A stretch of DNA of 64,000 nt from Nocardioides donggukensis (GTDB taxonomy: Bacteria; Actinomycetota; Actinomycetes; Propionibacteriales; Nocardioidaceae): contig NZ_JACYXZ010000004.1 in the NCBI RefSeq assembly GCF_014842875.1, forward strand, positions 62,001 to 126,000, in the 5' to 3' direction. The notes beneath the pieces were generated by a model. It was given only the letters and a program-made list of their open reading frames with translations, did not search any database and had not been told where the DNA came from. Position numbers and translations under genes: made by a program. This document shows positions 1 to 64,000 of this stretch, piece by piece. Position 1 is the first letter of the stretch, and the number at the start of each line of letters is the position of its first letter.

Positions 1-318
1 CTCCAGGACCGGCTTCGGGGCGGCCTCGACCAGCTCCTTGGCCTCCTTCAGGCCGAGGCTGGTGAGGGCGCGCACCTCCTTGATGACGTTGATCTTCTTG
101 TCACCGGCGGCCTCGAGGACGACGTCGAACTCGTCCTGCTCGGCCGACTCCTCCGCGCCACCGGCGGCGCCGCCGGCGGCGGGGGCGGCCGCGACGGCGA
201 CCGGGGCGGCGGCGGTGACGCCGAAGGTCTCCTCGAACTGCTTCACGAACTCGGAGAGCTCGATGAGCGTCATCTCCTTGAACGCCTCGAGCAGCTCGTC
301 AGTGCTGAGCTTCGCCAT
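1..318 (-). CDS. rplL: 50S ribosomal protein L7/L12 (partial, C-terminus outside window)
   Basis: Forms the flexible stalk of the 50S subunit that recruits translation GTPases. Visible are the N-terminal dimerisation segment (starts [18 protein letters not shown]), an Ala/Gly/Pro-rich hinge at about residues 35-55, and the start of the C-terminal domain with the conserved run [17 protein letters not shown]. The coding frame runs off the left edge, so the last roughly 20 residues are missing. The ATG at 316-318 is preceded on the minus strand by GGAAAGG. It lies 65 nt downstream of rplJ and is certainly its operon partner. Confidence 0.98.
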
Positions 319-383
319 GATGGCTGAACCTTTCCGTTGTCGGCCCCGTCTGCGGGGGCCTGGTTTTCAGGTGGTGCCTGGGG

Positions 384-998
384 TCAGGCGTCGACGGCCT
401 CGTCGGCGGGTGCCTCCGGGGCCTCCTCGGCAGAGCTCTCGGCCGGAGCGGGAGCACCGGCACCACCTGCGAGGATCGAGGGGTCCTGCTCGGCCTTCGC
501 CTGCAGGGCGCCGGTGAGCCGGGCGGCCTGCGAGATCGGGGCGTTGAGCAGCTGGACGGTCTGGGTGAGCGAGGCCAGCATCGCGCCGGCCAGCTTGCCC
601 ATGAGCACCTCACGCGACTCGAGGTCGGCGAGCTTGCCGACCTCCTTCGCGTCGAGGAACGCACCGTCGAGGATCCCGCCCTTGATGATCAGGGCGGGGT
701 TCGCCTTGGCAAAGTCACGCAGGCCCTTGGCCGCCTCGACCACGTCGCCGTTGATGAAGGCGATGGCGGTCGGCCCCGTGAGCAGGTCATCGAAGTCACC
801 GATGCCCACCTCCCGGGCGGCGATCTGGGCGAGCGTGTTCTTGACCACGGCGTAGTTGGCGTTCTCGCCGAGGGAGCGCCGCAGTTCCTGCAGCTCCTTC
901 ACGGTGAGACCGCGGTAGTCGGTCAGCACAGCGCCTGCGGAGGAGTTGAACGAGTCAACGACCTCCGCGACGGCTGCTGCCTTGTCTGGCCGCGCCAT
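384..998 (-). CDS. rplJ: 50S ribosomal protein L10
   Basis: Anchors L7/L12 dimers to 23S rRNA and, in bacteria generally, represses its own operon by binding the leader mRNA. The 204-residue product starts [17 protein letters not shown] and has the typical L10 core ([15 protein letters not shown], then [11 protein letters not shown]). A Pro/Ala/Glu-rich tail of about 35 residues follows the L7/L12-binding helix, which is common in actinobacteria. A leader of about 200 nt carrying an attenuator-like hairpin precedes the gene. Confidence 0.98.
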
Positions 999-1049
999 GG
1001 GTCTCCTTCCGGTCCTTCACGAGTGAGACCCCCGGGCTGGCCGGGAACG

Positions 1050-1078
1050 AAAAAACGCCCCGGCGCAGGGCCAGGGCG
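1050..1078 (-). terminator. Attenuator-like intrinsic terminator in the rplJL leader
   Basis: Read on the minus strand, a GC-rich stem (CGCCC pairing with GGGCG around TGGCCCTGCGCC) is followed at once by six T residues, about 50 nt before the rplJ start. A second perfect 7-bp hairpin (CCGGGAG/CTCCCGG) lies just upstream at 1085-1102. A U-tailed hairpin inside the leader, between promoter and gene, fits the L10-leader autoregulation known in bacteria. Which structures actually compete is inference. Confidence 0.7.
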
Positions 1079-1206
1079 TGGACACCGGGAGCGAGCTCCC
1101 GGCACGTCGTGCTCTGTCACCTGCGCAGGCCGTCCGTATCTCTACGGTTCCTTCGGTCACACTGCTGGGCAGCACGACGACCGGCGGTCTCTGGATTCGG
1201 AACGGG

Positions 1207-1236
1207 AGTCTACGCAGCCCCGGCCGGGCGGGACAA
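1207..1236 (-). promoter_or_regulatory. Probable sigma-70 promoter of rplJL
   Basis: On the minus strand TTGTCC (1236-1231) and TAGACT (1212-1207) are separated by 18 bp, with a TG-type extended -10 context. This puts the transcription start about 200 nt ahead of rplJ and upstream of the leader hairpins. The promoter abuts the oppositely oriented DnaB-like gene. Confidence 0.6.
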
Positions 1237-1292
1237 ATCGGGGTGACCCCAATTGTCGGCAAATCCCGCGGATCGGCGTCGCGAGCGCGACA

Positions 1293-2300
1293 ATGGGCGG
1301 CGTGGACGATCAGCTGACCACCCTGAGCCGGGTGCTGGAGCGCACCGACGACCGCCTGCGCGCCGCCGCCGACGGAGCGGCCCGCGTCTGGCCGACCGGG
1401 TTCGAGTCGCTCGACCTGGCCCTCGGGGGCGGCTTCCGGGCCGGCAGCCTGGCGCTGGTCGCCGGCCCCCAGGGGCTGGGCAAGACGACGTTCGCCCTGC
1501 AGGTCGCGCGCAACGCCGTGTGTGCCGGCCACGTCGCGGTCTACTTCAGCTACGAGCACGACCCCGAGGACCTCATGCAGCGGCTGGTGACGCTGGAGGC
1601 GGGTGAGCGCTACGGCGTCGACTCGCCCGGTCTCGACAAGGTCCGGGCGGCCTTCGAGGACCACACCAACTCGGCCTCCCTCGACGACCGGATGACCGGG
1701 CTGCGGGGCGGCGACGAGGCCCTGAAGGCGGTGCGGGACTACGCCGACCGGCTGCACATCCACCGGTCCACCGGCACCTCCACCGACCTCGAGGTCATCA
1801 GCAGCTGCGTCGAGGAGGTCTGGCGGAGCACCGGCCAGATGCCGTTGGTGATCGTGGACTACCTGCAGAAGGTCAAGGTCCCGACCCCCGGGCTCAGCGA
1901 CGAGGACCGCACCGGCGTGATCGTGGAGAGCCTCAAGGACTTCGCGATCGACGGGGAGATGCCCGTGCTCGCCGTGGTGGCCTCCGACCGGGCCGGCATC
2001 CAGGCCGGCAAGCGGATGCGGGTCCAGCACCTGCGTGGCTCCTCCGCGCTGGCCTACGAGGCCGACGTGGTCCTCATCTTCAACCACAAGTACGACGTCG
2101 TGGCCCGGCACCACCTCGTCTACGACATCGGCAACGCCGAGCGGTTCCACCAGTGGGCGGTGCTGACCCTGGAGAAGAACCGGCAGGGCAAGGACGGCGT
2201 GAACCTCGAGTTCCGCAAGCGCTTCGAACAGAGCCGCTTCGAGTCCGACGGCCACATGGTCACCGAGCAGCTCGTCGACGAGCGGCTCTTCCAGGACTGA
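1293..2300 (+). CDS. DnaB-like RecA-fold ATPase, orphan, no N-terminal helicase domain
   Basis: The 335-residue protein matches only the C-terminal RecA-like motor of replicative helicases. A Walker A motif GPQGLGKTT lies at about residues 58-66, Walker B is in PLVIVDYLQKV at about 190, and RVQHLRGSSALAYEADVVL resembles the DnaB region that follows it. The DnaB N-terminal (DnaG-interacting) domain is absent, so it is not the replicative DnaB. The frame is open further upstream, but the ATG at 1293 gives a start just before the conserved part, and the longer version would run through the rplJ leader. It is encoded against the ribosomal operons on both sides. Its cellular role is unknown; related stand-alone ATPases occur in phages and in KaiC/RadA-like families. 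Confidence 0.8.
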   Translation: MGGVDDQLTTLSRVLERTDDRLRAAADGAARVWPTGFESLDLALGGGFRAGSLALVAGPQGLGKTTFALQVARNAVCAGHVAVYFSYEHDPEDLMQRLVTLEAGERYGVDSPGLDKVRAAFEDHTNSASLDDRMTGLRGGDEALKAVRDYADRLHIHRSTGTSTDLEVISSCVEEVWRSTGQMPLVIVDYLQKVKVPTPGLSDEDRTGVIVESLKDFAIDGEMPVLAVVASDRAGIQAGKRMRVQHLRGSSALAYEADVVLIFNHKYDVVARHHLVYDIGNAERFHQWAVLTLEKNRQGKDGVNLEFRKRFEQSRFESDGHMVTEQLVDERLFQD

Positions 2301-2424
2301 CCGCGGCTCCCACGCGACACCGGCGAACGCCGACGGCCCGGGCCGGGCGCGTGAGCGCCCGGGCACCGGGCCCGTCGGGTCGTCGTGCGGCCGTCGGGCG
2401 GCCGTCACCGGAGAGGGTGGCCGG

Positions 2425-3144
2425 TCAGGCCTGGCCCTCCTCCTCCTCGGCGACGTTGCGCGTCCGGTTCGGGTCGACCTGGACACCGGGGCCCATCGTG
2501 GTCGAGACGGTGACCCGCTTGATGTAGCGACCCTTGGAGCTGGACGGCTTGAGCCGCAGCACCTCCTCGAGGGCGGCGGCGTAGTTCTCGGCCAGCTGCA
2601 CCTCGGCGAACGACGCCTTGCCGATGATGAAGTGCAGGTTGGCGTGCCGGTCCACCCGGAACTCGATCTTGCCGCCCTTGATGTCGGAGACGGCCTTGGC
2701 GACGTCGGGGGTCACCGTGCCGGTCTTCGGGTTCGGCATCAGGCCGCGGGGGCCGAGCACGCGGCCGAGCCGGCCGACCTTGCCCATCATGTCCGGGGTG
2801 GCGACCACGGCGTCGAAGTCGGTCCAGCCGCCGGCCACCTTGTCGATGAGCTCGTCGCCGCCGACGATGTCGGCGCCGGCCTCACGGGCGGCGTCGGCCT
2901 TCTCGGCGTTCGCGAAGACCAGGACCTTGGCGGTCTTGCCGGTGCCGTGCGGCAGGTTCACGGTGCCGCGCACCATCTGGTCGGCCTTGCGGGGGTCGAC
3001 GCCGAGACGCATGACCACGTCGACGGTCTCGTCGAACTTCTTCTTGCTGGCGGACTTGGCGATCTTGATCGCGGTCAGCGGGGCGTGGAGCTCGTCCTGG
3101 TCGAACGACGCGGCCGCTGCGCGGTAGGTCTTGCTGCGCTGCAT
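2425..3144 (-). CDS. rplA: 50S ribosomal protein L1
   Basis: L1-stalk protein that helps release E-site tRNA and often represses rplKA translation. The 239-residue product starts [20 protein letters not shown] and contains the conserved [17 protein letters not shown] and [13 protein letters not shown] motifs. An in-frame ATG at 3201 would add 19 residues without similarity to L1, so the start at 3144 is preferred. It follows rplK by 121 nt in the order standard for bacteria. Confidence 0.98.
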
Positions 3145-3265
3145 GTCTGGTTCTCTCTTCTGTCCAGGTGTGGTCTCGGTGAGCCAGCGCGGCTCTGCCA
3201 CTGTTGTCAGGTCCTGTCCGTGACGCGTCGGGTCGACCGCGGTGCGGCCGGCTCGACCGGCAGGG

Positions 3266-3697
3266 TCAGTCGGTCGTGATGCCCATCGAGCGGGCGGTGC
3301 CCTCCACGATCTTCATCGCGGCGTCGACGTTGTTGGCGTTGAGGTCGGGGAGCTTGGTCGTCGCGATCTCGCGCACCTGGTCCTTGGTCAGCTTGCCGAC
3401 CTTGTCCTTGTGCGGGACCGACGAGCCCTTCTTGAGGCCGGCGGCCTTCTTGATCAGCTCCGCGGCCGGCGGCGTCTTCGTGATGAAGGTGAACGACCGG
3501 TCCTCGTAGATCGTGATCTCGACCGGGATCACGTTGCCGCGCATCGACTCGGTCTGCGCGTTGTAAGCCTTGCAGAAGTCCATGATGTTCACGCCGTGGG
3601 GACCGAGGGCGGTACCCACCGGCGGAGCCGGAGTTGCTGCGCCGGCCTGCAGCTGCACCTTGACCAGGGCAGCGACCTTCTTCTTCTTCGGGGGCAT
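3266..3697 (-). CDS. rplK: 50S ribosomal protein L11
   Basis: GTPase-centre protein that binds 23S rRNA and is the target region of thiopeptide antibiotics. At 143 residues ([19 protein letters not shown]) it has normal family length, with the Pro-rich N-terminal motif [20 protein letters not shown] and the C-terminal rRNA-binding domain. A start at 3742 would add 15 unrelated residues. AGGAAATG-type spacing (revcomp of the 3698-3710 region) supports the ATG at 3697. Confidence 0.98.
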
Positions 3698-3779
3698 TTC
3701 CTTCTCTCTCTCGTGGTCATGACGGGGTGGTTCCCCTGCCACATGTCGTGCGTCCGGCCCTCGCGGGCTCGGGCCCGGC

Positions 3780-4637
3780 TCAGACCTTCTGGATCTGGCT
3801 GAAGCTCAGCTCGACCGGGGTCTCCCGGCCGAAGATCTCGACGAGGGCCTTGACCCTCTGCGACTCGGCGTTGATCTCGGTGATCGTGGCGTGCAGGGTC
3901 GCGAACGGCCCGTCCACCACCATGACCGAGTCGGACACGTCGAAGTCGGCGACCTCGACGGGCTTCTTCGCCGCACCGCCGGCGGCGCCGGTCGGCGTGC
4001 CGGCCGCGCTGGCCTCGGCCTCGGCGGCGGCCACGACGGCCGGGGCGAGCATGCCCTCGACCTCGGCCATGCTCAGCGGCACCGGCTGGTGGCTGTGGCC
4101 GACGAAGCCGGTGACCGAGGGGGTGTGCCGGACCGCGGCCCACGACTCGTCGGTGAGGTCCATCCGGACCAGCACGTAGCCGGGGAGGACGGTGCGCTTG
4201 ACGAGCTTGCGCTGGCCGTTCTTGATCTCGGCGACCTCCTCGATGGGGACCACGATCTCGTGGATGTAGTCCTCCATGTTCAAGGAGATGATCCGGTTCT
4301 CGAGGTTGGCCTTCACCCGGTTCTCCATGCCGGAGTAGGTGTGGACGACGTACCAGTCGCCCGGCTTGGCCCACAGCGCACGCCGGAACTCCTCGAGGGC
4401 GTCGCTCTCCTCCTCGCCCGCTTCGTCGCCAGCCTGGTCGCCGGCCTCGGGCTCCTCGCCGGACTCGTCCGCCGCCTCCGGCTCCGCGGCCGGCTCGGCG
4501 TCCTGGGCCGCCTCGGGGGAGTCGTCCGGTGCGGCCTCGGGCGCGGAGGCGTCCGCGGACGACTCCGGCTCCGACTCGCCGATGGGCTCGACCTCAGGCG
4601 CCTCGGCGGCTACCTGCTCGTCGTACTGCTCCGACAC
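3780..4637 (-). CDS. nusG: Transcription termination/antitermination protein NusG
   Basis: Binds RNA polymerase and Rho and couples transcription to translation. The 285-residue protein begins with an acidic Glu/Ala/Pro/Asp-rich extension of about 80 residues, typical of actinobacterial NusG. The NGN domain follows ([19 protein letters not shown] at 91-109; [13 protein letters not shown] at 149-161), and the C-terminal KOW domain lies at about 236-285 ([15 protein letters not shown]). An Ala/Gly-rich insert of about 30 residues (about 200-225) lengthens the linker between NGN and KOW. It lies between secE and rplK. Confidence 0.97.
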
Positions 4638-4719
4638 GTGATGACTCCGTGCTTCTCGTGGATCGATGGTCTGGCCTGCGGGGTCGCCCCCCGGCCCGGG
4701 GATGCTGGTGGCCGCGGCG

Positions 4720-4968
4720 CTACTGGGCGTTGCGGCCGGCGAAGATCTCGAAGACGAGCTGGCCGAAGCCCAGGTCGAGCAACGACACGATCGTCATCAT
4801 CACCAGCACGAACACCATGACCACGATGAAGTAGGTGATCAGCTGCTGCTGGGTGGGCCAGACGACCTTGCGCAGCTCGGCGACGACCTGGCGGTAGAAG
4901 GTGACCGGGTTCGTGCGCTCGCGGCTCTCGCCGCCCGATCGCCGGGCTGCGTCGCTGCTGTCCGACAC
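4720..4968 (-). CDS. secE: Preprotein translocase subunit SecE
   Basis: Essential small subunit of the SecYEG channel. The single transmembrane helix ([21 protein letters not shown], about residues 43-63) follows the conserved cytoplasmic hinge [23 protein letters not shown] at 4968 is chosen because GGTGAGG lies immediately upstream and the product (82 residues) then has the usual actinobacterial size. The ATG at 5037 lies inside the tRNA-Trp gene and is rejected. Confidence 0.95.
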
Positions 4969-5010
4969 GTTCCTCACCTTCCGCTGTCCTCGACGGTTGC
5001 TGCCTGTTCG

Positions 5011-5083
5011 CAGGGCACGAGGGACTTGAACCCCCAACCTTCGGTTTTGGAGACCGATGCTCTGCCAGTTGAGCTAGTGCCCT
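5011..5083 (-). tRNA. tRNA-Trp (anticodon CCA)
   Basis: A 73-nt cloverleaf. The acceptor stem AGGGCAC pairs with GTGCCCT with a G discriminator. The D-arm region is AGCTCAACTGGCAGAGC, the anticodon loop carries CCA and the T-arm is GGGTTCAAGTCC. It is placed directly ahead of secE, as in Streptomyces and mycobacteria. Confidence 0.97.
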
Positions 5084-5170
5084 CCGGTGGATCCGCGGTC
5101 CGCCCCGAGGTCCCCCGACCGGATCCGGCCTGAGGGCATGACTGAGCATGGTGCGATCCACCAAACGGGG

Positions 5171-5201
5171 AGTCTACGTGCAAAGCCGAGGACTCGTCCA
5201 A
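5171..5201 (-). promoter_or_regulatory. Probable promoter of the tRNA-Trp-secE-nusG transcript
   Basis: On the minus strand TTGGAC (5201-5196) and TAGACT (5176-5171) lie 19 bp apart, about 90 nt upstream of tRNA-Trp. The -10 hexamer is identical to the one proposed for rplJL. The spacing is slightly long. Confidence 0.45.
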
Positions 5202-5278
5202 ACCGCCCGCCCGCCCGGGCCGCCCCGGCCGGTGAACGGGCCTGCGCGCCGCTGCCCGGCCGCCTCTACGATGGTGCC

Positions 5279-6499
5279 ATGTGCGCCCACCACGCCGCCC
5301 GTGACCGCCGCGTCTCGAACCGGATCGGCAGCATCGCCGAGTCCGCCACGCTCAAGGTCGACGCCAAGGCCAAGGCCCTCAAGGCCGAGGGCCGCCCGGT
5401 CATCGGGTTCGGCGCCGGCGAGCCCGACTTCCCCACCCCCGACTACGTCGTCGAGGCGGCGGTGGAGGCCTGCCGGGACCCGAAGAACCACCGCTACACC
5501 CCCGCCGGCGGCCTCCCCGAGCTGAAGAAGGCGATCGTCGAGAAGACCCGGCGCGACAGCGGGCTCGAGATCGAGCCGAGCCAGGTGCTGGTCACCAACG
5601 GCGGCAAGCAGGCGATCTACGCCGCCTTCGCGACGATGCTCGATCCCGGCGACGAGGTGATCGTGCCCGCGCCGTACTGGACGACCTACCCCGAGTCGAT
5701 CCAGCTCGCCGGCGGCACCGCGGTCGAGGTGCTCGCCGACGAGACCCAGGACTACAAGGTCACCCCCGAGCAGCTCGAGGCGGTGCGCACCGAGGCGACG
5801 AAGGTGCTCCTGTTCGTCTCGCCGTCCAACCCGACGGGGGCCGTCTACACCGCCGAGGAGATCCGGGCGATCGGCCGCTGGGCCGAGGAGCACGGCCTCT
5901 GGGTGCTCACCGACGAGATCTACGAGCACCTCGTCTACGACGGCGTCGAGACCGGGTCGCTGCCGGTGCTCTGCCCCTCGCTCGCCGACCACTGCGTGGT
6001 CGTCAACGGGGTGGCCAAGACCTACGCGATGACCGGCTGGCGGGTCGGCTGGATGATCGGCCCGGCCGACCTGGTCAAGGCCGCCACCAACCTCCAGTCG
6101 CACGCGACCTCGAACGTCTCCAACGTGGCCCAGCGGGCCGCGCTGGCGGCGGTCTCCGGGGACCTGGCCGCGGTGGAGGAGATGAAGCTCGCCTTCGACC
6201 GGCGCCGAAGGACGATCGTGACGATGCTCAACGAGATCGACGGCGTCGTCTGCCCCACCCCGCACGGTGCGTTCTACGCCTACCCGTCGGTGAAGGGCCT
6301 GCTCGGGCGGCCGCTGGGCGAGGACGGTGTGGTCGCCGAGGACTCCACGCAGCTGGCCGAGTACATCCTCGAGCGGGCCGAGGTCGCCGTGGTGCCCGGG
6401 GAGGCGTTCGGCTCCCCCGGCTACCTGCGGCTCTCCTACGCCCTGGGCGACGACGACCTGGCCGAGGGCATCACCCGCCTGCAGAAGCTCTTCGCCTGA
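5279..6499 (+). CDS. aspC: Pyridoxal-phosphate-dependent aspartate aminotransferase (class I)
   Basis: Transfers the amino group between aspartate and 2-oxoglutarate. The 406-residue product has the class I fold: [14 protein letters not shown] near the N-terminus, [11 protein letters not shown] with the conserved Asn, [11 protein letters not shown] with the PLP-binding Asp and Tyr, and the Schiff-base lysine in [16 protein letters not shown]. The ATG at 5279 is favoured because a -10-like TACGAT ends 6 nt before it (leaderless start) and upstream codons show no homology. The longer frame from 5087 crosses the tRNA-Trp promoter. Confidence 0.93.
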
Positions 6500-6503
6500 C
6501 GTG

Positions 6504-6540
6504 CCGACCCGTCGTTTCCGTCCAGGCTCGGACGGGTCGG
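6504..6540 (+). terminator. Hairpin between aspC and add
   Basis: A perfect 10-bp inverted repeat, CCGACCCGTC with GACGGGTCGG, fills the gap between the aspC stop and the add GTG. There is no T tract. The left arm shares CGACCCGTCG with the 32-bp tandem repeats elsewhere in the window. Confidence 0.5.
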
Positions 6541-6541
6541 C

Positions 6542-7579
6542 GTGAGCGGGCGGCGGCGCGAGCTCGCCTCACTGCCGAAGGCACACCTGCACCTGCACTT
6601 CACGGGGTCGATGCGGCACGGGACGCTGGTGGAGCTGGCCGCGCGCGACGGCGTACACCTGCCGGAGGCGCTGGTGGCGGACTGGCCGCCCCGGCTCTCC
6701 GCGGCGGACGAGAAGGGCTGGTTCCGGTTCCAGCGGCTCTACGACGTGGCCCGCTCGGTGCTGCGGACGCCCGAGGACGTCCGGCGACTGGTGCTCGAGG
6801 CGGCCGAGGACGACGTCGCGGACGGCGGGCGCTGGCTGGAGATCCAGGTCGACCCGAGCGGGTACGCCGCCCGGTTCGGCGGGATCACCGCGTTCACCGA
6901 CCTGGTGCTCGACGCGGTCCGGGACGCCTCGGCCCGGACCGGGCTCGGGATCGCCGTGCTGGTCGCCGCCAACCGGACCCGGCACCCGCTGGACGCCCGC
7001 ACCCTGGCCCGGCTGGCCGCGCAGTACGCCGGCCGCGGCGTGGTCGGCTTCGGGCTCTCCAACGACGAGCGGCGCGGCACCACGTCCGACTTCGCGCCGG
7101 CGTTCGCGATCGCCGACCGGGCCGGGCTGCTGCTGGCGCCGCACGGGGGCGAGCTGGCCGGGCCGGCCCACGTGCACGCCTGCGTCGAGGAGCTGCGCGC
7201 CGGCCGGCTGGGGCACGGCGTCCGGGCCACGGAGGACCCGGCCCTGCTGGACCGGCTGGTGGCCCGCGGGGTGGCCTTCGAGGTGTGCCCGGTGTCCAAC
7301 GTGGCGCTCGGGGTCTACTCCGACCTGACCTCGGTGCCGCTGCCGCAGCTGCTCGAGGCGGGGGCCACGGTGGCGCTGGGCGCGGACGACCCGCTGCTGT
7401 TCGGCTCCCGGTTGGAGGGGCAGTACGCCACCATGCGCGCCGCGCACGACCTCTCCGACGAGCAGCTGGCCGAGCTGGCGCGGATGTCGTTCCAGGCCTC
7501 GCGGGCCCCCTCCGACCTGGTCGCCCGGGCCCTCGCCGACATCGACACCTGGCTCGACCCGTCGCCAGTGTCGGCCTGA
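6542..7579 (+). CDS. add: Adenosine deaminase
   Basis: Hydrolyses adenosine to inosine in purine salvage. The metal-binding His pair is in HLHLHF (residues 15-20). HGGELAGPAH carries the third zinc His and the catalytic Glu, and LGHGVRATED the conserved GHG. ALGADDPLLFG ends the active site with the Asp-Asp pair. The GTG at 6542 immediately follows the hairpin after aspC. The last codons (SPVSA) and the stop lie inside the first copy of the 32-bp repeat, so the repeat has reached the very end of the reading frame. Confidence 0.92.
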   Translation: MSGRRRELASLPKAHLHLHFTGSMRHGTLVELAARDGVHLPEALVADWPPRLSAADEKGWFRFQRLYDVARSVLRTPEDVRRLVLEAAEDDVADGGRWLEIQVDPSGYAARFGGITAFTDLVLDAVRDASARTGLGIAVLVAANRTRHPLDARTLARLAAQYAGRGVVGFGLSNDERRGTTSDFAPAFAIADRAGLLLAPHGGELAGPAHVHACVEELRAGRLGHGVRATEDPALLDRLVARGVAFEVCPVSNVALGVYSDLTSVPLPQLLEAGATVALGADDPLLFGSRLEGQYATMRAAHDLSDEQLAELARMSFQASRAPSDLVARALADIDTWLDPSPVSA

Positions 7580-7672
7580 GCCCCGCCGACCCGTCGTCAG
7601 TGTCGGCCTCAGGACCGCCGACCCGTCGTCAGTGTCGGCCTCGGGACCGCCGACCCGTCGCCAGTGTCGGCC
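7555..7672 (+). repeat. Four tandem copies of a 32-bp-period repeat between add and murB
   Basis: Copies start at 7555, 7587, 7619 and 7651, exactly 32 bp apart. Each has a conserved 22-bp core, CGACCCGTCG followed by YCAGTGTCGGCC, then a 10-bp more variable linker. CCGAC and GTCGG in each core can form a 5-bp stem. The array runs from the last add codons to the base before the murB stop codon. Confidence 0.9.
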
Positions 7673-8749
7673 TCACAGGGTGCAGGCGACCAGCACGGGC
7701 TCGTTGACGAGGCGGACCGCGAACCGCTCCTCGACACCGGCGCGCACCTCGCGGGCCAGGTCCAGCAGCTCGGCGGTGGAGGCGCCCCCGCGGTTGGTGA
7801 GCGCCAGCGTGTGCTTGGTGGACAGGCCCACGCGGGCACCGTCGCGGTCCAGGCCGTAGCCCTTGCCGAAGCCGGCCCGCTCGATGAGCCAGGCCGCGCT
7901 GGTCTTCACCGAGCCGTCCGGCTGGGCGAACCGGGGGGCCTCGGCCGGGAGCCGCTCGGCGACGTCGGCCGGCAGGACCGGGTTGGTGAAGAAGGAGCCC
8001 GCGCTCCAGGTGTCGTGGTCGTCGGCGTCGAGGACCATGCCCTTGCCGGCGCGCAGGGCCAGCACCGCCCGGCGTACGTCGGCCAGGGGCGCCCGCTCCC
8101 CGATCCCGACGTCGAGGGCTCGGGCCAGCTCGGCGTACCCGACCGGCGAGCCGAGGCCGCCGACCGGCAGCTGAAAGGTCACCGTGAGCACGACGAACCT
8201 GTCCGGCTCGGCCTTGAACCGGCTGTGCCGGTAGCCGAAGCCGCAGTCGGCCGCGGCGATCGTGCGGACCCGGCGCTCGACCCGGTCGAACGCCCGGACC
8301 GACGCCACCGTCTGCGAGACCTCCTGGCCGTAGGCGCCGACGTTCTGGATCGGGGTGGCGCCCACGCTGCCGGGGATGCCGGAGAGGGCCTCGATGCCGG
8401 ACCACCCCTCGCGCACCGCCCGCGCGACCAGCGTGTCCCAGGACTCGCCGGCGGCGACCGTGACCAGCACCCCGCCGCACGAGGGGTCGGCCCCGGGCTC
8501 GACATCGGGTCGCACGCCGCGGGTGGCGACCTCGACGACGGTGCCGGGGAAGCCCGCGTCGGCGACCACCAGGTTGCTGCCGCCGGCGACGAGCAGCACG
8601 GGCTGGTCCGCGGCGTCGGCCGACCGCACCGCGTCGACCAGGTCCTGCTCGGTCTCCGCGCGCACCCATCGGGCGCCCGGCCCACCCAGGCGGAGCGTGG
8701 TGTGCTGGGACAGGTGCGGGACCTCGGCCGGGTGGTGCCGCTCAGACAC
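7673..8749 (-). CDS. murB: UDP-N-acetylenolpyruvoylglucosamine reductase
   Basis: FAD enzyme that reduces UDP-GlcNAc-enolpyruvate to UDP-MurNAc, a committed step of peptidoglycan synthesis. The product is 358 residues. It shows the FAD-binding LLVAGGSNLVVADAGF, the substrate loop GWSGIEALSGIPGSVGATPIQNVGAYG, GFGYRHSRFK, and the catalytic Ser in DTWSAGSFFTNPV. GTG at 8749 overlaps the upstream dehydratase stop by 8 bp (GTGTCTGA); an alternative start at 8788 would overlap much more. It is co-directional with hadA/hadB-like genes, as in Streptomyces. Confidence 0.94.
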   Translation of the reverse strand: MSERHHPAEVPHLSQHTTLRLGGPGARWVRAETEQDLVDAVRSADAADQPVLLVAGGSNLVVADAGFPGTVVEVATRGVRPDVEPGADPSCGGVLVTVAAGESWDTLVARAVREGWSGIEALSGIPGSVGATPIQNVGAYGQEVSQTVASVRAFDRVERRVRTIAAADCGFGYRHSRFKAEPDRFVVLTVTFQLPVGGLGSPVGYAELARALDVGIGERAPLADVRRAVLALRAGKGMVLDADDHDTWSAGSFFTNPVLPADVAERLPAEAPRFAQPDGSVKTSAAWLIERAGFGKGYGLDRDGARVGLSTKHTLALTNRGGASTAELLDLAREVRAGVEERFAVRLVNEPVLVACTL

Positions 8750-9137
8750 GCACGACCGCCCGCGCGGCACCGAGCACCTTCGCGCCACCGGAGGTGACCT
8801 CGAGCCCGATCGTCGCCAGCCCGTCCTCGACCGACTTCACCGTGCCGGTGACCTCGATCCCGACTCCCTCATCGTCGTCGGGCACCACGACGGGCTTGGT
8901 GAACTTCGCGCCCAGCTCGACCACCCGCCCCGGGCCGCCGGCCCAGGCGTCGACCGCGCGTGCGGCGAGGGCCATCGTGTACATGCCGTGGGCGATCACC
9001 CCGGGCAGGCCGACCGAGGTGGCCACCCGGTCCGACCAGTGGATCGGGTTGAAGTCGCCACTGGCGCCGGCGTAGCGGACCAGGTCGCCCCGCGTGACGA
9101 CGTACGACTGGGGCTCGAGGTCGGTGCCCGCGATCAT
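8742..9137 (-). CDS. MaoC-family (3R)-hydroxyacyl-thioester dehydratase subunit, HadB-like
   Basis: A hotdog-fold hydratase-2 protein of 131 residues. The catalytic Asp/His signature is visible in SGDFNPIHWSDRVATSVGLP followed by GVIAHGMYTM. ATG at 9137 forms an ATGA overlap with the stop of the partner gene. Such pairs form heterodimers, the HadB-like subunit carrying the catalytic residues. In mycobacteria the HadAB and HadBC pairs serve FAS-II. Here, next to murB and rpmG, the physiological substrate is not known. Confidence 0.88.
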   Translation of the reverse strand: MIAGTDLEPQSYVVTRGDLVRYAGASGDFNPIHWSDRVATSVGLPGVIAHGMYTMALAARAVDAWAGGPGRVVELGAKFTKPVVVPDDDEGVGIEVTGTVKSVEDGLATIGLEVTSGGAKVLGAARAVVRV

Positions 9138-9532
9138 GCGTCCGCCCCCCGGTGCACGAGGGTCGCCTTGGTCGTGCACACGACGGCTCCCGAGTCGTCG
9201 GTGAGCACGCTGCTGGTGCCGATGATGTCGGCACCGCCGATGCTGCGGACCGAGTCGACGGTGAGCGTCGCGACGAGCTGGTCACCCGCCATCAGCGGCC
9301 GCTCGTAGGAGAAGCGCTGCTCCCCGTGCACGATCCGGAACAGGTCGATCTGCTCGGCCTCCAGGAAGGCGTTCATCGCCTCGAACGCCAACACGATCGG
9401 GAACGTCGCCGGCGCGGTCCCGTCGTACGGCGCCCCGGTGGCTGCCGCGAACTCCCGGAGCTTGACGTCGGTGACCCGGTAGGGCTCGGTCGGCGGGAAC
9501 GCCCGTCCGACCAGGTCGGTGTCGATGGCCAT
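9134..9532 (-). CDS. FAS1-type dehydratase-domain protein, HadA-like
   Basis: At 132 residues this is the substrate-binding hotdog partner of the downstream HadB-like gene. It begins MAIDTDLVGRAFPPTEPYRV and has the family segments VTDVKLREFAAATGAP and GEQRFSYERPLMAGDQL. It lacks the Asp-x4-His catalytic pair, as expected for the A subunit. The 4-nt ATGA overlap indicates coupled translation. Order rpmG-hadA-hadB matches mycobacteria and Streptomyces. Confidence 0.88.
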   Translation of the reverse strand: MAIDTDLVGRAFPPTEPYRVTDVKLREFAAATGAPYDGTAPATFPIVLAFEAMNAFLEAEQIDLFRIVHGEQRFSYERPLMAGDQLVATLTVDSVRSIGGADIIGTSSVLTDDSGAVVCTTKATLVHRGADA

Positions 9533-9612
9533 GCCCCCAACCTAGCCGGGTCGGGCGCCCGGGTGCTCGCCCCGGCAGCCACCCGGGCACTCGACCGGCC
9601 CGGGAACAGCAC

Positions 9613-9650
9613 GAGGGCGGACCCGCCGATGTCTCGGCAGGTCCGCCCTC
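9613..9650 (-). terminator. Strong hairpin downstream of rpmG
   Basis: A perfect 11-bp stem, GAGGGCGGACC with GGTCCGCCCTC, separated by 16 nt, begins 20 nt after the rpmG stop and precedes hadA. There is no clear T run, so it may only partly terminate or protect the rpmG transcript end. Confidence 0.55.
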
Positions 9651-9669
9651 GCGGAAGGAGGATGCGGCG

Positions 9670-9840
9670 TCAGCGGGTCTCGCGGTGCGCCGTGTGCTTG
9701 CGGCAGCGCGGGCAGAACTTCGCCATCTCCAGGCGGTCCGGGTCGTTGCGCCGGTTCTTCTTGGTGATGTAGTTGCGTTCCTTGCAGTCGACACACGCAA
9801 GCGTGATCTTCGGACGAACGTCAGAGCTCTTGCTGGCCAC
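9670..9840 (-). CDS. rpmG: 50S ribosomal protein L33, zinc-binding form
   Basis: A 56-residue protein starting with GTG ([20 protein letters not shown]). Two CxxC pairs (CVDC and CPRC) show the zinc-ribbon (C+) form of L33. It ends KHTAHRETR. The position between tRNA-Met and the HadA/HadB-like pair is the usual actinobacterial arrangement. Confidence 0.96.
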
Positions 9841-9880
9841 GATGAGTTCCTTCTTCGATGTTGGTGCGTCGCGTCTTGAG

Positions 9881-9954
9881 TAGCGGGAGCGGGACTCGAA
9901 CCCGCGACACCACGATTATGAGTCGTGTGCTCTAACCACCTGAGCTACCCCGCC
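9881..9954 (-). tRNA. tRNA-Met (anticodon CAT, elongator type)
   Basis: A 74-nt cloverleaf with acceptor GGCGGGG, D-arm GCTCAGGTGGTTAGAGC, anticodon CAT and T-arm GCGGGTTCGAGTCCCGC, discriminator A. The acceptor uses G-U pairs at 1-72 and 7-66. A paired first base argues against the initiator, so elongator tRNA is inferred. Confidence 0.93.
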
Positions 9955-10005
9955 ACCGGGGCGGGTGCCTCACCGGCCACCATCATGCCGTGAGAACCGA
10001 CCCAG

Positions 10006-10078
10006 AGCCCCTTTACGGAATCGAACCGTAGACCTTCTCCTTACCATGGAGACGCTCTGCCGACTGAGCTAAAGGGGC
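10006..10078 (-). tRNA. tRNA-Thr (anticodon GGT)
   Basis: A 73-nt cloverleaf. The acceptor GCCCCTT pairs with AAGGGGC, and the anticodon loop ATGGTAA gives GGT. The T-arm is TACGGTTCGATTCCGTA. It lies 51 nt upstream of tRNA-Met in the same direction, probably co-transcribed with it. Confidence 0.96.
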
Positions 10079-10114
10079 AACGACGAAGAACAATACACAG
10101 GCCGAAGGGAGATC

Positions 10115-10909
10115 ATGAAATCGGATCCGGAGGGCTCCTTCTACCTCCCCGCGGACGACCCCGACAGCTGGCTCCCGACACCCGCCACGGCGGGTCCGTG
10201 GTCCGACTCGGCACAGCACGGCGGACCTCCGTCGGCCCTGCTCACGCGGGCACTCGCACGAGCACTCGGCGCCGAACAGGTGCTGGCCCGGATCAGCATC
10301 GACCTGCTCGGCCCGGTGCCGCTGGGTCCCCTGCGCGTCGCCACCGCGGCGCTCCGACCGGGCCGGCGGGTGAGCCTGGTTGAGGCGACCCTCCACGACG
10401 AGACCGCGGGCCGTCCGTGCGCGGTGGCCCGGGCCTGGGCGCTCCCCCGCTCCGACTCCGGCCCCGGTACGACGACGCCCCCGGGGCACGCGCCCACCCA
10501 GGGGCGGACCACGTCGTTCCCGGAGGGGTGGTCGCCGGGGTACATCGACCACGTCGACTGGCACTGGGTGGCGGGCTCCGTCGGCCGGCCCGGTCCGGCG
10601 ACGGTGTGGATGCGGCCACGGGTCCCGCTGCTCCCCGACGAGCCGCTGACCGGGTTCCCGATGCTGATGGCCTGTGTCGACTCGGCCTCCGGGGTGTCGG
10701 CGGTGCTGGACCTGCGGGAGTGGACCTTCATGAACACCGAGCTGACCGTGCACCTGCTCCGCGAGCCCGTCGGGGAGTGGGTGTGCCTCGACGCCGAGAC
10801 CACGCTCGGGCCGTCCGCGGTCGGCGTGGCCACCTCGGTCGTCCACGACGAGCTGGGGATCGTGGCCCGGTCCGCCCAGACGCTGATGGTCGTCCCGCGG
10901 GAGGGTTGA
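10115..10909 (+). CDS. Acyl-CoA thioesterase-like double-hotdog protein
   Basis: The 264-residue protein resembles TesB-like thioesterases made of two hotdog domains. The N-terminal part has the HGGPPSALLTRAL helix that faces the CoA pocket and DLLGPVPLGPLRV. The C-terminal part ends with the GVATSVVHDELGIVARSAQTLMV strand typical of the family. AAGGGAG lies 8 nt before the ATG. Hydrolysis of an acyl-CoA is likely; the substrate is unknown. It stands alone between tRNA-Thr and the amidase. Confidence 0.75.
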   Translation: MKSDPEGSFYLPADDPDSWLPTPATAGPWSDSAQHGGPPSALLTRALARALGAEQVLARISIDLLGPVPLGPLRVATAALRPGRRVSLVEATLHDETAGRPCAVARAWALPRSDSGPGTTTPPGHAPTQGRTTSFPEGWSPGYIDHVDWHWVAGSVGRPGPATVWMRPRVPLLPDEPLTGFPMLMACVDSASGVSAVLDLREWTFMNTELTVHLLREPVGEWVCLDAETTLGPSAVGVATSVVHDELGIVARSAQTLMVVPREG

Positions 10910-10949
10910 GCGGGCGGGCGAGGCGTCGGCGTACGGGGGTGGCGGACGC

Positions 10950-11030
10950 GCCGAACGGCCGCAATTGCGGCCGATTGACATGTTCTTGGCCCGAAAACAT
11001 GTCAGACGCCCGCAATTGCGGCCGTTGGGC
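10950..11030. repeat. 81-bp composite palindrome between convergent genes
   Basis: Outer arms 10950-10970 and 11010-11030 are complementary at 20 of 21 positions, and inner arms TGACATGTT (10976-10984) and AACATGTCA (10996-11004) are perfect. Both pairs are centred on 10990. The left outer arm itself contains the perfect 18-bp palindrome CGGCCGCAATTGCGGCCG. It sits between the ends of the thioesterase and amidase genes. It could act as a bidirectional terminator or be a mobile repeat. Confidence 0.85.
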
Positions 11031-11086
11031 GGATCCGGGCTCGCGGGGGTCCGTTCCCGCCGCCGGGCTGGTGGGCGGGTCCGTGC

Positions 11087-12490
11087 TCAGGCGTCCTGGA
11101 TCCGCGGGAAGGGCCGGGCGGCCTCCAGCTCGAGGGCGAGCTCGAGCAGCTGCGCCTCCTGGCCGGCCGCGGCACCGAACATCATCCCCTGCGGCAGGCC
11201 GGCGGCGGTGCGGGCGAGGGGGAGCGAGATCGCCGGCTCACCGGTGGCGTTCTGCAGCGGGGTGAACACCACCCACTCCATGAGCCGGTCCATGATCTCC
11301 TCGTAGTCCCGGGTGGGCGAGAGGTGGCCGACCCGCGGCGTCTCGGTGGCGAGCGTGGGCGTCAGCACCACGTCGTAGCGGCGGTGGAACCGGGCCGAGA
11401 ACACCTTGGAGGCGGCGAGCCGGGCGGTGGCGAGCGGCAGCCGGTGCAGGTTGCGGGTGCAGTGCCGGGCCAGCCCGAGCGTCAGGTTGTCGAGCCGGGC
11501 CGGGTCCCAGCTGCGACCGTGCGCGAGCCGGCCGCTGCGCAGCACGACCATCGCCAGCATCGACCAGTAGAGGAGGAAGTCGTCGGCGAAGTGCGCCGGC
11601 ACGGGCGCGGGAACCTCCTCGACCTCGTGGCCGAGCTCCATCAGCAGGTCGGCGGTGTCCCGGGTCAGCCCCTCCACCTCCGGGCTCGCCGCCCGGCCAC
11701 CGGCCTCGGTCACCACGGCCACCCGCAGCCGCTTCGGGCCGGGTCGGGTGATGTCGCCGACCGGCGCCAGCTTGAGGTCGCGGTAGACCTTCTCGGCCTC
11801 GCGCAGGAACGCCGCCGTGTCGCGCACCGACCGGGTGAGCACGCCGTCCGAGACGATCCGCACCGGCATCTCGCGCATCACCTTGTCCTGCGCCAGTCGG
11901 CTCCGGGTCGGCTTGAGGCCGACCAGGCCGTTGACGGCGGCGGGGATCCGGATCGAGCCACCACCGTCGTTGGCGTGGGCGATCGGCACCGCACCCGAGG
12001 CGACCAGCGCGGCGGCGCCCGCTGACGAGGCGCCCGCCGAGCGGTCCGGGTCCCAGGGCGAGCGGACCGGGCCCAGCCGGGCGTGCTCGGCGGCGGCGCT
12101 GAAGCCGAACTCGGAGAGCTGGCTCTTGCCGAGGGACAGCAGGCCGGTCGCGAGGTACATCCGCGCGAAGTCGCCGTCGGCCTCCCGCGGCGGGCTGTCG
12201 AAGGCGTCGGACCCGTGCCGGGTGGGCATCCCGGCGACGTCGACGTTGTCCTTGAGGACGGTCGGCACGCCCGAGAAGTAGCCGCCGCGCGGGTCCCGCG
12301 ACGCGGAGCGGGCCCGGTCGAAGTCGGTGTGGGCCATCGTGTTCAGCACCGGGTCCACCCGCTCCACCCGGGCGATCGCGGCCTCGACCACCTCGGGCAC
12401 CGACACCCGGCGGGACCGCAGTGCCTCGACCACGCCGACCGCGTCGTGGGCACCGAGGGCGTCGTCGCCGAAGGCGTGGACGGGATCCAT
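11087..12490 (-). CDS. Amidase signature family amidase
   Basis: Hydrolyses an amide bond with a Ser-cisSer-Lys triad. The Lys is in GVPTVLKDNVDVAG, the Gly/Ser-rich signature is DRSAGASSAGAAALVASGAV, and the nucleophile Ser is in NDGGGSIRIPAAVNGLVG. The product is about 467 residues, normal for the family. The ATG at 12490 is used; an in-frame GTG lies three codons upstream (12499). No GatC or GatB gene is nearby, so this is a stand-alone amidase rather than GatA. Substrate unknown. Confidence 0.9.
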   Translation of the reverse strand: MDPVHAFGDDALGAHDAVGVVEALRSRRVSVPEVVEAAIARVERVDPVLNTMAHTDFDRARSASRDPRGGYFSGVPTVLKDNVDVAGMPTRHGSDAFDSPPREADGDFARMYLATGLLSLGKSQLSEFGFSAAAEHARLGPVRSPWDPDRSAGASSAGAAALVASGAVPIAHANDGGGSIRIPAAVNGLVGLKPTRSRLAQDKVMREMPVRIVSDGVLTRSVRDTAAFLREAEKVYRDLKLAPVGDITRPGPKRLRVAVVTEAGGRAASPEVEGLTRDTADLLMELGHEVEEVPAPVPAHFADDFLLYWSMLAMVVLRSGRLAHGRSWDPARLDNLTLGLARHCTRNLHRLPLATARLAASKVFSARFHRRYDVVLTPTLATETPRVGHLSPTRDYEEIMDRLMEWVVFTPLQNATGEPAISLPLARTAAGLPQGMMFGAAAGQEAQLLELALELEAARPFPRIQDA

Positions 12491-12538
12491 GCCGGTCACG
12501 CTACTGGCGCGCGAGTACGCCGTGGGGCAGCGCGCGGG

Positions 12539-13138
12539 TCAACCCCACAGGCCACTCGCTCCGCGGCGGTGGCACCCGACCAGGTGCGTGTCGACGATGC
12601 CGATCGCCTCCATGAGCGCGTGCATGGTGGTCGGGCCGACGAACGTGAAGCCCCGCTCCTTCAAGGCCTTGGACAGCGCCACCGACTCCGGCGACGTGGT
12701 CGGCGCCTGGGTGAGGTCGGCCGGCTCGGGGGTGCGCTCGGGCCGGAACGACTCGACCAGCGCCTCGAGCCCCCCGTCCTCGCGGAGCGCGACGGCCGCC
12801 CGGGCGTTGGTGCGGGTCGCCTCGACCTTCAGCCGGTTGCGGACGATCCCGGCGTCGGTCAGCAGGTCCGCGACCCTCCGGTCGTCGTACGCCGCGATCG
12901 CGTCGACGTCGAACCCGTCGAACGCGGCCCGGAAGGCCGGGCGCTTGCGCAGGATGATCAGCCAGGAGAGCCCGGACTGGAAGGCCTCGAGGGTCAGCCG
13001 CTCGAACACCGCGGACTCGCCGCGGACCGGCATCCCCCATTCGGTGTCGTGGTAGTCGCGCATCAGCCCGGGCGGGCCCGCCCAGGGGCAGCGCGGCACC
13101 CCGTCGTCTCCGGGCACGGCGCTGGTGGGCTCGGACAT
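12539..13138 (-). CDS. tag: DNA-3-methyladenine glycosylase I
   Basis: Base-excision enzyme that removes 3-methyladenine. The 199-residue product has the Tag pattern: RCPWAG with the first zinc Cys, RDYHDTEWGMPVRG, the substrate pocket region LEAFQSGLSWLIILRKRPAFR, GFTFVGPTTMHALMEAIGIV, and the C-terminal zinc ligands in HLVGCHRR. It starts at the second Met (MSEPTSAV), downstream of MVV. It precedes the divergently transcribed arsR-family gene. Confidence 0.94.
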   Translation of the reverse strand: MSEPTSAVPGDDGVPRCPWAGPPGLMRDYHDTEWGMPVRGESAVFERLTLEAFQSGLSWLIILRKRPAFRAAFDGFDVDAIAAYDDRRVADLLTDAGIVRNRLKVEATRTNARAAVALREDGGLEALVESFRPERTPEPADLTQAPTTSPESVALSKALKERGFTFVGPTTMHALMEAIGIVDTHLVGCHRRGASGLWG

Positions 13139-13210
13139 GACGACCATTCTCGCCGGTGACCACGTCCACCGCGCGGCGGCGCCCCCTCGACATCTCCCAA
13201 CGTCCCTCCG

Positions 13211-13244
13211 TTGACCAAAGCGTTAGTCGTTGCTAACGTATTAG
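13211..13244 (+). promoter_or_regulatory. Promoter with ArsR-type operator, leaderless start
   Basis: The perfect inverted repeat CGTTAG-N6-CTAACG (13221-13238) sits in the spacer between TTGACC (13211-13216) and TAACGT (13234-13239), which are 17 bp apart. The GTG of the regulator begins 7 nt after the -10, so the mRNA is probably leaderless. The operator overlaps the promoter, as expected for autorepression by an ArsR-family protein. Confidence 0.65.
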
Positions 13245-13246
13245 AC

Positions 13247-13618
13247 GTGACCGACGCCCTCTCCGCAGCCGCCGAGCCGACCAGGCGACGCATCCTGCAG
13301 CTGCTGGCGCCCCGGCCGCGGACGGTCAGCGAGATCGCGGCGGAGTTCCCGGTCACCAGGTCGGCCATCTCCCAGCACCTGCTGCTGCTCGAGCAGGTCG
13401 GGCTGGTGGCGGCGGAGAAGGTCGGCAGACAGCGCATCTACCGGGTGCTGCCCGGGGGGCTGCACGACCTGCAGGCCGAGATCAACCGCTTCTGGACCCA
13501 CGAGCTCGACCTGCTCGTCTCGGACGCGCACCAGAGGCACGAGCACACCGACCGAAGCAGTGACCACACCAGCGACCGGCCGCACCGGCCGGTCCGAGGA
13601 GAGCGAGAGACACCATGA
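13247..13618 (+). CDS. ArsR/SmtB-family winged-helix regulator
   Basis: A 123-residue repressor-type protein. The HTH reads EPTRRRILQLLAPRPRTVSE followed by RSAISQHLLLLEQVGLV, and the wing is VGRQRIYRVLPGGLHDL. No Cys-based metal site is visible, so a small-molecule or constitutive type is more likely than a metal sensor. The C-terminal tail is His/Asp/Arg-rich. It starts with GTG (VTDALSAAAE), and its TGA overlaps the next ATG by 4 nt. It probably controls the three downstream genes. Confidence 0.88.
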   Translation: MTDALSAAAEPTRRRILQLLAPRPRTVSEIAAEFPVTRSAISQHLLLLEQVGLVAAEKVGRQRIYRVLPGGLHDLQAEINRFWTHELDLLVSDAHQRHEHTDRSSDHTSDRPHRPVRGERETP

Positions 13619-14604
13619 GCCAGACCTACACCAAGAGCGCCGTCCTGCCCGTCGGCCCCGACGAGGCGTTCGCACTGATCACCGAGCCGGAGCGCCTGCG
13701 CCGCTGGCAGACCGTCTCGGCCGCCGTCGACCTGCGCGCCGGGGGCGGCTACCGGTGGACGGTGACCCCGGGTCACATCGCCGCCGGCACGTTCCGCGAG
13801 GTCGAGCCCGGCCGGCGGGTCGTCTTCGGCTGGGGCTGGGAGGGCAGCACCGAGCTGCCGCCCGACGCCTCGACGGTGACCGTGACCGTGGAGCCCGTCG
13901 ACGGCGGCACCCGGGTCACCCTCGAGCACGCCGACCTGACCGACCAGCAGGCGGCCAGCCACGCCGAGGGCTGGAACCACTACCTCGGTCGCCTCGAGAC
14001 CCTGGCCGGCTCCGGCGACGCCGGAGTGGACGAGTGGTCGACGGCGCCGGAGCACCTCGACCAACTCGTCGCGGCCGAGGCCGCCCTCGCCGTGCTCCAG
14101 CCCGTGCTGCGCGGTCTGACCGACGAGGACCGGACCAAGCCGACCCCGTGCAGCGAGTTCGACTGCCACGGTGTGGCCGAGCACCTGTTCGGCTCCCTCG
14201 TCGGCCTGGGCTCGATGGCCGGCGTGGAGGTCCGCAACCCCGAGACCGGATCCCTGGAGAACCGGGTCTCGGTCATGGCCGACCAGGCGATCACCGGCTG
14301 GCGGGCCCGGGGCCTGGACGGCAGCGTGCCCGGGCCGGGCGGGCACGAGATGCCGGCCGGGTTCGCGGCCAGCATCCTGTCCATCGAGCTGCTCCTCCAC
14401 GGCTGGGACTTCGCCCAGGCCAGCGGCCAGAAGATCGAGGCCTCCGAGGAGCTCGTGGGCTATGTCCGGGGCCTGGCCGAGCAGATCATCCCCGGGTCCC
14501 GCTCGCGCGGCGCCTTCGGCGACGAGGTCGAGCCGTGGTCGGGCGCCTCGTCGCTGGACAGCCTGGCGGCGTACTCCGGACGCACCCCCGTCTCGGTCGG
14601 CTGA
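13615..14604 (+). CDS. Fusion of SRPBCC (AHSA1-like) domain and TIGR03086/DinB-like mycothiol-type domain
   Basis: Residues about 1-135 form a START/SRPBCC ligand-binding domain (VGPDEAFALITEPERLRRWQ; FGWGWEG; DGGTRVTLEHADLT). Residues about 150-325 resemble the metal-binding helical bundle of mycothiol-dependent isomerase-like proteins, with CSEFDCHGVAEHLFG and SIELLLHGWDFAQASG containing the expected His/Asp residues. An ArsR gene followed by an SRPBCC gene is a recurrent pair in actinobacteria, but having both domains in one chain is less usual. Detoxification or thiol transfer is an inference. Confidence 0.8.
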   Translation: MSQTYTKSAVLPVGPDEAFALITEPERLRRWQTVSAAVDLRAGGGYRWTVTPGHIAAGTFREVEPGRRVVFGWGWEGSTELPPDASTVTVTVEPVDGGTRVTLEHADLTDQQAASHAEGWNHYLGRLETLAGSGDAGVDEWSTAPEHLDQLVAAEAALAVLQPVLRGLTDEDRTKPTPCSEFDCHGVAEHLFGSLVGLGSMAGVEVRNPETGSLENRVSVMADQAITGWRARGLDGSVPGPGGHEMPAGFAASILSIELLLHGWDFAQASGQKIEASEELVGYVRGLAEQIIPGSRSRGAFGDEVEPWSGASSLDSLAAYSGRTPVSVG

Positions 14605-14647
14605 CCCCAGCCGGCAGCACCACCCATCACCCATCAAGGAGAGAGTC

Positions 14648-14983
14648 ATGAGCAAGTTCGTCTTCGTCTACCACGCCCCGGCGGCCCCTGCCGACGCCCC
14701 TCAGCCGACGCCCGAGCAGATGGAGGCGATCATGGGCGAGTGGACCGCCTGGGCCGGCAAGGTCGGCGACCAGATGGTCGACTTCGGCGCCCCGCTCGGC
14801 AACGGCGTCCGGGTCACCACCGACGGCACCGAGCCGAGCCGGCGCGAGGTGACCGGCTACACCATCCTGGAGGCCGACAGCACCGAGGCCGCGCTCGACC
14901 TGGCCCGCAACCACCCGCACCTGAACATGCCGGGTGGCTGCGAGATCGAGGTGCACGAGGTCCAGCCGATCCCCGGGATGTGA
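14648..14983 (+). CDS. YCII-related domain protein
   Basis: A 111-residue protein starting MSKFVFVYHAPAAPAD, resembling DGPF/YCII-related small enzymes of the dimeric alpha-beta barrel type. The family segment GEWTAWAGKVGDQMVDFGAP is followed by VTGYTILEADSTEAALDLAR and the C-terminal EIEVHEVQPI. AAGGAGAGAG precedes the ATG. It is often found with SRPBCC/ArsR genes; the biochemical function is not known. Confidence 0.82.
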   Translation: MSKFVFVYHAPAAPADAPQPTPEQMEAIMGEWTAWAGKVGDQMVDFGAPLGNGVRVTTDGTEPSRREVTGYTILEADSTEAALDLARNHPHLNMPGGCEIEVHEVQPIPGM

Positions 14984-14990
14984 GCCGGTC

Positions 14991-15348
14991 GTGAGGATGC
15001 CGACGGCGAGCGACGCGGACAAGGACCGGTTCCGCGCGCTCGCCCCGGCCGCACCGGGCGTCGAGGTGAGGCCGATGTTCGGCCAACTCGGCGCCTTCGT
15101 GAACGGCAACATGTTCGCCGGCCTGTTCGGCTCCTCCATCGGGGTCAAGCTGGACGGCGACGCGGCGGCCGAGCTGGCCGGCGTACCCGGGGGTCGGTCC
15201 GTTCGGGCCGCCCGAGCGGCCGATGGGCGGCTACCAGGCGCTCCCGGCCGGCATGGGCGACGAGGTCGCCGCGGACTGGGTGGCACGGGCCTGCGCCCAC
15301 ATCGCCACCCTGCCCCCCAAGGAGAAGAAGGCCCGCAGCAGGCGGTAG
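14991..15348 (+). pseudogene. TfoX N-terminal-domain protein, frameshifted
   Basis: The first half reads normally (ASDADKDRFRALAPAAPGVEV, then MFGQLGAFVNGNMFAGLFGS). The homologous second half, PFGPPERPMGGYQALPAGM to IATLPPKEKKARSRR, is in the next frame. The switch falls in a run of five G at 15189-15193; four G would restore one frame ending at 15346-15348. It begins 7 nt after the YCII gene and completes the ArsR operon. Either a true recent frameshift or an indel error in the G run. Confidence 0.75.
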
Positions 15349-15358
15349 CGGCGTCCGG

Positions 15359-16069
15359 TCAGGAGCGGTACTCCGGGTTCTCGTAGTCGAACCGGGCGCC
15401 CTCGCTCCAGGCCGGGCGCTGGTTGCCGTAGGTCGGGATCCCGCCGGCGTCCTTGAGCATCTTCGCCAGGTGCATGAGGTTCCAGGTCATGAACGTCGTG
15501 TTCCGGTTGGTGAAGTCGTTCTCCGGCCCGCCACTGCCCTCGTCGAGGTACGACGGACCGGGGCCGGCCTCCCCGATCCAGCCGGCGTCGGCCTGGGGCG
15601 GGATCGTGTAGCCGATGTGGCCGAGCGAGTAGAGCACGTTCTGCGCGCAGTGCTTGATGCCGTCCTCGTTGCCGGTGATCAGGCAGCCGGCGACCCGGCC
15701 GTAGAACAGCGACTGCCCGTCGTCGTTGAGCATCCCGGACAGCGCGTAGAGCCGCTCGATCACCAGCTTGGTGATGCTGGCGTTGTCGCCGAGCCAGATC
15801 GGGCCGCCGATCACGAGGATGTCCGCGTCGAGCAGCCGCGGGTAGATCTCGGGCCAGGCGTCGTGCTTCCACCCGTGCTCGCGCATGTCCGGGTAGACGC
15901 CGGTGGCGATGTCGTGGTCGACCGCGCGCAGCACCTCGACCTCGACGCCGTGCTTGCGCATGACCGCGGCGCTGGCCTCGATCAGGCCACCGGTGTGGCT
16001 GAGCTCGGGGCTCCGCTTGAGCGTGCAGTTGACGAACATGGCCCGCAGGCCGGTGAAGTCGTGGTCCAT
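15359..16069 (-). CDS. NADPH-dependent FMN reductase / flavodoxin-fold protein
   Basis: A 236-residue flavodoxin-like protein. The FMN phosphate-binding loop is VNCTLKRSPELSHTGGL (about 13-29) and the flavin-ring loops are VIGGPIWLGDNAS and CLITGNEDGIKHCAQN. The C-terminal 50 residues (NDFTNRNTTFMTWNLMHLAK) are a helix common in the longer actinobacterial members. An NAD(P)H:quinone or drug reductase role is likely, but the substrate cannot be told. Monocistronic, converging on the TfoX gene. Confidence 0.8.
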   Translation of the reverse strand: MDHDFTGLRAMFVNCTLKRSPELSHTGGLIEASAAVMRKHGVEVEVLRAVDHDIATGVYPDMREHGWKHDAWPEIYPRLLDADILVIGGPIWLGDNASITKLVIERLYALSGMLNDDGQSLFYGRVAGCLITGNEDGIKHCAQNVLYSLGHIGYTIPPQADAGWIGEAGPGPSYLDEGSGGPENDFTNRNTTFMTWNLMHLAKMLKDAGGIPTYGNQRPAWSEGARFDYENPEYRS

Positions 16070-16151
16070 CCCCTGACTCTAGGGCCGCCCCCGAGCCCGG
16101 TCGAGTGGCCAGGTGGTCACCCGATCGGCCGCCGGTCACCCGACCCGGGGC

Positions 16152-17210
16152 TCAGGGCCGGTGCTTGAGCCGAGCGTTCGGCAGCGGCGGGGCCGGGATC
16201 GGCGGCAGGTGGTCTCCGATGACCACGCCGAACCGGCCGTCGCGCACCTCCTGGCCGTCGGCGACCACCGGCCCGTCCGGCCCGTCGTGCCCGTCCGGCC
16301 CGTCGTGCCCGGCCGGCCCGTCCTGCCCGTCCGGGGCAGGGGCCGCGATCTGGCGCTGCCACTCCGCCCGGAAGGCGACGATCTCCTCGTGGCTGCGGCC
16401 GACGAAGTTCCACCACATGACGATCGCCTCGCCCAGCGGCTCGCCCCCCAGCAGCAGCACCCGCGCGTCGTCGTACGCCGTGAGCTCGAGCCGCTGCCGG
16501 CCGGGCGCCACGTAGCCCAGCTCGGTGGCCTTGACCTCCTGGCCGGCGACGCCGACGAGCCCGGAGTCGACCAGCACCGCGTGCTCGAAGGACTCCGCCA
16601 CGTCGAGGGCGAGCGTGGTCCCCGCCCGCAGGAGCAGCTCGGCACCCAGCAGCGGGGTGTGGGTCGGCACCGGCGAGGCGGTCCCGAGGAGGCGTCCGAG
16701 GAAGACCCGCGCCTCCCAGCCGTCGCCGGTCACCGGCTCCGGGACGTGGTGGGCGAAGCCGGCCGCGCCGTCCCGGCTCTCGGCCGGCAGCGCCACCCAC
16801 AGCTGCACCCCGTGCAGGGTCGCGGTCCGCGGCGAGGAGACCTCGGAGTGGCTGATGCCGTGCCCGGCGGTCATGAGGTTCAGCTCGCCGGGCCGGACCA
16901 TCGCCTGGTTCCCCGCGCTGTCCCGGTGCTCGATCTCCCCGGTGAACAGCCAGCTGACGGTCTGCAGACCGGTGTGCGGGTGCGGCGCCACGCTCATCCC
17001 ACCGGTGTCGGCGACGTCGTCGGGCCCGTAGTGGTCGACGAAGCACCAGGCGCCGACCAGCGACCGGTGCCGCTGCGGGAGGGTCCGGCGGACCCGCATC
17101 GCTCGCGGCCCCCCGAGCGGGACGTCGCGGGCGGTCAGCACCTCCACGCCCGCCGGGGCCGCCTCGGAGGCGCAGACGACCTCGTCCGGGTCGCGCTCGG
17201 GGTTGCTCAT
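16152..17210 (-). CDS. Pirin family protein
   Basis: A bicupin, 352 residues. The pirin N-terminal cupin has the metal-binding set [30 protein letters not shown], with His and Glu ligands continuing in GEIEHRDS, and HGISHSEVS. Bacterial pirins act as quercetinase-like dioxygenases or bind other proteins. Near residues 295-315 a DGxDGP repeat ([20 protein letters not shown]), encoded by tandem 9-bp and 15-bp repeats, forms a surface insert absent from most pirins. Otherwise the length is slightly above average. Confidence 0.88.
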
Positions 17211-17268
17211 GGCTCCAGTCTCACCCCGGGGTCAACCGGGCGCCCTCCGGCACGGCACACACCTCGGC

Positions 17269-18387
17269 TCAGCCGGCCAACGCGTCCTCGAGGCGGACGG
17301 CGGCCAGGTCGTGCGCCTCCGCGACCGGCGCGTAGGTCAGGTCCCCGGCGTGCGTGTTCAGCCCCAGCGCCAGCGACTGGTCGTCGCGGCAGGCCTGCTG
17401 CCAGCCCTTGTCGGCCACCGCCACGGTGTAGGGCATGGTCGCGTTCGTCAGCGCGTACGTCGAGGTGTTGGGCACCGCGCCCGGCATGTTGGCCACGCAG
17501 TAGAAGACCGAGTCGTGCACCGGGTAGGTGGGGTCCGCGTGCGTCGTCGGCCGGGTGTCCTCGAAGCAGCCGCCCTGGTCGACCGCGATGTCGACCAGCA
17601 CCGAGCCCGGCTTCATCCGGGAGACCAGGTCGTTGGTCACGAGCTTGGGCGCCTTCGCGCCGGGGATCAGCACCGCGCCGATGACCAGGTCGGCCTCGGT
17701 GACCTGCTGCTCGATCGCGAGCTTGGACGAGGCCAGGCCGTGCACCCGGTTGTTGTAGCGCCAGAACGACATCCGCAGCTTGTCCAGGTCGGTGTCGAGC
17801 AGGGTCACGTCGGCGCCCATCCCGAGGGCGATGTTGGCGGCGTTCTGCCCCGCGACACCGGCGCCGATCACGACCACCTTGGCGTTGGCGACGCCGCCGA
17901 CGCCGCCCATGAGCACGCCCCGGCCGCCCTCGGCCTTGAGCAGGGAGTAGGCACCGACCTGCGGCGCCAGGCAGCCGGCGACCTCGGACATCGGGTAGAG
18001 CAGCGGCAGCCCGCCGGAGGGCAGCTGCACGGTCTCGTAGGCGATCGCGGTCACCTTCCGCTTCATCAGCTCCTCGGTGAGCGGCTTGTCGGCGGCGAGG
18101 TGCAGGTAGGTGAACAGGGTCTGCCCCTCCCGCATGCGGTGGTACTCCTCGGCCACCGGCTCCTTGACCTTGAGCACCATCTCGCCGGTGCCCCACACCG
18201 CGTCCGCGTCCGGCAGGATCTCGGCCCCCGCGGCGACGTACTCCTCGTCGCTGATCGAGGAGCCGACGCCGGCGCCGGCCTCGATGTACACCTGGTGGCC
18301 GTGCGCACTGAGCTCGTGCACGCCGATCGGCGTGATCGCCACCCGGTACTCGTGGTTCTTGACTTCCTTCGGCACGCCGACCTTCAT
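17269..18387 (-). CDS. ald: Alanine dehydrogenase
   Basis: Converts L-alanine and NAD to pyruvate, ammonium and NADH. The 372-residue product begins [20 protein letters not shown]. The catalytic Lys is in [13 protein letters not shown] (Lys of the AADK segment). The active-site His region is [20 protein letters not shown], and the Rossmann loop is [24 protein letters not shown]. An in-frame extension to 18810 would read through lrp and is rejected. It is divergent from an Lrp-family gene, as in mycobacteria, where AldR controls ald in response to alanine. Confidence 0.96.
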
Positions 18388-18470
18388 GTCCGGGCCTCTT
18401 CTCGGTGTGATGCGGGACACTGCTGACCGGTCAAGGATGAAGGTCCGAAGCGGTCCGACGCCAGTTCGGT

Positions 18471-18484
18471 GCAGAAGATTCTGC
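18471..18484. promoter_or_regulatory. Palindrome in the ald-lrp intergenic region
   Basis: GCAGAAGATTCTGC is a perfect 14-bp inverted repeat (GCAGAA-GA-TTCTGC), 13 nt ahead of the lrp ATG and 84 nt ahead of ald. Its position between a divergent regulator and its usual target makes it a likely Lrp/AldR operator. The -10-like GAGGAT of lrp overlaps its right edge. Confidence 0.55.
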
Positions 18485-18496
18485 GAGGATGGCCCC

Positions 18497-19003
18497 ATGA
18501 CCGGCACACGTTCGACGACGGGGCAGGGGGCGGGGCGTCCGTCGAACATCGTTCGACCCGCGCTGGACGCCGTCGACACCGCGATCATCGAGGAGCTCGC
18601 CCTCGACGCGCGGCTGCCGAACAACGCCCTGGCCGACCGGGTGGGGGTCGCGGCCTCGACCTGCCTGGGCCGGGTCCGGGCGCTGCGCGAGGCCGGGGTG
18701 ATCCGCGGCTTCCACGCCGACGTCGACCCCGAGCTGACCGGCCGCCCGATCCAGGCGATGGTCCAGGTGCGCATGCAGTCCCACGCGCGCGGGCAGCTGG
18801 TGGAGTTCATGCAGTCGGTGGCCTACCTGCCCGGTGTCCGCAACACCTACCTGCTGGCCGGGTCCCACGACTTCTTCATCCACGTCGCGATGCCCGACAC
18901 CGAGTCCCTGCGCGAGTTCGTGATCGCCCACCTCTCCGGCAACCGGGACGTCGCGCTCACCGAGACCAACCTGATCTTCAGCCACAGCCAGGCTTGGGCC
19001 TGA
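18497..19003 (+). CDS. Lrp/AsnC family regulator, AldR-like
   Basis: A 168-residue feast/famine protein. An N-terminal extension of about 25 residues precedes the HTH (AVDTAIIEELALDARLPNNA and ADRVGVAASTCLGRVRALRE). The RAM effector domain follows (GRPIQAMVQVRMQ; NTYLLAGSHDFFIHVAMPD). It probably senses alanine and activates ald, by analogy with mycobacterial AldR. The start lies 7 nt after a -10-like hexamer, so the transcript may be leaderless. Confidence 0.9.
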   Translation: MTGTRSTTGQGAGRPSNIVRPALDAVDTAIIEELALDARLPNNALADRVGVAASTCLGRVRALREAGVIRGFHADVDPELTGRPIQAMVQVRMQSHARGQLVEFMQSVAYLPGVRNTYLLAGSHDFFIHVAMPDTESLREFVIAHLSGNRDVALTETNLIFSHSQAWA

Positions 19004-19007
19004 CCGG

Positions 19008-19868
19008 TCAAGGAGCGGCGCGACGCGCCGGGACCAGGCCCGTGACCAGCCCCGCCACCAGGCCCACGGCGGCGACCGCGAGCGACACCCAGGTCGCCAG
19101 CCACAGGTCCTGGCGCAGTCCGGCGACCACCACGTCGTACACCGCGCCGACCAGCTCCGCGTCGCGGGCACCGGTCCTGGCCACCAGCCCGCCCCGGGCG
19201 ACGCCGACGCCGGCGACCAGCGCACCGCAGGCGAGGGCCGAGCCCACGCCGAGCCAGAGCAGGGCACGGGTACGCCGCCGGGCGAGCAGCAGCGTCAGCG
19301 CCAGCCCGGTCAGCCAGGCGACCGGCAGCCACGAGCCGGCCGCGTCCAGGATCCGGTAGCCGGTGCGGGCCCGCTCCAGCTCCTCGGCATCGACCAGCCT
19401 GAGCCGGACCTGCGCCGCCGGCAGGTCGCCCGGGTCCACGAGGTCGCCGACCCCCAGCACCTCGACCACGATCGTGAGCAGGTCGCCGACCTCGATCCCG
19501 ACCCGTCCGTCACGGACCCCCTGCCCCTCGGCGCCCTCGTCCCGCAGGATCGCGACCACCCGCTCGTGGGTGGCGAGGTTCGCACGCTCCCAGACCCGGT
19601 CGAACTCCGGGCCGTCCAGCACGGCGAGCACGGTGCGTCGCACGGTCGGCTCCGGGAGCACCGGCGCCTGCTCCGCCACGAGGGCGACCAGCCGGTCCGC
19701 GACCGCGTCCTGGACCACCGGGTCGTCGGCCAGCGGCCCGACGGCCTCGACGTAGGCGTCGGGATCGTCCGCGATCTCCGCGGTCCACGTGCCGAGGAGG
19801 GTCATCGGCAGCAGCAGGCAGGTGAGCAGGGCGAGCGGCGGCCACAGCAGGGAGCGGAGCGGTCTCAT
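19008..19868 (-). CDS. Integral membrane protein of unknown function
   Basis: 286 residues. A first hydrophobic helix (LLWPPLALLTCLLLPMTLLG, 7-26) is followed by an extracytoplasmic domain of about 150 residues rich in Asp/Val/Leu. Three more helices follow (about 178-195, 205-225, 255-280). This topology resembles uncharacterised actinobacterial multi-pass proteins with one large outside loop. I cannot assign a function. Its stop is 4 nt from the end of the convergent lrp gene. Confidence 0.7.
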   Translation of the reverse strand: MRPLRSLLWPPLALLTCLLLPMTLLGTWTAEIADDPDAYVEAVGPLADDPVVQDAVADRLVALVAEQAPVLPEPTVRRTVLAVLDGPEFDRVWERANLATHERVVAILRDEGAEGQGVRDGRVGIEVGDLLTIVVEVLGVGDLVDPGDLPAAQVRLRLVDAEELERARTGYRILDAAGSWLPVAWLTGLALTLLLARRRTRALLWLGVGSALACGALVAGVGVARGGLVARTGARDAELVGAVYDVVVAGLRQDLWLATWVSLAVAAVGLVAGLVTGLVPARRAAP

Positions 19869-19907
19869 CAGGGGTCGTGGCCTCCGGCCATCAGGTCGGT
19901 CGGACGG

Positions 19908-21044
19908 TCACGGGAAGCGTGGGGTGAACCACTCCCTGACCGTCGGGAAGGGGTTGAAGCGACAGCCAGCCAGCGAGATCGACTGCTGCTGCATCACCGG
20001 GGCGGCCGCACCGCGACCCGGGCAGGACCGGTGACCGTGCCCGAGCCAGTGGCCCACCTCGTGGTTGACCACCATGTGCCGGTAGCCGCGCAGCGAGCCA
20101 CCATAGGCGCGCCAGGCCGGGGAGGCGAACCTCCACCGGTCCTGGTTGATCACGACGTGGCGCCCGACCCGGCAGCTCCAGCGGCTGCTGCACCCGGACG
20201 AGAAGTCGGGGACCCGGGCGGCCTCCGCGAGCACCAGGGTCATCGCGCCACCCGAGCGCACCCGCCGGAATCCGATGCCGGTGGTCCGCCAGCCCCGTGG
20301 ATCGTTGAGCGAGGCATGGGCCAGCCGCTTGAACAGCGGCAGGTCCGCGGAGATCCGGCCGCGCGTCTGCACGGAGTAGAGCACCGTCCGGCGCAGCGGC
20401 ACCCGGTGCAGCGTCCGTCCGGGCCGGGCCGAGCGCCACCCGTCGGCGACGTACCCGGGCCGGGCGGCCCGGACCTGCACCCGGATCCGGCGACCCACGT
20501 CGCGCGCCGTCAGCCGGTAGGTCCGCCCGGTCGCGCCGGGGATCGGCTCCTGGCCGCGCAGCCAGCGGAAGGTCCGGGTGACCCGCTGCTCCCAGGCGCC
20601 CCCGGTCGCCTCCAGCGTGCGCAGGTAGCGCCGGGTGCCCGAGACCGTGGGGCGCTGCTCCCGCGCGAGCCGGGCCCGGCGGACCCGGACCGGCTCCGAG
20701 GTGGCCGAGCCGTCGGCGTATCCGTCCCGGGTGGCGGTGACCCGGACCCGCAGCCGCCTGCCGATGTCGTCGAGGCCGGGCCGGTAGCGCGCCGCGGTGG
20801 CGCCGGCGACGACCCGTCGGCCGCGCAGCCACTGGTAGCCGAGGGTGACGTCCTCGACGTCCCACGTCGCCGGTGCGACCCGCAGGACCGACCGGTACGC
20901 CGGGTCGCCGGTGAGGACCGGACCGGTGACCACGCCGATCACGGGCGGGTCCACCGGGTCCGCTCCCTCGACCCCGGCCGCCGGCAGCGCGACGAGCAGG
21001 AGCGGCACCGTGATGAGGGCGACGAGCAGACGGCGGGCGATCAC
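19908..21044 (-). CDS. Secreted DUF3152-type putative zinc metalloprotease with Ig-like repeats
   Basis: A signal peptide (VIARRLLVALITVPLLLVALPAAG) is followed by two repeated beta modules: one has YQWLRGRRVVAGATAARYRP, the other FRWLRGQEPIPGATGRTYRL. These resemble the Ig-like YxWxR modules of actinobacterial surface proteins. The C-terminal 170 residues hold the metal motif HEVGHWLGHGH (HExxH-x5-H), typical of DUF3152, plus conserved Cys. GTG at 21044 sits 7 nt after TACCGT, suggesting a leaderless message. Peptidase activity is inferred from the motif only. Confidence 0.8.
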   Translation of the reverse strand: MIARRLLVALITVPLLLVALPAAGVEGADPVDPPVIGVVTGPVLTGDPAYRSVLRVAPATWDVEDVTLGYQWLRGRRVVAGATAARYRPGLDDIGRRLRVRVTATRDGYADGSATSEPVRVRRARLAREQRPTVSGTRRYLRTLEATGGAWEQRVTRTFRWLRGQEPIPGATGRTYRLTARDVGRRIRVQVRAARPGYVADGWRSARPGRTLHRVPLRRTVLYSVQTRGRISADLPLFKRLAHASLNDPRGWRTTGIGFRRVRSGGAMTLVLAEAARVPDFSSGCSSRWSCRVGRHVVINQDRWRFASPAWRAYGGSLRGYRHMVVNHEVGHWLGHGHRSCPGRGAAAPVMQQQSISLAGCRFNPFPTVREWFTPRFP

Positions 21045-21084
21045 GCCTCCCACGGTAGGGCCGAACGGCCGGGTCCGGGCCGGT

Positions 21085-22356
21085 TCAGGAGTTCGAGTAG
21101 ACCGCCGGGCCCCCGTCGGCGTCCGGCCCCGTCGAGCGCCCCGCCCAGGTCCAGGCGTAGGCGGGGTCCTCGGCCGCCAGGCCGGCCTCGCCGAGCTCGA
21201 GCGGGGCGAAGGTGTCGACCATGACCGCGGACTCCTCGAAGTACTCCGCGCCGAGCGACGCCTCGATCGCGGACGGCTGCGGGCCGTGCGCGTGCCCGCC
21301 GGGGTGGAGGGAGACCGAGCCGATGTCGATGCCGGAGCCCTTGCGGGCCTCGTAGTCGCCGCCGACGTAGAACATCACCTCGTCGGAGTCGACGTTGGAG
21401 TGGTAGTAGGGCACGGGGATCGACAGCGGGTGGTAGTCGACCTTGCGCGGCAGGAAGTTGCAGACCACGAAGTTGTGGCCCTCGAAGACCTGGTGCACCG
21501 GCGGCGGCTGGTGCACCTTGCCGGTGATCGGCATGTAGTCGTCGATGTTGAAGGTGTAGGGGTAGAGGCAGCCGTCCCAGCCGACCACGTCGAACGGGTG
21601 GCCGGCGTAGGTCATCCGGGTGCCGCCGACCCCGCCCGGCAGCCCCGGGACCCGGTGCTTGACCAGCACCTCGACGTCTGACCCCTCCGACCCCTCCGAC
21701 CCCTCCGGCCCCTCCGGACCGTCGGGCCGGTCGGCCAGCAGCGGCCCGGTGGGGCCGTGCAGGTCCCGCTCGCAGTACGGCGCGTGCTCGAGCAGCTGCC
21801 CGTAGCGGGAGAGGTACCGCTTCGGCGGCGCGACGTGGCTGTTCGCCTCGATCGCGTAGAGCCGGGAGGGCTCGCTCGGCAGCCACCGGTGGGTGGTGGC
21901 CCGCGGGAGGATCACGTAGTCCCCGGCCCGGTAGGTCAGCGTGCCGAGCACGGTCTCGACGGTGCCGCCGCCGGACTCGACGTACACGCACTCGTCGCCG
22001 ATCGCGTTCCGGTAGAGCGGCGAGGGGTCGGTGCCGGTGACCACGTAGCCGATCCGGACGTCGGCGTTGCCGAGGACCAGGCGGCGGCCCTCGACCGGGC
22101 AGCCGGACGTCTCCAGCGAGTGCAGCCGCAGGTGCCGGGGCTTGAGCGGGTGGTTGGGCGTGCGGGCCTGGTCGGGCAGCTCCCAGACCTCCGAGGCGAC
22201 GATCGCCGACGGGACACCACGGTGGTAGAGCAGGGAGGAGTCCGAGGAGAACCCCTCCTCCCCCATGAGCTCCTCGTAGTAGAGGCGTCCCTCGGGGTCG
22301 CGGTGCTGGGTGTGCCGCTTGGGCGGCACCTCGCCGATCTGCCGGTAGTGAGCCAT
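21085..22356 (-). CDS. hmgA: Homogentisate 1,2-dioxygenase
   Basis: Fe(II) enzyme that opens the ring of homogentisate to maleylacetoacetate in tyrosine/phenylalanine breakdown. The 423-residue product starts MAHYRQIGEVPPKRHTQHRD. Metal-ligand region: NFLPRKVDYHPLSIPVPYYH, then SDEVMFYVGGDY, and HPGGHAHGPQPSAIEASLG. A low-complexity insert, DRPDGPEGPEGSEGSEGSDV, built from tandem 9-bp repeats, interrupts the N-terminal cupin at about 240-258. It is divergent from a gene pair that ends with fahA, so the pathway genes are together; the isomerase is not seen here. Confidence 0.94.
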   Translation of the reverse strand: MAHYRQIGEVPPKRHTQHRDPEGRLYYEELMGEEGFSSDSSLLYHRGVPSAIVASEVWELPDQARTPNHPLKPRHLRLHSLETSGCPVEGRRLVLGNADVRIGYVVTGTDPSPLYRNAIGDECVYVESGGGTVETVLGTLTYRAGDYVILPRATTHRWLPSEPSRLYAIEANSHVAPPKRYLSRYGQLLEHAPYCERDLHGPTGPLLADRPDGPEGPEGSEGSEGSDVEVLVKHRVPGLPGGVGGTRMTYAGHPFDVVGWDGCLYPYTFNIDDYMPITGKVHQPPPVHQVFEGHNFVVCNFLPRKVDYHPLSIPVPYYHSNVDSDEVMFYVGGDYEARKGSGIDIGSVSLHPGGHAHGPQPSAIEASLGAEYFEESAVMVDTFAPLELGEAGLAAEDPAYAWTWAGRSTGPDADGGPAVYSNS

Positions 22357-22425
22357 CGCCCCTCGCCTCTGTTCGTCTATCGGACGCGTGTGTCCGCTCA
22401 CGCGTGCTTGCGCTAGCCTCGCACC

Positions 22426-23373
22426 GTGTCCCCCGCTTCGGCAACCGTTCCACCGGGCTCTCCGGTTCCCCCCGTGCCCTCGGCCTTCCGCGGCCTCGTC
22501 GACGACGCCGCGATCTTCCCGCCCGGCAACGCCGACCTCGAGGACGCGGTCGCCGCCTGGCAGGAGCGCCTCGGCACTCCACTGGAGACCCTGGTCGGCA
22601 GCTTCGTGATCGGCGACCACCGACTGGCCGACCTGGCCGCGCTGACCGGCGAGGTCGAGCGGCCGATCCCGGTCAGCGTGGTCGTCGGCACCGGGGCCGG
22701 CGGCCTGGCACCGGCCGCCTCGACCGTCTCCCGACTCCCCGGGGTCCGGCTGGCCGGCCTGGAGGTGGCCCTGCGCGACCCCGACGACCTGGCCGGCAAC
22801 GCCCGCCGGATCGTGGCCGGGCTGGACCAGGCCCGCGACCACGGGGCCGTCGACGACGACCTGCCCGTCTACGTCGAGCTCCCGCAGGCCGACCCCACCG
22901 CCGGGTGGCTCTCGGCCGCGGACGAGGTGGCCGGCGCCGAGCTCCGGCTGAAGTTCCGCACCGGCGGCGTGGAGGCCGACCTCTTCCCCGCCAGCCGGAC
23001 CCTGGCCGCCTGGGTGGACGCCGCGCTCGACCGGGAGACGCCCTTCAAGTGCACGGCCGGGCTGCACCACGCCGTCCGGCACGCGGACCCGGGCACCGGG
23101 ATCGCCCACCACGGCTTCCTCAACCTGCTGCTGGCCACCCGGCGCTGCTTCGACGGGGCGGCCGCCGACGAGGTGGTCGGGCTGCTGGAGGAGCGGGAGC
23201 CGGCGGCGCTGCTCGCGGCCTGGGCCGGGCAGGAGGAGCCGGCGATGGCCGGGATCCGGCGCTGGTTCACCGGGTTCGGCTCCTGCAGCGTCCGCGAGCC
23301 GTGGACCGACCTCGTCGGGCTCGGGCTGGTGGACGACCCGGACCGCCCGGGCCACTCGACGAAGGAGAGCTGA
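22426..23373 (+). CDS. Uncharacterised protein linked to homogentisate catabolism
   Basis: 315 residues with no domain I can name. Conserved-looking blocks are FRGLVDDAAIFPPGNADLED near the start, LRLKFRTGGVEADLFPASRT in the middle, and TPFKCTAGLHHAVRH with GIAHHGFLNLLLATRRC. The His, Lys and Gly-Gly positions suggest an enzyme with a phosphate- or carboxylate-binding barrel, which is only a guess. GTG at 22426 lies 6 nt after TAGCCT (leaderless). The stop TGA directly abuts the fahA ATG, so co-expression is certain. Related hypothetical proteins are known to me in other actinobacteria without a function. Confidence 0.85.
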   Translation: MSPASATVPPGSPVPPVPSAFRGLVDDAAIFPPGNADLEDAVAAWQERLGTPLETLVGSFVIGDHRLADLAALTGEVERPIPVSVVVGTGAGGLAPAASTVSRLPGVRLAGLEVALRDPDDLAGNARRIVAGLDQARDHGAVDDDLPVYVELPQADPTAGWLSAADEVAGAELRLKFRTGGVEADLFPASRTLAAWVDAALDRETPFKCTAGLHHAVRHADPGTGIAHHGFLNLLLATRRCFDGAAADEVVGLLEEREPAALLAAWAGQEEPAMAGIRRWFTGFGSCSVREPWTDLVGLGLVDDPDRPGHSTKES

Positions 23374-24603
23374 ATGTCCCAGACCTGGGTCGAGGGCGCC
23401 GCGGGGTCGCCGTACGACATCGACCACCTGCCGTACGGCGTCTTCGACCGGCCCGGCGAGCCGGCCCGCGTCGGCGTCCGGATCGGCGACCTGGTGCTGG
23501 ACGGGGCGCCGGTCGCGACGCTCGGCGGCGACCCCGGGGACGGTCCCGACCTCGCGTCGGCGTGGCGGCGGCCGAGCCTGGATGCGTTCCTCGCGCTGGG
23601 CCGGCCGGCGTGGGAGACCGCACGGGACTGGCTGGTCGAGATCCTCACCGGGCCCGAGCACCGGGCCGCGGTCGAGCCGCACCTGCTGCCGGTGTCGTCG
23701 GTGACGATGCGGATGCCGTTCACCGTGGCCGACTACGTCGACTTCTACGCCTCACTCGAGCACGCCTCCAACGTGGGCCGGATCTTCCGGCCCGACCAGG
23801 AGCCGCTGCTGCCCAACTGGCGGCACCTGCCGGTCGGCTACCACGGCCGGGCCGGGACGGTGCTGCCGTCGGGCACACCGGTCGTCCGGCCGCACGGCCA
23901 GCGCAAGGGTCCGGCCGACGCCGAGCCGGTCTTCGGGCCGAGCCAGCGCCTGGACATCGAGGCCGAGCTCGGCTTCGTCGTCGGCGCCGGGACCGAGCTC
24001 GGCGAGCGGGTGTCGACCGCCGACCTGGCCGACCACGTGTTCGGCGTGGTCGGGCTCAACGACTGGTCCGCGAGGGACGTGCAGGCCTGGGAGTACGTCC
24101 CGCTCGGGCCGTTCCTCGGCAAGTCGTTCGCGACCTCGATCTCCACCTGGGTGACCCCGCTGGCGGCGCTGGCGGCGGCCTGGACCGAGCTGCCCGGCCA
24201 GGACCCGGCTCCGCTGCCCTACCTCGCCGTCGACGGTCCGGCCGGGCTGGACATCGCGGTCGAGGTCGAGCTGAACGGCCACGTGGTCTCGCGGCCGCCG
24301 TACTCGACGATGTACTGGGCGCCGGCCCAGATGCTGGCCCACCTGACCGTCAACGGCGCGTCGCTGCGCACCGGCGACCTGTTCGGCTCCGGCACCGTCT
24401 CCGGGCCGGAGCCCGGCCAGCGGGGCTCGCTGCTCGAGCTGAGCTGGGGCTGGCGGGAGCCGTTCGCGGTCGGGGACGCCGAGCGCACGGCCCTGGAGGA
24501 CGGGGACGAGGTGGTGCTGCGCTACACCGCGCCCGGCAGCGGCGGCGGCCGGATCGCGCTGGGAGAGGTCGTCGGACGGGTGGAGCCGGCCCGCGCGTGG
24601 TAG
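23374..24603 (+). CDS. fahA: Fumarylacetoacetase
   Basis: Hydrolyses fumarylacetoacetate to fumarate and acetoacetate, the last step of tyrosine degradation. The 409-residue two-domain protein has the catalytic His in VDFYASLEHASNVGRIF. The metal-binding residues are in DIEAELGFVVGAGTELGE and VVGLNDWSARDVQAWEYVPL. SFATSISTWVTPLAAL and the C-terminal FGSGTVSGPEPGQRGSLLEL are also typical. AAGGAGAGC precedes the ATG. It follows the unknown gene without a gap. Confidence 0.95.
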   Translation: MSQTWVEGAAGSPYDIDHLPYGVFDRPGEPARVGVRIGDLVLDGAPVATLGGDPGDGPDLASAWRRPSLDAFLALGRPAWETARDWLVEILTGPEHRAAVEPHLLPVSSVTMRMPFTVADYVDFYASLEHASNVGRIFRPDQEPLLPNWRHLPVGYHGRAGTVLPSGTPVVRPHGQRKGPADAEPVFGPSQRLDIEAELGFVVGAGTELGERVSTADLADHVFGVVGLNDWSARDVQAWEYVPLGPFLGKSFATSISTWVTPLAALAAAWTELPGQDPAPLPYLAVDGPAGLDIAVEVELNGHVVSRPPYSTMYWAPAQMLAHLTVNGASLRTGDLFGSGTVSGPEPGQRGSLLELSWGWREPFAVGDAERTALEDGDEVVLRYTAPGSGGGRIALGEVVGRVEPARAW

Positions 24604-24612
24604 AACGCCCCG

Positions 24613-25428
24613 GTGCGCACTCCTCTCCTCGCCTCCGCCCTGACCACCCTCGCCCTGACCCTCACGGGCTGCGGCGGCGACCCGTTCGCCGACGACGATC
24701 GTGAGCCGGCCGAGGTGCTGGCCGACGCGGTCGACGCCACCCTCGGGGTCGACTCGTTCGTCGTGGACACCAAGGCGGCGCTGACCATCGGCGAGACCGA
24801 CATCAGCCTCACCGCCGCCGGGGCCGTGGACTACGAGGCGCTGGTCGCCGACGCCGGCATCACCGTGCAGCAGGGCGAGGCCGGCGGCGAGATCGAGATC
24901 CGGGCCGACGGCGAGTCGGTGTGGTTCCGCACCGAGGGCGAGCAGGTGCCGGCGATCCCGCAGGGCAAGAGCTGGGTCCAGGGGGAGGCCTCCATCCTGG
25001 ACGGCGCCGCCACGTTCGACCCGGCCGGGCTGGCCGGCGTCGTGATCGCGCTGCGCGCCGCCGAGGACGTCGTGGAGGGAGGGACGAAGGAGATCGACGG
25101 CGTCCAGGCCCGCGAGTTCAGCACCACCGTGACCTACGCCGACGCCGTCGAGGCGGCCGGGGAGGACGCAGGGAAGCTCGAGAGCTCGCTCAGCCTCACC
25201 GGCACCGCCGACCAGGCCGACCTGGTGATCGTGGCCTGGGTGGGCGAGGACGACGTGATCCGCGACTTCGACCTCGACATCGAGGCCGGCGACGTGCCCG
25301 TCGACGGCACCTACACCGTGGACGTCTCCGGCGTCGACGAGGACGTCGAGGCGCCGGAAGCCCCCGCCGAGGAGGACGTCCTCACCGGGGCCGAGGCCGA
25401 CGCCTTCCTCTCCTCGGTCGTCCAGTAG
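24613..25428 (+). CDS. LppX/LprG-like lipoprotein
   Basis: A lipobox LTGC lies at residues 17-20 after a short signal ([20 protein letters not shown]). The 250-residue mature part is acidic and shows the LppX_LprAFG fold pattern: [21 protein letters not shown], then [17 protein letters not shown]. In mycobacteria this family binds lipids at the outer face of the membrane. GTG at 24613 starts 9 nt after the fahA stop, but the link to tyrosine catabolism is probably positional. Confidence 0.82.
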
Positions 25429-25446
25429 CCCGCTGTCGCCGGGTCG

Positions 25447-27074
25447 TCAGGCGTCGTCGAGGCCGAGCCGCTCGACGGTCGAGGCGCGCATCTCGACTTG
25501 CGCACCTTGCCGGTGACGGTCATCGGGAACTCCTCGACCAGCACGACGTAGCGCGGGATCTTGTAGTGCGCGAGCCTCCCCGCGCAGAAGGCGCGCACGG
25601 CGTCCGCGTCCAGCGGCTCTGCGCCCTCCCGCAGCTGCAGCCAGGCGCACAGCTCCTCGCCGTACTTCTCGTCGGGGACGCCGATGACCTGGGCGTCGAG
25701 GACGTCCGGGTGGGTGTAGAGGAACTCCTCGATCTCGCGGGGGTAGATGTTCTCCCCGCCGCGGATCACCATGTCCTTGATCCGGCCGGTGATCGAGACG
25801 AACCCCTCCTCGTCCATGACCGCGATGTCGCCGGTGTGCATCCACCCGTCGACCAGCACCTCGGCGGTCTTCTCCGGCTCCTCCCAGTAGCCGAGCATCA
25901 CGGAGTAGCCCCTGGTGCAGAACTCGCCCGCCTCGCCGCGCGGCAGGGTCTCGCCGGTGGCGGGGTCCACGACCTTGACCTCCAGGTGCGGGCCGACCCG
26001 GCCGACGGTCCCCACCTTCGCCTCGAACGGGTCCCCCGGGGCGGTCTGGGTCGAGACCGGGGAGGTCTCGGTCATCCCGTAGCAGATCGCCATGTCGGTG
26101 ATCCCGGCGTCGAGCACCTTGCGCATCATCTCCGCCGGGCAGGGCGATCCGGCCATGATCCCCGTGCGCAGGTGGGAGATGTCGTACGACGCGAACTCGG
26201 GCAGCGACCACATCGCGATGAACATCGTCGGCACGCCGTACAGGCTCGTGCACTGCTCCTGCTGCACCGCCTCCAGCGTCAGCGCGGGGTCGAAGCCGGG
26301 GGCCGGGATCACCGTGCAGGCGCCGTGCGTGGTGGCCGCCAGGTTGCCCATCACCATGCCGAAGCAGTGGTAGAAGGGCACCGGGATGCAGATCCGGTCC
26401 TCCTCGGTGTAGCCGCAGCCCTCGCCGACGAACCAGCCGTTGTTGAGGATGTTGCGGTGGCTCAGCGTGGCGCCCTTCGGGAAGCCCGTCGTGCCGGAGG
26501 TGTACTGGATGTTGATCGGGTCCTCCGGCCGCAGGCCGCCCTGCACCTGCGCCAGCCGGTCCGCGCCCACCTCCGAGGAGCGGGTCATCAGCTCGGACCA
26601 GCTGCGCTGCCCGAACACCACGACGCTGGTCAGGTCCGGGCACTCGTCGCGGACCTCGGCGAGCATCGCCGGGTAGTCGCTGGTCTTGAACGACTCGGCC
26701 ACCAGCATCATCGAGATGCCGGCCTGGTTCACGACGTAGGCGACCTCGTGGGTGCGGTAGGCGGGGTTGACGTTGACGAGGATCGCCCCGACCTTCGCCG
26801 TGGCGTACTGCACCAGGGTCCACTCGGCCCGGTTCGGGGACCAGATGCCCACCCGGTCGCCCTGGGAGACCCCGTGCGCGAGCAGCGCGCGGGCCAGCCG
26901 GTCCACGTCGGAGACCAGCTCGGCATAGGTCCACCGGGTCCCGGCCTGGACGTCCACGACCGCCTCCCGGTCGGGGAACCGGGCCGCCGTGGCGTCGAGG
27001 TTGTCCCCGATGGTCTGCTCGATGAGCGGGGTGCCGGTCTCCCCGACGGTGTGACTCGGCGCTGGTGTCGACAT
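25447..27074 (-). CDS. Fatty-acyl-CoA ligase (AMP-binding), C-terminal frameshift
   Basis: Activates fatty acids to acyl-CoA by way of an acyl-adenylate. The 540-residue frame shows the P-loop [16 protein letters not shown], the motif [13 protein letters not shown], the hinge [42 protein letters not shown], and the catalytic Lys in TVTGKVRK. Directly after this Lys the frame changes. The expected ending [16 protein letters not shown] is in the next frame and stops at 25447, whereas the literal frame runs on to 25311 and into the lipoprotein gene. One C missing at about 25497 explains it. The enzyme may still work, as only the tail is affected. Confidence 0.85.
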
Positions 27075-27129
27075 GGGTCGACCCTGCCACCCGGGCCCGG
27101 TCCGGGGAAGTGCGGCCCGGCCCGACGTG

Positions 27130-27163
27130 CGACGAGCGGCCACCCGGGGGTGGCCGCTCGTCG
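27130..27163 (-). terminator. Ancestral tRNA-Tyr terminator stranded outside the island
   Basis: A perfect 15-bp stem (CGACGAGCGGCCACC / GGTGGCCGCTCGTCG, 4-nt loop) lies 4 nt beyond the duplicated tRNA-Tyr 3' end. Its place relative to the tRNA fragment is that of a native tRNA terminator, so it probably followed the intact gene before the island was inserted. Confidence 0.7.
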
Positions 27164-27166
27164 GCG

Positions 27167-27221
27167 GTGGCAGGTGAAGGATTCGAACCTTCGAAGCTCT
27201 CGCGACGGATCTACGGTCCGC
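27167..27221 (-). repeat. attR-like duplicate of the tRNA-Tyr 3' half
   Basis: It contains the anticodon GTA, variable arm, T-arm (GAAGGTTCGAATCCTTC) and acceptor 3' strand with the discriminator, but no 5' half. Three substitutions separate it from the copy at 36007-36061, two of them in the anticodon loop. It cannot make a functional tRNA. Confidence 0.88.
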
Positions 27222-27457
27222 ACGGGGTGACCATCCTGACCTGAGCTGATTGAGCGCGTCTTCAAGCTTCAGCACGAGTTCGACACGGACGCTCGCGGCG
27301 GTCGACTGCTGACCTGGTACGGCCCGGCCATGCTCGAAGCCCACCGGCAGCTCACCACGGCACCGGCGTGCCCGGGACGAGGAGGGCTGCCCTGGCCACC
27401 ACAGCCGACAGCTCGTCGGCCGGATGACCGAAACAGCACTCCCCGCCGACGAACAGG
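27222..27457. other. Island left end with possible gene remnant
   Basis: From about 27240 the plus strand has an uninterrupted frame reading [20 protein letters not shown] and [19 protein letters not shown] before compositional decay. It has no start codon. This may be the remains of an island gene; I do not recognise the family. No promoter or tRNA is seen. Confidence 0.4.
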
Positions 27458-28351
27458 TCAGGACATGCCGCCCCGAGCGCCGCCGCTGACGGGAATGACC
27501 TGACCGGTCACGTAGTTCGAGAGCGGTGAAACGAGCCAGAAGATCGCGTCGGCGGCCTCCTGGATGGTGCCGGTACGGCCGAGCGCTGTCCCTGGGGTCT
27601 TGCGCGGCGCGTACAGGTCGCGATCCTCGTCGGGGTCGAAGCCCATCGCCTGAAGGGTCTTGTCGGGCACGCCGAGCGGGACCTCGCGACCTCCGACGGT
27701 AATGGACTGCTGTGCCGACTGCGGGGCGCCGAAGCGGGTCTGGATGATCCCGAAGGAGACCGCATTGACGTTGACGTTCGCCGAGCCCCACTCCGCTGCC
27801 AGCGTCTTGGTCAGTCCGATCAGGCCGCCCTTGGCAGCCGCGTAGTTCGCAGCTCCGGGGTTGCCGAAGCTGGCAGCCAGCGAGCTGACCATCACGACCT
27901 TGCGGTGGCGTACCAGGCCCTCCCGGGCCTCACGTCGACCGGCGTCTCGGAGGTACGGCGCGGCGGCCCGACAGATCCGGAAGGGAGCCAAGAGGTGGAT
28001 GTCCAGCATTGCCTGGAACTGCTCGTCGCTCATCGCATGCACGGGCGCGTCCCAGAAGTAGCCGGCGCCGTTGACGATGATGTCGATGCCGTTGCCGGCC
28101 GCCGCCACATCCGCGATGAGGCGGTCCGGAACCTCCGGATCGGTGAGGTCGGCAGCGAAGGCCGTGGCCCCGCCTCCGATGTCCGAGGCGACCTCGTGGG
28201 CCAGGTCCCCATCGAGGTCCACCACCACGACCCGGGCACCGTTGGCAGCCAGAAGCTCGCAGGTAGCGCGCCCGATGCCGTTGCCACCGCCGGTGACGAC
28301 GGCCGTCTGACCCTCAAGGAGCGAGCTGGAGATGGTGGGTGTCGTAAGCAT
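27458..28351 (-). CDS. Short-chain dehydrogenase/reductase, island copy 1
   Basis: A 297-residue classical SDR. The NAD-binding motif is [16 protein letters not shown] (about 24-39), the adenine-binding Asp is in VVVDLDG, and NGAG is present. Catalytic Ser is in [13 protein letters not shown] and Tyr/Lys in YAAAKGGL. An insert of about 40 residues ([20 protein letters not shown]) before the C-terminal [20 protein letters not shown] is typical of large beta-oxidation SDRs acting on bulky acyl-CoA. It probably oxidises the 3-hydroxyacyl-CoA together with, or instead of, the neighbouring SDR. It lies 83 nt after that gene in the same transcript. Confidence 0.88.
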
Positions 28352-28434
28352 GTCTTTTACCTTCCGTTGGGAATCGAGTGCAGCGTCGGCGTCCCGTGGT
28401 CGTCCGGGTGAACGCCCAGACCGCGCCGACGAGA

Positions 28435-29229
28435 TCACATGGTGAGCGAGTAGCCACCGTTCACCGGGATCGTCTGGCCGGTGATCCAGCTCGAGGCGTC
28501 CGAGGCCAGGAAGAGGATGAGGTTCGCCGCGTCGTCAGGCTCACCGAAACGACGAACGATGTAGGAGGAGAGCACCCGCTTGGCGAACTCCTCGTCGGCG
28601 ATGGCCGCCTCGATCGCCGGAGTGCGCGTTGCGCCGAGTGCCACGCAGTTCGCCGTCACTCCGAAGCGCCCACCCAGGCGAGCCATCGCTCGGGTGAAGC
28701 CTGCTGCCCCGGCCTTGGCACCCGAGTAGACCTCCATCCCGTTGACCTCACCGACGCGCCCGGCGTCGGAGATGATCGTGATGACACGCCCTTGCTTCGC
28801 CTCGACCATGTGACCCATGGCGTGCCGGGTTGAGTTGAGGACTCCGTCCAGGTTGACGTGGATGAAGGGTTCCCAGTCCGACGGGGTCTGATCCCAGAAA
28901 GCACGTTGCTTGGTGGGCGCCGGCCCGGCCCCCCGGTTGCCCGCGTTGTTGACCAGGATCGTGACCGAGCCCCACTTCTCCTTGACCTCGTCGAACACCT
29001 CACCCATCCGCTGGAAGTCACCTACGTCGCTCTGCGCGGCGAGGCTCGACACCCCGAGCTTGCGGACCTCTGCGGCCACACTCTCGGCCCGGGTCTCGTC
29101 GTAGTCGTTCACGACGACGTCCGCCCCGAACGACGCGAGCGTCAGCGCGATCTGACGACCCACGCCCTGACCCGCCCCAGTCACCAGCGCGACGCGACCG
29201 GTCAGGTCCAGCAGGTCGTTCGAGGTCAT
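28435..29229 (-). CDS. Short-chain dehydrogenase/reductase, island copy 2
   Basis: 264 residues. Cofactor loop TGAGQGVGRQIALTLA, Asp-containing VVVNDYDETRAE, NNAGNRG, catalytic Ser in ITIISDAGRVGEVNG, Tyr-x3-Lys in VYSGAKAGAAG, and the usual ending ASSWITGQTIPVNGGYSLTM. It is a 3-hydroxyacyl-CoA or alcohol dehydrogenase candidate. GAAAGG lies 8 nt before the ATG. It heads a two-SDR operon with its own promoter and TetR operator about 85-115 nt upstream. Confidence 0.88.
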   Translation of the reverse strand: MTSNDLLDLTGRVALVTGAGQGVGRQIALTLASFGADVVVNDYDETRAESVAAEVRKLGVSSLAAQSDVGDFQRMGEVFDEVKEKWGSVTILVNNAGNRGAGPAPTKQRAFWDQTPSDWEPFIHVNLDGVLNSTRHAMGHMVEAKQGRVITIISDAGRVGEVNGMEVYSGAKAGAAGFTRAMARLGGRFGVTANCVALGATRTPAIEAAIADEEFAKRVLSSYIVRRFGEPDDAANLILFLASDASSWITGQTIPVNGGYSLTM

Positions 29230-29312
29230 TCGATCGTCCTTTCAAACGCTCTGCCGGTCGTCGGCGTGACCAACGAAGCCCGCAAGTTCTCGCGAGGAGG
29301 AGCTCAGAGCCA

Positions 29313-29343
29313 ACCCTAATGCAGATGCTTGTCAACTGACAAG
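29313..29343 (-). promoter_or_regulatory. Promoter with TetR-type operator, SDR operon
   Basis: CTTGTCAACTGACAAG (29328-29343) is an inverted repeat. On the minus strand TTGTCA (29342-29337) and TAGGGT (29318-29313), 18 bp apart, make a promoter whose -35 and spacer are covered by the palindrome. The same palindrome type recurs at 35333-35348. Confidence 0.75.
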
Positions 29344-29386
29344 TTCTGAGAGGGCTCGTCGATTCCCCGGCGTGCGCCGGCGCGGG

Positions 29387-29992
29387 TCACCGAATGGACA
29401 AGATCCGACGAACGGCCGTCCAGGTCGCCTCGGTGATCTCTTTGCGCTGCACGTCGGGGTCGACGAGCACTTGGAGGAGCACGCCTCTCAGCGTTCCCTC
29501 GATCACGAACGCCGCTTCATCAGGGTTGACGTCCTGGGCCGCGTCTCCGGAATCACGTGCCTCGATGATGGTCTCGACGAGAAGCGTGCGGATCCATCGG
29601 TTGGAGATGGCGACGTCATCCCGCAGGCTGGGGGTCCCGGTCATAGCCTCGACCTGCACCGCGTACAGCGCCCGGGCGTACTTCGAGTAGATGCTTCCCT
29701 CGCGCAGGTAGAGGCGCACGATGGTCTCGAGCTTCTCCACCCCTTCGAGGTCGCCGAAGCTCGCGAGCGCCGCGCGGCTGGAGTCCTGGACGGACTGCAC
29801 GACATCCTTGATGCACTGCTCCTTCGTGCCGAAGTAGTGCGTCACCATCCCACGGCTGAGCCCTGCGAGTTCACCGATGGCGACGAAGCTGGCGGCGGAG
29901 TATCCGCCGGAAGCCAGCAGCTCGACGGTCGCATCGACGAGCTTCTTCCGGGACTCGCTGGACCTCTCGGCCTGAGTACGCCTGCTCTGCAT
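29387..29992 (-). CDS. TetR/AcrR family regulator of the island
   Basis: A 201-residue repressor. The N-terminal HTH reads RKKLVDATVELLASGGYSAA, then IGELAGLSRGMVTHYFGTKE, a standard TetR recognition helix. The C-terminal ligand domain is about 140 residues. It is encoded between the two operons on the same strand, 151 nt after the dehydrogenase. The two near-identical palindromes in the island promoters are its likely sites; an acyl-CoA intermediate is the likely inducer by analogy with FadR/KstR-type TetR proteins. Confidence 0.88.
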   Translation of the reverse strand: MQSRRTQAERSSESRKKLVDATVELLASGGYSAASFVAIGELAGLSRGMVTHYFGTKEQCIKDVVQSVQDSSRAALASFGDLEGVEKLETIVRLYLREGSIYSKYARALYAVQVEAMTGTPSLRDDVAISNRWIRTLLVETIIEARDSGDAAQDVNPDEAAFVIEGTLRGVLLQVLVDPDVQRKEITEATWTAVRRILSIR

Positions 29993-30143
29993 GGTCGAAC
30001 CCTATCCAGCCTCATGCGGCAACCTGGGCGAGCCTCTGCGCCCTACCCACCGGGTGCATAGCTCGATCGCCGCGCGATCTGCCTCTCGTGGATTTCGAGT
30101 CGGACGAGGAGGGGCCGGGCCCCCACCTCGTCCAGCTGCACTC

Positions 30144-31319
30144 CTACCTGGAATTCGCCTCGCGGACCGTACGGCGCGCGATGTCGCGGCCGATGAGGTC
30201 CTTCATGATCTGGTTCGTCCCGCCGTAGATCGGCTGGATCCGAGCATCTGCGTAGGCTCGCGCGATGGGGTACTCCCTCATGTAGCCGTAGCCGCCATGC
30301 AGTTGGAGGCACTTGTCGACCACTCGCTGATGAAGATCGCTGATCCACCACTTCGCCTTGGCGGCGTCGATGGCCGTCAGATTTCCATCGTTCAGCAGGA
30401 GCACCGCCCGGTCGAGCATCGCGGTCGCGGCGTCGATCTCGGTCTCTACCTCTGCCAGGGTGAAACGAGTCGCCTGGAAGTCACCGATCGGTTGCCCGAA
30501 GGCGTCGCGATCGAAGCAGTACCGACGCGCCCACGCGTACGCGGCGGCCGAAGCAGCGACGGAGGTGGCTGCGATCGAGAGACGCTCCAGAGGCAGACGT
30601 TCCATCACGTGGGCAAGTCCGCGTCCCGCGGAGCCGAGCAGATCGGCATCGGTGAGCCGGAGGTCCTCGAAGGAGAGCTCGGCCGTGTCGTTGCCTCGTA
30701 GACCGAGCTTGTCGAGCTTGCGTCCCCGGCTGAATCCCGGACGGTCTGTCGGCACGAGGAAGACGGCGAAGTCGCCGGCGTCGGTCCGCGGATCGACCTT
30801 GGCCAGGACGAGGACGACGTCGGCCAGGAAGCCGTTGGTGATGAACGTCTTGGTGCCGTTCAGGACCCAGCCGTCGCCGTCGCGGCGGGCGGTCGTGCGG
30901 ATACCGCGCAGGTCACTTCCTGCGCCCGGCTCTGTCAGCGCCAGCGACCCGATGGCGGTACCGGCGCACAGCTCGGGCAACCACTCTCGGCGCTGTTCGT
31001 CGGATCCCAGATCGACGACGTAGGGCATGACGAGGTCGTCCTGCACGCTGAGCCCGGCGTTGAAGGAGTTCGCCCCCACGCGGCACAGCTCCTCCATGAT
31101 CACCATCCGGTATCGGAAGTCGGCCACTCCCCCGCCGCCGAGCTCCTCAGGCACGGAGGTCCCGATGATCCCGAGCGAACCCGCCACCTCCCAGGCGGCA
31201 CGGTCGACGAGGCCGTCGTCGTCCCACCGCTCCCATTGGTCGGCGACGACCTTCTCGACGAAGGCCGCGACGGTCGCTCGGAAGTCTTCGTGCTCCTCCT
31301 CGTAGAGGGTGCGTCTCAT
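30144..31319 (-). CDS. Acyl-CoA dehydrogenase
   Basis: An FAD enzyme, 391 residues, introducing the alpha-beta double bond. Signature regions: GSLALTEPGAGSDLRGIRTT (flavin and substrate binding), LNGTKTFITNG, KLGLRGNDTAELSFEDLRL, and HGGYGYMREYPIARAYADAR. The position used as base in medium-chain enzymes is Gly here (IYGGTNQIMK). The Glu in ERLPLERLSIA (about residue 245) matches the base of long-chain and isovaleryl-type enzymes. ATG overlaps the stop of the upstream thiolase-like gene (ATGA). Confidence 0.9.
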   Translation of the reverse strand: MRRTLYEEEHEDFRATVAAFVEKVVADQWERWDDDGLVDRAAWEVAGSLGIIGTSVPEELGGGGVADFRYRMVIMEELCRVGANSFNAGLSVQDDLVMPYVVDLGSDEQRREWLPELCAGTAIGSLALTEPGAGSDLRGIRTTARRDGDGWVLNGTKTFITNGFLADVVLVLAKVDPRTDAGDFAVFLVPTDRPGFSRGRKLDKLGLRGNDTAELSFEDLRLTDADLLGSAGRGLAHVMERLPLERLSIAATSVAASAAAYAWARRYCFDRDAFGQPIGDFQATRFTLAEVETEIDAATAMLDRAVLLLNDGNLTAIDAAKAKWWISDLHQRVVDKCLQLHGGYGYMREYPIARAYADARIQPIYGGTNQIMKDLIGRDIARRTVREANSR

Positions 31320-32473
31320 CGCGGCCCCTCGACGCTTTGCAGGACGTGAACGGCACAGACCGCGCCGAGGCCGACCATGTGGGCCAGCCCCGTTCGCGCA
31401 CCGGCGTGCTGGCGCGCGCCGGCCTCACCTCGGATCTGAGTGGTGATCTCTCCGATCTGGCCCACGCCTGTGGGTCCGATCGGGTGACCTGAACTCAGCA
31501 GGCCGCCTGACGTGCTCACGGCCACTCGTCCACCGAGGGAGAACTCGCCGGCCTCGAGATCGGCCGCAGCCTTGCCCTCCGCGGCCAGACCCATCGCCTC
31601 GACGTACTGCAGCTCCTCGATCGAGAAGGCGTCGTGCAGCTCCACGAGGTCCACGTCGTCGGGGCCCATCCCGGCCTGCTGGTACGCGTCCGCCGTCGCT
31701 GCGCGGGTGAGCTCGGCGTCGAAGCTCTTCGCGCCGTACAGCTCCTCGCTGCGCAGGACAGACGCGAGCACTCGGACACAGCGTGAGCGGTCCAGGCCGA
31801 GCTCGTCGATGGCGTCGTCCGAAACCACGACGACGGCAGCGGCGCCCTCACCGATCGGGCAGCACTGAAGCCTGGTCAGAGGGCCGGCGATGGGTGGTCC
31901 GGCAAGGACCTCCTCCAGGGTTCGTGCCTTCGGCCGCTGGGCGTTGGGGTTCAGTGCTGCGTTGGCGGAGTTCTTCACGGCCACGGCAGCCAGTTGCTCC
32001 GGGGTGGCACCGTGACGCTCCAGGTACTCCGAGGCCAGCAGCGCGAAGTGCGCCGGAGGCGGCACGTAGGCGGCGTCGAGGCTCGGCACTCCCGTGTCAT
32101 TGCTGGCGCCCTGCGCTGTCGGCATCTTGTCGACACCCAGGACCATCGAGATGTCGCTGGTCCCGGCTGCGACGTCGTGGCAAGCCAGTCGGAACGCCGT
32201 GGAGCCCGACGCCGAGGCGTTCTCGACCTGCAGCATGGGGATGCCGGTGACGCCGAGATGCTTGTACAGCGGTCGGGAGGCGGCCATCCCGAGCATGGCC
32301 GTGCCTGTGTAGGCGCTGTCGACGTCGGCCCACCGCAGGCCGGCGTCGTCGAGTGCCTGGCGCACGGCCGTCAGGCCCAGCTGGACGTAGGGCGTGGCGC
32401 TCGGCTTCTGGAACGGGTGCCAGCCGACGCCGGCGACGTAGACGGGGCGCTGTTGCGCAAGCGTGATCTTCAC
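31316..32473 (-). CDS. SCP2-thiolase-like protein with Ser in place of the nucleophilic Cys
   Basis: A 385-residue member of the lipid-transfer/SCP-x thiolase group (starts VYVAGVGWHPFQKPS after a GTG). The segment that holds the acyl-accepting Cys in thiolases (NNCATGSTA in human SCP2) reads ENASASGSTAF, so the Cys is Ser. His of SSGHPIGPTGVGQ and a Cys in MVGLGAVCAVHVL remain. Without the Cys normal thiolysis is doubtful; Ltp2-type proteins of steroid side-chain degradation are known to act as retro-aldolases with a DUF35 partner. GTGA overlap joins it to the OB-fold gene upstream. Confidence 0.88.
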   Translation of the reverse strand: MKITLAQQRPVYVAGVGWHPFQKPSATPYVQLGLTAVRQALDDAGLRWADVDSAYTGTAMLGMAASRPLYKHLGVTGIPMLQVENASASGSTAFRLACHDVAAGTSDISMVLGVDKMPTAQGASNDTGVPSLDAAYVPPPAHFALLASEYLERHGATPEQLAAVAVKNSANAALNPNAQRPKARTLEEVLAGPPIAGPLTRLQCCPIGEGAAAVVVVSDDAIDELGLDRSRCVRVLASVLRSEELYGAKSFDAELTRAATADAYQQAGMGPDDVDLVELHDAFSIEELQYVEAMGLAAEGKAAADLEAGEFSLGGRVAVSTSGGLLSSGHPIGPTGVGQIGEITTQIRGEAGARQHAGARTGLAHMVGLGAVCAVHVLQSVEGPR

Positions 32474-32874
32474 GTGACGACCTCTTCGGGAGTGAATCGG
32501 AGCTCGGCGACCTCGACGTCGTCGCGGGTGACCGGCACGGTGACGGCGCGGACACGGGAGCCGATGGTGACGTCCGGCGCGTCCACCAGCACCGACCGGA
32601 TCATTGGGCCCTCGTCGAGGACCACGGACGCCAAGCGGTAGGGGAACCCCAGGGCCGGGTCGACCGGTATGTGGACATCCACGACGGCCGAGACGGTCCC
32701 GGTGCCGGCGAGCGGGACCGGGGAGATCTTCTCCCCGACGTCGCCATTGTGCTCGGATCCGTAGATCTGGAACGGGAAGGAGACGGATCCGCTGGAATCC
32801 TTCAGGCCGATCAGCGTGGGCTCTCCCGACTCGTCGACCTGGTAGAGATCGGGCTGGGCCGACGGCGCGCTCAT
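32470..32874 (-). CDS. DUF35-type OB-fold protein lacking the zinc ribbon cysteines
   Basis: A 134-residue partner of the thiolase-like protein. The C-terminal half is an OB-fold (TGTVSAVVDVHIPVDPALGF, YRLASVVLDEGPMIRSVLVD, IGSRVRAVTVPVT). DUF35 proteins usually carry four Cys in an N-terminal zinc ribbon. Here the equivalent region (LIGLKDSSGSVSFPFQIYGS) has none, and no Cys occurs in the whole protein. ATG at 32874 overlaps the CoA-ligase stop by 4 nt; a start at 32976 would lie deep inside that gene. Confidence 0.85.
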   Translation of the reverse strand: MSAPSAQPDLYQVDESGEPTLIGLKDSSGSVSFPFQIYGSEHNGDVGEKISPVPLAGTGTVSAVVDVHIPVDPALGFPYRLASVVLDEGPMIRSVLVDAPDVTIGSRVRAVTVPVTRDDVEVAELRFTPEEVVT

Positions 32875-34415
32875 GCCTTCGCGTCCTCGACGTAGGAACG
32901 ACGGAGGACGCGCTTCAAGGTCTTGCCCATCGAGTTGGTCGGGATCTCCTCGATGAACTCGAAGGACCGCGGCCACTTGTACTTGGCGAGCTTGCCTTCG
33001 AAGAACGCGTAGAGCTCGTCCGCAGTCAGCACCGCCCCCGGAACGGTCTGGACGAACGCCAGGGGTTGCTCACCGTGGTCCTCGTCGGGGACACCGATCA
33101 CGGCCACGTTCGCGACGAGCGGGTGTGTCGCGATGACCGCTTCGCTCTCAGCGGGGTAGACGTTCACGCCACCCGCGATGATCATGTCGGTGATCCGGTC
33201 GTAGATGAACAGCACCCCCTCGTCGTCGACGTGCCCGACGTCGCCCGTCGAGTAGAAGCCGTCCTCGCTGATCTTGTCGGCGCCGAGCGGACCGCGACCG
33301 ATGTAGCCGCTGATGATGTTGGGCGTCCGCACGGTGATCTCGCCGGTCGCGCCCGTCGGAACCTCGTTGCCGCTCTCGTCGACGATCCGTAGGTCGACGT
33401 GACGGAACGGGAACCCGGTCGCGTTCGGCTTGCGCGACAGAAGGTCGGGAGTTGCGCCCGCGATCATGCCCGTCTCCGTCGCACCGTAGATCTCGTAGAT
33501 GACCGGACCGAAGAGGTCGGTGGCAGCGGACTTGAGCTCCTGGCTGAACGGCGCTGCGCCACCCATCAGGAAGCGGAGGCTGGAGATGTCGTACCTGTCG
33601 CGGACCTCGGGAGAGAGCTTGAGGATCCGCTGGAGCATCGTGGGAACGGCGACCCAGTGCGTGATCCCGTGACGCTCGATGAGTCGAAGCACGTCCTCGG
33701 CATCGAAGCGTCGCTGGAAGACGACAGTGCCGCCGGTCTGGAGCGCGAACTGCGTGTACGACGGGCCCGCACCGTGGTGCATCGGCAGGTTGATCAGTGT
33801 CGTGTTGCCGGGTCCGCCCGCGGCCATGTCGAACAGCACCGACAGCATGTAGTCGAGACGCACGGCGTCGTCCACCTGGGTCTGGAGGCCGCCCAAGGGG
33901 GCGCCCTTGGGGGCTCCCGTCGTGCCGGAGGAGTAGATGATCAGTGGCGCCAGGGCCGGCGAGGGACGGTCCTCGGGCTCGCCCTCCGCGATGAGGTCCG
34001 CCATGAGCTCAACACCCGGAGCCGGGGTGTCCATCGAGACAATCACCCTCAACCCGAGTTCTTCCCAAGCCGCGACCAGGTCGGACGGGTCCTCGTCATC
34101 GACGATCGCGGCTGTGACCTCGCAGTCGCGGGCGATGTAGAGCGACTCGGGGGGCGAGAGTCGGTAGTTCACCGCGACGATGACCGACTTGAGCTTGGCG
34201 ACGGCGAGGGAGACGACCATCCACTCCAGTCGTGTGTGCGAGCGGACGGCGACACGGTCGCCTTCCTTCACACCTCGGCGCGCAAGCGACGAGGCCAAGC
34301 GATCAGCTTGCTCGTTCCAGGACCTCCACGTGAGGGTGCGCTCACCTTCGGTGGCGCAGACTGCGTCGAGGTCGTCGGGAGGCGCGAAGGCGGGGGAAGG
34401 GGTCAGTTGCTTCAT
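32871..34415 (-). CDS. Acyl-CoA ligase (AMP-binding), island copy
   Basis: 514 residues that activate the carboxylic acid entering the island pathway. P-loop IIYSSGTTGAPKGAPLGG, motif IYGATETGMIAGAT, hinge region GFYSTGDVGHVDDEGVLF, GGVNVYPAESEAVIATH, and catalytic Lys in IPTNSMGKTLKRVLR. Compared with the frameshifted ligase at 25447-27074 it is only distantly similar, so it is not a duplicate. It is followed by the OB-fold gene with an ATGA overlap, and is 78 nt from enoyl-CoA hydratase. Confidence 0.9.
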   Translation of the reverse strand: MKQLTPSPAFAPPDDLDAVCATEGERTLTWRSWNEQADRLASSLARRGVKEGDRVAVRSHTRLEWMVVSLAVAKLKSVIVAVNYRLSPPESLYIARDCEVTAAIVDDEDPSDLVAAWEELGLRVIVSMDTPAPGVELMADLIAEGEPEDRPSPALAPLIIYSSGTTGAPKGAPLGGLQTQVDDAVRLDYMLSVLFDMAAGGPGNTTLINLPMHHGAGPSYTQFALQTGGTVVFQRRFDAEDVLRLIERHGITHWVAVPTMLQRILKLSPEVRDRYDISSLRFLMGGAAPFSQELKSAATDLFGPVIYEIYGATETGMIAGATPDLLSRKPNATGFPFRHVDLRIVDESGNEVPTGATGEITVRTPNIISGYIGRGPLGADKISEDGFYSTGDVGHVDDEGVLFIYDRITDMIIAGGVNVYPAESEAVIATHPLVANVAVIGVPDEDHGEQPLAFVQTVPGAVLTADELYAFFEGKLAKYKWPRSFEFIEEIPTNSMGKTLKRVLRRSYVEDAKA

Positions 34416-34493
34416 CAGGTTCTCCTGTTGCGTCGGTGGCCAGCGCGGGCTGCGAGGGCCCTTCTGTCGGACAGGGTCGTGACGTTCATCAGC

Positions 34494-35276
34494 TCAGCGG
34501 CCCTTCCACTGCGGTTCGCGCTTCTCAATGAAGGCGCGGATGCCTTCCTGGGTGTCATCTGACTCGATCGCAGGGCGCGCGAACTCCATCTGCTTCGCCC
34601 AGGCTTCCTCGTCGGTCCACTCGTAGCTGCGACGAACGATCGCCTTGCTCGCGGAGACTGCGAGGGGACCTGACTTCACGATGTCCGCAGCGAGCTCGAG
34701 CGCCGCTTCAACGGCTTGTCCGGCCGGCACGACCCGGTTGACGAATCCCATCCGGTGAAACTCTTCCGCCGGGAGCGACTTTCCGGTGAGCGCCAGCTCC
34801 ATGGCGATGTTGTAAGGGATGCGCTTGGGAAGACGGAACAGTCCCCCGCCCATCGCAACCAGAGCACGCGCAGCTTCGGGGATGCCCATCCGGGTGGCGT
34901 CTGTGGCGACCACCAGGTCGCAGGCGAGACAGAGCTCGAGGCCGCCTGCAAGGGCGTCGCCCTCGACTGCCGCGATCAGGGGCTTCTCGGGCGGGACAGC
35001 CATCACCCCGAACCCGCCACGACGTTCGCTGGCGCCCATGTCTCCCACCGCGGCAGCCTTCAGATCCTGACCGGCGCTGAAAGTCGGCCCAGCGCCGGTG
35101 AGGACGGCCACCCGCAGCTCGTCATCAGCCTCGTACTCGTCGATCGCCGCCTCGAGTGCCCGCGCCGTGGCACCGTCGAACGCGTTGCGACGCTCGGGTC
35201 GGTCGATGGTGATCAACAGAGCTTGCCCGTTCAGTCGGCGCTCGGTCTTCACGACCCCACTGACAGTTTCCGACAT
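34494..35276 (-). CDS. Enoyl-CoA hydratase/isomerase
   Basis: A crotonase-fold protein of 260 residues that hydrates the enoyl-CoA. ITIDRPERRNAFDGATARAL starts the fold. The oxyanion-hole segments are AGPTFSAGQDLKAA and VEGDALAGGLELCLACDLVV. The usual second catalytic Glu region reads PEAARALVAMGGGLFRLPKR, with Glu retained in GIPEAARA. The C-terminus (PQWKGR) is normal. ATG at 35276 is preceded by GAGGGGG. First gene of the main island operon, 57 nt downstream of a TetR operator. Confidence 0.9.
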   Translation of the reverse strand: MSETVSGVVKTERRLNGQALLITIDRPERRNAFDGATARALEAAIDEYEADDELRVAVLTGAGPTFSAGQDLKAAAVGDMGASERRGGFGVMAVPPEKPLIAAVEGDALAGGLELCLACDLVVATDATRMGIPEAARALVAMGGGLFRLPKRIPYNIAMELALTGKSLPAEEFHRMGFVNRVVPAGQAVEAALELAADIVKSGPLAVSASKAIVRRSYEWTDEEAWAKQMEFARPAIESDDTQEGIRAFIEKREPQWKGR

Positions 35277-35322
35277 GGGATGCCCCCTCAGGACAGGACT
35301 TCGAAGTGATGGCGGTGACCAC

Positions 35323-35351
35323 ATCGTATGCACTTGTTAGATGACAAGCAA
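35323..35351 (-). promoter_or_regulatory. Promoter with TetR-type operator, main island operon
   Basis: On the minus strand TTGCTT (35351-35346) and TACGAT (35328-35323) are 17 bp apart. The palindrome CTTGTTAGATGACAAG (35333-35348) fills the spacer and touches the -35. It shares 13 of 16 bases with the operator at 29328-29343. It would block RNA polymerase directly. Confidence 0.75.
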
Positions 35352-35493
35352 GCATAAGCCTCGACCCAACCGGAGCACCCAAAGAACCCACCAGAGAATG
35401 ACGAACCCCGGCGCTGGCGCCGCCTGGACCGACGCGGCGACCACCGGCGAGGTCCGCGGTCCCATCTCGAGCCGTTCCCGGGCCGGAGCTCAA

Positions 35494-35821
35494 GGTCACC
35501 TCTTCGCCGCCCGCACCCGGCGCGCCGGAAAGCCGATCTCACCGCCCTACAACTCCCTGGTCAGCGCGAAGACCATCTACCGGGTGTGGGCGCAGCCCGG
35601 CGCACGGCGCTGACCCCACAGCAACCGACTCCGTGCTCGCCCGACGCCCCTACGACCTGCGTCACGCCTGCCTCTCGACCTGGCTCAACGCCGGAGTGCC
35701 TCCGGCCCGCGTCGCTGAATGGGCCGGTCACGGCGTCGACGTACTGCTCCGGATCTACGCCGACTGCGTCGAGGGAGACGACCAGATCGCGCTCAGCCGC
35801 ATCGGCGAGGCACTCTCGTGA
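35494..35821 (+). pseudogene. Tyrosine integrase remnant
   Basis: Three frames together give the C-terminal catalytic part of a phage-type integrase. Piece 1 is GHLFAARTRRAGKPISPPYN to TIYRVWAQ. Piece 2 is ARRTALTPQQ, in a second frame. Piece 3 is VLARRPYDLRHACLSTWLNA then GVPPARVAEWAGHGVDVLLR, ending IYADCVEGD, in a third frame. The R..H box (DLRH), GH and the catalytic Tyr (RIYA) are present, but the N-terminal half and the first catalytic Arg are missing and two frameshifts separate the pieces. It points toward tRNA-Tyr, 187 nt away. Confidence 0.8.
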
Positions 35822-35956
35822 GCCTGGTGACGCGCCCGACGACTGACCACCTCACTGGAGGTCGCCGAGCCGCCGACCGGCCAAGACTTCCGCAGGTGTT
35901 CCGCAAAGACAGCCGCAATCGGCCGCCATCGACCACTGACGGCCGGACAGGTTGCA

Positions 35957-35996
35957 AAGGGCCCCTGGCCAACGTCTCCGCTGGTCAGGGGCCCTT
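35957..35996. terminator. Hairpin downstream of tRNA-Tyr and the integrase remnant
   Basis: AAGGGCCCCTGGCCA pairs with TGGTCAGGGGCCCTT (one G-T pair, 10-nt loop). It begins 11 nt after the tRNA-Tyr 3' end on the minus strand and follows the integrase on the plus strand. No long T run. It is probably the replacement terminator brought by the island. Confidence 0.6.
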
Positions 35997-36007
35997 GTGA
36001 CCCACTG

Positions 36008-36088
36008 TGGCAGGTGAAGGATTCGAACCTTCGAAGCTTTCGCGACGGATTTACAGTCCGCTCCCATTGGCCGCTCGGGCAACCTGCC
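36008..36088 (-). tRNA. tRNA-Tyr (anticodon GTA), integration site of the island
   Basis: An 81-nt class II tRNA. Acceptor GGCAGGT/ACCTGCC, anticodon GTA in CTGTAAA, long variable arm, T-arm GAAGGTTCGAATCCTTC, discriminator A. The 3' half up to the anticodon stem (36007-36061) is duplicated at 27167-27221, marking the attachment core. Confidence 0.96.
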
Positions 36089-36201
36089 GGGTGTGCCACC
36101 CCGGACTTGGCGGGGCAACAGCAAGGCGAAACAATAGCGCAGCCGCACGGACTCGTAAAAATGCCCGCCCGTGTCCACGGGTGGCAAGGAGGAGCACAGA
36201 C

Positions 36202-36693
36202 ATGGCCGACTCGTCGTTCGACATCGTGAGCAAGATCGACCGCCAGGAGGTCGACAACGCCCTCGGGCAGGCCGCCCGGGAGATCGCCACCCGCTACGAC
36301 TTCAAGGGCACCGGTGCCAGCATCGAGTGGCAGGGCGAGGAGGCCATCGAGATCACCGCCTCGGCCGACGACCGGGCCACCGCCGTCCTCGACGTGTTCA
36401 AGGGCAAGCTGGTCAAGCGCAACCAGTCGCTGAAGATCCTCGACGCCGGCGAGCCGCGCCAGTCCGGACAGGTCAGCAAGATCGGGATCGCCCTCAAGGA
36501 GGGGATCAGCTCCGAGGACGCCAAGAAGATCACCAAGCTGATCCGCGACGAGGGCCCCAAGGGCGTCAAGGCGCAGATCCAGGGCGACGAGCTGCGGGTG
36601 TCATCGAAGAAGCGCGACGACCTCCAGGCCGTCCAGGCGCTGGTCAAGGAGCAGGACTACGACTTCGCGGTGCAGTTCACGAACTACCGCTGA
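36202..36693 (+). CDS. YajQ family cyclic-di-GMP-binding protein
   Basis: 163 residues, starting [20 protein letters not shown], the conserved opening of the family. The two RRM-like folds include [15 protein letters not shown] and [20 protein letters not shown]. It ends [10 protein letters not shown] as is typical. AAGGAGGAGC lies ahead of the ATG. YajQ proteins bind nucleotides, and a Xanthomonas homologue binds cyclic di-GMP. The actinobacterial role is unclear. Monocistronic, divergent from tRNA-Tyr. Confidence 0.94.
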
Positions 36694-36831
36694 GCCACGC
36701 TCGGCGCCCCGGCGAGGACCACCCGCGGCCTCGGCGCTCTCCGGCTCTTGTGGTGGGGGGCGGCTGTTGGTAGACCGGTGACAGGAGGCACCACCCGTCA
36801 TCGGGGATGCCGAGTCTCGGAGGAGTTCCTG

Positions 36832-37878
36832 ATGCGACGTCGATCCACAAAGCTCGTCGGTGCCCTGGGGGTCGCGGCCCTCTCCCTGTCCACGTTCTTC
36901 GCGCCGGCCAGCGCCGATCCGCCGCACAATCCCGGCGGTCCGTGCCTGCAGGAGAACCAGAACGTCTCCTTGGCCAGCGTGGCCAACTACGCGGACGTCG
37001 TGCGTGAGCTCGGACGCATCGAGCGCAGCAGTCAGGGCGCCGTCGAGGTGCACAGCGCCGGTCAGTCCGGCGAGGGACGCCAGCTGCTCTACGCCACGGT
37101 CGGCCACGGCCCCGAGACGTTCTGGCTGCAGGCCCGCATCCACGGCAACGAGCTGCACAGCACGGAGGCGGCGCTGCAGATCCTCGACCGCCTCGCGTCG
37201 GGGAGCCCGGCCGCGAAGGCCGTCCGCGAAGGCCTGACCGTCGTCGTCGTTCCCATGTACAACCCCGACGGCGCCGAGGCGAACATCCGGCAGAGCACGA
37301 CACCCAACCGGATCGACCTCAACCGGGACTGGGAGAACTTCGCCCAGCCGGAGTCGGTCGCGTTCTGGAAGGTCTGGCGCTCCACCGCCCCCACCTACGC
37401 CCTGGACATGCACCACATGAGCCAGGCTCCGGTCGTGCTCGGGACCGACGACCTCAACCAGTTCCAGATCGGCGGCCGCTCCATCGCGCCGTCCCGGATG
37501 ACCGATCGGCAGTGGCTCACCAACCGCCAGATGACCATGGCCAGCGTGGAGGCGCTGGAGGGCTACGGAGTCGCGAACGTCGCGCACTACCCCCTGATCG
37601 ACATCACCAACGCGGTGCTCTCCCGGATGCTGATGGGCGAGACCGCCCCGCCCGGGGAGACCCCCCTGCCGCAGTCGGCGACGCCCACCCAGGGCGCCAT
37701 CTTCTACGAGGTCCGCTCGGTGGGGCAGAAGAGCAACGGGCAGCTGGAGAACCTGTTCCGGATCCCGGCCATGGCCGTCCTCACCGCCGCCGCGGACGGC
37801 TCGCTCGCGGAGCAGGACGTCAGCGGGTACGACGCCCTGCCGTTCGCCCGCTCGGGACCCTGCGGCCAGACCGGCTGA
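36832..37878 (+). CDS. Secreted M14-family zinc carboxypeptidase
   Basis: A signal peptide (MRRRSTKLVGALGVAALSLS to APASA, about residues 1-28) is followed by the M14 catalytic domain. Zinc ligands: HGNE in ARIHGNELHSTEA and the His of YALDMHHMSQ. The substrate-binding NRDW is in RIDLNRDWENF. The likely catalytic Glu lies in GAIFYEVRS. At 348 residues it is compact, without extra binding domains. CGGAGGAG stands ahead of ATG at 36832. It probably trims peptides outside the cell. Confidence 0.88.
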   Translation: MRRRSTKLVGALGVAALSLSTFFAPASADPPHNPGGPCLQENQNVSLASVANYADVVRELGRIERSSQGAVEVHSAGQSGEGRQLLYATVGHGPETFWLQARIHGNELHSTEAALQILDRLASGSPAAKAVREGLTVVVVPMYNPDGAEANIRQSTTPNRIDLNRDWENFAQPESVAFWKVWRSTAPTYALDMHHMSQAPVVLGTDDLNQFQIGGRSIAPSRMTDRQWLTNRQMTMASVEALEGYGVANVAHYPLIDITNAVLSRMLMGETAPPGETPLPQSATPTQGAIFYEVRSVGQKSNGQLENLFRIPAMAVLTAAADGSLAEQDVSGYDALPFARSGPCGQTG

Positions 37879-38000
37879 GCGGGACCGTGGCGCTCGGGCA
37901 GCGTCCCGGGCGCCACGACCCGACGTCACGACCCGGCGCCACGACCCGACTGGGGTGACCGGGATCACCCGGCTCGACGGCCCATAGCGGAAGACGGGCA

Positions 38001-38028
38001 TTGGGTGCGCGCGACACGCGACTAGGGT
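38001..38028 (+). promoter_or_regulatory. Probable promoter of korAB
   Basis: TTGGGT and TAGGGT with a 16-bp spacer, about 100 nt before the korA GTG. The rest of the 250-nt region shows short CACGACCCG-type tandem repeats at 37916-37955 and no other gene. Confidence 0.45.
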
Positions 38029-38128
38029 GGGTGGTGTTGTGCTGGCCACCGAGCCCGGCCGGACGTCGTACCCGACCCGGCCCTGTCCTCGGCGGCCACG
38101 AGTGGACTCCAGGAAGTAGGTTGCTGCG

Positions 38129-40036
38129 GTGGCGAAGCAGGTCCGGCAGCTCGATCGCGTCATCATCCGGTTCGCGGGCGACTCCGGTGACGGCATGCAG
38201 CTCACCGGCGACCGGTTCACCCAGGAGTCGGCGGGGTTCGGCAACGACCTGGCGACGCTGCCCAACTTCCCCGCCGAGATCCGCGCCCCCCAGGGCACCC
38301 TGCCCGGCGTCTCGTCGTTCCAGGTGCACTTCGCCGACCACGACATCCTCACACCCGGCGACGCCCCCGACGTGCTCGTCGCGATGAACCCGGCGGCGCT
38401 GCGGGCCAACCTCGGCGACCTGCCCAAGGGCGCGACGATCATCGTCGACACCCACGACTTCACCAAGCGGAACCTGACCAAGGCCGGCTACACCGAGAAC
38501 CCGCTCGAGAACGACGACCTCGCGGAGTTCGCGGTGCACCCGGTCGACCTGACCGGGATGACCGTGGAGGGGGTCAAGGAGTTCGGCCTGTCCCGCAAGG
38601 ACGCCGCCCGCGCCAAGAACATGTTCGCGCTCGGCCTCCTGTCGTGGATGTACGGCCGCCCCACCGACTCCACGATCCGCTTCCTCGAGCGTCGGTTCGC
38701 GAAGGTGCCGGAGATCCGGGACGCCAACATCACGGCGTTCAAGACCGGCTGGAACTTCGGTGAGACCACCGAGGCGTTCATCGTGCAGTACGAGATCAAG
38801 CCGGCCCCGATGGCTCCGGGCACCTACCGCAACATCACCGGCAACCTCGCGCTGGCGTACGGGCTGATCGCCAGTGGGGTGCAGTCCGGGCTGCCGGTGT
38901 TCCTCGGGTCCTACCCGATCACCCCGGCCTCCGACATCCTGCACGAGCTCAGCAAGCACAAGGGCTTCGGCGTCACCACGTTCCAGGCCGAGGACGAGAT
39001 CGCCGGGATCGGCGCCGCCATCGGCGCCGCCTTCGCCGGCCGGCTCGGCGTCACCACCACCTCCGGCCCCGGCATCGCGCTCAAGGGCGAGTCGATCGGG
39101 CTCGCGGTGATGACCGAGCTGCCGCTGCTGGTCGTGAACGTGCAACGCGGCGGCCCGTCGACCGGCCTGCCCACCAAGACCGAGCAGTCCGACCTGCTGC
39201 AGGCGATGTTCGGCCGCAACGGCGAGGCGCCGGTGCCGATCGTCGCCCCGCAGTCCCCCGGCGACTGCTTCGACGCCGCCCTCGAGGCGGCCCGGATCGC
39301 GATCACCTACCGCACCCCGGTGATGCTGCTCTCCGACGGCTACCTCGCCAACGGCTCCGAGCCGTGGCAGATCCCCGACGTCGACCAGCTGCCGGCCATC
39401 GACCCGGCGTTCGCGACCGCGACCAACGGCACCGACGACAAGGGCGAGGACGTCTTCCTCCCCTACCTGCGCGACGGCGAGACGCTCGCCCGGCCGTGGG
39501 CGATCCCCGGCACCCCCGGACTCGAGCACCGCATCGGCGGCCTGGAGAAGGGCGAGGGGCACGGCAACATCTCCTACGACCCCGCGAACCACGACCTCAT
39601 GGTCCGCACCCGGCAGGCCAAGGTGGACCGGATCGCCGACTCGCTGCCGCCGCTGGAGGTCGACGACCCGAGCGGCTCGGCCCGGGTGCTGGTGCTCGGG
39701 TGGGGCTCGACCTACGGCCCCATCGGAGCCGGCGTACGCCGCGTGCGCCGGGCCGGCTACCACGTGGCGCAGGTCCACCTGCGCCACCTCAACCCCTTCC
39801 CCCAGGACCTCGGGGACATCCTCAGGCGCTACGACAGGGTGCTGGTGCCCGAGATGAACCTCGGCCAGCTGTCGATGCTGCTGCGCGCGAAGTACCTCGT
39901 CGACGTCGTCGGCTACAACCACGTGCGCGGGCTGCCGCTCAAGGCGGCCGAGCTGGCGGAGGCCATCGGCGAGCTGGTCGCGGCCGCCGAGGGCGTCGAG
40001 GTGGACCTGGTCCCGACCTCCGGAGGTGCCCGATGA
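38129..40036 (+). CDS. korA: 2-oxoacid:ferredoxin oxidoreductase, fused gamma-alpha subunit (KorA-type)
   Basis: CoA-dependent oxidative decarboxylation of 2-oxoglutarate (or a related 2-oxoacid) with ferredoxin as acceptor. Residues about 1-200 are the gamma domain (IIRFAGDSGDGMQLTGDRF; QVHFADHDILTPGDAPDVLV). About 220-630 form the alpha domain (GSYPITPASDILHELSKHKG; QAEDEIAGIGAAIGAAFAG; TTSGPGIALKGESIGLAVM). Fusion is usual in actinobacteria. It starts at GTG (MAKQVRQLDRV). The stop forms ATGA with korB. In mycobacteria the homologue is an oxygen-tolerant alternative to oxoglutarate dehydrogenase. Confidence 0.93.
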   Translation: MAKQVRQLDRVIIRFAGDSGDGMQLTGDRFTQESAGFGNDLATLPNFPAEIRAPQGTLPGVSSFQVHFADHDILTPGDAPDVLVAMNPAALRANLGDLPKGATIIVDTHDFTKRNLTKAGYTENPLENDDLAEFAVHPVDLTGMTVEGVKEFGLSRKDAARAKNMFALGLLSWMYGRPTDSTIRFLERRFAKVPEIRDANITAFKTGWNFGETTEAFIVQYEIKPAPMAPGTYRNITGNLALAYGLIASGVQSGLPVFLGSYPITPASDILHELSKHKGFGVTTFQAEDEIAGIGAAIGAAFAGRLGVTTTSGPGIALKGESIGLAVMTELPLLVVNVQRGGPSTGLPTKTEQSDLLQAMFGRNGEAPVPIVAPQSPGDCFDAALEAARIAITYRTPVMLLSDGYLANGSEPWQIPDVDQLPAIDPAFATATNGTDDKGEDVFLPYLRDGETLARPWAIPGTPGLEHRIGGLEKGEGHGNISYDPANHDLMVRTRQAKVDRIADSLPPLEVDDPSGSARVLVLGWGSTYGPIGAGVRRVRRAGYHVAQVHLRHLNPFPQDLGDILRRYDRVLVPEMNLGQLSMLLRAKYLVDVVGYNHVRGLPLKAAELAEAIGELVAAAEGVEVDLVPTSGGAR

Positions 40037-41115
40037 GCACGACCGAGCTGCCCTTCCCCGGCCAGACCGGCGGGACCCTGGGCGTTCCCACGACCGACCA
40101 GCCGCAGACCGGCAAGGAGTTCACCTCCGACCAGGAGGTCCGCTGGTGCCCCGGCTGCGGCGACTACGCGGTGCTGAAGGCGGTGCAGGGCTTCCTGCCC
40201 GAGCTCGGCCTGCGCCGGGAGAACATCGTCTTCGTCTCCGGCATCGGCTGCTCGTCGCGGTTCCCCTACTACCTCGACACCTACGGCATGCACTCGATCC
40301 ACGGGCGCGCCCCGGCGATCGCGACCGGGCTGGCGACCGCCCGGGAGGACCTGTCGGTGTTCGTGGTCACCGGGGACGGCGACGCGCTCTCGATCGGCGG
40401 CAACCACCTGATCCACGCGCTGCGGCGCAACGTCAACATGACGATCCTGCTGTTCAACAACCGGATCTACGGCCTCACCAAGGGGCAGTACTCCCCCACC
40501 TCCGAGACCGGCAAGGTCACCAAGTCCACGCCGATGGGGTCGGTGGACCACCCCTTCAACCCGGTGTCGCTGGCGCTGGGCGCCGAGGGCTCGTTCGTGG
40601 CCCGCACCATCGACTCCGACCGCAAGCACCTCACGTCCGTGCTGGCGGCGGCAGCGGCGCACCGCGGCACGTCGTTCGTGGAGATCTACCAGAACTGCCC
40701 GATCTTCAACGACGGCGCGTTCGACGCGATCAAGGACCGCGACACCAAGGAGGACGCGATCATCCCGCTCGTCCACGGTGAGCCGATCCGCTTCGGCGTG
40801 GGCGGCGACAAGGGCCTGGTCCGCACCCCCGGCGGCGGGGTCGAGGCGGCCCTGGTCGCCGACGTCGGCGAGGACGCCCTGCTCGTGCACGACGCCCACC
40901 ACGAGGACCCGTCCACCGCGTTCGCGATCTCCCGGCTGACCGACTCCGGCTACCTGAACCAGTCGCCGATCGGCATCTTCCGGCAGGTGGAGCGGGCGAC
41001 GTACGACGACCAGGCGCGCGGGCAGATCCACGCCGCCACCGAGGCGGCGCCCGGCACCCCGACCGACCGGCTGGCCGGCCTCATCGGCGGCGGCGACACC
41101 TGGACCGTCGTCTGA
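40033..41115 (+). CDS. korB: 2-oxoacid:ferredoxin oxidoreductase beta subunit (KorB-type)
   Basis: The thiamine-pyrophosphate and Fe-S subunit, 360 residues. The 4Fe-4S Cys are in RWCPGCGDYAVLK and GIGCSSRFPYYL, with a further Cys in YQNCPIFNDG. The TPP-binding motif is VTGDGDALSIGGNHLIHALR followed by NVNMTILLFNNRIYGLTKGQ. A C-terminal extension of about 60 residues after the core (THRLAGLIGGGDTW-like end) is usual for this actinobacterial type. The 32-bp repeat array starts directly after its stop codon. Confidence 0.93.
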   Translation: MSTTELPFPGQTGGTLGVPTTDQPQTGKEFTSDQEVRWCPGCGDYAVLKAVQGFLPELGLRRENIVFVSGIGCSSRFPYYLDTYGMHSIHGRAPAIATGLATAREDLSVFVVTGDGDALSIGGNHLIHALRRNVNMTILLFNNRIYGLTKGQYSPTSETGKVTKSTPMGSVDHPFNPVSLALGAEGSFVARTIDSDRKHLTSVLAAAAAHRGTSFVEIYQNCPIFNDGAFDAIKDRDTKEDAIIPLVHGEPIRFGVGGDKGLVRTPGGGVEAALVADVGEDALLVHDAHHEDPSTAFAISRLTDSGYLNQSPIGIFRQVERATYDDQARGQIHAATEAAPGTPTDRLAGLIGGGDTWTVV

Positions 41116-41116
41116 C

Positions 41117-41265
41117 CGACCCGTCGCTTGTGTCGTCCCCTGGGACGCCGACCCGTCGCTTGTGTCGTCCCCTGGGGCACCGACCCGTCGCCAGTGTCGG
41201 CCCGCGGGACGCCGACCCGTCGCCAGTGTCGGCTGACGCACCCCGACCCATCGTCTCTGCCCGCC
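41117..41265 (+). repeat. Tandem 32-bp-period repeats between korB and a secreted-protein gene
   Basis: Cores start at 41117, 41149, 41181 and 41213, again exactly 32 bp apart, with a fifth decayed copy at about 41244. The first two read CGACCCGTCG+CTTGTGTCGTCC, the others CGACCCGTCG+CCAGTGTCGGCC as in the add/murB array. An inverted partial copy (GACGACGGGTCG) follows at about 41280-41291. Confidence 0.88.
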
Positions 41266-41301
41266 CCTGCTGGACAGTGACGACGGGTCGAGGCGCGCGA
41301 C

Positions 41302-42042
41302 TCAGCGGAGGACGGAGCTCTGACCGTCCGCGGACCGGGCCCGGATGGTCTCGATGACCACGCCCTGCCCGATCGTCTTGATGTAGCGGGTCGAGGACTT
41401 CACGAGCGGGCGGTACCAGACCTTGCCCACCGTGCGCTTGGCGTAGATGCGTGCGGAGAACTTGCTCTTCCGGTTGGTCTTGACCGTCTTCCAGGCCTTC
41501 CACGAGCACGAGTTGCAGGTCTTGCGCTGGATCACCACGGGCTTGCCCTTGTAGGACGGCTTGAGCGTGCCCTTGAGGAAGAACACGTTGGGCCGGGGGT
41601 TGGTGCCGCGGGTGTTGATGATCCGGGCGACCTTGATCGAGGTCTTCGCCCCGGACGGCTCGTAGGAGGTGGCACCCTCCGTGCCCCCGCTGTAGATGAT
41701 CCGGTACGTCGCGTTGCGGGTGCCGACCAGGTCCGGGAAGAAGAAGTCGCCCTCGTCGGGAGCCTCGGCGACCTGGCGCCACCGCGAGGTCCCGGCGTTG
41801 CGGCGCTCGAGCACGACGGTGCCGTCCGCGGTGTCCGGCACCGGGTTGCCGCTCGGGTCGTCGACGCTGCCGGAGATCGTGAAGGAGTCCTTGTAGTACA
41901 TGACGGACCTGCTGATCTCACCGCTGACACTGGTCGGCACGGGCACCGCGCCTGCGTGGGCGGCCGGCCCCGCGAGTCCGATCGGCACCAGGCCCAGGAG
42001 GGCGGTCCCGAGACTCGCGACCAGAAGACGTGTGACCTGCAT
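41302..42042 (-). CDS. Secreted protein of unknown function
   Basis: 246 residues. A signal peptide (MQVTRLLVASLGTALLGLVP, cleavage near AAHAG) is followed by beta-rich sequence resembling Ig-like or cell-adhesion modules (FTISGSVDDPSGNPVPDTAD, then RNATYRIIYSGG). A Lys-rich C-terminal domain holds the close pair CNSC. It resembles the repeat modules of surface proteins in Nocardioidaceae, but no enzyme motif is seen. Monocistronic. Confidence 0.75.
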   Translation of the reverse strand: MQVTRLLVASLGTALLGLVPIGLAGPAAHAGAVPVPTSVSGEISRSVMYYKDSFTISGSVDDPSGNPVPDTADGTVVLERRNAGTSRWRQVAEAPDEGDFFFPDLVGTRNATYRIIYSGGTEGATSYEPSGAKTSIKVARIINTRGTNPRPNVFFLKGTLKPSYKGKPVVIQRKTCNSCSWKAWKTVKTNRKSKFSARIYAKRTVGKVWYRPLVKSSTRYIKTIGQGVVIETIRARSADGQSSVLR

Positions 42043-42172
42043 GCTGATACCCCCGTGATCGTGACGTGTGCTCGACCCCGGGACCCTACTGCAGCCGGGT
42101 GCGGTCCCGGGCCGGATCCGCCGGGGTGGCCCGACCGGTCCACACCAGCGGCACAGGCCCTATGGTTGGTGC

Positions 42173-43081
42173 ATGCACGAGTCCCGGCGCGGGTTCCTGC
42201 TCGGCGTCGCGGCGTACGGCATGTGGGGGCTGTTCCCCCTCTACTGGCCGCTCCTCGAGCCGGCCGGAGCCTTCGAGATCCTCGCCCACCGCATCCTGTG
42301 GTCCTTGGTGACCATGGTCGCCCTGGTGGTCGCGCTCGGTCGCGGCCGGCACCTGATCGCGCTGGTCCGCTCGCCCCGGATGCGGCGGCTGCTGACCGTC
42401 GCCGCGGTGGTGATCGCGGTGAACTGGGTGACCTTCATCTGGGGCGTCAACAACGGGCATGTCGTCGAGGTCTCGCTCGGGTACTTCATCAACCCGCTCG
42501 TCACCGTGCTGATGGGCGTGCTCATCCTCAAGGAGACCCTGCGCCCGGTCCAGTGGGCAGCGCTCGGGGTGGCCGCCACCGCGGTGGTGATCCTGACGCT
42601 CGACTACGGCCGGCTGCCGTGGGTCGCCCTGCTGCTGGCCTGCTCGTTCGGCACGTACGGGCTGACCAAGAAGAAGGCCAACGCGGGCGCCGTGGAGAGC
42701 CTCGCCCTCGAGACGGCGCTGCTGGCACCGCTGGCAGGGGCGTACGTCGGGTGGCTGGTCGCCGTAGGGCGGGCCGACTTCGGCAGCCACGGGCTCGGAC
42801 ACGCCGCGCTGATCACGACCACCGGCGTCATCACCGCGCTGCCGCTGATCTGCTTTGGGGCCGCGGCGACGCGGCTGTCCATGGTGACGATCGGACTGCT
42901 GCAGTACCTCGCGCCCACGATCCAGTTCGCGCTGGGGATCCTGCTCTTCCACGAGGAGATGCCGACCGGACGCTGGATCGGCTTCGGGCTGGTGTGGCTG
43001 GCGCTGGTGATGTTCACCGCCGAGTCCGTCAAGCACCGCCGCCGCCAGCTGCGGCTGACCGCCGAGGCCGCGGCGGTCTGA
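42173..43081 (+). CDS. rarD: RarD-type EamA permease
   Basis: A drug/metabolite-superfamily protein of 302 residues with ten predicted membrane helices in two EamA repeats. The family opening RRGFLLGVAAYGMWGLFPLY and GVNNGHVVEVSLGYFINPLV are typical of RarD. The substrate is unproven. A TATGGT -10-like hexamer ends 6 nt before the ATG, so the message is probably leaderless. Confidence 0.9.
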   Translation: MHESRRGFLLGVAAYGMWGLFPLYWPLLEPAGAFEILAHRILWSLVTMVALVVALGRGRHLIALVRSPRMRRLLTVAAVVIAVNWVTFIWGVNNGHVVEVSLGYFINPLVTVLMGVLILKETLRPVQWAALGVAATAVVILTLDYGRLPWVALLLACSFGTYGLTKKKANAGAVESLALETALLAPLAGAYVGWLVAVGRADFGSHGLGHAALITTTGVITALPLICFGAAATRLSMVTIGLLQYLAPTIQFALGILLFHEEMPTGRWIGFGLVWLALVMFTAESVKHRRRQLRLTAEAAAV

Positions 43082-43110
43082 CCCCCTCCGCGCGACATCG
43101 TGCCCGCGAC

Positions 43111-43164
43111 GGCCGACACTGGCGACGGGTCGAGGGGTCTCCGGCCGACACAAGCGACGGGTCG
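43111..43164 (-). repeat. Two tandem 32-bp-period repeats between rarD and the polyprenyl synthase
   Basis: Inverted copies start at 43111 (GGCCGACACTGGCGACGGGT) and 43143 (GGCCGACACAAGCGACGGGT), 32 bp apart. They are the reverse complements of the two core variants in the korB array. They end 3 nt before the stop codon of the convergent gene. Confidence 0.88.
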
Positions 43165-43167
43165 GGG

Positions 43168-44187
43168 TCAGGCGGTGCGGGTGGCCACCACGTCGGCGAA
43201 GGCCTCGAGCGCCTCGCGCACCGGGCCCTCGGGGAGCACCTTGAGCAGGTCCTTCGCCTCGTGCGTCCGGGCCACGACGTAGGACCGGGCCCGGTCCATC
43301 GCCGGGTGCGCCCGGAGCAGCGCGAGCGCCTCGGCGTGCCGGGCGTCGTCGGTCAGGTCGCCGTCGAGCAGCTCGTGCAGCCTGGCGTCCGCGGGGTCGT
43401 CGGTGCCCCGCGCCAGCAGCACGGGCAGCGTCGGCACCCCCTCGCGGAGGTCGGTGCCGGGGGTCTTCCCGGACTCGACGCTCTCGGAGGCGATGTCGAG
43501 GATGTCGTCGGAGAGCTGGAACGCCGAGCCGACGATCTCGCCGTACGCCGCGAGCGCCTCCTCGACCTCGCGGGGCGCCCCCGAGAACCGGGCGCCGTAC
43601 AGCGCGGAGGTGGCGATCAGCGAGCCGGTCTTGCCGGCGACCACCCGCAGGTGGTGCTCGATCGGGTCGGCGTCCTCGGGCGGCGGGACGGTCTCGAGGA
43701 TCTGTCCCTCGACCAGCCGGGTGAACGTCCTTGCCTGGATCCGGACCGCGTCGGCACCCAGGTCGGCGGTCAGCTCCGAGCTCTTGGAGAACAGGAAGTC
43801 ACCGGTGAGGATCGCCACGTGGTTGTCCCACCGGGCGTTGGCGGAGTCGGCGCCGCGGCGCAGGTCGGCCTCGTCCATGACGTCGTCGTGGTACAGCGAG
43901 GCCAGGTGGGTCAGCTCCACGATGCAGGCCGCGGTGACCACCTCGTCGGAGCCCGGGTGCGGGCCGGCCTCGGCCGCGAGCAGGACCAGCAGCGGCCGGA
44001 ACCGCTTGCCGCCGGCGGCCATCAGGTGCCGGGCGGCGGTGGTCACGAAGTCGGCCTCGCTGCGGACGTGCCCGTCCAGCGCCACCTCGACCTCGGCCAA
44101 GCGGGAGCGCAGCCGGGCGGCCAGTCGCTCGTCGAGGACCGGCAGCGCCAGCGCCGGGCCGGGACCCCCGGTCGGTGAGCTGGTCAC
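43168..44187 (-). CDS. Polyprenyl diphosphate synthase (menaquinone side chain)
   Basis: A trans-prenyltransferase of 339 residues that builds the isoprenoid tail from IPP. First Asp-rich motif DDVMD (LASLYHDDVMDEADLRRGAD), second DDILD (AFQLSDDILDIASES), and GGKRFRPLLVLL, all intact. The position at the end of the nuo operon, with a GTGA overlap to nuoN, and the flanking menJ/menG genes point to menaquinone tail synthesis (GrcC-type) rather than carotenoids. GTG start at 44187. Chain length cannot be read from the sequence alone. Confidence 0.92.
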   Translation of the reverse strand: MTSSPTGGPGPALALPVLDERLAARLRSRLAEVEVALDGHVRSEADFVTTAARHLMAAGGKRFRPLLVLLAAEAGPHPGSDEVVTAACIVELTHLASLYHDDVMDEADLRRGADSANARWDNHVAILTGDFLFSKSSELTADLGADAVRIQARTFTRLVEGQILETVPPPEDADPIEHHLRVVAGKTGSLIATSALYGARFSGAPREVEEALAAYGEIVGSAFQLSDDILDIASESVESGKTPGTDLREGVPTLPVLLARGTDDPADARLHELLDGDLTDDARHAEALALLRAHPAMDRARSYVVARTHEAKDLLKVLPEGPVREALEAFADVVATRTA

Positions 44188-45770
44188 CGGACGAACGCTC
44201 CCATCGCGCCGGCCAGGTCGAGCACCGGGCCGGGCACGATGCCCAGGACCACGGTCGCGGCCACGCCGAGCGCGATCGCGGAGGTGGTCAGGGCGCTGGG
44301 CAGGGTCACGGACGGGCCGGGCCCGACCGGGTCGGAGAAGTACATGAGCACGATCACCCGCAGGTAGAAGAACGCCGCGATCGCACTGCTCAGTACGGCG
44401 ACCAGCACCACCGGCCAGGCCCCCGCCGACATCGCCGAGGCGAAGACCGCCCACTTGCCGGTGAAGCCGGCGGTGAGCGGGATCCCCGCCATGCTCAGCA
44501 GGAACAGGGCGAAGACGCCGGCCACGACCGGCGACACCTTGCCCAGCCCCGCCCACCGGGAGAGGTGGGTCGACTCGCCACTGCCGTCCCGGACCAGCGA
44601 GACCACGGCGAACGCGCCCAGCGTCGTGAAGGCGTAGGTCACCAGGTAGAAGAGCACCGCCTGGGTCGAGGTGATCGCCCCCTCGCCGAGCACGCCCGAG
44701 GAGCGGGCCCCCAGGACGCCGGTGAGCAGGAAGCCGGTGTGCGCGATCGCCGAGTAGGCCAGCATCCGCTTGACGTCGGACTGCGCGATCGCCAGCACCG
44801 AGCCGACCAGCATGGTCAGGATCGCGACCACCCACAGCAACGGCACCCAGCTCCACCGCTCGGAGCCGAACGCGACGTAGAACAGCCGCATCAGCGCGCC
44901 GAACGCCGCCACCTTGGTGGCCGCCGACATGAACGCGGTCACCGCGGTGGGCGCGCCCTGGTAGACGTCCGGGGTCCACGCCTGGAACGGCGCCGCGCCG
45001 ACCTTGAACAGCATGCCGACCGCGAGCAGCCCCATGCCGGCCAGCAGCAGGCCGCGGTTGCCGGTGCTGTTGGCGATCGCCTCGTTGATCCCGGCGAAGT
45101 TCATCGAGCCGGAGTAGCCGTAGACGAGCGCGATCCCGTAGATGAAGAAGCCTGACGAGAACGCCCCCAGGAGGAAGTACTTCAGCGCCGCCTCCTGGCT
45201 CAGCAGCCGGCGACGACGGGCCAGGCCGGAGAGCAGGTAGAGCGGCAGCGAGAGCACCTCGAGGCCGACGAACATCGTCAGCAGGTCGTTGGCCGAGGTG
45301 AACATCATCATCCCCGCGACCGCGAACATCATCAGCGGGAAGACCTCGGTGTGGTCCAGGCCCTGCGTGGACGCCTCACGCTCGGCCTCGGTGCCCGGCA
45401 GGGCGGCGGCCTGGCCGGCGAACGCCGAGACGCCGGCCTCCAGCTTCCGCTCCGCGAACAGCAGCACCCCGGCGGCGGAGATCAGCAGCAGGAGCCCCCA
45501 GAGGAAGACCGTCGGCCCGTCCACGGCGAGGGCGCCCTCCATGACGATGCCGCCGCGCCAGCCGTCGTTGTCCGAGAGGCCGGTGCCGATGACGACCACG
45601 CCCACGAAGGCCGCGGTGAGGCCGGCGAGGGACAGCCAGGTCTGGGTCCGGGCCCGCAGCGCGCGGGGGGCGAACGCCTCCACGAGCACGCCGGCGCAGG
45701 CGACGCCGAAGATCACCAGCAGCGGCCACAGCTGGCCGTACTCGATGACCGGCTTGGAGAACTCGCTCAC
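44184..45770 (-). CDS. nuoN: NADH-quinone oxidoreductase subunit N
   Basis: An antiporter-like membrane subunit of complex I, 528 residues with about 14 helices. The conserved core is EVLSLPLYLLSGLARRRRLL, LLAVGMLFKVGAAPFQAWTP with the proton-path Lys, and SDVKRMLAYSAIAHTGFLLT. GTG at 45770 overlaps the nuoM stop (GTGA). The much longer open frame to 47105 is a shadow of nuoM. It has a loop of about 30 residues between helices 3 and 4 (AALPGTEAEREASTQ). Confidence 0.95.
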   Translation of the reverse strand: MSEFSKPVIEYGQLWPLLVIFGVACAGVLVEAFAPRALRARTQTWLSLAGLTAAFVGVVVIGTGLSDNDGWRGGIVMEGALAVDGPTVFLWGLLLLISAAGVLLFAERKLEAGVSAFAGQAAALPGTEAEREASTQGLDHTEVFPLMMFAVAGMMMFTSANDLLTMFVGLEVLSLPLYLLSGLARRRRLLSQEAALKYFLLGAFSSGFFIYGIALVYGYSGSMNFAGINEAIANSTGNRGLLLAGMGLLAVGMLFKVGAAPFQAWTPDVYQGAPTAVTAFMSAATKVAAFGALMRLFYVAFGSERWSWVPLLWVVAILTMLVGSVLAIAQSDVKRMLAYSAIAHTGFLLTGVLGARSSGVLGEGAITSTQAVLFYLVTYAFTTLGAFAVVSLVRDGSGESTHLSRWAGLGKVSPVVAGVFALFLLSMAGIPLTAGFTGKWAVFASAMSAGAWPVVLVAVLSSAIAAFFYLRVIVLMYFSDPVGPGPSVTLPSALTTSAIALGVAATVVLGIVPGPVLDLAGAMGAFVR

Positions 45771-47308
45771 TTGGCCTCCTCCTCGGTGTCGCCGGCCGCA
45801 TCGGCCGGGACGTCGGGCTCGTCGTCGGTCACCCCGACCGAGGTCATCGTCGACTCGATCGTCGGGTTGATGACGTCGAGCATCGGCTGGGGGTAGAAGC
45901 CGAGCAGCACCATGACCAGCACCAGCGGCGCCAGCGCGCCGATCTCGCGTCGGTTCAGGTCGGGCATCGTCGCGATCTCCGGCGAGGTCGGTCCGGTCAT
46001 CGTCCGCTGGTACATCAGCAGCACGTAGATCGCGGCGAGCACGATGCCGGTGACCGCCACCGCGCCGACCAGCCAGTGGTAGTCGAAGCCGCCCACCAGC
46101 ACCAGGAACTCGGAGACGAACGGCGAGAGCCCGGGCAGCCCGAGCGTGGCCAGGCCGGCGATCAGGAACATCCCGGCCAGCACCGGCGCCGCCTTCTCCA
46201 CGCCGCCCTGCTCGCTGATCAGCGACGAGCCGCGCCGCCGGATCAGGTAGCCCGCGACCAGGAACAGCGCGGCCGTGGCCAGACCGTGGTTGAACATGTA
46301 GAGCGTCGAGCCGGACATGCCCTGGCTGTTGAGCACGAAGATGCCCAGCACGATGAACCCGAAGTGCGACAGCGAGGTCAGGCCGATCAGCCGCAGCATG
46401 TCGTCCTGGCCGATGGCCATCAGCGCGCCGTAGACGATGCTGATCAGCGCCAGCGTCACCACGACCGGCGTCGCCCACTGCGAGGCCTCGGGGAACAGCT
46501 CCAGGCAGAACCGCAGCATGCCGTAGGTGCCGATCTTGTCGAGCACGCAGATCAGCAGCACGCTGGTGCCCGGCGTGGCCGCGGCCGTCGTGTCCGGCAG
46601 CCACGTGTGCACCGGGAACAGCGGCGCCTTGATCGCGAACGCGATGAAGAACCCGAGGAACAGCCAGCGCCCGGTCCACGTGGAGTAGTCCAGCTGCGAC
46701 AGGTCGGAGATGAGGTACGACGGCGCGCCGGCGTCGGCGGAGACGGCGTACAGGCCGACCACCGAGGCGAGCATGATCAGGCCGCCGGCGAGCATGTAGA
46801 GCAGGAACTTCATGGCCGCCCGGGCCCGGCCGACCCCGCCGAAGCGGCCGACCAGGAAGTACGCCGGGATCAGCGTGGCCTCGAAGACCACGTAGAACAG
46901 GAACACGTCCTGGGCCATGAACACCGCGAGCGCGAGGCCCTCGAGCAGCAGCACCAGCGAGAAGAACAGCGAGGTGTTGCCGGTGTCGGCGTCGTGCCAC
47001 GAGGCGAGCAGCACCAGCGGCACCAGCAGCGCCGTGAGCAGCACCAGGACCAGGCCGATGCCGTCCACGCCGAGGGCGTAGCTGGCGCCGAACGCGCCGA
47101 TCCACTCGTAGGTCTCGGTGAACTGCATGCCGCCGCCGGCCTGGTAGCCGATCCCGACGATCGCGGCGAGCACCGCGGTGGCCGTCGAGGTCCCGAGCGC
47201 GATCTGCTTGGGCAGCACCGCGGCCGGCCGCGAGGGCAGGGCGGCCGTGACCGCACCGCCGAGGATCGGCAGCAGGACCAGGGCGCTCAGCCAGGGGAAG
47301 TCGGTCAT
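45767..47308 (-). CDS. nuoM: NADH-quinone oxidoreductase subunit M
   Basis: 513 residues, a membrane proton-pumping subunit. Typical segments: [40 protein letters not shown] with the conserved Glu, [20 protein letters not shown] with the key Lys and His, and [20 protein letters not shown]. An acidic tail ([19 protein letters not shown]) is unusual compared with E. coli. It starts 4 nt inside the nuoL stop. Confidence 0.96.
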
Positions 47309-49257
47309 ACGAGGTTCACCACCAGCAGGGCGAGGACCACGAGTGCGGCGCCGCCGAGGAGGGACAGGGCATAGGAGCGGACGAAGCCGTTCTGGACGCG
47401 GCGCAGCCGGTCGGAGAGGCCTCCGGTGGCCGCGGCCTGGCCCATGACCGCACCGTCGACGACGGAGCGGTCGAAGACCACCAGGCCGGAGACCAGGCGC
47501 GAGCCCGGCCGGACCACGAGGGTGTCGTTGATCGCGTCACCGTAGAGGTCGGCCCGGGCAGCCCGGGTGACCGGGGAGACCTGGGCGGGCGCGGTGCGCG
47601 GCACCTCGCTGCGACCGATGGTGAACCACGCCAGCGCGACACCGGCGGCGACCACGAGGGTGATGATCCCGGTGAGCACGATCGCCGGCACCGCAAGCTC
47701 GTGGTGCTCCTCGGCGCCGACCACCGGCGAGAGCCACTCCACGATCCAGTCGCCGAGCAGCAGGAAGCCGCCGAGGACCGACAGCGCGGCCAGCACGACG
47801 AGCGGGACGGTCATGACCCGCGGCGACTCGTGCGGGTGGACCTCGGGGGCCCAGCGCTTGTCGGTGAAGAACGTCATCAGCATCAGCCGGGTCATGTAGA
47901 ACGCGGTGATGCCGGCCCCGGCGAGCGCGGCCAGGCCGACGACGAGGTTGTCGGCGAACGCGGTTTCGATGATCTTGTCCTTGGACCAGAAGCCCGAGAA
48001 GCCCGGGAACCCGATGATCGCGAGGTAGCCCATCGCGAACGTCAGGAACGTGACCGGGACGGCCTTCTGGAGCATGCCGTAGTGGCGCATGTCGACGTCG
48101 TCGTCCATGGCGTGCATGACCGACCCGGCGCCGAGGAACATGTTGGCCTTGAAGAAGCCATGCGTCAGCAGATGGAAGATCGCGAAGGCGTAGCCCGCGA
48201 CCCCGAGCCCGGCGGCAAGCATCATGTAGCCGATCTGGCTCATCGTCGAGCCGGCGAGCACCTTCTTGATGTCGTCCTTCGCGCAGCCGATCACCGCACC
48301 CCACAGGAGCGTGACCACGGCGACGATCACGACGGCGGTCTGGGCCACGGGCGCGTTCTCGAAGATGAAGTTGGAGCGGACCACCAGGTAGACGCCGGCC
48401 GTGACCATCGTCGCGGCGTGGATGAGCGCGGAGACCGGGGTGGGGCCCTCCATCGCGTCGAGCAGCCAGGCCTGCAGCGGCACCTGCGCCGACTTGCCGC
48501 ACGCGGCCAGCAGCAGCAGGAAGCCGATGGCGTTCAGCGTGAACGAGTCGGCCTCGCCGGCCGCGGCGCTCACGCCGGCGAAGGCCGTGGTGCCGAAGGT
48601 GACGAACATGAGCATCACCGCCAGCGACATGCCCATGTCGCCGACCCGGTTGATCACGAACGCCTTCTTGGCCGCCGCCGCGGCGGACGGCTTGTACTGC
48701 CAGAAGCCGATCAGCAGGTACGACGCCAGGCCGACGCCCTCCCACCCGAGGAAGACGCCGAGGTAGTCCGCGGCGAGCACCAGCATCAGCATGGCGGCGA
48801 CGAACAGGTTGAGGTAGCCGAAGAACCGGCGCCGGCGCGGGTCGTGGGCCATGTAGCCGATCGAGTACACGTGGATCAGCGACCCGACGCCCGTGATCAG
48901 CAGCAGGAACAGCGCCGAGAGCTGGTCGTAGAGCAGGTCCATGCCGACGTCGAAGCCGCCGACCTGGATCCAGGTGAACAGCTCCTGGCCGATCTGCCGC
49001 TCCTCCTCGCCCCGGCCGAGCAGGGCCACGAACAGCACCAGGCTGAGCAGGAACGAGCCGGCGGCGGTGGCGGTCCCGAGCAGGTGCCCCCACGGGTCCG
49101 TACGGCGGCCGCCGGCGAGCAGGACCACGGCACCGGCCAGCGGCAGCGCGATCACCAGCCAGAGCAGGCCGAACACGCCGTCGGCGGCGAACGGCTCCAC
49201 CACCGGGACGAGGGCCTCGGCCGCGAGGGCCGTGACATCGGGCATCACTTGTTCCAT
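47305..49257 (-). CDS. nuoL: NADH-quinone oxidoreductase subunit L
   Basis: 650 residues, the distal antiporter-like subunit with its long lateral helix. Core motifs: [60 protein letters not shown] with the Lys, [17 protein letters not shown], and [24 protein letters not shown] one codon upstream (49260) is an alternative start. It follows nuoK with a short gap and GAGGTG ahead. Confidence 0.96.
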
Positions 49258-49261
49258 CACC

Positions 49262-49561
49262 TCAGTACTTCAGCAGGCTCGCGTCGTCGACCGAGGCCGA
49301 ACGTCGGGTGCGGAAAATGGTCATGATGATCGCCAGCCCCACCACGACCTCGGCGGCCGCGACGACCATCACGAAGAACGCGGCGACCTGGCCCTCGAGG
49401 TTGCCGTTGGCCTTCGCGAAGGTGACCAGGGCCAGGTTGGAGGCGTTGAGCATGAGCTCCACGCACATGAAGACCACGATCGCGTTGCGACGGACGAGGA
49501 CGCCGATGCAGCCGATCGTGAACAGGATCGCGGAGAGGACGATGTAGGGCTCGGTGTTCAC
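49262..49561 (-). CDS. nuoK: NADH-quinone oxidoreductase subunit K
   Basis: 99 residues, three transmembrane helices. The essential membrane Glu is in [20 protein letters not shown] and a second acidic residue is in [22 protein letters not shown] start inside the nuoJ stop (GTGA). Confidence 0.96.
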
Positions 49562-50373
49562 TGGTCCTCCTCCGGGGTCGCCGCGGCACCGGACTTGCCG
49601 GAGACCTCGGGCGCCTCCTCGGGCGTGACGCCCAGGGACTCCTGCACGGTCTCGATGTCGTCGGCCAGCGCCGGCGCCGAGCGGACCGTGCCGCGCGCGG
49701 CCAGCACCCGGGAGACCGAGGTCGGCTCCGCGGTGCCGTCCGGCAGCAGGGCCGGGGTGTCGACGGCGTTCGCGCGGGCGAAGACCCCGGGGGCGGGCAG
49801 CGGGCCGGGGTGCTTGCCGGTGGCCGCGTAGTCGCGCATCCGGCCGGCGGCCAGCTCGGCCTGCCCCGCCTTCGGCGTGATCCGCTCCCGGTGCGCGAGC
49901 ACCATGGCACCGATGGCGGCCGTGATCAGCAGCGCCGAGGTGGTCTCGAACGCGAACACGTACTTGCTGAACAGCAGGTCCGCCAGGGCCGGCACGTTGC
50001 CGTCCGGCTGGGCCTGGTCGAGGCCGACCATCGTCCCGAACGAGACCTGCGCCAGCCCGACGATCACGGTGCCGCCGAAGAGCAGGCCTGCGATCGTGGC
50101 CAGCACCCGCTGGGCCCGGATCGTCTCGACGACCGAGTCCGAGGCGTCCACGCCGACCAGCATCAGCACGAACAGGAACAGCATGAGGATCGCGCCGGTG
50201 TAGACGATGATCTGCACCGCGAACAGGAACGGCGCGTCCAGGGCGGCGTACAGCACCGCGAGGGAGATCATCACCACCGCGAGCAGCAGGGCGGCGTGGA
50301 CGGCCTTGCGGACGAACAGGATGCCGAGCGCGGCGGCCACCATCAGGGGCGCGAGGACCCAGAACGCGATCAC
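49558..50373 (-). CDS. nuoJ: NADH-quinone oxidoreductase subunit J with long C-terminal tail
   Basis: Five membrane helices in the first about 165 residues (including [20 protein letters not shown] with the conserved TyrThrGly near the quinone tunnel hinge). A hydrophilic Ala/Pro/Glu-rich tail of about 105 residues follows, absent in E. coli and ending [16 protein letters not shown]. Such tails occur in actinobacteria; the function is unknown. GTG at 50373 overlaps the nuoI stop. Confidence 0.94.
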
Positions 50374-50936
50374 TTGCCCTCCCCCTCGCTGCCGGCCGGC
50401 CGCAGGTTGCCGCGGTAGTAGTCGCCCTCGTCCTCGCCGAGCAGCATCGGGTGCGGCGGCTGCTCCATGCCGGGCAGCAGGGGCGCGAGCAGGTCGCTCT
50501 TCTCGTAGATCAGGTCGGCGCGGTTGTCGTCGGCCAGCTCGTACTCGTTGGTCATCGTGAGCGCCCGGGTCGGGCAGGCCTCGATGCACAGGCCGCACAG
50601 GATGCAGCGCAGGTAGTTGATCTGGTAGACGCGGCCGTAGCGCTCACCCGGGGAGAACCGTCCCGACTCCTCGCCCTCGCCGTCCACGTTGGAGGCGCCC
50701 TCGACGTAGATCGCGTCCGCTGGGCAGGCCCACGCGCACAGCTCGCAGCCGATGCACTTCTCCAGCCCGTCCGGCCACCGGTTCAGCTGGTGCCGGCCGT
50801 GGAACCGGGGGGCGGTGGGCTGCTTGTCGAAGGGGTACTGCTCGGTGACGACCTTGCGGAACATCGTCCGGAAGGTCACCCCGAACCCCGCGACAGGGTC
50901 CCAGAGCTGTTCCTTGAGGCTCTTGGAGTCGGCCAT
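50370..50936 (-). CDS. nuoI: NADH-quinone oxidoreductase subunit I
   Basis: 188 residues. Two [4Fe-4S] motifs carry clusters N6a and N6b: [12 protein letters not shown] and [12 protein letters not shown]. They relay electrons from NuoG toward NuoB. Its start ATG overlaps the nuoH stop by one base (TGATG on the minus strand). Confidence 0.97.
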
Positions 50937-52234
50937 CAGTTCTCCTCACGGAAGGTGAGCGGGGCGGCGGGTCCGCGGACGGCCCCGTCGACGGGCATCG
51001 GGGGCACCGGGTACGTCGGGGGCTCGGCCTCCGGCTGGTCCTCCTCGGCCTCCTTCTTCTCCGGCACCAGGAACAGCACCAGCAGGATCACGGCCAGGAC
51101 GCCGATGCCGACCAGCAGCTGGCTGCGCTCGACGTTGCCGTTGACGCTGACCGCCCGGATCGTGGCCACCGAGACGATCCACACCAGCGAGCCGGGGATC
51201 AGCCACTTCCAGCCCAACGCCATGAACTGGTCGTAGCGCAGTCGCGGCAGCGACCCGCGCAGCCAGATGAACACGAAGATGAAGCCGAGCATCTTGCCGA
51301 AGAACCAGAGCAGCGGCCAGTAGCCCTCGTTGGAGCCCTCCCAGATCTGGGAGATCGGCCACGGGGCGCGCCAGCCGCCGAGGAACAGCGTGGTCGCCAG
51401 CGCCGAGACGGTCGCCATGTTGATGTACTCGGCGAGGAAGAAGAGCGCGAACTTCAGCGAGGAGTACTCGGTGTGGAAGCCGCCGACCAGCTCGCCTTCA
51501 GCCTCCGGGAGGTCGAACGGCGCCCGGTTGACCTCGCCGACCATCGCGACCATGTAGATCACGAAGGACGGCAGCAGCACGAAGCCGAACCAGACGTCCT
51601 CCTGCGCGGCGACGATCTCCGAGGTCGACATCGATCCGGCGTAGAGGAACACCGCGACCAGGGCCAGGCCCATCGCGACCTCGTAGGAGATCATCTGGGC
51701 ACTGGAGCGGAGCCCGCCCAGCAGCGAGTACGTCGACCCCGACGACCAGCCGCCGAGGACGATCCCGTAGATGCCGATCGAGGCGATCGCCATCACGAAC
51801 AGCACGGCGACCGGCATGTCGGTCAGCTGCAGCGGGGTGGTCAGGTCGGAGAACGGCACCGACACCTCGGGCCCGAACGGGATCACCGCGAACGTGATGA
51901 AGGCGGGGATCACCGCCATCACCGGCGCGAGCAGGAAGACCACCTTGTCGGCGGCCTTGGGGATCAGGTCCTCCTTCAGCGCCAGCTTGACGCCGTCGGC
52001 GAGCGACTGCAGCAGGCCGAAGGGGCCGTTCACGTTGGGGCCGATGCGGTTCTGCATGCGAGCCACGACGCGGCGCTCCCACCAGATGTTGAACAGCGTG
52101 AGCAGCACCAGGACCACGAAGATCAGGACGGCCTTCACGGCGATCAGCCACCACGGGTCCCGGCCGAAGGCCTCCAGGCCCTCGACGCCGACGGCCCACG
52201 TGGTGAGCCCACCGGCGGCAGTGGTCGCGATCAT
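50936..52234 (-). CDS. nuoH: NADH-quinone oxidoreductase subunit H
   Basis: 432 residues, a membrane subunit that forms most of the quinone chamber. Conserved: [20 protein letters not shown], the glutamate-rich loop [20 protein letters not shown], and [20 protein letters not shown]. The C-terminal about 45 residues are Pro/Glu-rich. The ATG at 52234 makes ATGA with the nuoG stop. Longer frames run into nuoG and are rejected. Confidence 0.96.
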
Positions 52235-54669
52235 GCTCGTACCCCCTTGACGGTGACGGCGGAGCCGGGCGAGGCGAGATCCGCGAGCACTCCGTTGCCG
52301 TGGCTGTTGGCCGGCACCCAGACCGTGTCGTCGGGCAGGTCGGCCGGCTCGACCGGCAGGGTGACCGAGCCCCGGTCGCCGGTGAGCACCACCTCGGTGG
52401 CCCCGCCCAGCACCTCGTGGACCGACCACGGCACCCGGGCGATCGCCGGGCGGGCGGTGGCCCGGAGGGCCTCCTCGCCGTCCTGCATCGTCCCGAGGTC
52501 CAGCATCTGCTTCCAGGTGGCCAGCCAGAACTTGTTCTTCGCCAGGCGGCGCTCCTTGACCTTGGCGGGCTCCGCGGCCGGGGCCCGGTCGCCGTCCCAG
52601 GCACCGAACTGGTCCATCTGGCGGCGCGCCTCGGCGACCGTGCGGAAGCCGAGCGAGACCCCCGACTCCTCGGCGATGCCGGCCAGCACCCGCAGGTCCG
52701 GCAGCGAGGCCGGGTTGCTCAGCACCGCCTCGAAGGGCCGCGGGCGACCCTCCCAGGTGAGGTAGGTGCCGGCCTTGTCGCTGGCGGGGGCGACCGGGAG
52801 CACCACGTCGGCGGCCCTGGTCACCTCGGTCTCGCGCTGCTCGAGGCTGACCACGAAGCCCGCCGCCTCGATCGCGGCACGGGCCGCGTCCGGGTCGGCC
52901 AGGTCGGTGGTCGACACGCCCCCGACCAGGAGGCCGCCGAGCTCGCCGGCGGAGAGGGCCTCGAGGATCGCCGTACCGTCCCGGCCCGGTGCCTCGGGCA
53001 GGTGGTCGACGCCCCACGCGGCGGCGGCGTCGACCCGGGCGGCCGGGTCCGCGACCGGACGGCCACCGGGCAGCAGGTTGGGCAGGCAGCCGACCTCGAC
53101 CGCGCCCCGGTCACCGGCACGGCGCGGCACCCAGGCCAGCCGGGCGCCGGTGGTGCGGGAGAGTCGGGCGGCGGCGGCCAGGGCCCCCGGCGCCGTGGCG
53201 AGCCGCTCGCCGACCAGGATCACGCCGGTGCTGTCGAGCCCGTGCTCGGAGTGCTCGGTCAGGCCGTCCAGGGCCGCGGCCTCGGTGCCGGGGGTGGTCG
53301 CGAGCAGGAGGCCGTCCATCTTGGCCAGCCCACGGGAGGCGTACGGCGCCAGCGCGAGCACCCGGGTCCCGGTGCGCGACGCCTTGCGCAGCCGCAGGAA
53401 GACCGCGCCGGCCTCGTCCTCGGGCTCCAGCCCGGCGAGCACGACGAGCGAGGCGGACTCCAGGTCGGTGTAGGTCACCGACTGCGGGTGGCCCAGGCCG
53501 CGACCGACGACCTCGGCGGCCAGGAAGTCGGCCTCCTCGGCCGAGTGCGGCCGGGCCCGGAAGTCGATGTCGTTGGTGCCGAGCACCATCCGCGCGAAGC
53601 TGCTGTAGGCGTAGGCGTCCTCGGCCGTGAGCCGGCCGCCGGTGAGCACGCCGACGCCACCGGCCGTGCGGGCCGCGGCCAGGCCGCGGGCGGCGACGGC
53701 GAAGGCCTCGGGCCAGGACGCGGCACGCAGCTCGCCGGTGCCGGCGTCGCGCACCAGCGGGTGCGGGATCCGGTCGCCCGCGCGGGCGTAGGTGAAGGCG
53801 AACCGGTCCTTGTCGGTGATCCACTCCTCGTTGACCTCGGGGTCGTTGCCGGAGAGGCGGCGCATGACCTTGCCGCGCCGGTGGTCGACCCGGATCGCCG
53901 AGCCGCAGGCGTCGTGCTCGGCCACGGACGGGGTCGAGACCAGGTCGAAGGGACGGGACCGGAACCGGTAGTCGGCACTGGTCAGCGCGCCGACCGGGCA
54001 GATCTGGATGGTGTTGCCGGAGAAGTAGCTCTCGAACGGCTCCTTCTCGTAGATGCCGACCTGCTGCAGGGCACCCCGCTCGACCAGGGCGATGAACGGG
54101 TCACCGGCGATCTGCTCGGAGAAGCGGGTGCAGCGGGCGCAGAGCACGCACCGCTCGCGGTCCAGCAGCACCTGCGCGGAGATGTTGATCGGCTTTGGGA
54201 AGGTGCGCTTGACGCCCCCCGTCGCCGAGAACCGGGACTCGGCGCGGCCGTTGGACATCGCCTGGTTCTGCAGCGGGCACTCGCCGCCCTTGTCGCAGAC
54301 CGGGCAGTCCAGCGGGTGGTTGATCAGCAGGAACTCCATCACGCCCTGCTGGGCCTTGTCGGCCACCGGCGAGGTGGCCTGGGTGTTGACGACCATGCCC
54401 TCGGCGACCTGCAGCGTGCAGGAGGCCTGCGGCTTGGGGATCGGGCGTCCGTTGCCGGCGTCGGGGACCTCGACCAGGCACTGCCGGCAGGCGCCCACGG
54501 GGGCCAGCAGCGGGTGGTCGCAGAACCGCGGGATCTGCACCCCGACCTGCTCGGCGGCCCGGATCACCAGGGTGTCCTTGGGCACGCTGACGGAGACACC
54601 GTCGATGGTCAGCGTGACAGCGTCGCTCTTCTCGACCTCTCCGGCCGAGCTGGTGGAGACCTGGGTCAT
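52231..54669 (-). CDS. nuoG: NADH-quinone oxidoreductase subunit G, without N7 cluster ligands
   Basis: 812 residues. The N-terminal domain binds [2Fe-2S] N1b ([18 protein letters not shown]) and 4Fe-4S clusters N4 and N5 ([29 protein letters not shown]). In the molybdopterin-like domain, the region that holds N7 in E. coli (CQQCSIGC ... LCDRGRF) reads [16 protein letters not shown] ... [13 protein letters not shown]. All four Cys positions are therefore replaced by Ala, Asp, Ser and Thr. N7 is off the main electron path, so activity should persist. Confidence 0.95.
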
Positions 54670-55988
54670 GCGTGCGCTCCCTGGGCGGCGAAGACCGTCG
54701 AGGCGGCCGGGTCGAACGGGCAGCCACCGTGGCTGAGGTGGGCGAGGAACTCCTCGCGGAAGTACTCGATGGAGGAGGTGATCGGGCTGGTCGCGCCGTC
54801 ACCGAGGGCGCAGAAGGAGCGCCCGAGGATGTTCTCGCACTGGTCGAGGAGCACGTCGAGGTCCTCCTCGGTGCCCTGCCCCGCCTCGAGCCGGGCAAGC
54901 GTCTGCACCAGCCACCAGGTGCCCTCGCGGCACGGCGTGCACTTCCCGCAGGACTCGTGCTTGTAGAACTCGGTCCAGCGCAGCACCGCTCGCACCACGC
55001 AGGTGGTGTCGTCGAAGATCTGCAGCGCCCGGGTGCCGAGCATCGACCCGGCCTCCCCCACGGCCTCGTAGTCGAGGGGCATGTCGAGGTGCTCGGCGGT
55101 CAGCAGCGGTGTGCTCGAGCCGCCGGGGGTCCAGAACTTCAGCTCGTGGCCCTCGCGCATGCCGCCGGCCAGGTCGATCAGCTCGCGGAGCGTGATGCCC
55201 AGCGGCGCCTCGAACTGGCCGGGGCGCTTCACGTGGCCGGAGAGGGAGTAGAGCACGAAGCCCTTGGACTTCTCGGTGCCCATCGAGGAGAACCACTCGG
55301 CACCGTTGGCGACGATGGCCGGCACGGAGGCGATCGACTCGACGTTGTTGATCACCGTCGGGCTGGCGTAGAGGCCGGCCACGGCGGGGAACGGCGGCCG
55401 CAGCCGGGGCTGGCCGCGACGCCCCTCGAGCGAGTCGAGGAGCGCGGTCTCCTCGCCGCAGATGTAGGCGCCTGCGCCGGCGTGCACGACCAGGTCGAGG
55501 TCGTAGCCGGAGCCGTGGATGTCCTTGCCCAGGTGACCGGCGGCGTAGGCCTCCGCGACCGCCTGCTGCAGGCGACGTACGACGTGGAGCACCTCGCCGC
55601 GGACGTAGATGAAGGCGTGGTTGGCCCGGATCGCGTAGGAGCTGATGATCACGCCCTCCACGAGGGTGTGCGGGCTGGCCATCATCAGCGGGACGTCCTT
55701 GCAGGTGCCCGGCTCGGACTCGTCGGCGTTGACGACGAGGTACTTCGGCTTCGGGTTGTCCTGCGGGATGAAGGACCACTTCATCCCGGTCGGGAAGCCG
55801 GCGCCGCCCCGGCCGCGCAGGCCGGAGTCCTTGACCGCCTCGACGATGTCGGCCTGGGCCATGCCCAGCGCCTTGTGCAGGGCGGCGTACCCGCCGAGCG
55901 ACTCGTAGGACTCCAGGGTCCAGGCCCGCTCGGCGTCCCAGTTGTCGCTGAGGACGGGGGTCAGGACAGGACTCGGCGTGGCACTCAC
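54666..55988 (-). CDS. nuoF: NADH-quinone oxidoreductase subunit F
   Basis: 440 residues, an NADH- and FMN-binding subunit. Visible: [15 protein letters not shown] for [39 protein letters not shown], and the N3 cluster Cys in [15 protein letters not shown] with the fourth in [16 protein letters not shown] overlaps nuoG. Confidence 0.97.
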
Positions 55989-56893
55989 TGGGCGTCCTCC
56001 GGCTTGCTCGGGTCATCCTCGTGCTTGGTGTCGGCCGGCGAGGCGTCGATCGTCGCCTCGGCGTCGGTGTGCTCACCCTCGTGCGAGCCCTGAGTGCCCC
56101 GTTGGGCCGACTCCCGGGCCGAGTCTGGCGCCGACGCCTGCGGCGAGCGCGCCGCGCCCACGGCGGCCGGGCCCTGCTCCGACTCCGGCGCGGTCCAGCC
56201 GTTCTCCCGGGCGATGCCCAGCCCGAGCAGGGACGGCCCGCCGGCCGCCGGGCCCTCGTCGGCGAGGCCGTCCGGGAAGCCGGCCAGCACCCGCTCGGCC
56301 TGGCGCCAGCTGCAGATCGAGGGGCCGCGCGTGGAGCGGACCTCGGCGCCGGCCCGCAGGTCGTCGACGAGACGCCGGGCCGACTCGGGGGTCTGGTTGT
56401 CCATGAACTCCCAGTTGACCGTCATCACCGGCGCGTAGTCGCAGGCGGCGTTGCACTCGACGTGCTCCAGCGTGATCGTCCGGCCGGACCCGTCGTCGGG
56501 GGTGGTCTCGTCGTTGCCGACCTCGAGGTGCTCCTTGAGCGCCTCGAAGATCTCGTCGCCGCCCATGACCGCGCACAGCGTGTTCGTGCACACGCCCACG
56601 TGGTAGTCGCCGACCGGGCGCCGCTTGTACATCGTGTAGAAGGTGGCGACGCCGGACACCTCCGCCGCGGAGATGCCGAGGATGTCGGCGCAGGCCTCGA
56701 TCCCCTCGGGGGTGACCCGGCCCTCGACGCTCTGCACCAGGTGCAGCATCGGCAGCAGCCCGGACCGTGCCTCGGGGTAGCGGGCCGCGATCTCGCGCAG
56801 CTCGGCCATCGTGGTGGCGTCCAGCCCGCTGGTCGCACCGGACGGTCCGCCGGACCCGTTGCGCGCGCCCTGCCCTGAGTTCGTGACGCTCAC
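55985..56893 (-). CDS. nuoE: NADH-quinone oxidoreductase subunit E with C-terminal extension
   Basis: 302 residues; the usual NuoE is about 165-240. The [2Fe-2S] N1a ligands are in [10 protein letters not shown] and [13 protein letters not shown]. After the core (about residue 200) there is a Ser/Ala/Glu/Asp-rich tail of about 80 residues, ending [13 protein letters not shown]. Longer NuoE proteins are known in actinobacteria. GTG at 56893 overlaps the nuoD stop. Confidence 0.94.
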
Positions 56894-58248
56894 CTGTCCA
56901 CGCCTCCCATCACCGGGTCGATCGAGGCGATCGCCACGATCACGTCGGCGACCATGCCGCCCTCGCTCATCACGCTGGTCGCTTGCAGGTTCGTGAACGA
57001 CGGGTCGCGGAAGTGGGCCCGGAACGGCCGGGTCCCGCCGTCGGAGACCACGTGCGCGCCGAGCTCGCCGCGTGGCGACTCCACCGGCACGTAGGCCTGG
57101 CCGGGCGGCACCCGGAAGCCCTCGGTCACCAGCTTGAAGTGGTGGATCAGCGCCTCCATCGACTCGCCCATGATGTGGCGGATGTGGTCCAGGCTGTTGC
57201 CCATGCCGTCGGAGCCGATGGCCAGCTGGCTGGGCCAGGCGATCTTCTTGTCCGCGACCATGACCGGCGCGCCCTCGAGGCCGGCCAGCCGGTCGGCGCA
57301 CTGCTCGACGATCTTGAGCGACTCGTGCATCTCCGCGAGCCGGATCCGGAACCGGCCGTAGGAGTCCGCGGTGTCCCAGGTCATGACGTCGAAGTCGTAG
57401 TCCTCGTAGCCGCTGTAGGGCTGCGCCTTGCGCAGGTCCCACGCGTAGCCGGTGGCCCGCAGCGGCGGACCGGTGAGGCCGAGCGCCAGGCAGCCCGAGA
57501 GGTCGAGGTGGCCGACGCCCTCGAGACGGGCCCTGAAGATCGGGTTGGCGTTGCACAGGGCGGCGTACTCGGGGAGCCGCTTCTTCATCAGCGCCACGAA
57601 GTCGCGGATCTCGTCCAGGGCGCCCGGAGGCAGGTCCTGGGCGACGCCGCCGGGGCGGATGAACGCGTGGTTCATGCGCAGGCCGGTGATCAGCTCGAAG
57701 AGGTCGAGCACGAGCTCGCGCTCCCGGAAGCCGATCGTCATCACGGTCAGCGCGCCGATCTCCATGCCGCCGGTGGCGATGGCGACCAGGTGCGAGGACA
57801 GCCGGTTCAGCTCCATGAGGAGCACCCGCATGACCTCGGCCTTCTCGGGGATGTCGTCCTCGATGTCGAGGAGCCGCTCCACCCCGAGGGTGTAGGTCAT
57901 CTCGTTGTAGAAGGGGGAGAGGTAGTCCATCCGGGTGCAGAACGTGACGCCCTGCACCCAGGTGCGGAACTCCATGTTCTTCTCGATGCCGGTGTGCAGG
58001 TAGCCGATCCCGCAGCGGGCCTCGGTGACCGTCTCGCCCTCGAGCTCCAGGATCAGGCGGAGCACGCCGTGGGTGGAGGGGTGCTGCGGGCCCATGTTGA
58101 CCACGACCCGCTCGGCGCCGTCGTCGGCCGCCTCGGAGACACCCTGCACGACGGAGTCCCAGTCCTGCCCGGTGACGGTGAAGACCCGGCCGTCGCTGGT
58201 GTCGCTGCCCTGGGCGTAGAGGTCCTCGCCCTGATTCGTCTGGGTCAT
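56890..58248 (-). CDS. nuoD: NADH-quinone oxidoreductase subunit D
   Basis: 452 residues. The 49-kDa-type subunit contributes to the quinone site. Conserved [20 protein letters not shown] with the quinone-binding His, [16 protein letters not shown], and the C-terminal [17 protein letters not shown]. The 50-residue N-terminal extension is acidic. The start overlaps the nuoC stop by one base. Confidence 0.97.
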
Positions 58249-58955
58249 CAGTTGTACGACCTCCGCTGGTCCGGCGGCGGGATGCTGCCGCCCTTGTACT
58301 CCACGGGAATGCCGCCCAAGGGGTAGTCCTTGCGCTGCGGGTGGCCCGGCCAGTCGTCGGGCATCTGGATCCGGGTGAGCCCGGGGTGGCCGTCGAAGAT
58401 GATCCCGAAGAAGTCCCACGCCTCGCGCTCGTGCCAGTCGTTGGTCGGGTAGACGCTCACGATCGACGGGATGTGCGGGTCCGCGTCCGGGCAGCTGACC
58501 TCGACCCGGATCCGGCGGTTCCAGGTCATCGAGGTCAGGTGGTAGACCGCGTGCAGCTCCCGGCCGGTGTCCTCGGGGTAGTGCACGCCGCTGACGCCGG
58601 AGCAGAACTCGAAGCGCAGCGTCTCGTCGTCGCGCAGCTTCTGCGCCACCTCGAGCAGGTGGTCGCGGTGCACGTGGAAGGTGATCTCGCCGCGGTGGAT
58701 CACGACCCGCTCGATGAGGGCGTCCAGGGAGTCGGCGACGGTGTCGAACCAGCCGCCGTACGGCCGCTGGGCGGCACCCGGGAAGACCGTCGGCTTGACC
58801 AGCCCTCCGTAGCCCGAGGTGTCGCCGGTGCCGGCGACGCCGAACATGCCGGTGCGGACGCCGACCGCGCGCTCGCTGGTCGTGCCCTCGGGGACCGGCA
58901 CGTTCTCCGGCGACTGCTCGGTGGCCCGCTGGTCGGGTCCCTTCTCCTCACTCAC
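58248..58955 (-). CDS. nuoC: NADH-quinone oxidoreductase subunit C
   Basis: 235 residues, 30-kDa type. Typical: [40 protein letters not shown], and [21 protein letters not shown] Gly/Thr-rich N-terminal segment of about 60 residues precedes the domain. GTG start overlapping the nuoB stop. Confidence 0.96.
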
Positions 58956-59506
58956 CTGAGCTGACCCTTCATCTCCGAGGTCGGCAGCGCGTTGAGCGCC
59001 TCGGTCTCCAGCTCGGTGATCTGCGCGGCGCGGTTGGCACCGAGCTTGGTCGTCTGGACCTGGTCGTGCAGCTTGAGGATCGCGTCGATGAGCATCTCCG
59101 GCCGCGGCGGGCAGCCGGGGAGGTACATGTCCACCGGCACCACGTGGTCCACTCCCTGCACGATCGCGTAGTTGTTGAACATGCCGCCGCTGCTGGCGCA
59201 CACGCCCATGGCGAGCACCCACTTGGGCTCGGCCATCTGGTCGTAGATCTGGCGGAGCACGGGCGCCATCTTCTGGCTCACCCGGCCGGCCACGATCATC
59301 AGGTCGGCCTGGCGCGGGCTGGCCCGGAAGACCTCCATGCCGAAGCGCGCCATGTCGTACTTCGGGCCGCCCGAGGTCATCATCTCGATGGCGCAGCAGG
59401 CCAGGCCGAAGGTGGCCGGCCAGAACGACGCCTTGCGCATGTAGCCCGCGACGCCCTCGACCGTCGTGAGCAGCACGCCGCTCGGCAGCTTCTCCTCGAT
59501 GCCCAT
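58952..59506 (-). CDS. nuoB: NADH-quinone oxidoreductase subunit B
   Basis: 184 residues, carrying the terminal cluster N2. The Cys ligands lie in [13 protein letters not shown] (the tandem Cys), [12 protein letters not shown] and [12 protein letters not shown]. The start lies 37 nt after nuoA. Confidence 0.97.
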
Positions 59507-59543
59507 CAGGCGATCCCTCCGTCGTTCGGCCGTCTCGAAACCC

Positions 59544-59903
59544 TCAGTCCCACTCCAGGCCTCCCCGCTTCCAGACGTAGGCGTAGGCGATGAACACCGT
59601 CGCGATGAACACCACCATCTCGATCAGGCCGAAGATCGCCATGGAGTCGAAGTACACCGCCCACGGGTACAGGAAGATGATCTCGATGTCGAAGATGATG
59701 AACATCATCGCGGTGATGTAGTACTTCACCGGGAACCGGCCGCCGCCCACGGGCTGCGGCGTCGGCTCGATGCCGCACTCGTAGGAGTCGAGCTTGGCGC
59801 GGTTGTAGCGCTTCGGTCCGGTCAGGGTGCTGACCGCCACCGAGAAGACCGCGAATCCTGCGCCGAGCAGGCCCAGCACCAGCACCGGGGTGTAGAGCTC
59901 CAT
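59544..59903 (-). CDS. nuoA: NADH-quinone oxidoreductase subunit A
   Basis: 119 residues, three membrane helices. The conserved loop is [20 protein letters not shown], followed by [20 protein letters not shown]. It is the first nuo gene and starts 42 nt after the end of the menJ-like gene, with GGAGGAA ahead of the ATG. Confidence 0.97.
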
Positions 59904-59945
59904 CAGTTCCTCCTGCTCCGCGGGTCGATCGTGTCGTTCGGTCGG

Positions 59946-61337
59946 CTAGGCATCCGGAGCCACCCGGGCCAGCGCGTTGATGATCCGGTCGTGCCCGTCC
60001 CCGTCATGGGGGTCGGTCAGGTTGGCCATCAGCTTGAGTGTGAACCGCATCAGACCACGCCGAGGGAGACCGTACTTGGTGGCCTGCTTCATGAACGTCG
60101 GGTTGCCGATCATCTTCGCGAAGACCCGGCCGAGGGTGAAGTAGCCGCCGTAGGCCGCGTCGAGGGCCGCGGGGTACTCGGCGAGCACCCGCTCCCGGCC
60201 GGCCCCGGACGGCCGGCCCAGCGCCTGGACCACGATCTCGGCCGCCATCGCCCCGGCCTCGAGGGCGTAGTCGATGCCCTCGCCGTTGAACGGGTTGACC
60301 ATGCCTCCGGAGTCGCCGACGAGCAGCACCCCTCGGGAGTAGTGGGGCTTGCGGTTGAAGCCCATCGGCAGAGCCGCCGAGCGGATCGGGGCGACCAGGT
60401 TCTCGTCGCGGAAGCCGAGCTCCTCGGGGGTGTTGGCCAGCCAGCGCCGCATCGAGTCCTTGTAGTCGATGTTGCGGAAGGCCGCCGAGGAGTTGAGGAT
60501 GCCGAGGCCGACGTTGGCGGTGCCGTCGCCGAGCGGGAAGATCCAGCCGTAGCCGGGCAGCTGGTTGCTGGCGCCGACCGGGCCGTCCCACAGCTCCAGC
60601 CAGGACTCCATCCACGGGTCGTCGTGCATGGGCGTGCGGTAGTAGGCGCGACAGGCCACGGCCATCGGGCGGTCCTCGCGGCGCTCGATGCCCAGTGCCA
60701 TCCCGAACCGGGCGCTGACCCCGTCGGCGGCGATCACGATCGGGGCCGAGAACTCCAGGTCGGCGCCGTCGCGGCGACCGCGGTCGTCCACCGGTCGAGC
60801 GGTCACGCCGACCACCCGGCCGGTGCGCTCGTCGAGCACCGGTCCCGTGACCGAGATCCGCTCCATCAGTCGCGCGCCGGCCTTCTGCGCGTGCCGGGCG
60901 AGCACCTCGTCGAGGTCCATCCGGGCCCGGGCCATGCCGTACGGCGGGTAGCTGGCGAGGTCCGGCCAGGGCAGCTCGATCTGGTGGCCGGCACCGCGGA
61001 TCCGCAGCCCCTTGTTCTTCTGCCAGCCGGGCTGGTCGAGGTCGACGCCCATGGCGAGGAGCTGCTTGACGGCCCGTGGGGTCAGGCCGTCGCCGCAGAT
61101 CTTGTCCCGCGGGAACGACTGCTTGTCCAGCAGCAGCACGTCGACCCCGGCGGTGGCCAGGTGGTAGGCGGTGGCCGCGCCGGCCGGGCCGGCGCCCACG
61201 ACGATCACCTGCGCCTGCCGGTCGCCGGGGACGCGGTGCCCAGCGACCTGACCGGAGACCTGACCGGCGACCCCATCGGGCCACTCCGCAGCCGGGACCG
61301 GACGCTCCACCTCGGGCGTCGGCGCTGCGGCGGTCAT
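59946..61337 (-). CDS. Geranylgeranyl reductase family flavoprotein, MenJ-like
   Basis: 463 residues. A Rossmann FAD motif (VIVVGAGPAGAATAYHLATA, about 43-62), the substrate-pocket signature KICGDGLTPRAVKQLLAMGV, and the second FAD motif VLLVGDSGGMVNPFNGEGID. Family members saturate isoprene units. In mycobacteria MenJ reduces one unit of the menaquinone tail. Location directly ahead of nuoA, with menG upstream and a polyprenyl synthase behind nuoN, supports that role. AAGGAT precedes the ATG at 61337. A second candidate start is at 61352. Confidence 0.88.
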   Translation of the reverse strand: MTAAAPTPEVERPVPAAEWPDGVAGQVSGQVAGHRVPGDRQAQVIVVGAGPAGAATAYHLATAGVDVLLLDKQSFPRDKICGDGLTPRAVKQLLAMGVDLDQPGWQKNKGLRIRGAGHQIELPWPDLASYPPYGMARARMDLDEVLARHAQKAGARLMERISVTGPVLDERTGRVVGVTARPVDDRGRRDGADLEFSAPIVIAADGVSARFGMALGIERREDRPMAVACRAYYRTPMHDDPWMESWLELWDGPVGASNQLPGYGWIFPLGDGTANVGLGILNSSAAFRNIDYKDSMRRWLANTPEELGFRDENLVAPIRSAALPMGFNRKPHYSRGVLLVGDSGGMVNPFNGEGIDYALEAGAMAAEIVVQALGRPSGAGRERVLAEYPAALDAAYGGYFTLGRVFAKMIGNPTFMKQATKYGLPRRGLMRFTLKLMANLTDPHDGDGHDRIINALARVAPDA

Positions 61338-61382
61338 GGGGAGATCCTTCATGAGCGGGGGCGGTCGGGCCTCATGTGAGTT

Positions 61383-61398
61383 TGTGAACGACTTCACA
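61383..61398. promoter_or_regulatory. CRP/GlxR-type site upstream of the menJ-nuo operon
   Basis: TGTGAACGACTTCACA fits TGTGA-N6-TCACA exactly. It lies 46-61 nt before the menJ-like ATG. On the minus strand a -10-like TAGACT (61420-61415) is just upstream, which would put the site shortly after the transcription start and make it repressive; the true start is unknown. Confidence 0.6.
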
Positions 61399-61483
61399 TG
61401 GTGGCGTGGCCCACAGTCTAGGACTCACGCCCCCATGCTGAACAGCCGGGTGACGCGGGCGCCGGGCTCCGCGGTGCGACCGG

Positions 61484-62173
61484 TCAGGCGGTCGCACGGT
61501 GCAGCGCGACGATGCCGCCGCTCAGGTTCCGGAACTCGCCGTCGCGCCACCCGGCGTCCGCCAGCACCCGGGCCAGACCGTGCTGGTCGGGCCAGGCGCG
61601 GATCGACTCGGCGAGGTACACGTAGGCGTCGGGGCTCGAGGAGACGGTCCGGGCGATCGCGGGGAGCGCCTTCATGAGGTACTCCAGGTAGACGGTGCGG
61701 AACGCGGCGTTCGTGGGGTGGCTGAACTCGCAGACCACCAGCCGGCCCCCGGGCCTGGTCACCCGGCGCATCTCGCGCAGCCCCGCGGCCGGGTCGACGA
61801 TGTTGCGCAGCCCGAACGAGATCGTCACCGCGTCGAAGCTGTCGTCGGCGAACGGCAGCCGGGTGCCGTCGCCGGCCGTGAACGGGAGCGCCGGGCGGGC
61901 CTGCTTGCCCACCCGGAGCATGCCCAGGGAGAAGTCGCAGGGGACGACCAGCGCGCCGCGCTCGGCGAACGGCTCGCTGGAGGTGCCGGTGCCCGCGGCC
62001 AGGTCCAGGACCCGCTCCCCGGGCGCCGGGTCGACGGCCTCGATCACGTCCCGTCGCCAGCGTCGGTCCTGTCCGAGCGAGAGGACGTCGTTGGTGACGT
62101 CGTAGCGGCGGGCGACCGCGTCGAACATCCGGCGTACGTCGTGGGGGTCCTTGTCCAGCTCCGCTCGGGTCAC
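61484..62173 (-). CDS. menG: Demethylmenaquinone methyltransferase
   Basis: SAM-dependent methylation that finishes menaquinone. 229 residues: [20 protein letters not shown] at the start, SAM motif [40 protein letters not shown], and [23 protein letters not shown] at 62173. It lies 146 nt ahead of the menJ-like gene in the same direction, but the CRP-like promoter region stands between, so they may be separate transcripts. Confidence 0.93.
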
Positions 62174-62267
62174 GACGCCACCCTAGTTGGCGCGCGAGGC
62201 AACCAAATCCCCGGGAGCGGCGTCCTCTCTGTGACACTGATCGTCCCTGGCTCGGGAGGTACACGCG

Positions 62268-63386
62268 ATGCGCGCACTGCGCTTCATCCTGATGACGCTG
62301 CTGGTCGGCAGCCTGCTCACCGCGACGGCGTACGGCGCCGGCTCGGCGGTGCGCCGGCTCGAGGCGGGAGGCGAGCGCCCCTCCTCCGCAGCGCCCTCGC
62401 CGGCCCCGACCCCCGGTGCCGCGGACCCGTCCAGCCGCCCCACGCCAACCCCCGAGCCCTCCCCGGAGTCGCCGCGCGAGAAGCCCGAGAAGCCGGCCGA
62501 GCCCGAGCCGGTCCTCGAGCCCGGCGACCGCGGCGTGCAGGTGCGCGAGCTGCAGCACCGGCTGTTCCAGATCGCCTGGTTCGGTGAGACCACCACCGGC
62601 CGCTACGACCCGGCGACCAAGGACGCGGTGTCCGGCTTCCAAGCCAAGCGCGGGTTCCGGGCCACCGGGGTCGTCGACCGGCGCACCTGGCGGCGGCTGG
62701 CGTCCATGACCCGGCCGCCCACCCGGGACGAGAAGTTCAACGTGCTGCGCCCGGGCCCGGCGCTGTTCCAGCGCGGTGCCTCCGGCGAGGGGATCCGGGC
62801 GGTGCAGGCCCGGCTGAAGCAGATCGCGTGGTACTTCGGCGACGTCACCGGCACCTACGACGCGGCGACCGTCGAGTCCGTCCGCGGCTTCCAGGCCAAG
62901 CGCCGGATCCCGGTCACCGGCGACATCGACCAGCGCACGATGGATCGGTTGCTGGCGATGACCAGCGAGCCCAGCCGTCAGGAGATGTACAACGTCGTGC
63001 CGAAGCCGGGGGCGCTCGACCCGCGCTGCGCCACCGGCCGGGCCATGTGCGTCGACAAGTCCACGAACACGCTGCGCTGGGTGGTCGACGGGAAGGTGCT
63101 GAGCAGCTTCGAGGTCCGGTTCGGCTCCGACGAGCTGCCGACCCGGGAGGGCGCGTTCTCGGTCCAGCGCAAGTCCCGCGACCACGTCTCCTCGCTCTAC
63201 GACACCTCCATGCCGTTCGCGATGTTCTTCTCCGGGGGGCAGGCGGTGCACTACTCCCCCGACTTCGCGGCGAACGGCTACAACGGCGCCTCCCACGGGT
63301 GCGTGAACGTCCGCGACTACAACGGCATCGCCGCACTCTTCGACCAGGTCTCCCTCGGCGACACGGTGATCGTCTACCGCAGCTGA
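62268..63386 (+). CDS. L,D-transpeptidase with two peptidoglycan-binding domains
   Basis: Forms 3-3 cross-links or attaches proteins to peptidoglycan outside the membrane. Signal/anchor helix at about 1-25, a Pro/Ser/Glu-rich stalk (30-85), two PG_binding_1 repeats (about 88-138, LEPGDRGVQVRELQHRLFQI; about 170-222, GASGEGIRAVQARLKQIAWY), and a YkuD catalytic domain. The catalytic Cys is in SHGCVNVRD, after HYSPDFAANGYNGA. 372 residues. Divergent from menG, with no partner gene visible before the repeats. Confidence 0.92.
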   Translation: MRALRFILMTLLVGSLLTATAYGAGSAVRRLEAGGERPSSAAPSPAPTPGAADPSSRPTPTPEPSPESPREKPEKPAEPEPVLEPGDRGVQVRELQHRLFQIAWFGETTTGRYDPATKDAVSGFQAKRGFRATGVVDRRTWRRLASMTRPPTRDEKFNVLRPGPALFQRGASGEGIRAVQARLKQIAWYFGDVTGTYDAATVESVRGFQAKRRIPVTGDIDQRTMDRLLAMTSEPSRQEMYNVVPKPGALDPRCATGRAMCVDKSTNTLRWVVDGKVLSSFEVRFGSDELPTREGAFSVQRKSRDHVSSLYDTSMPFAMFFSGGQAVHYSPDFAANGYNGASHGCVNVRDYNGIAALFDQVSLGDTVIVYRS

Positions 63387-63394
63387 CCCCGGCC

Positions 63395-64000
63395 GCGAGC
63401 GCCCCGTCGGTCGAGCCGCGAGCGCCCTCGTCGGTCGAGCCGCGAGCGCAGCGGGCACCCCCGTCGGTCGAGCCGCGAGCGCAGCGAGCGCGTCGAGACC
63501 ACCCCGCACCCGTGGTTTCGAGACGCTCGCTGGCGCTCGCTCCTCAACCACCGGAATCCCCGGAACCACAGCGTGCAGCGAGCACGCCCGTCGGTCGAGC
63601 CGCGAGCGCTGCGAGCGAGTCGAGACCACCCCGCGCACCCGTGGTTTCGAGACGCTCGCTGGCGCTCGCTCCTCAACCACCGAAACCCCGGAACCACAGC
63701 GCGCAGCGAGCACCCCCGTCGGTCGAGCCGCGAGCGCAGCGAGCGCGTCGAGACCACCCCCGCGCACGCGTGGTTTCGAGACGATCGCTGGCGCTCGCTC
63801 CGGTTCCTGAGGAGGCGCGCCAGCGCCGTCTCGAAGGGCAACCACCGACGACGCGACGCTCGCTCCGGTTCCTGAGGAGGCGCGCCAGCGCCGTCTCGAA
63901 GGGCAACCACCGATGGCGCGACCCTCGCTCCGGTTCCTGAGGAGGCGCGCCAGCGCCGTCTCGAAGGGCAACCACCGCGGGCGGGTCTATGTCCGGCGGT
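63395..64000. repeat. Long tandem repeats at the right edge, continuing outside
   Basis: No gene is seen in these about 600 bases. The first part repeats GTCGGTCGAGCCGCGAGCGC (near 63408, 63429, 63460, 63591, 63718) and GGTTTCGAGACGCTCGCTGG (near 63513 and 63643, degenerate near 63773), with a period of about 129 bp. The second part has three copies of CGGTTCCTGAGGAGGCGCGC at 63801, 63866 and 63931, exactly 65 bp apart, each followed by GCCGTCTCGAAGGGCAACCA. CGAGACGCTCGCTGGCGCTC-type segments are partial palindromes. Confidence 0.85.

Follow-up and report, generated by a model that had tools for sequence, protein, structure and literature searches.

A thiolase-like protein with serine at the nucleophile position and its cysteine-free DUF35 partner in Nocardioides donggukensis

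Genes at the locus

Analysis of the window, by which we mean the whole stretch of 64,000 nucleotides taken from contig NZ_JACYXZ010000004.1 of Nocardioides donggukensis, revealed a thiolase-like gene (product P0001) and a DUF35 gene (product P0002) lying in a row of minus-strand genes, several of which have counterparts in the orthologous locus G151 of the same genus.

25311..27074, minus strand: second AMP-binding ligase; the frame seems broken near the 3' end, with parts in two frames
27458..28345, minus strand: second SDR, start not fixed; orthologue inside the G151 cluster (78%)
28435..29229, minus strand: SDR of the S[DE]A[AG]R subfamily, recurrent near Ser-type thiolases
29387..29992, minus strand: TetR-family regulator (profile match)
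30144..31319, minus strand: acyl-CoA dehydrogenase; overlaps the thiolase stop; its G151 counterpart (77% identity) also adjoins the pair
31316..32473, minus strand: Ser-type thiolase-like protein P0001, 385 aa, GTG start
32470..32874, minus strand: DUF35 / OB_ChsH2_C protein P0002, 134 aa, no Cys; overlaps the thiolase start
32871..34415, minus strand: AMP-binding acyl-CoA ligase; overlaps the DUF35 start and is kept in G151 (75%)
34494..35276, minus strand: enoyl-CoA hydratase family protein, kept in G151 (80%)

P0001 scored over the cut-offs of Pfam Thiolase_C_1, Thiolase_N and Thiolase_C and is predicted to have the thiolase fold. The second ligase (25311..27074) may share the pathway of the operon. 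In positions 25000-37000 the tRNA scan gave a single hit, a tRNA-Tyr at 36007.

Besides the window, 37 of 79 loci (30 of the 52 covered by at least 15 kb) have an SDR of the S[DE]A[AG]R type in the sequence fetched around them; the motif of this subfamily was absent from the fetched stretch of 42 of the 79, and the same-genus loci L033 and L034, which lack it, both hold SDRs of another type. The best PDB rows for the subfamily profile were the (3R)-hydroxyacyl-CoA dehydrogenase 2et6 and FabGs, with BbsD fifth. Since matches to FabG models are as widespread among the SDR members as those to BadH and the window SDR scores better on FabG (196.8 bits) than on BadH (148.6 bits, cut-off about 431), the substrate class of this SDR can be assigned only tentatively; the recurrence of the subfamily fits a beta-keto substrate, or a step that oxidises a beta-hydroxyacyl-CoA. 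Of the 79 loci, 36 have an enoyl-CoA hydratase gene and 34 an AMP-ligase gene no more than 6 kb away, these categories being derived from clustering of open frames, by which genes without relatives in other loci can be missed. In 12 loci with a nearby PhyH-like gene the SDR, hydratase and ligase are absent within 6 kb, and an opposite-strand row of aldehyde dehydrogenase (ALDH), acyl-CoA dehydrogenase-like and PhyH-like genes is present.

Serine at the nucleophile position of P0001 and its clade

Three codons of the thiolase-like gene mark the positions that were compared.

32213..32215, minus strand: TCG codon of Ser87, at the thiolase nucleophile position (sequence and alignment)
31634..31636, minus strand: His280 of HDAF, corresponding to Tyr of YDHF in Ltp2 (alignment); His in 84 of 84 Ser-clade rows
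31484..31486, minus strand: His330 of GHP, corresponding to Tyr of GEAYIHG in Ltp2 (alignment); His in 84 of 84 Ser-clade rows

Alignment of the nucleophile loop of P0001, QVENASASGSTAF, revealed that Ser87 stands at the position of the nucleophilic Cys of both the SCP2-thiolase 6hsj (loop NVNNNCSTGSTAL) and BbsB 7pxp (loop NVQSACSAGAMAV), so that the replacement of this Cys by Ser, claimed in the initial annotation, is confirmed. The nucleophilic Cys of the C-x-S/C-x-G loop is thus absent, while the HD(C/A)F and GHP motifs are present; His330 of GHPIG is kept, again as had been claimed in contrast to Ltp2, which has Tyr there. The initial annotation had also pointed out that another Cys aligning at the nucleophile position would speak against the replacement, and none of the five Cys of P0001 (98, 204, 205, 232 and 373), all away from this position, does so. 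That another Cys takes the nucleophile position was considered and rejected, Cys98 occurring in only 65 of 84 clade rows and Cys204 being common to 29 of the 30 Cys relatives. Where SCP2 has its second Cys, in the HDCF motif, P0001 has Ala (HDAF); since the Ala is common to Cys-keeping relatives (12 of 30) and to BbsB, Ser is the sole clade-setting change among the catalytic positions compared.

The motif search by which relatives were collected used patterns that left the nucleophile residue out, and all 80 loci kept have Ser. Among 26 loci from two genome samples, the 19 with at least 55% identity have Ser and the 7 with at most 44% have Cys. In the alignment all 84 rows of the clade have Ser at the nucleophile position, and all 30 thiolase-like relatives have Cys. 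The other active-site residues compared are conserved: seven positions, His280, Asp281, Phe283, Gly329, His330, Pro331 and His365, are each invariant in the 84 rows. Asp115, Glu286, Pro334 and Gly338 are also fixed in the clade, which spans several bacterial phyla. The G151 orthologue (82% identity) carries both the Ser and a Cys-free DUF35 protein and this, together with the Ser of all 80 loci, excludes chance or a sequencing slip. Comparison of the window with G151 gave a dN/dS of about 0.16 for the thiolase, indicating purifying selection, a rough estimate because synonymous sites are near saturation. Among the open-access titles and abstract openings listed for the terms used, none dealt with a Ser-type thiolase clade, and no activity was found for any member. 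Four plasmid records annotate proteins in which the Ser was checked as 'thiolase family protein'; the plasmid loci, of which L137 carries no annotation, supply operon context but no tested substrate.

The DUF35 partner and the nearest known systems

P0002 matched PF01796 with 34.3 bits (cut-off 27.1) and is the only match to this family in the genome at E 0.001; its model is an OB fold nearest to BbsA (Z 14.1). In one of the loci the thiolase-like and DUF35 parts share a single reading frame. Homologues of DUF35 bind zinc through four Cys, BbsA being aligned among them (PMC12329534). P0002 has no zinc ribbon, whether of the four-Cys or the Cys3His type, and alignment with zinc-keeping relatives placed a gap, Ser, Ser and Asn at the ligand positions, in agreement with the earlier observation that the zinc-ribbon Cys are lost. 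Of the 78 DUF35 proteins paired with Ser-type proteins, 74 retain the four Cys, and Cupriavidus L067 has such a zinc-keeping pair; the suggested link between the loss of the nucleophilic Cys and that of zinc therefore did not hold, and a coupling of the two as one event is ruled out.

Fold comparison of the P0001 model gave Z scores of 54.4 for SCP2-thiolase, 53.7 for BbsB, 43.9 for Ltp2 and 43.1 for Sal, and the profile search gave the same order (298.5, 289.9, 110.6 and 104.7 bits). The best match in both sequence and fold, SCP2-thiolase type 1 (6hsj, 6hrv), has the Cys nucleophile and the Cys of HDCF, while P0001 has neither; to our knowledge it has no DUF35 partner. The benzoylsuccinyl-CoA thiolase BbsAB (7pxp) resembles the window in being a thiolase and DUF35 pair with HDAF and GHP; BbsB is a close second to SCP2-thiolase by thiolase fold and BbsA is the best match for the DUF35 protein, but the nucleophile of BbsB is Cys. 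The bbs operon contains acyl-CoA dehydrogenase, enoyl-CoA hydratase and SDR genes. Against the BbsB equivalog NF053628, P0001 scored 231.3 bits and the Comamonas locus L133 221 bits; all 47 members of set A2 matched it at 1e-20 or better, and the cut-off of 750, compared for the window only, was not reached.

Ltp2-ChsH2 (6ok1) and Sal-Shy (9myr) share with the window the thiolase fold, the DUF35 partner and the lack of a nucleophilic Cys, but have Gly at the nucleophile position and YDHF or YDCY where P0001 has Ser and HDAF; Ltp2 further has GEAYIHG in place of GHP. The phylogenetic tree, constructed without Sal, placed six Ltp2 rows (L119-L124) in a separate clade (SH-aLRT 100). One of them, L119 from a congener, matched the solved 6ok1_A with 596 bits; its nucleophile residue is Gly and its motifs are YDHF and GEAYIHG. 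Its catalytic Tyr are 50 residues apart, as are Tyr 294 and 344 of T. curvata Ltp2 (PMC12329534). 
The two Tyr align with His280 and His330 of P0001, and the position of Sal Cys304, which together with Tyr of the YDCY motif is required in Sal (PMC12329534), is Ala282 in P0001. The fold comparison also returned PhlABC and MucABC (Z 44.7-46.4). In the Friedel-Crafts acylase PhlABC, PhlC has the thiolase fold and a DUF35 partner (PhlB), as in the window, but its Cys88 is essential and the complex has a third subunit. In MsTLP1 of M. smegmatis the nucleophilic Cys has likewise been lost naturally; MsTLP1 differs in having Gly, in being a monomer with an extra domain and in showing no thiolase activity (PMC3406046). 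Ibuprofen IpfDE may be a further relative (PMC9195938).

Proposed function and alternatives

The reading that we favour, and consider about as likely as not, is that the two proteins, encoded in a bbs-like operon, act as a retro-Claisen enzyme related in kind to SCP2-thiolase and BbsB, dependent on DUF35 and with Ser87 as nucleophile. The ligase would activate an acid, which would be dehydrogenated by the acyl-CoA dehydrogenase, hydrated by the enoyl-CoA hydratase and oxidised at the beta-hydroxyl by the SDR, and the resulting beta-ketoacyl-CoA would be handed to the Ser-type thiolase and its DUF35 partner. Ser87, replacing Cys as covalent nucleophile and set up by His330 (GHP) and His280 (HDAF), would attack the beta-carbonyl with release of acyl-CoA, and CoA or water would then take up the remaining acyl group held as the Ser ester. 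The DUF35 protein, zinc-free in the window, would be a structural partner shaping the substrate site. Precedents for Ser as the residue that carries the acyl group are FabD-type transacylases and the KSIII-like DpsC. Ser is not a simple stand-in for Cys, since engineered PhlC C88S was inactive (PMC6392133, PMC12955522); the clade-fixed Asp115, Glu286, Pro334 and Gly338 might compensate for Ser, or might mean another reaction.

The initial annotation had proposed an aldolase or an unusual acyltransferase. The acyltransferase is the likelier of the two, while an Ltp2-like aldolase is disfavoured by His in place of both Tyr and by HDAF. A retro-aldolase would convert a beta-hydroxyacyl-CoA non-covalently to an aldehyde or ketone and acyl-CoA, with His280 and His330 (or Tyr150, Tyr290 and Glu286) as acid/base and Ser87 only as a hydrogen-bond donor. 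Ltp2 and Sal are DUF35-partnered aldolases of thiolase fold that lack the nucleophilic Cys (PMC12329534), and each of Tyr150 and Tyr290 is conserved in 83 of the 84 rows of the clade; however, the nucleophile position of both enzymes is Gly and not Ser (PMC12329534), the essential Tyr of YDHF/YDCY and the second Tyr of Ltp2 (at His330) are His, Sal Cys304 is Ala, and the clade groups with thiolases by tree and fold. An ALDH gene is found no more than 6 kb away in 18 of 79 loci, and that of L059 immediately follows the thiolase in the same orientation, but 13 of the 18 form one group with ALDH on the other strand (the 12 with PhyH, plus L091, where the contig breaks off), and an SDR acting on the beta-hydroxyl would take away the group that an aldolase needs. 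We consider this alternative rather unlikely. The steroid pathway of Ltp2 was rejected, the host genome having no match to NF005892 at E 1e-60; NF005892 was matched at this level in 79 of 118 genomes of the genus, 68 of them over the cut-off.

Hydrolysis of the Ser ester in place of its transfer to CoA, by a Ser-dependent beta-ketoacyl-CoA hydrolase or ring-opening enzyme, is quite unlikely. BadI does likewise on 2-oxocyclohexanecarboxyl-CoA, by another fold. As a matter of general chemistry, water is a more natural acceptor from an ester than a thiol is; ordinary thiolysis could be left to the six further Thiolase_N proteins that the genome encodes above 150 bits; and BadH was the second-best (L133) and best (L135) NCBIfam match of SDR neighbours, although the BadH scores (148.6, 199.0 and 201.4) are all under the cut-off of 431.2 bits and a water site is not apparent in the sequence. 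It is improbable that the pair is a decarboxylase, or a biosynthetic acyltransferase or condensing enzyme resembling PhlC or DpsC, in which Ser87 would relay an acyl group from CoA to a non-CoA acceptor: PhlABC and MucABC are such acyltransferases of thiolase fold with DUF35, but the nearby ligase, acyl-CoA dehydrogenase, enoyl-CoA hydratase, SDR, CoA-transferase and tripartite tricarboxylate transporter genes suggest catabolism, and a third subunit like PhlA did not come to notice. Loss of both Cys of SCP2-thiolases would suit a non-catalytic pseudo-thiolase retained as a scaffold, a very improbable reading given the invariant His280, His330 and His365 in 84 rows from several phyla and the dN/dS of about 0.16.

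Beyond the retro-Claisen reading, it is possible, though doubtful, that a lineage of true thiolases has taken up a Ser hydroxyl in place of its catalytic thiol and has thereby changed where the acyl group goes, to water or another acceptor and not to CoA, giving a DUF35-dependent Ser-type cleavage of beta-ketoacyl-CoA in several phyla, with zinc-free DUF35 offshoots. The Ser-type clade is a likely source of misannotation. With its fixed Ser, His motifs and constant partner it is a natural experiment on the need for the thiol, and the zinc-free DUF35 protein lets the role of the zinc ribbon be tested in a pair that is small and testable.

Serine at the thiolase nucleophile position

The thiolase-like protein (385 aa) carries the motifs VENASASGSTA, HDAF and GHPIG, and alignment placed its Ser87 at the nucleophile cysteine of solved SCP2-thiolase and of BbsB, the thiolase of the benzoylsuccinyl-CoA pair, bearing out the cysteine-to-serine replacement proposed in the initial annotation. 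The gene lies in the following cluster:

30144-31319, minus strand: acyl-CoA dehydrogenase (ACAD), overlapping the thiolase-like gene by a few bases
31316-32473, minus strand: thiolase-like protein, overlapping both neighbours by a few bases
32470-32874, minus strand: DUF35 protein, overlapping both neighbours by a few bases
32871-34415, minus strand: acyl-CoA ligase, overlapping the DUF35 gene by a few bases
34494-35276: enoyl-CoA hydratase (ECH), just upstream of the four overlapping genes
After the four overlapping genes: TetR regulator, two short-chain dehydrogenases (SDRs) and a second ligase

A genome collection was scanned with patterns from HDAF[STA]IEE and GEAG[AD]RQH, neither of which includes the serine position, giving at least 147 relatives among at least 591 stretches; serine was present in 80/80 of the best relatives kept. 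These loci, many of them from MAGs, belonged to Actinomycetota, Pseudomonadota, Myxococcota, Binatota, Acidobacteriota, Chloroflexota and one Desulfovibrionaceae MAG. Two genome samples queried with the window protein (matches at E 1e-76 or better) yielded 26 new loci, with serine in all 19 at 55% identity or more and cysteine in all seven at 44% or less. Among all 48 loci, several repeating earlier ones, serine occupied the position in 30/30 at 50% identity or more, and below 50% there were 16 with cysteine and two with serine (L127 and L128). Ser-type thiolases are uncommon: at E 1e-75 the phylum sample had them in 5/396 genomes (including the window's own and the divergent L127 and L128), with 4/398 in a Pseudomonadota sample (its chosen centre genome included) and 14/299 in the family of that centre genome. 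All five plasmid loci examined were Ser-type.

A 126-row tree, constructed by a quick method with no bootstrap, showed that the 84 close Ser rows formed a single clade (SH-aLRT 100); serine is a clade trait. The long branches of L127 and L128 attached next to two Cys rows, which points to one or two origins of the serine; these loci are either a separate, second line of Ser-type proteins or one that split off early. Both proteins (about 45% identity to the window) read HVENASATGS, and their DUF35 neighbours also have no four-Cys ribbon.

The DUF35 partner and its zinc ribbon

A DUF35 partner was present in 78 of 79 distinct loci; in 77 its gene immediately precedes the thiolase gene in the same orientation, with an estimated gap of at most 150 bp in 76 and of 167 bp in L113; in L053 the thiolase starts at base 144 of the contig. 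In L073 (2165-3976) one open reading frame holds DUF35 and a Ser-type thiolase with the zinc cysteines kept, possibly a natural fusion or possibly an assembly error joining frames in this single contig of a low-coverage MAG.

Four cysteines in ribbon spacing, CxC and CxxC counted alike, were identified in 74/78 partners, the exceptions being L039 (Williamsia, no Cys), L118 (Falsiroseomonas, zinc ligands lost), L107 (missing one ligand) and L077 (truncated where its contig ends). The window partner (134 aa) contains no cysteine, as initially annotated, and the same is true of the congener G151, whose thiolase is an 82% orthologue; window, G151 and Williamsia formed one small clade in the quick tree (SH-aLRT 100). 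L118 lies outside that clade, as does L135 (Roseomonas mucosa plasmid p1-AD2), which shows a further loss of zinc ligands. In G007, of the same genus, serine is kept together with the ribbon. The zinc loss is separate from, and later than, the serine substitution. The predicted structure of the Cys-less protein (pLDDT 94.1) best matched BbsA (Z 14.1), the model's alignment consisting mostly of zinc-keeping relatives, which favours a shape of that kind. Rough dN/dS values were about 0.52 for DUF35 versus 0.16 for the thiolase, DUF35 evolving faster.

Catalytic positions and mechanism

His280, Asp281, Phe283, Gly329, His330, Pro331 and His365 were each found in 84/84 members of the Ser clade which, among the catalytic columns compared, has lost only the cysteine. 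Ala282, at the second Cys of SCP2-thiolase, is also Ala in 12/30 Cys relatives and BbsB. Asp115, Glu286, Pro334 and Gly338, likewise fixed in the clade, might adapt the site to serine. Fold comparison gave Z scores of 54.4 for SCP2-thiolase, 53.7 for BbsB, up to 46.4 for PhlC (a Friedel-Crafts acylase subunit), and 43.9 and 43.1 for the steroid aldolases Ltp2 and Sal.

The Ltp2 reference L119 (596 bits to 6ok1_A) has the motifs YDHF and GEAYIHG and a Gly in place of the nucleophile, whereas the window protein has Ser87, HDAF and GHPIG. Passages of PMC12329534 name Tyr294 and Tyr344 as the catalytic residues of Ltp2 and state that Sal (9myr) requires Tyr302 and Cys304 of YDCY. The tyrosine pair of L119 has the same 50-residue spacing as Tyr294 and Tyr344, positions which align with His280 and His330 of the window protein. 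Since the catalytic residues of both aldolases are replaced, the window protein is without the known aldolase machinery. A search of the window genome with the Ltp2 model NF005892 found no match at E 1e-60; the genome encodes six further Thiolase_N proteins above 150 bits and one DUF35 gene.

Our preferred reading is that Ser87 would itself act as covalent catalyst, with the acyl group then passing to either CoA or water. Passages of PMC6392133 and PMC12955522 report that C88S abolishes PhlC activity, and this is the strongest evidence against covalent catalysis by Ser87.

Gene neighbourhood

Among genes no more than 6 kb from the thiolase across the 79 loci, many stretches being shorter than that on one side, we counted SDR in 44, ECH in 36, AMP-ligase in 34, type III CoA-transferase in 26, ACAD in 19 and aldehyde dehydrogenase (ALDH) in 18; the 50 loci with 6 kb on both sides gave SDR 34, ECH 29 and ligase 28. 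An SDR subfamily with S[DE]A[AG]R...YxxxK occurred in the fetched stretches of 37/79 loci and in the window (30/52 loci with at least 15 kb; 3/5 plasmid loci), and was absent from the examined stretch in 42/79 loci and the two same-genus loci; of the Cys-type loci L035-L038, 0/4 had it. Its profile ranked BbsD (7pcs) fifth in the PDB, after (3R)-hydroxyacyl-CoA dehydrogenase and FabGs. BadH was matched by 26/26 scanned members, which FabG models match too, and the window member is closer to FabG.

With its ligase or CoA-transferase, ACAD, ECH, SDR, DUF35 and thiolase, the set is similar to the bbs operon, which serves the anaerobic breakdown of toluene. A dehydrogenase making a beta-ketone would argue for a retro-Claisen step over a retro-aldol one; against this operon logic stand the 42/79 loci and two same-genus loci without this SDR in the stretch examined, and twelve loci with a neighbourhood of a different make-up. 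Those twelve (L085, L088, L090, L093, L096, L098, L100-L102, L105, L106 and L108), of Acidimicrobiia/Microthrix type, carry a conserved row of ALDH, ACAD-like and PhyH-like genes on the opposite strand, adjoining the Ser-type thiolase.

The window ACAD reads YGGTNQ where YEGT stands in many relatives; YGGT-type sequences are seen in long-chain acyl-CoA dehydrogenases, so the catalytic base should sit elsewhere. The second AMP-ligase (25311-27090, minus strand) has an apparent frameshift near its 3' end, the usual-looking end running on in another frame.

L133, a small, mobilizable 19.9 kb plasmid of Comamonas sp. C11, carries a compact set of IclR, DUF35, Ser-thiolase, ECH, SDR and flavin reductase genes, plus ligase and transporter genes, and this set is a convenient unit in which to screen substrates.
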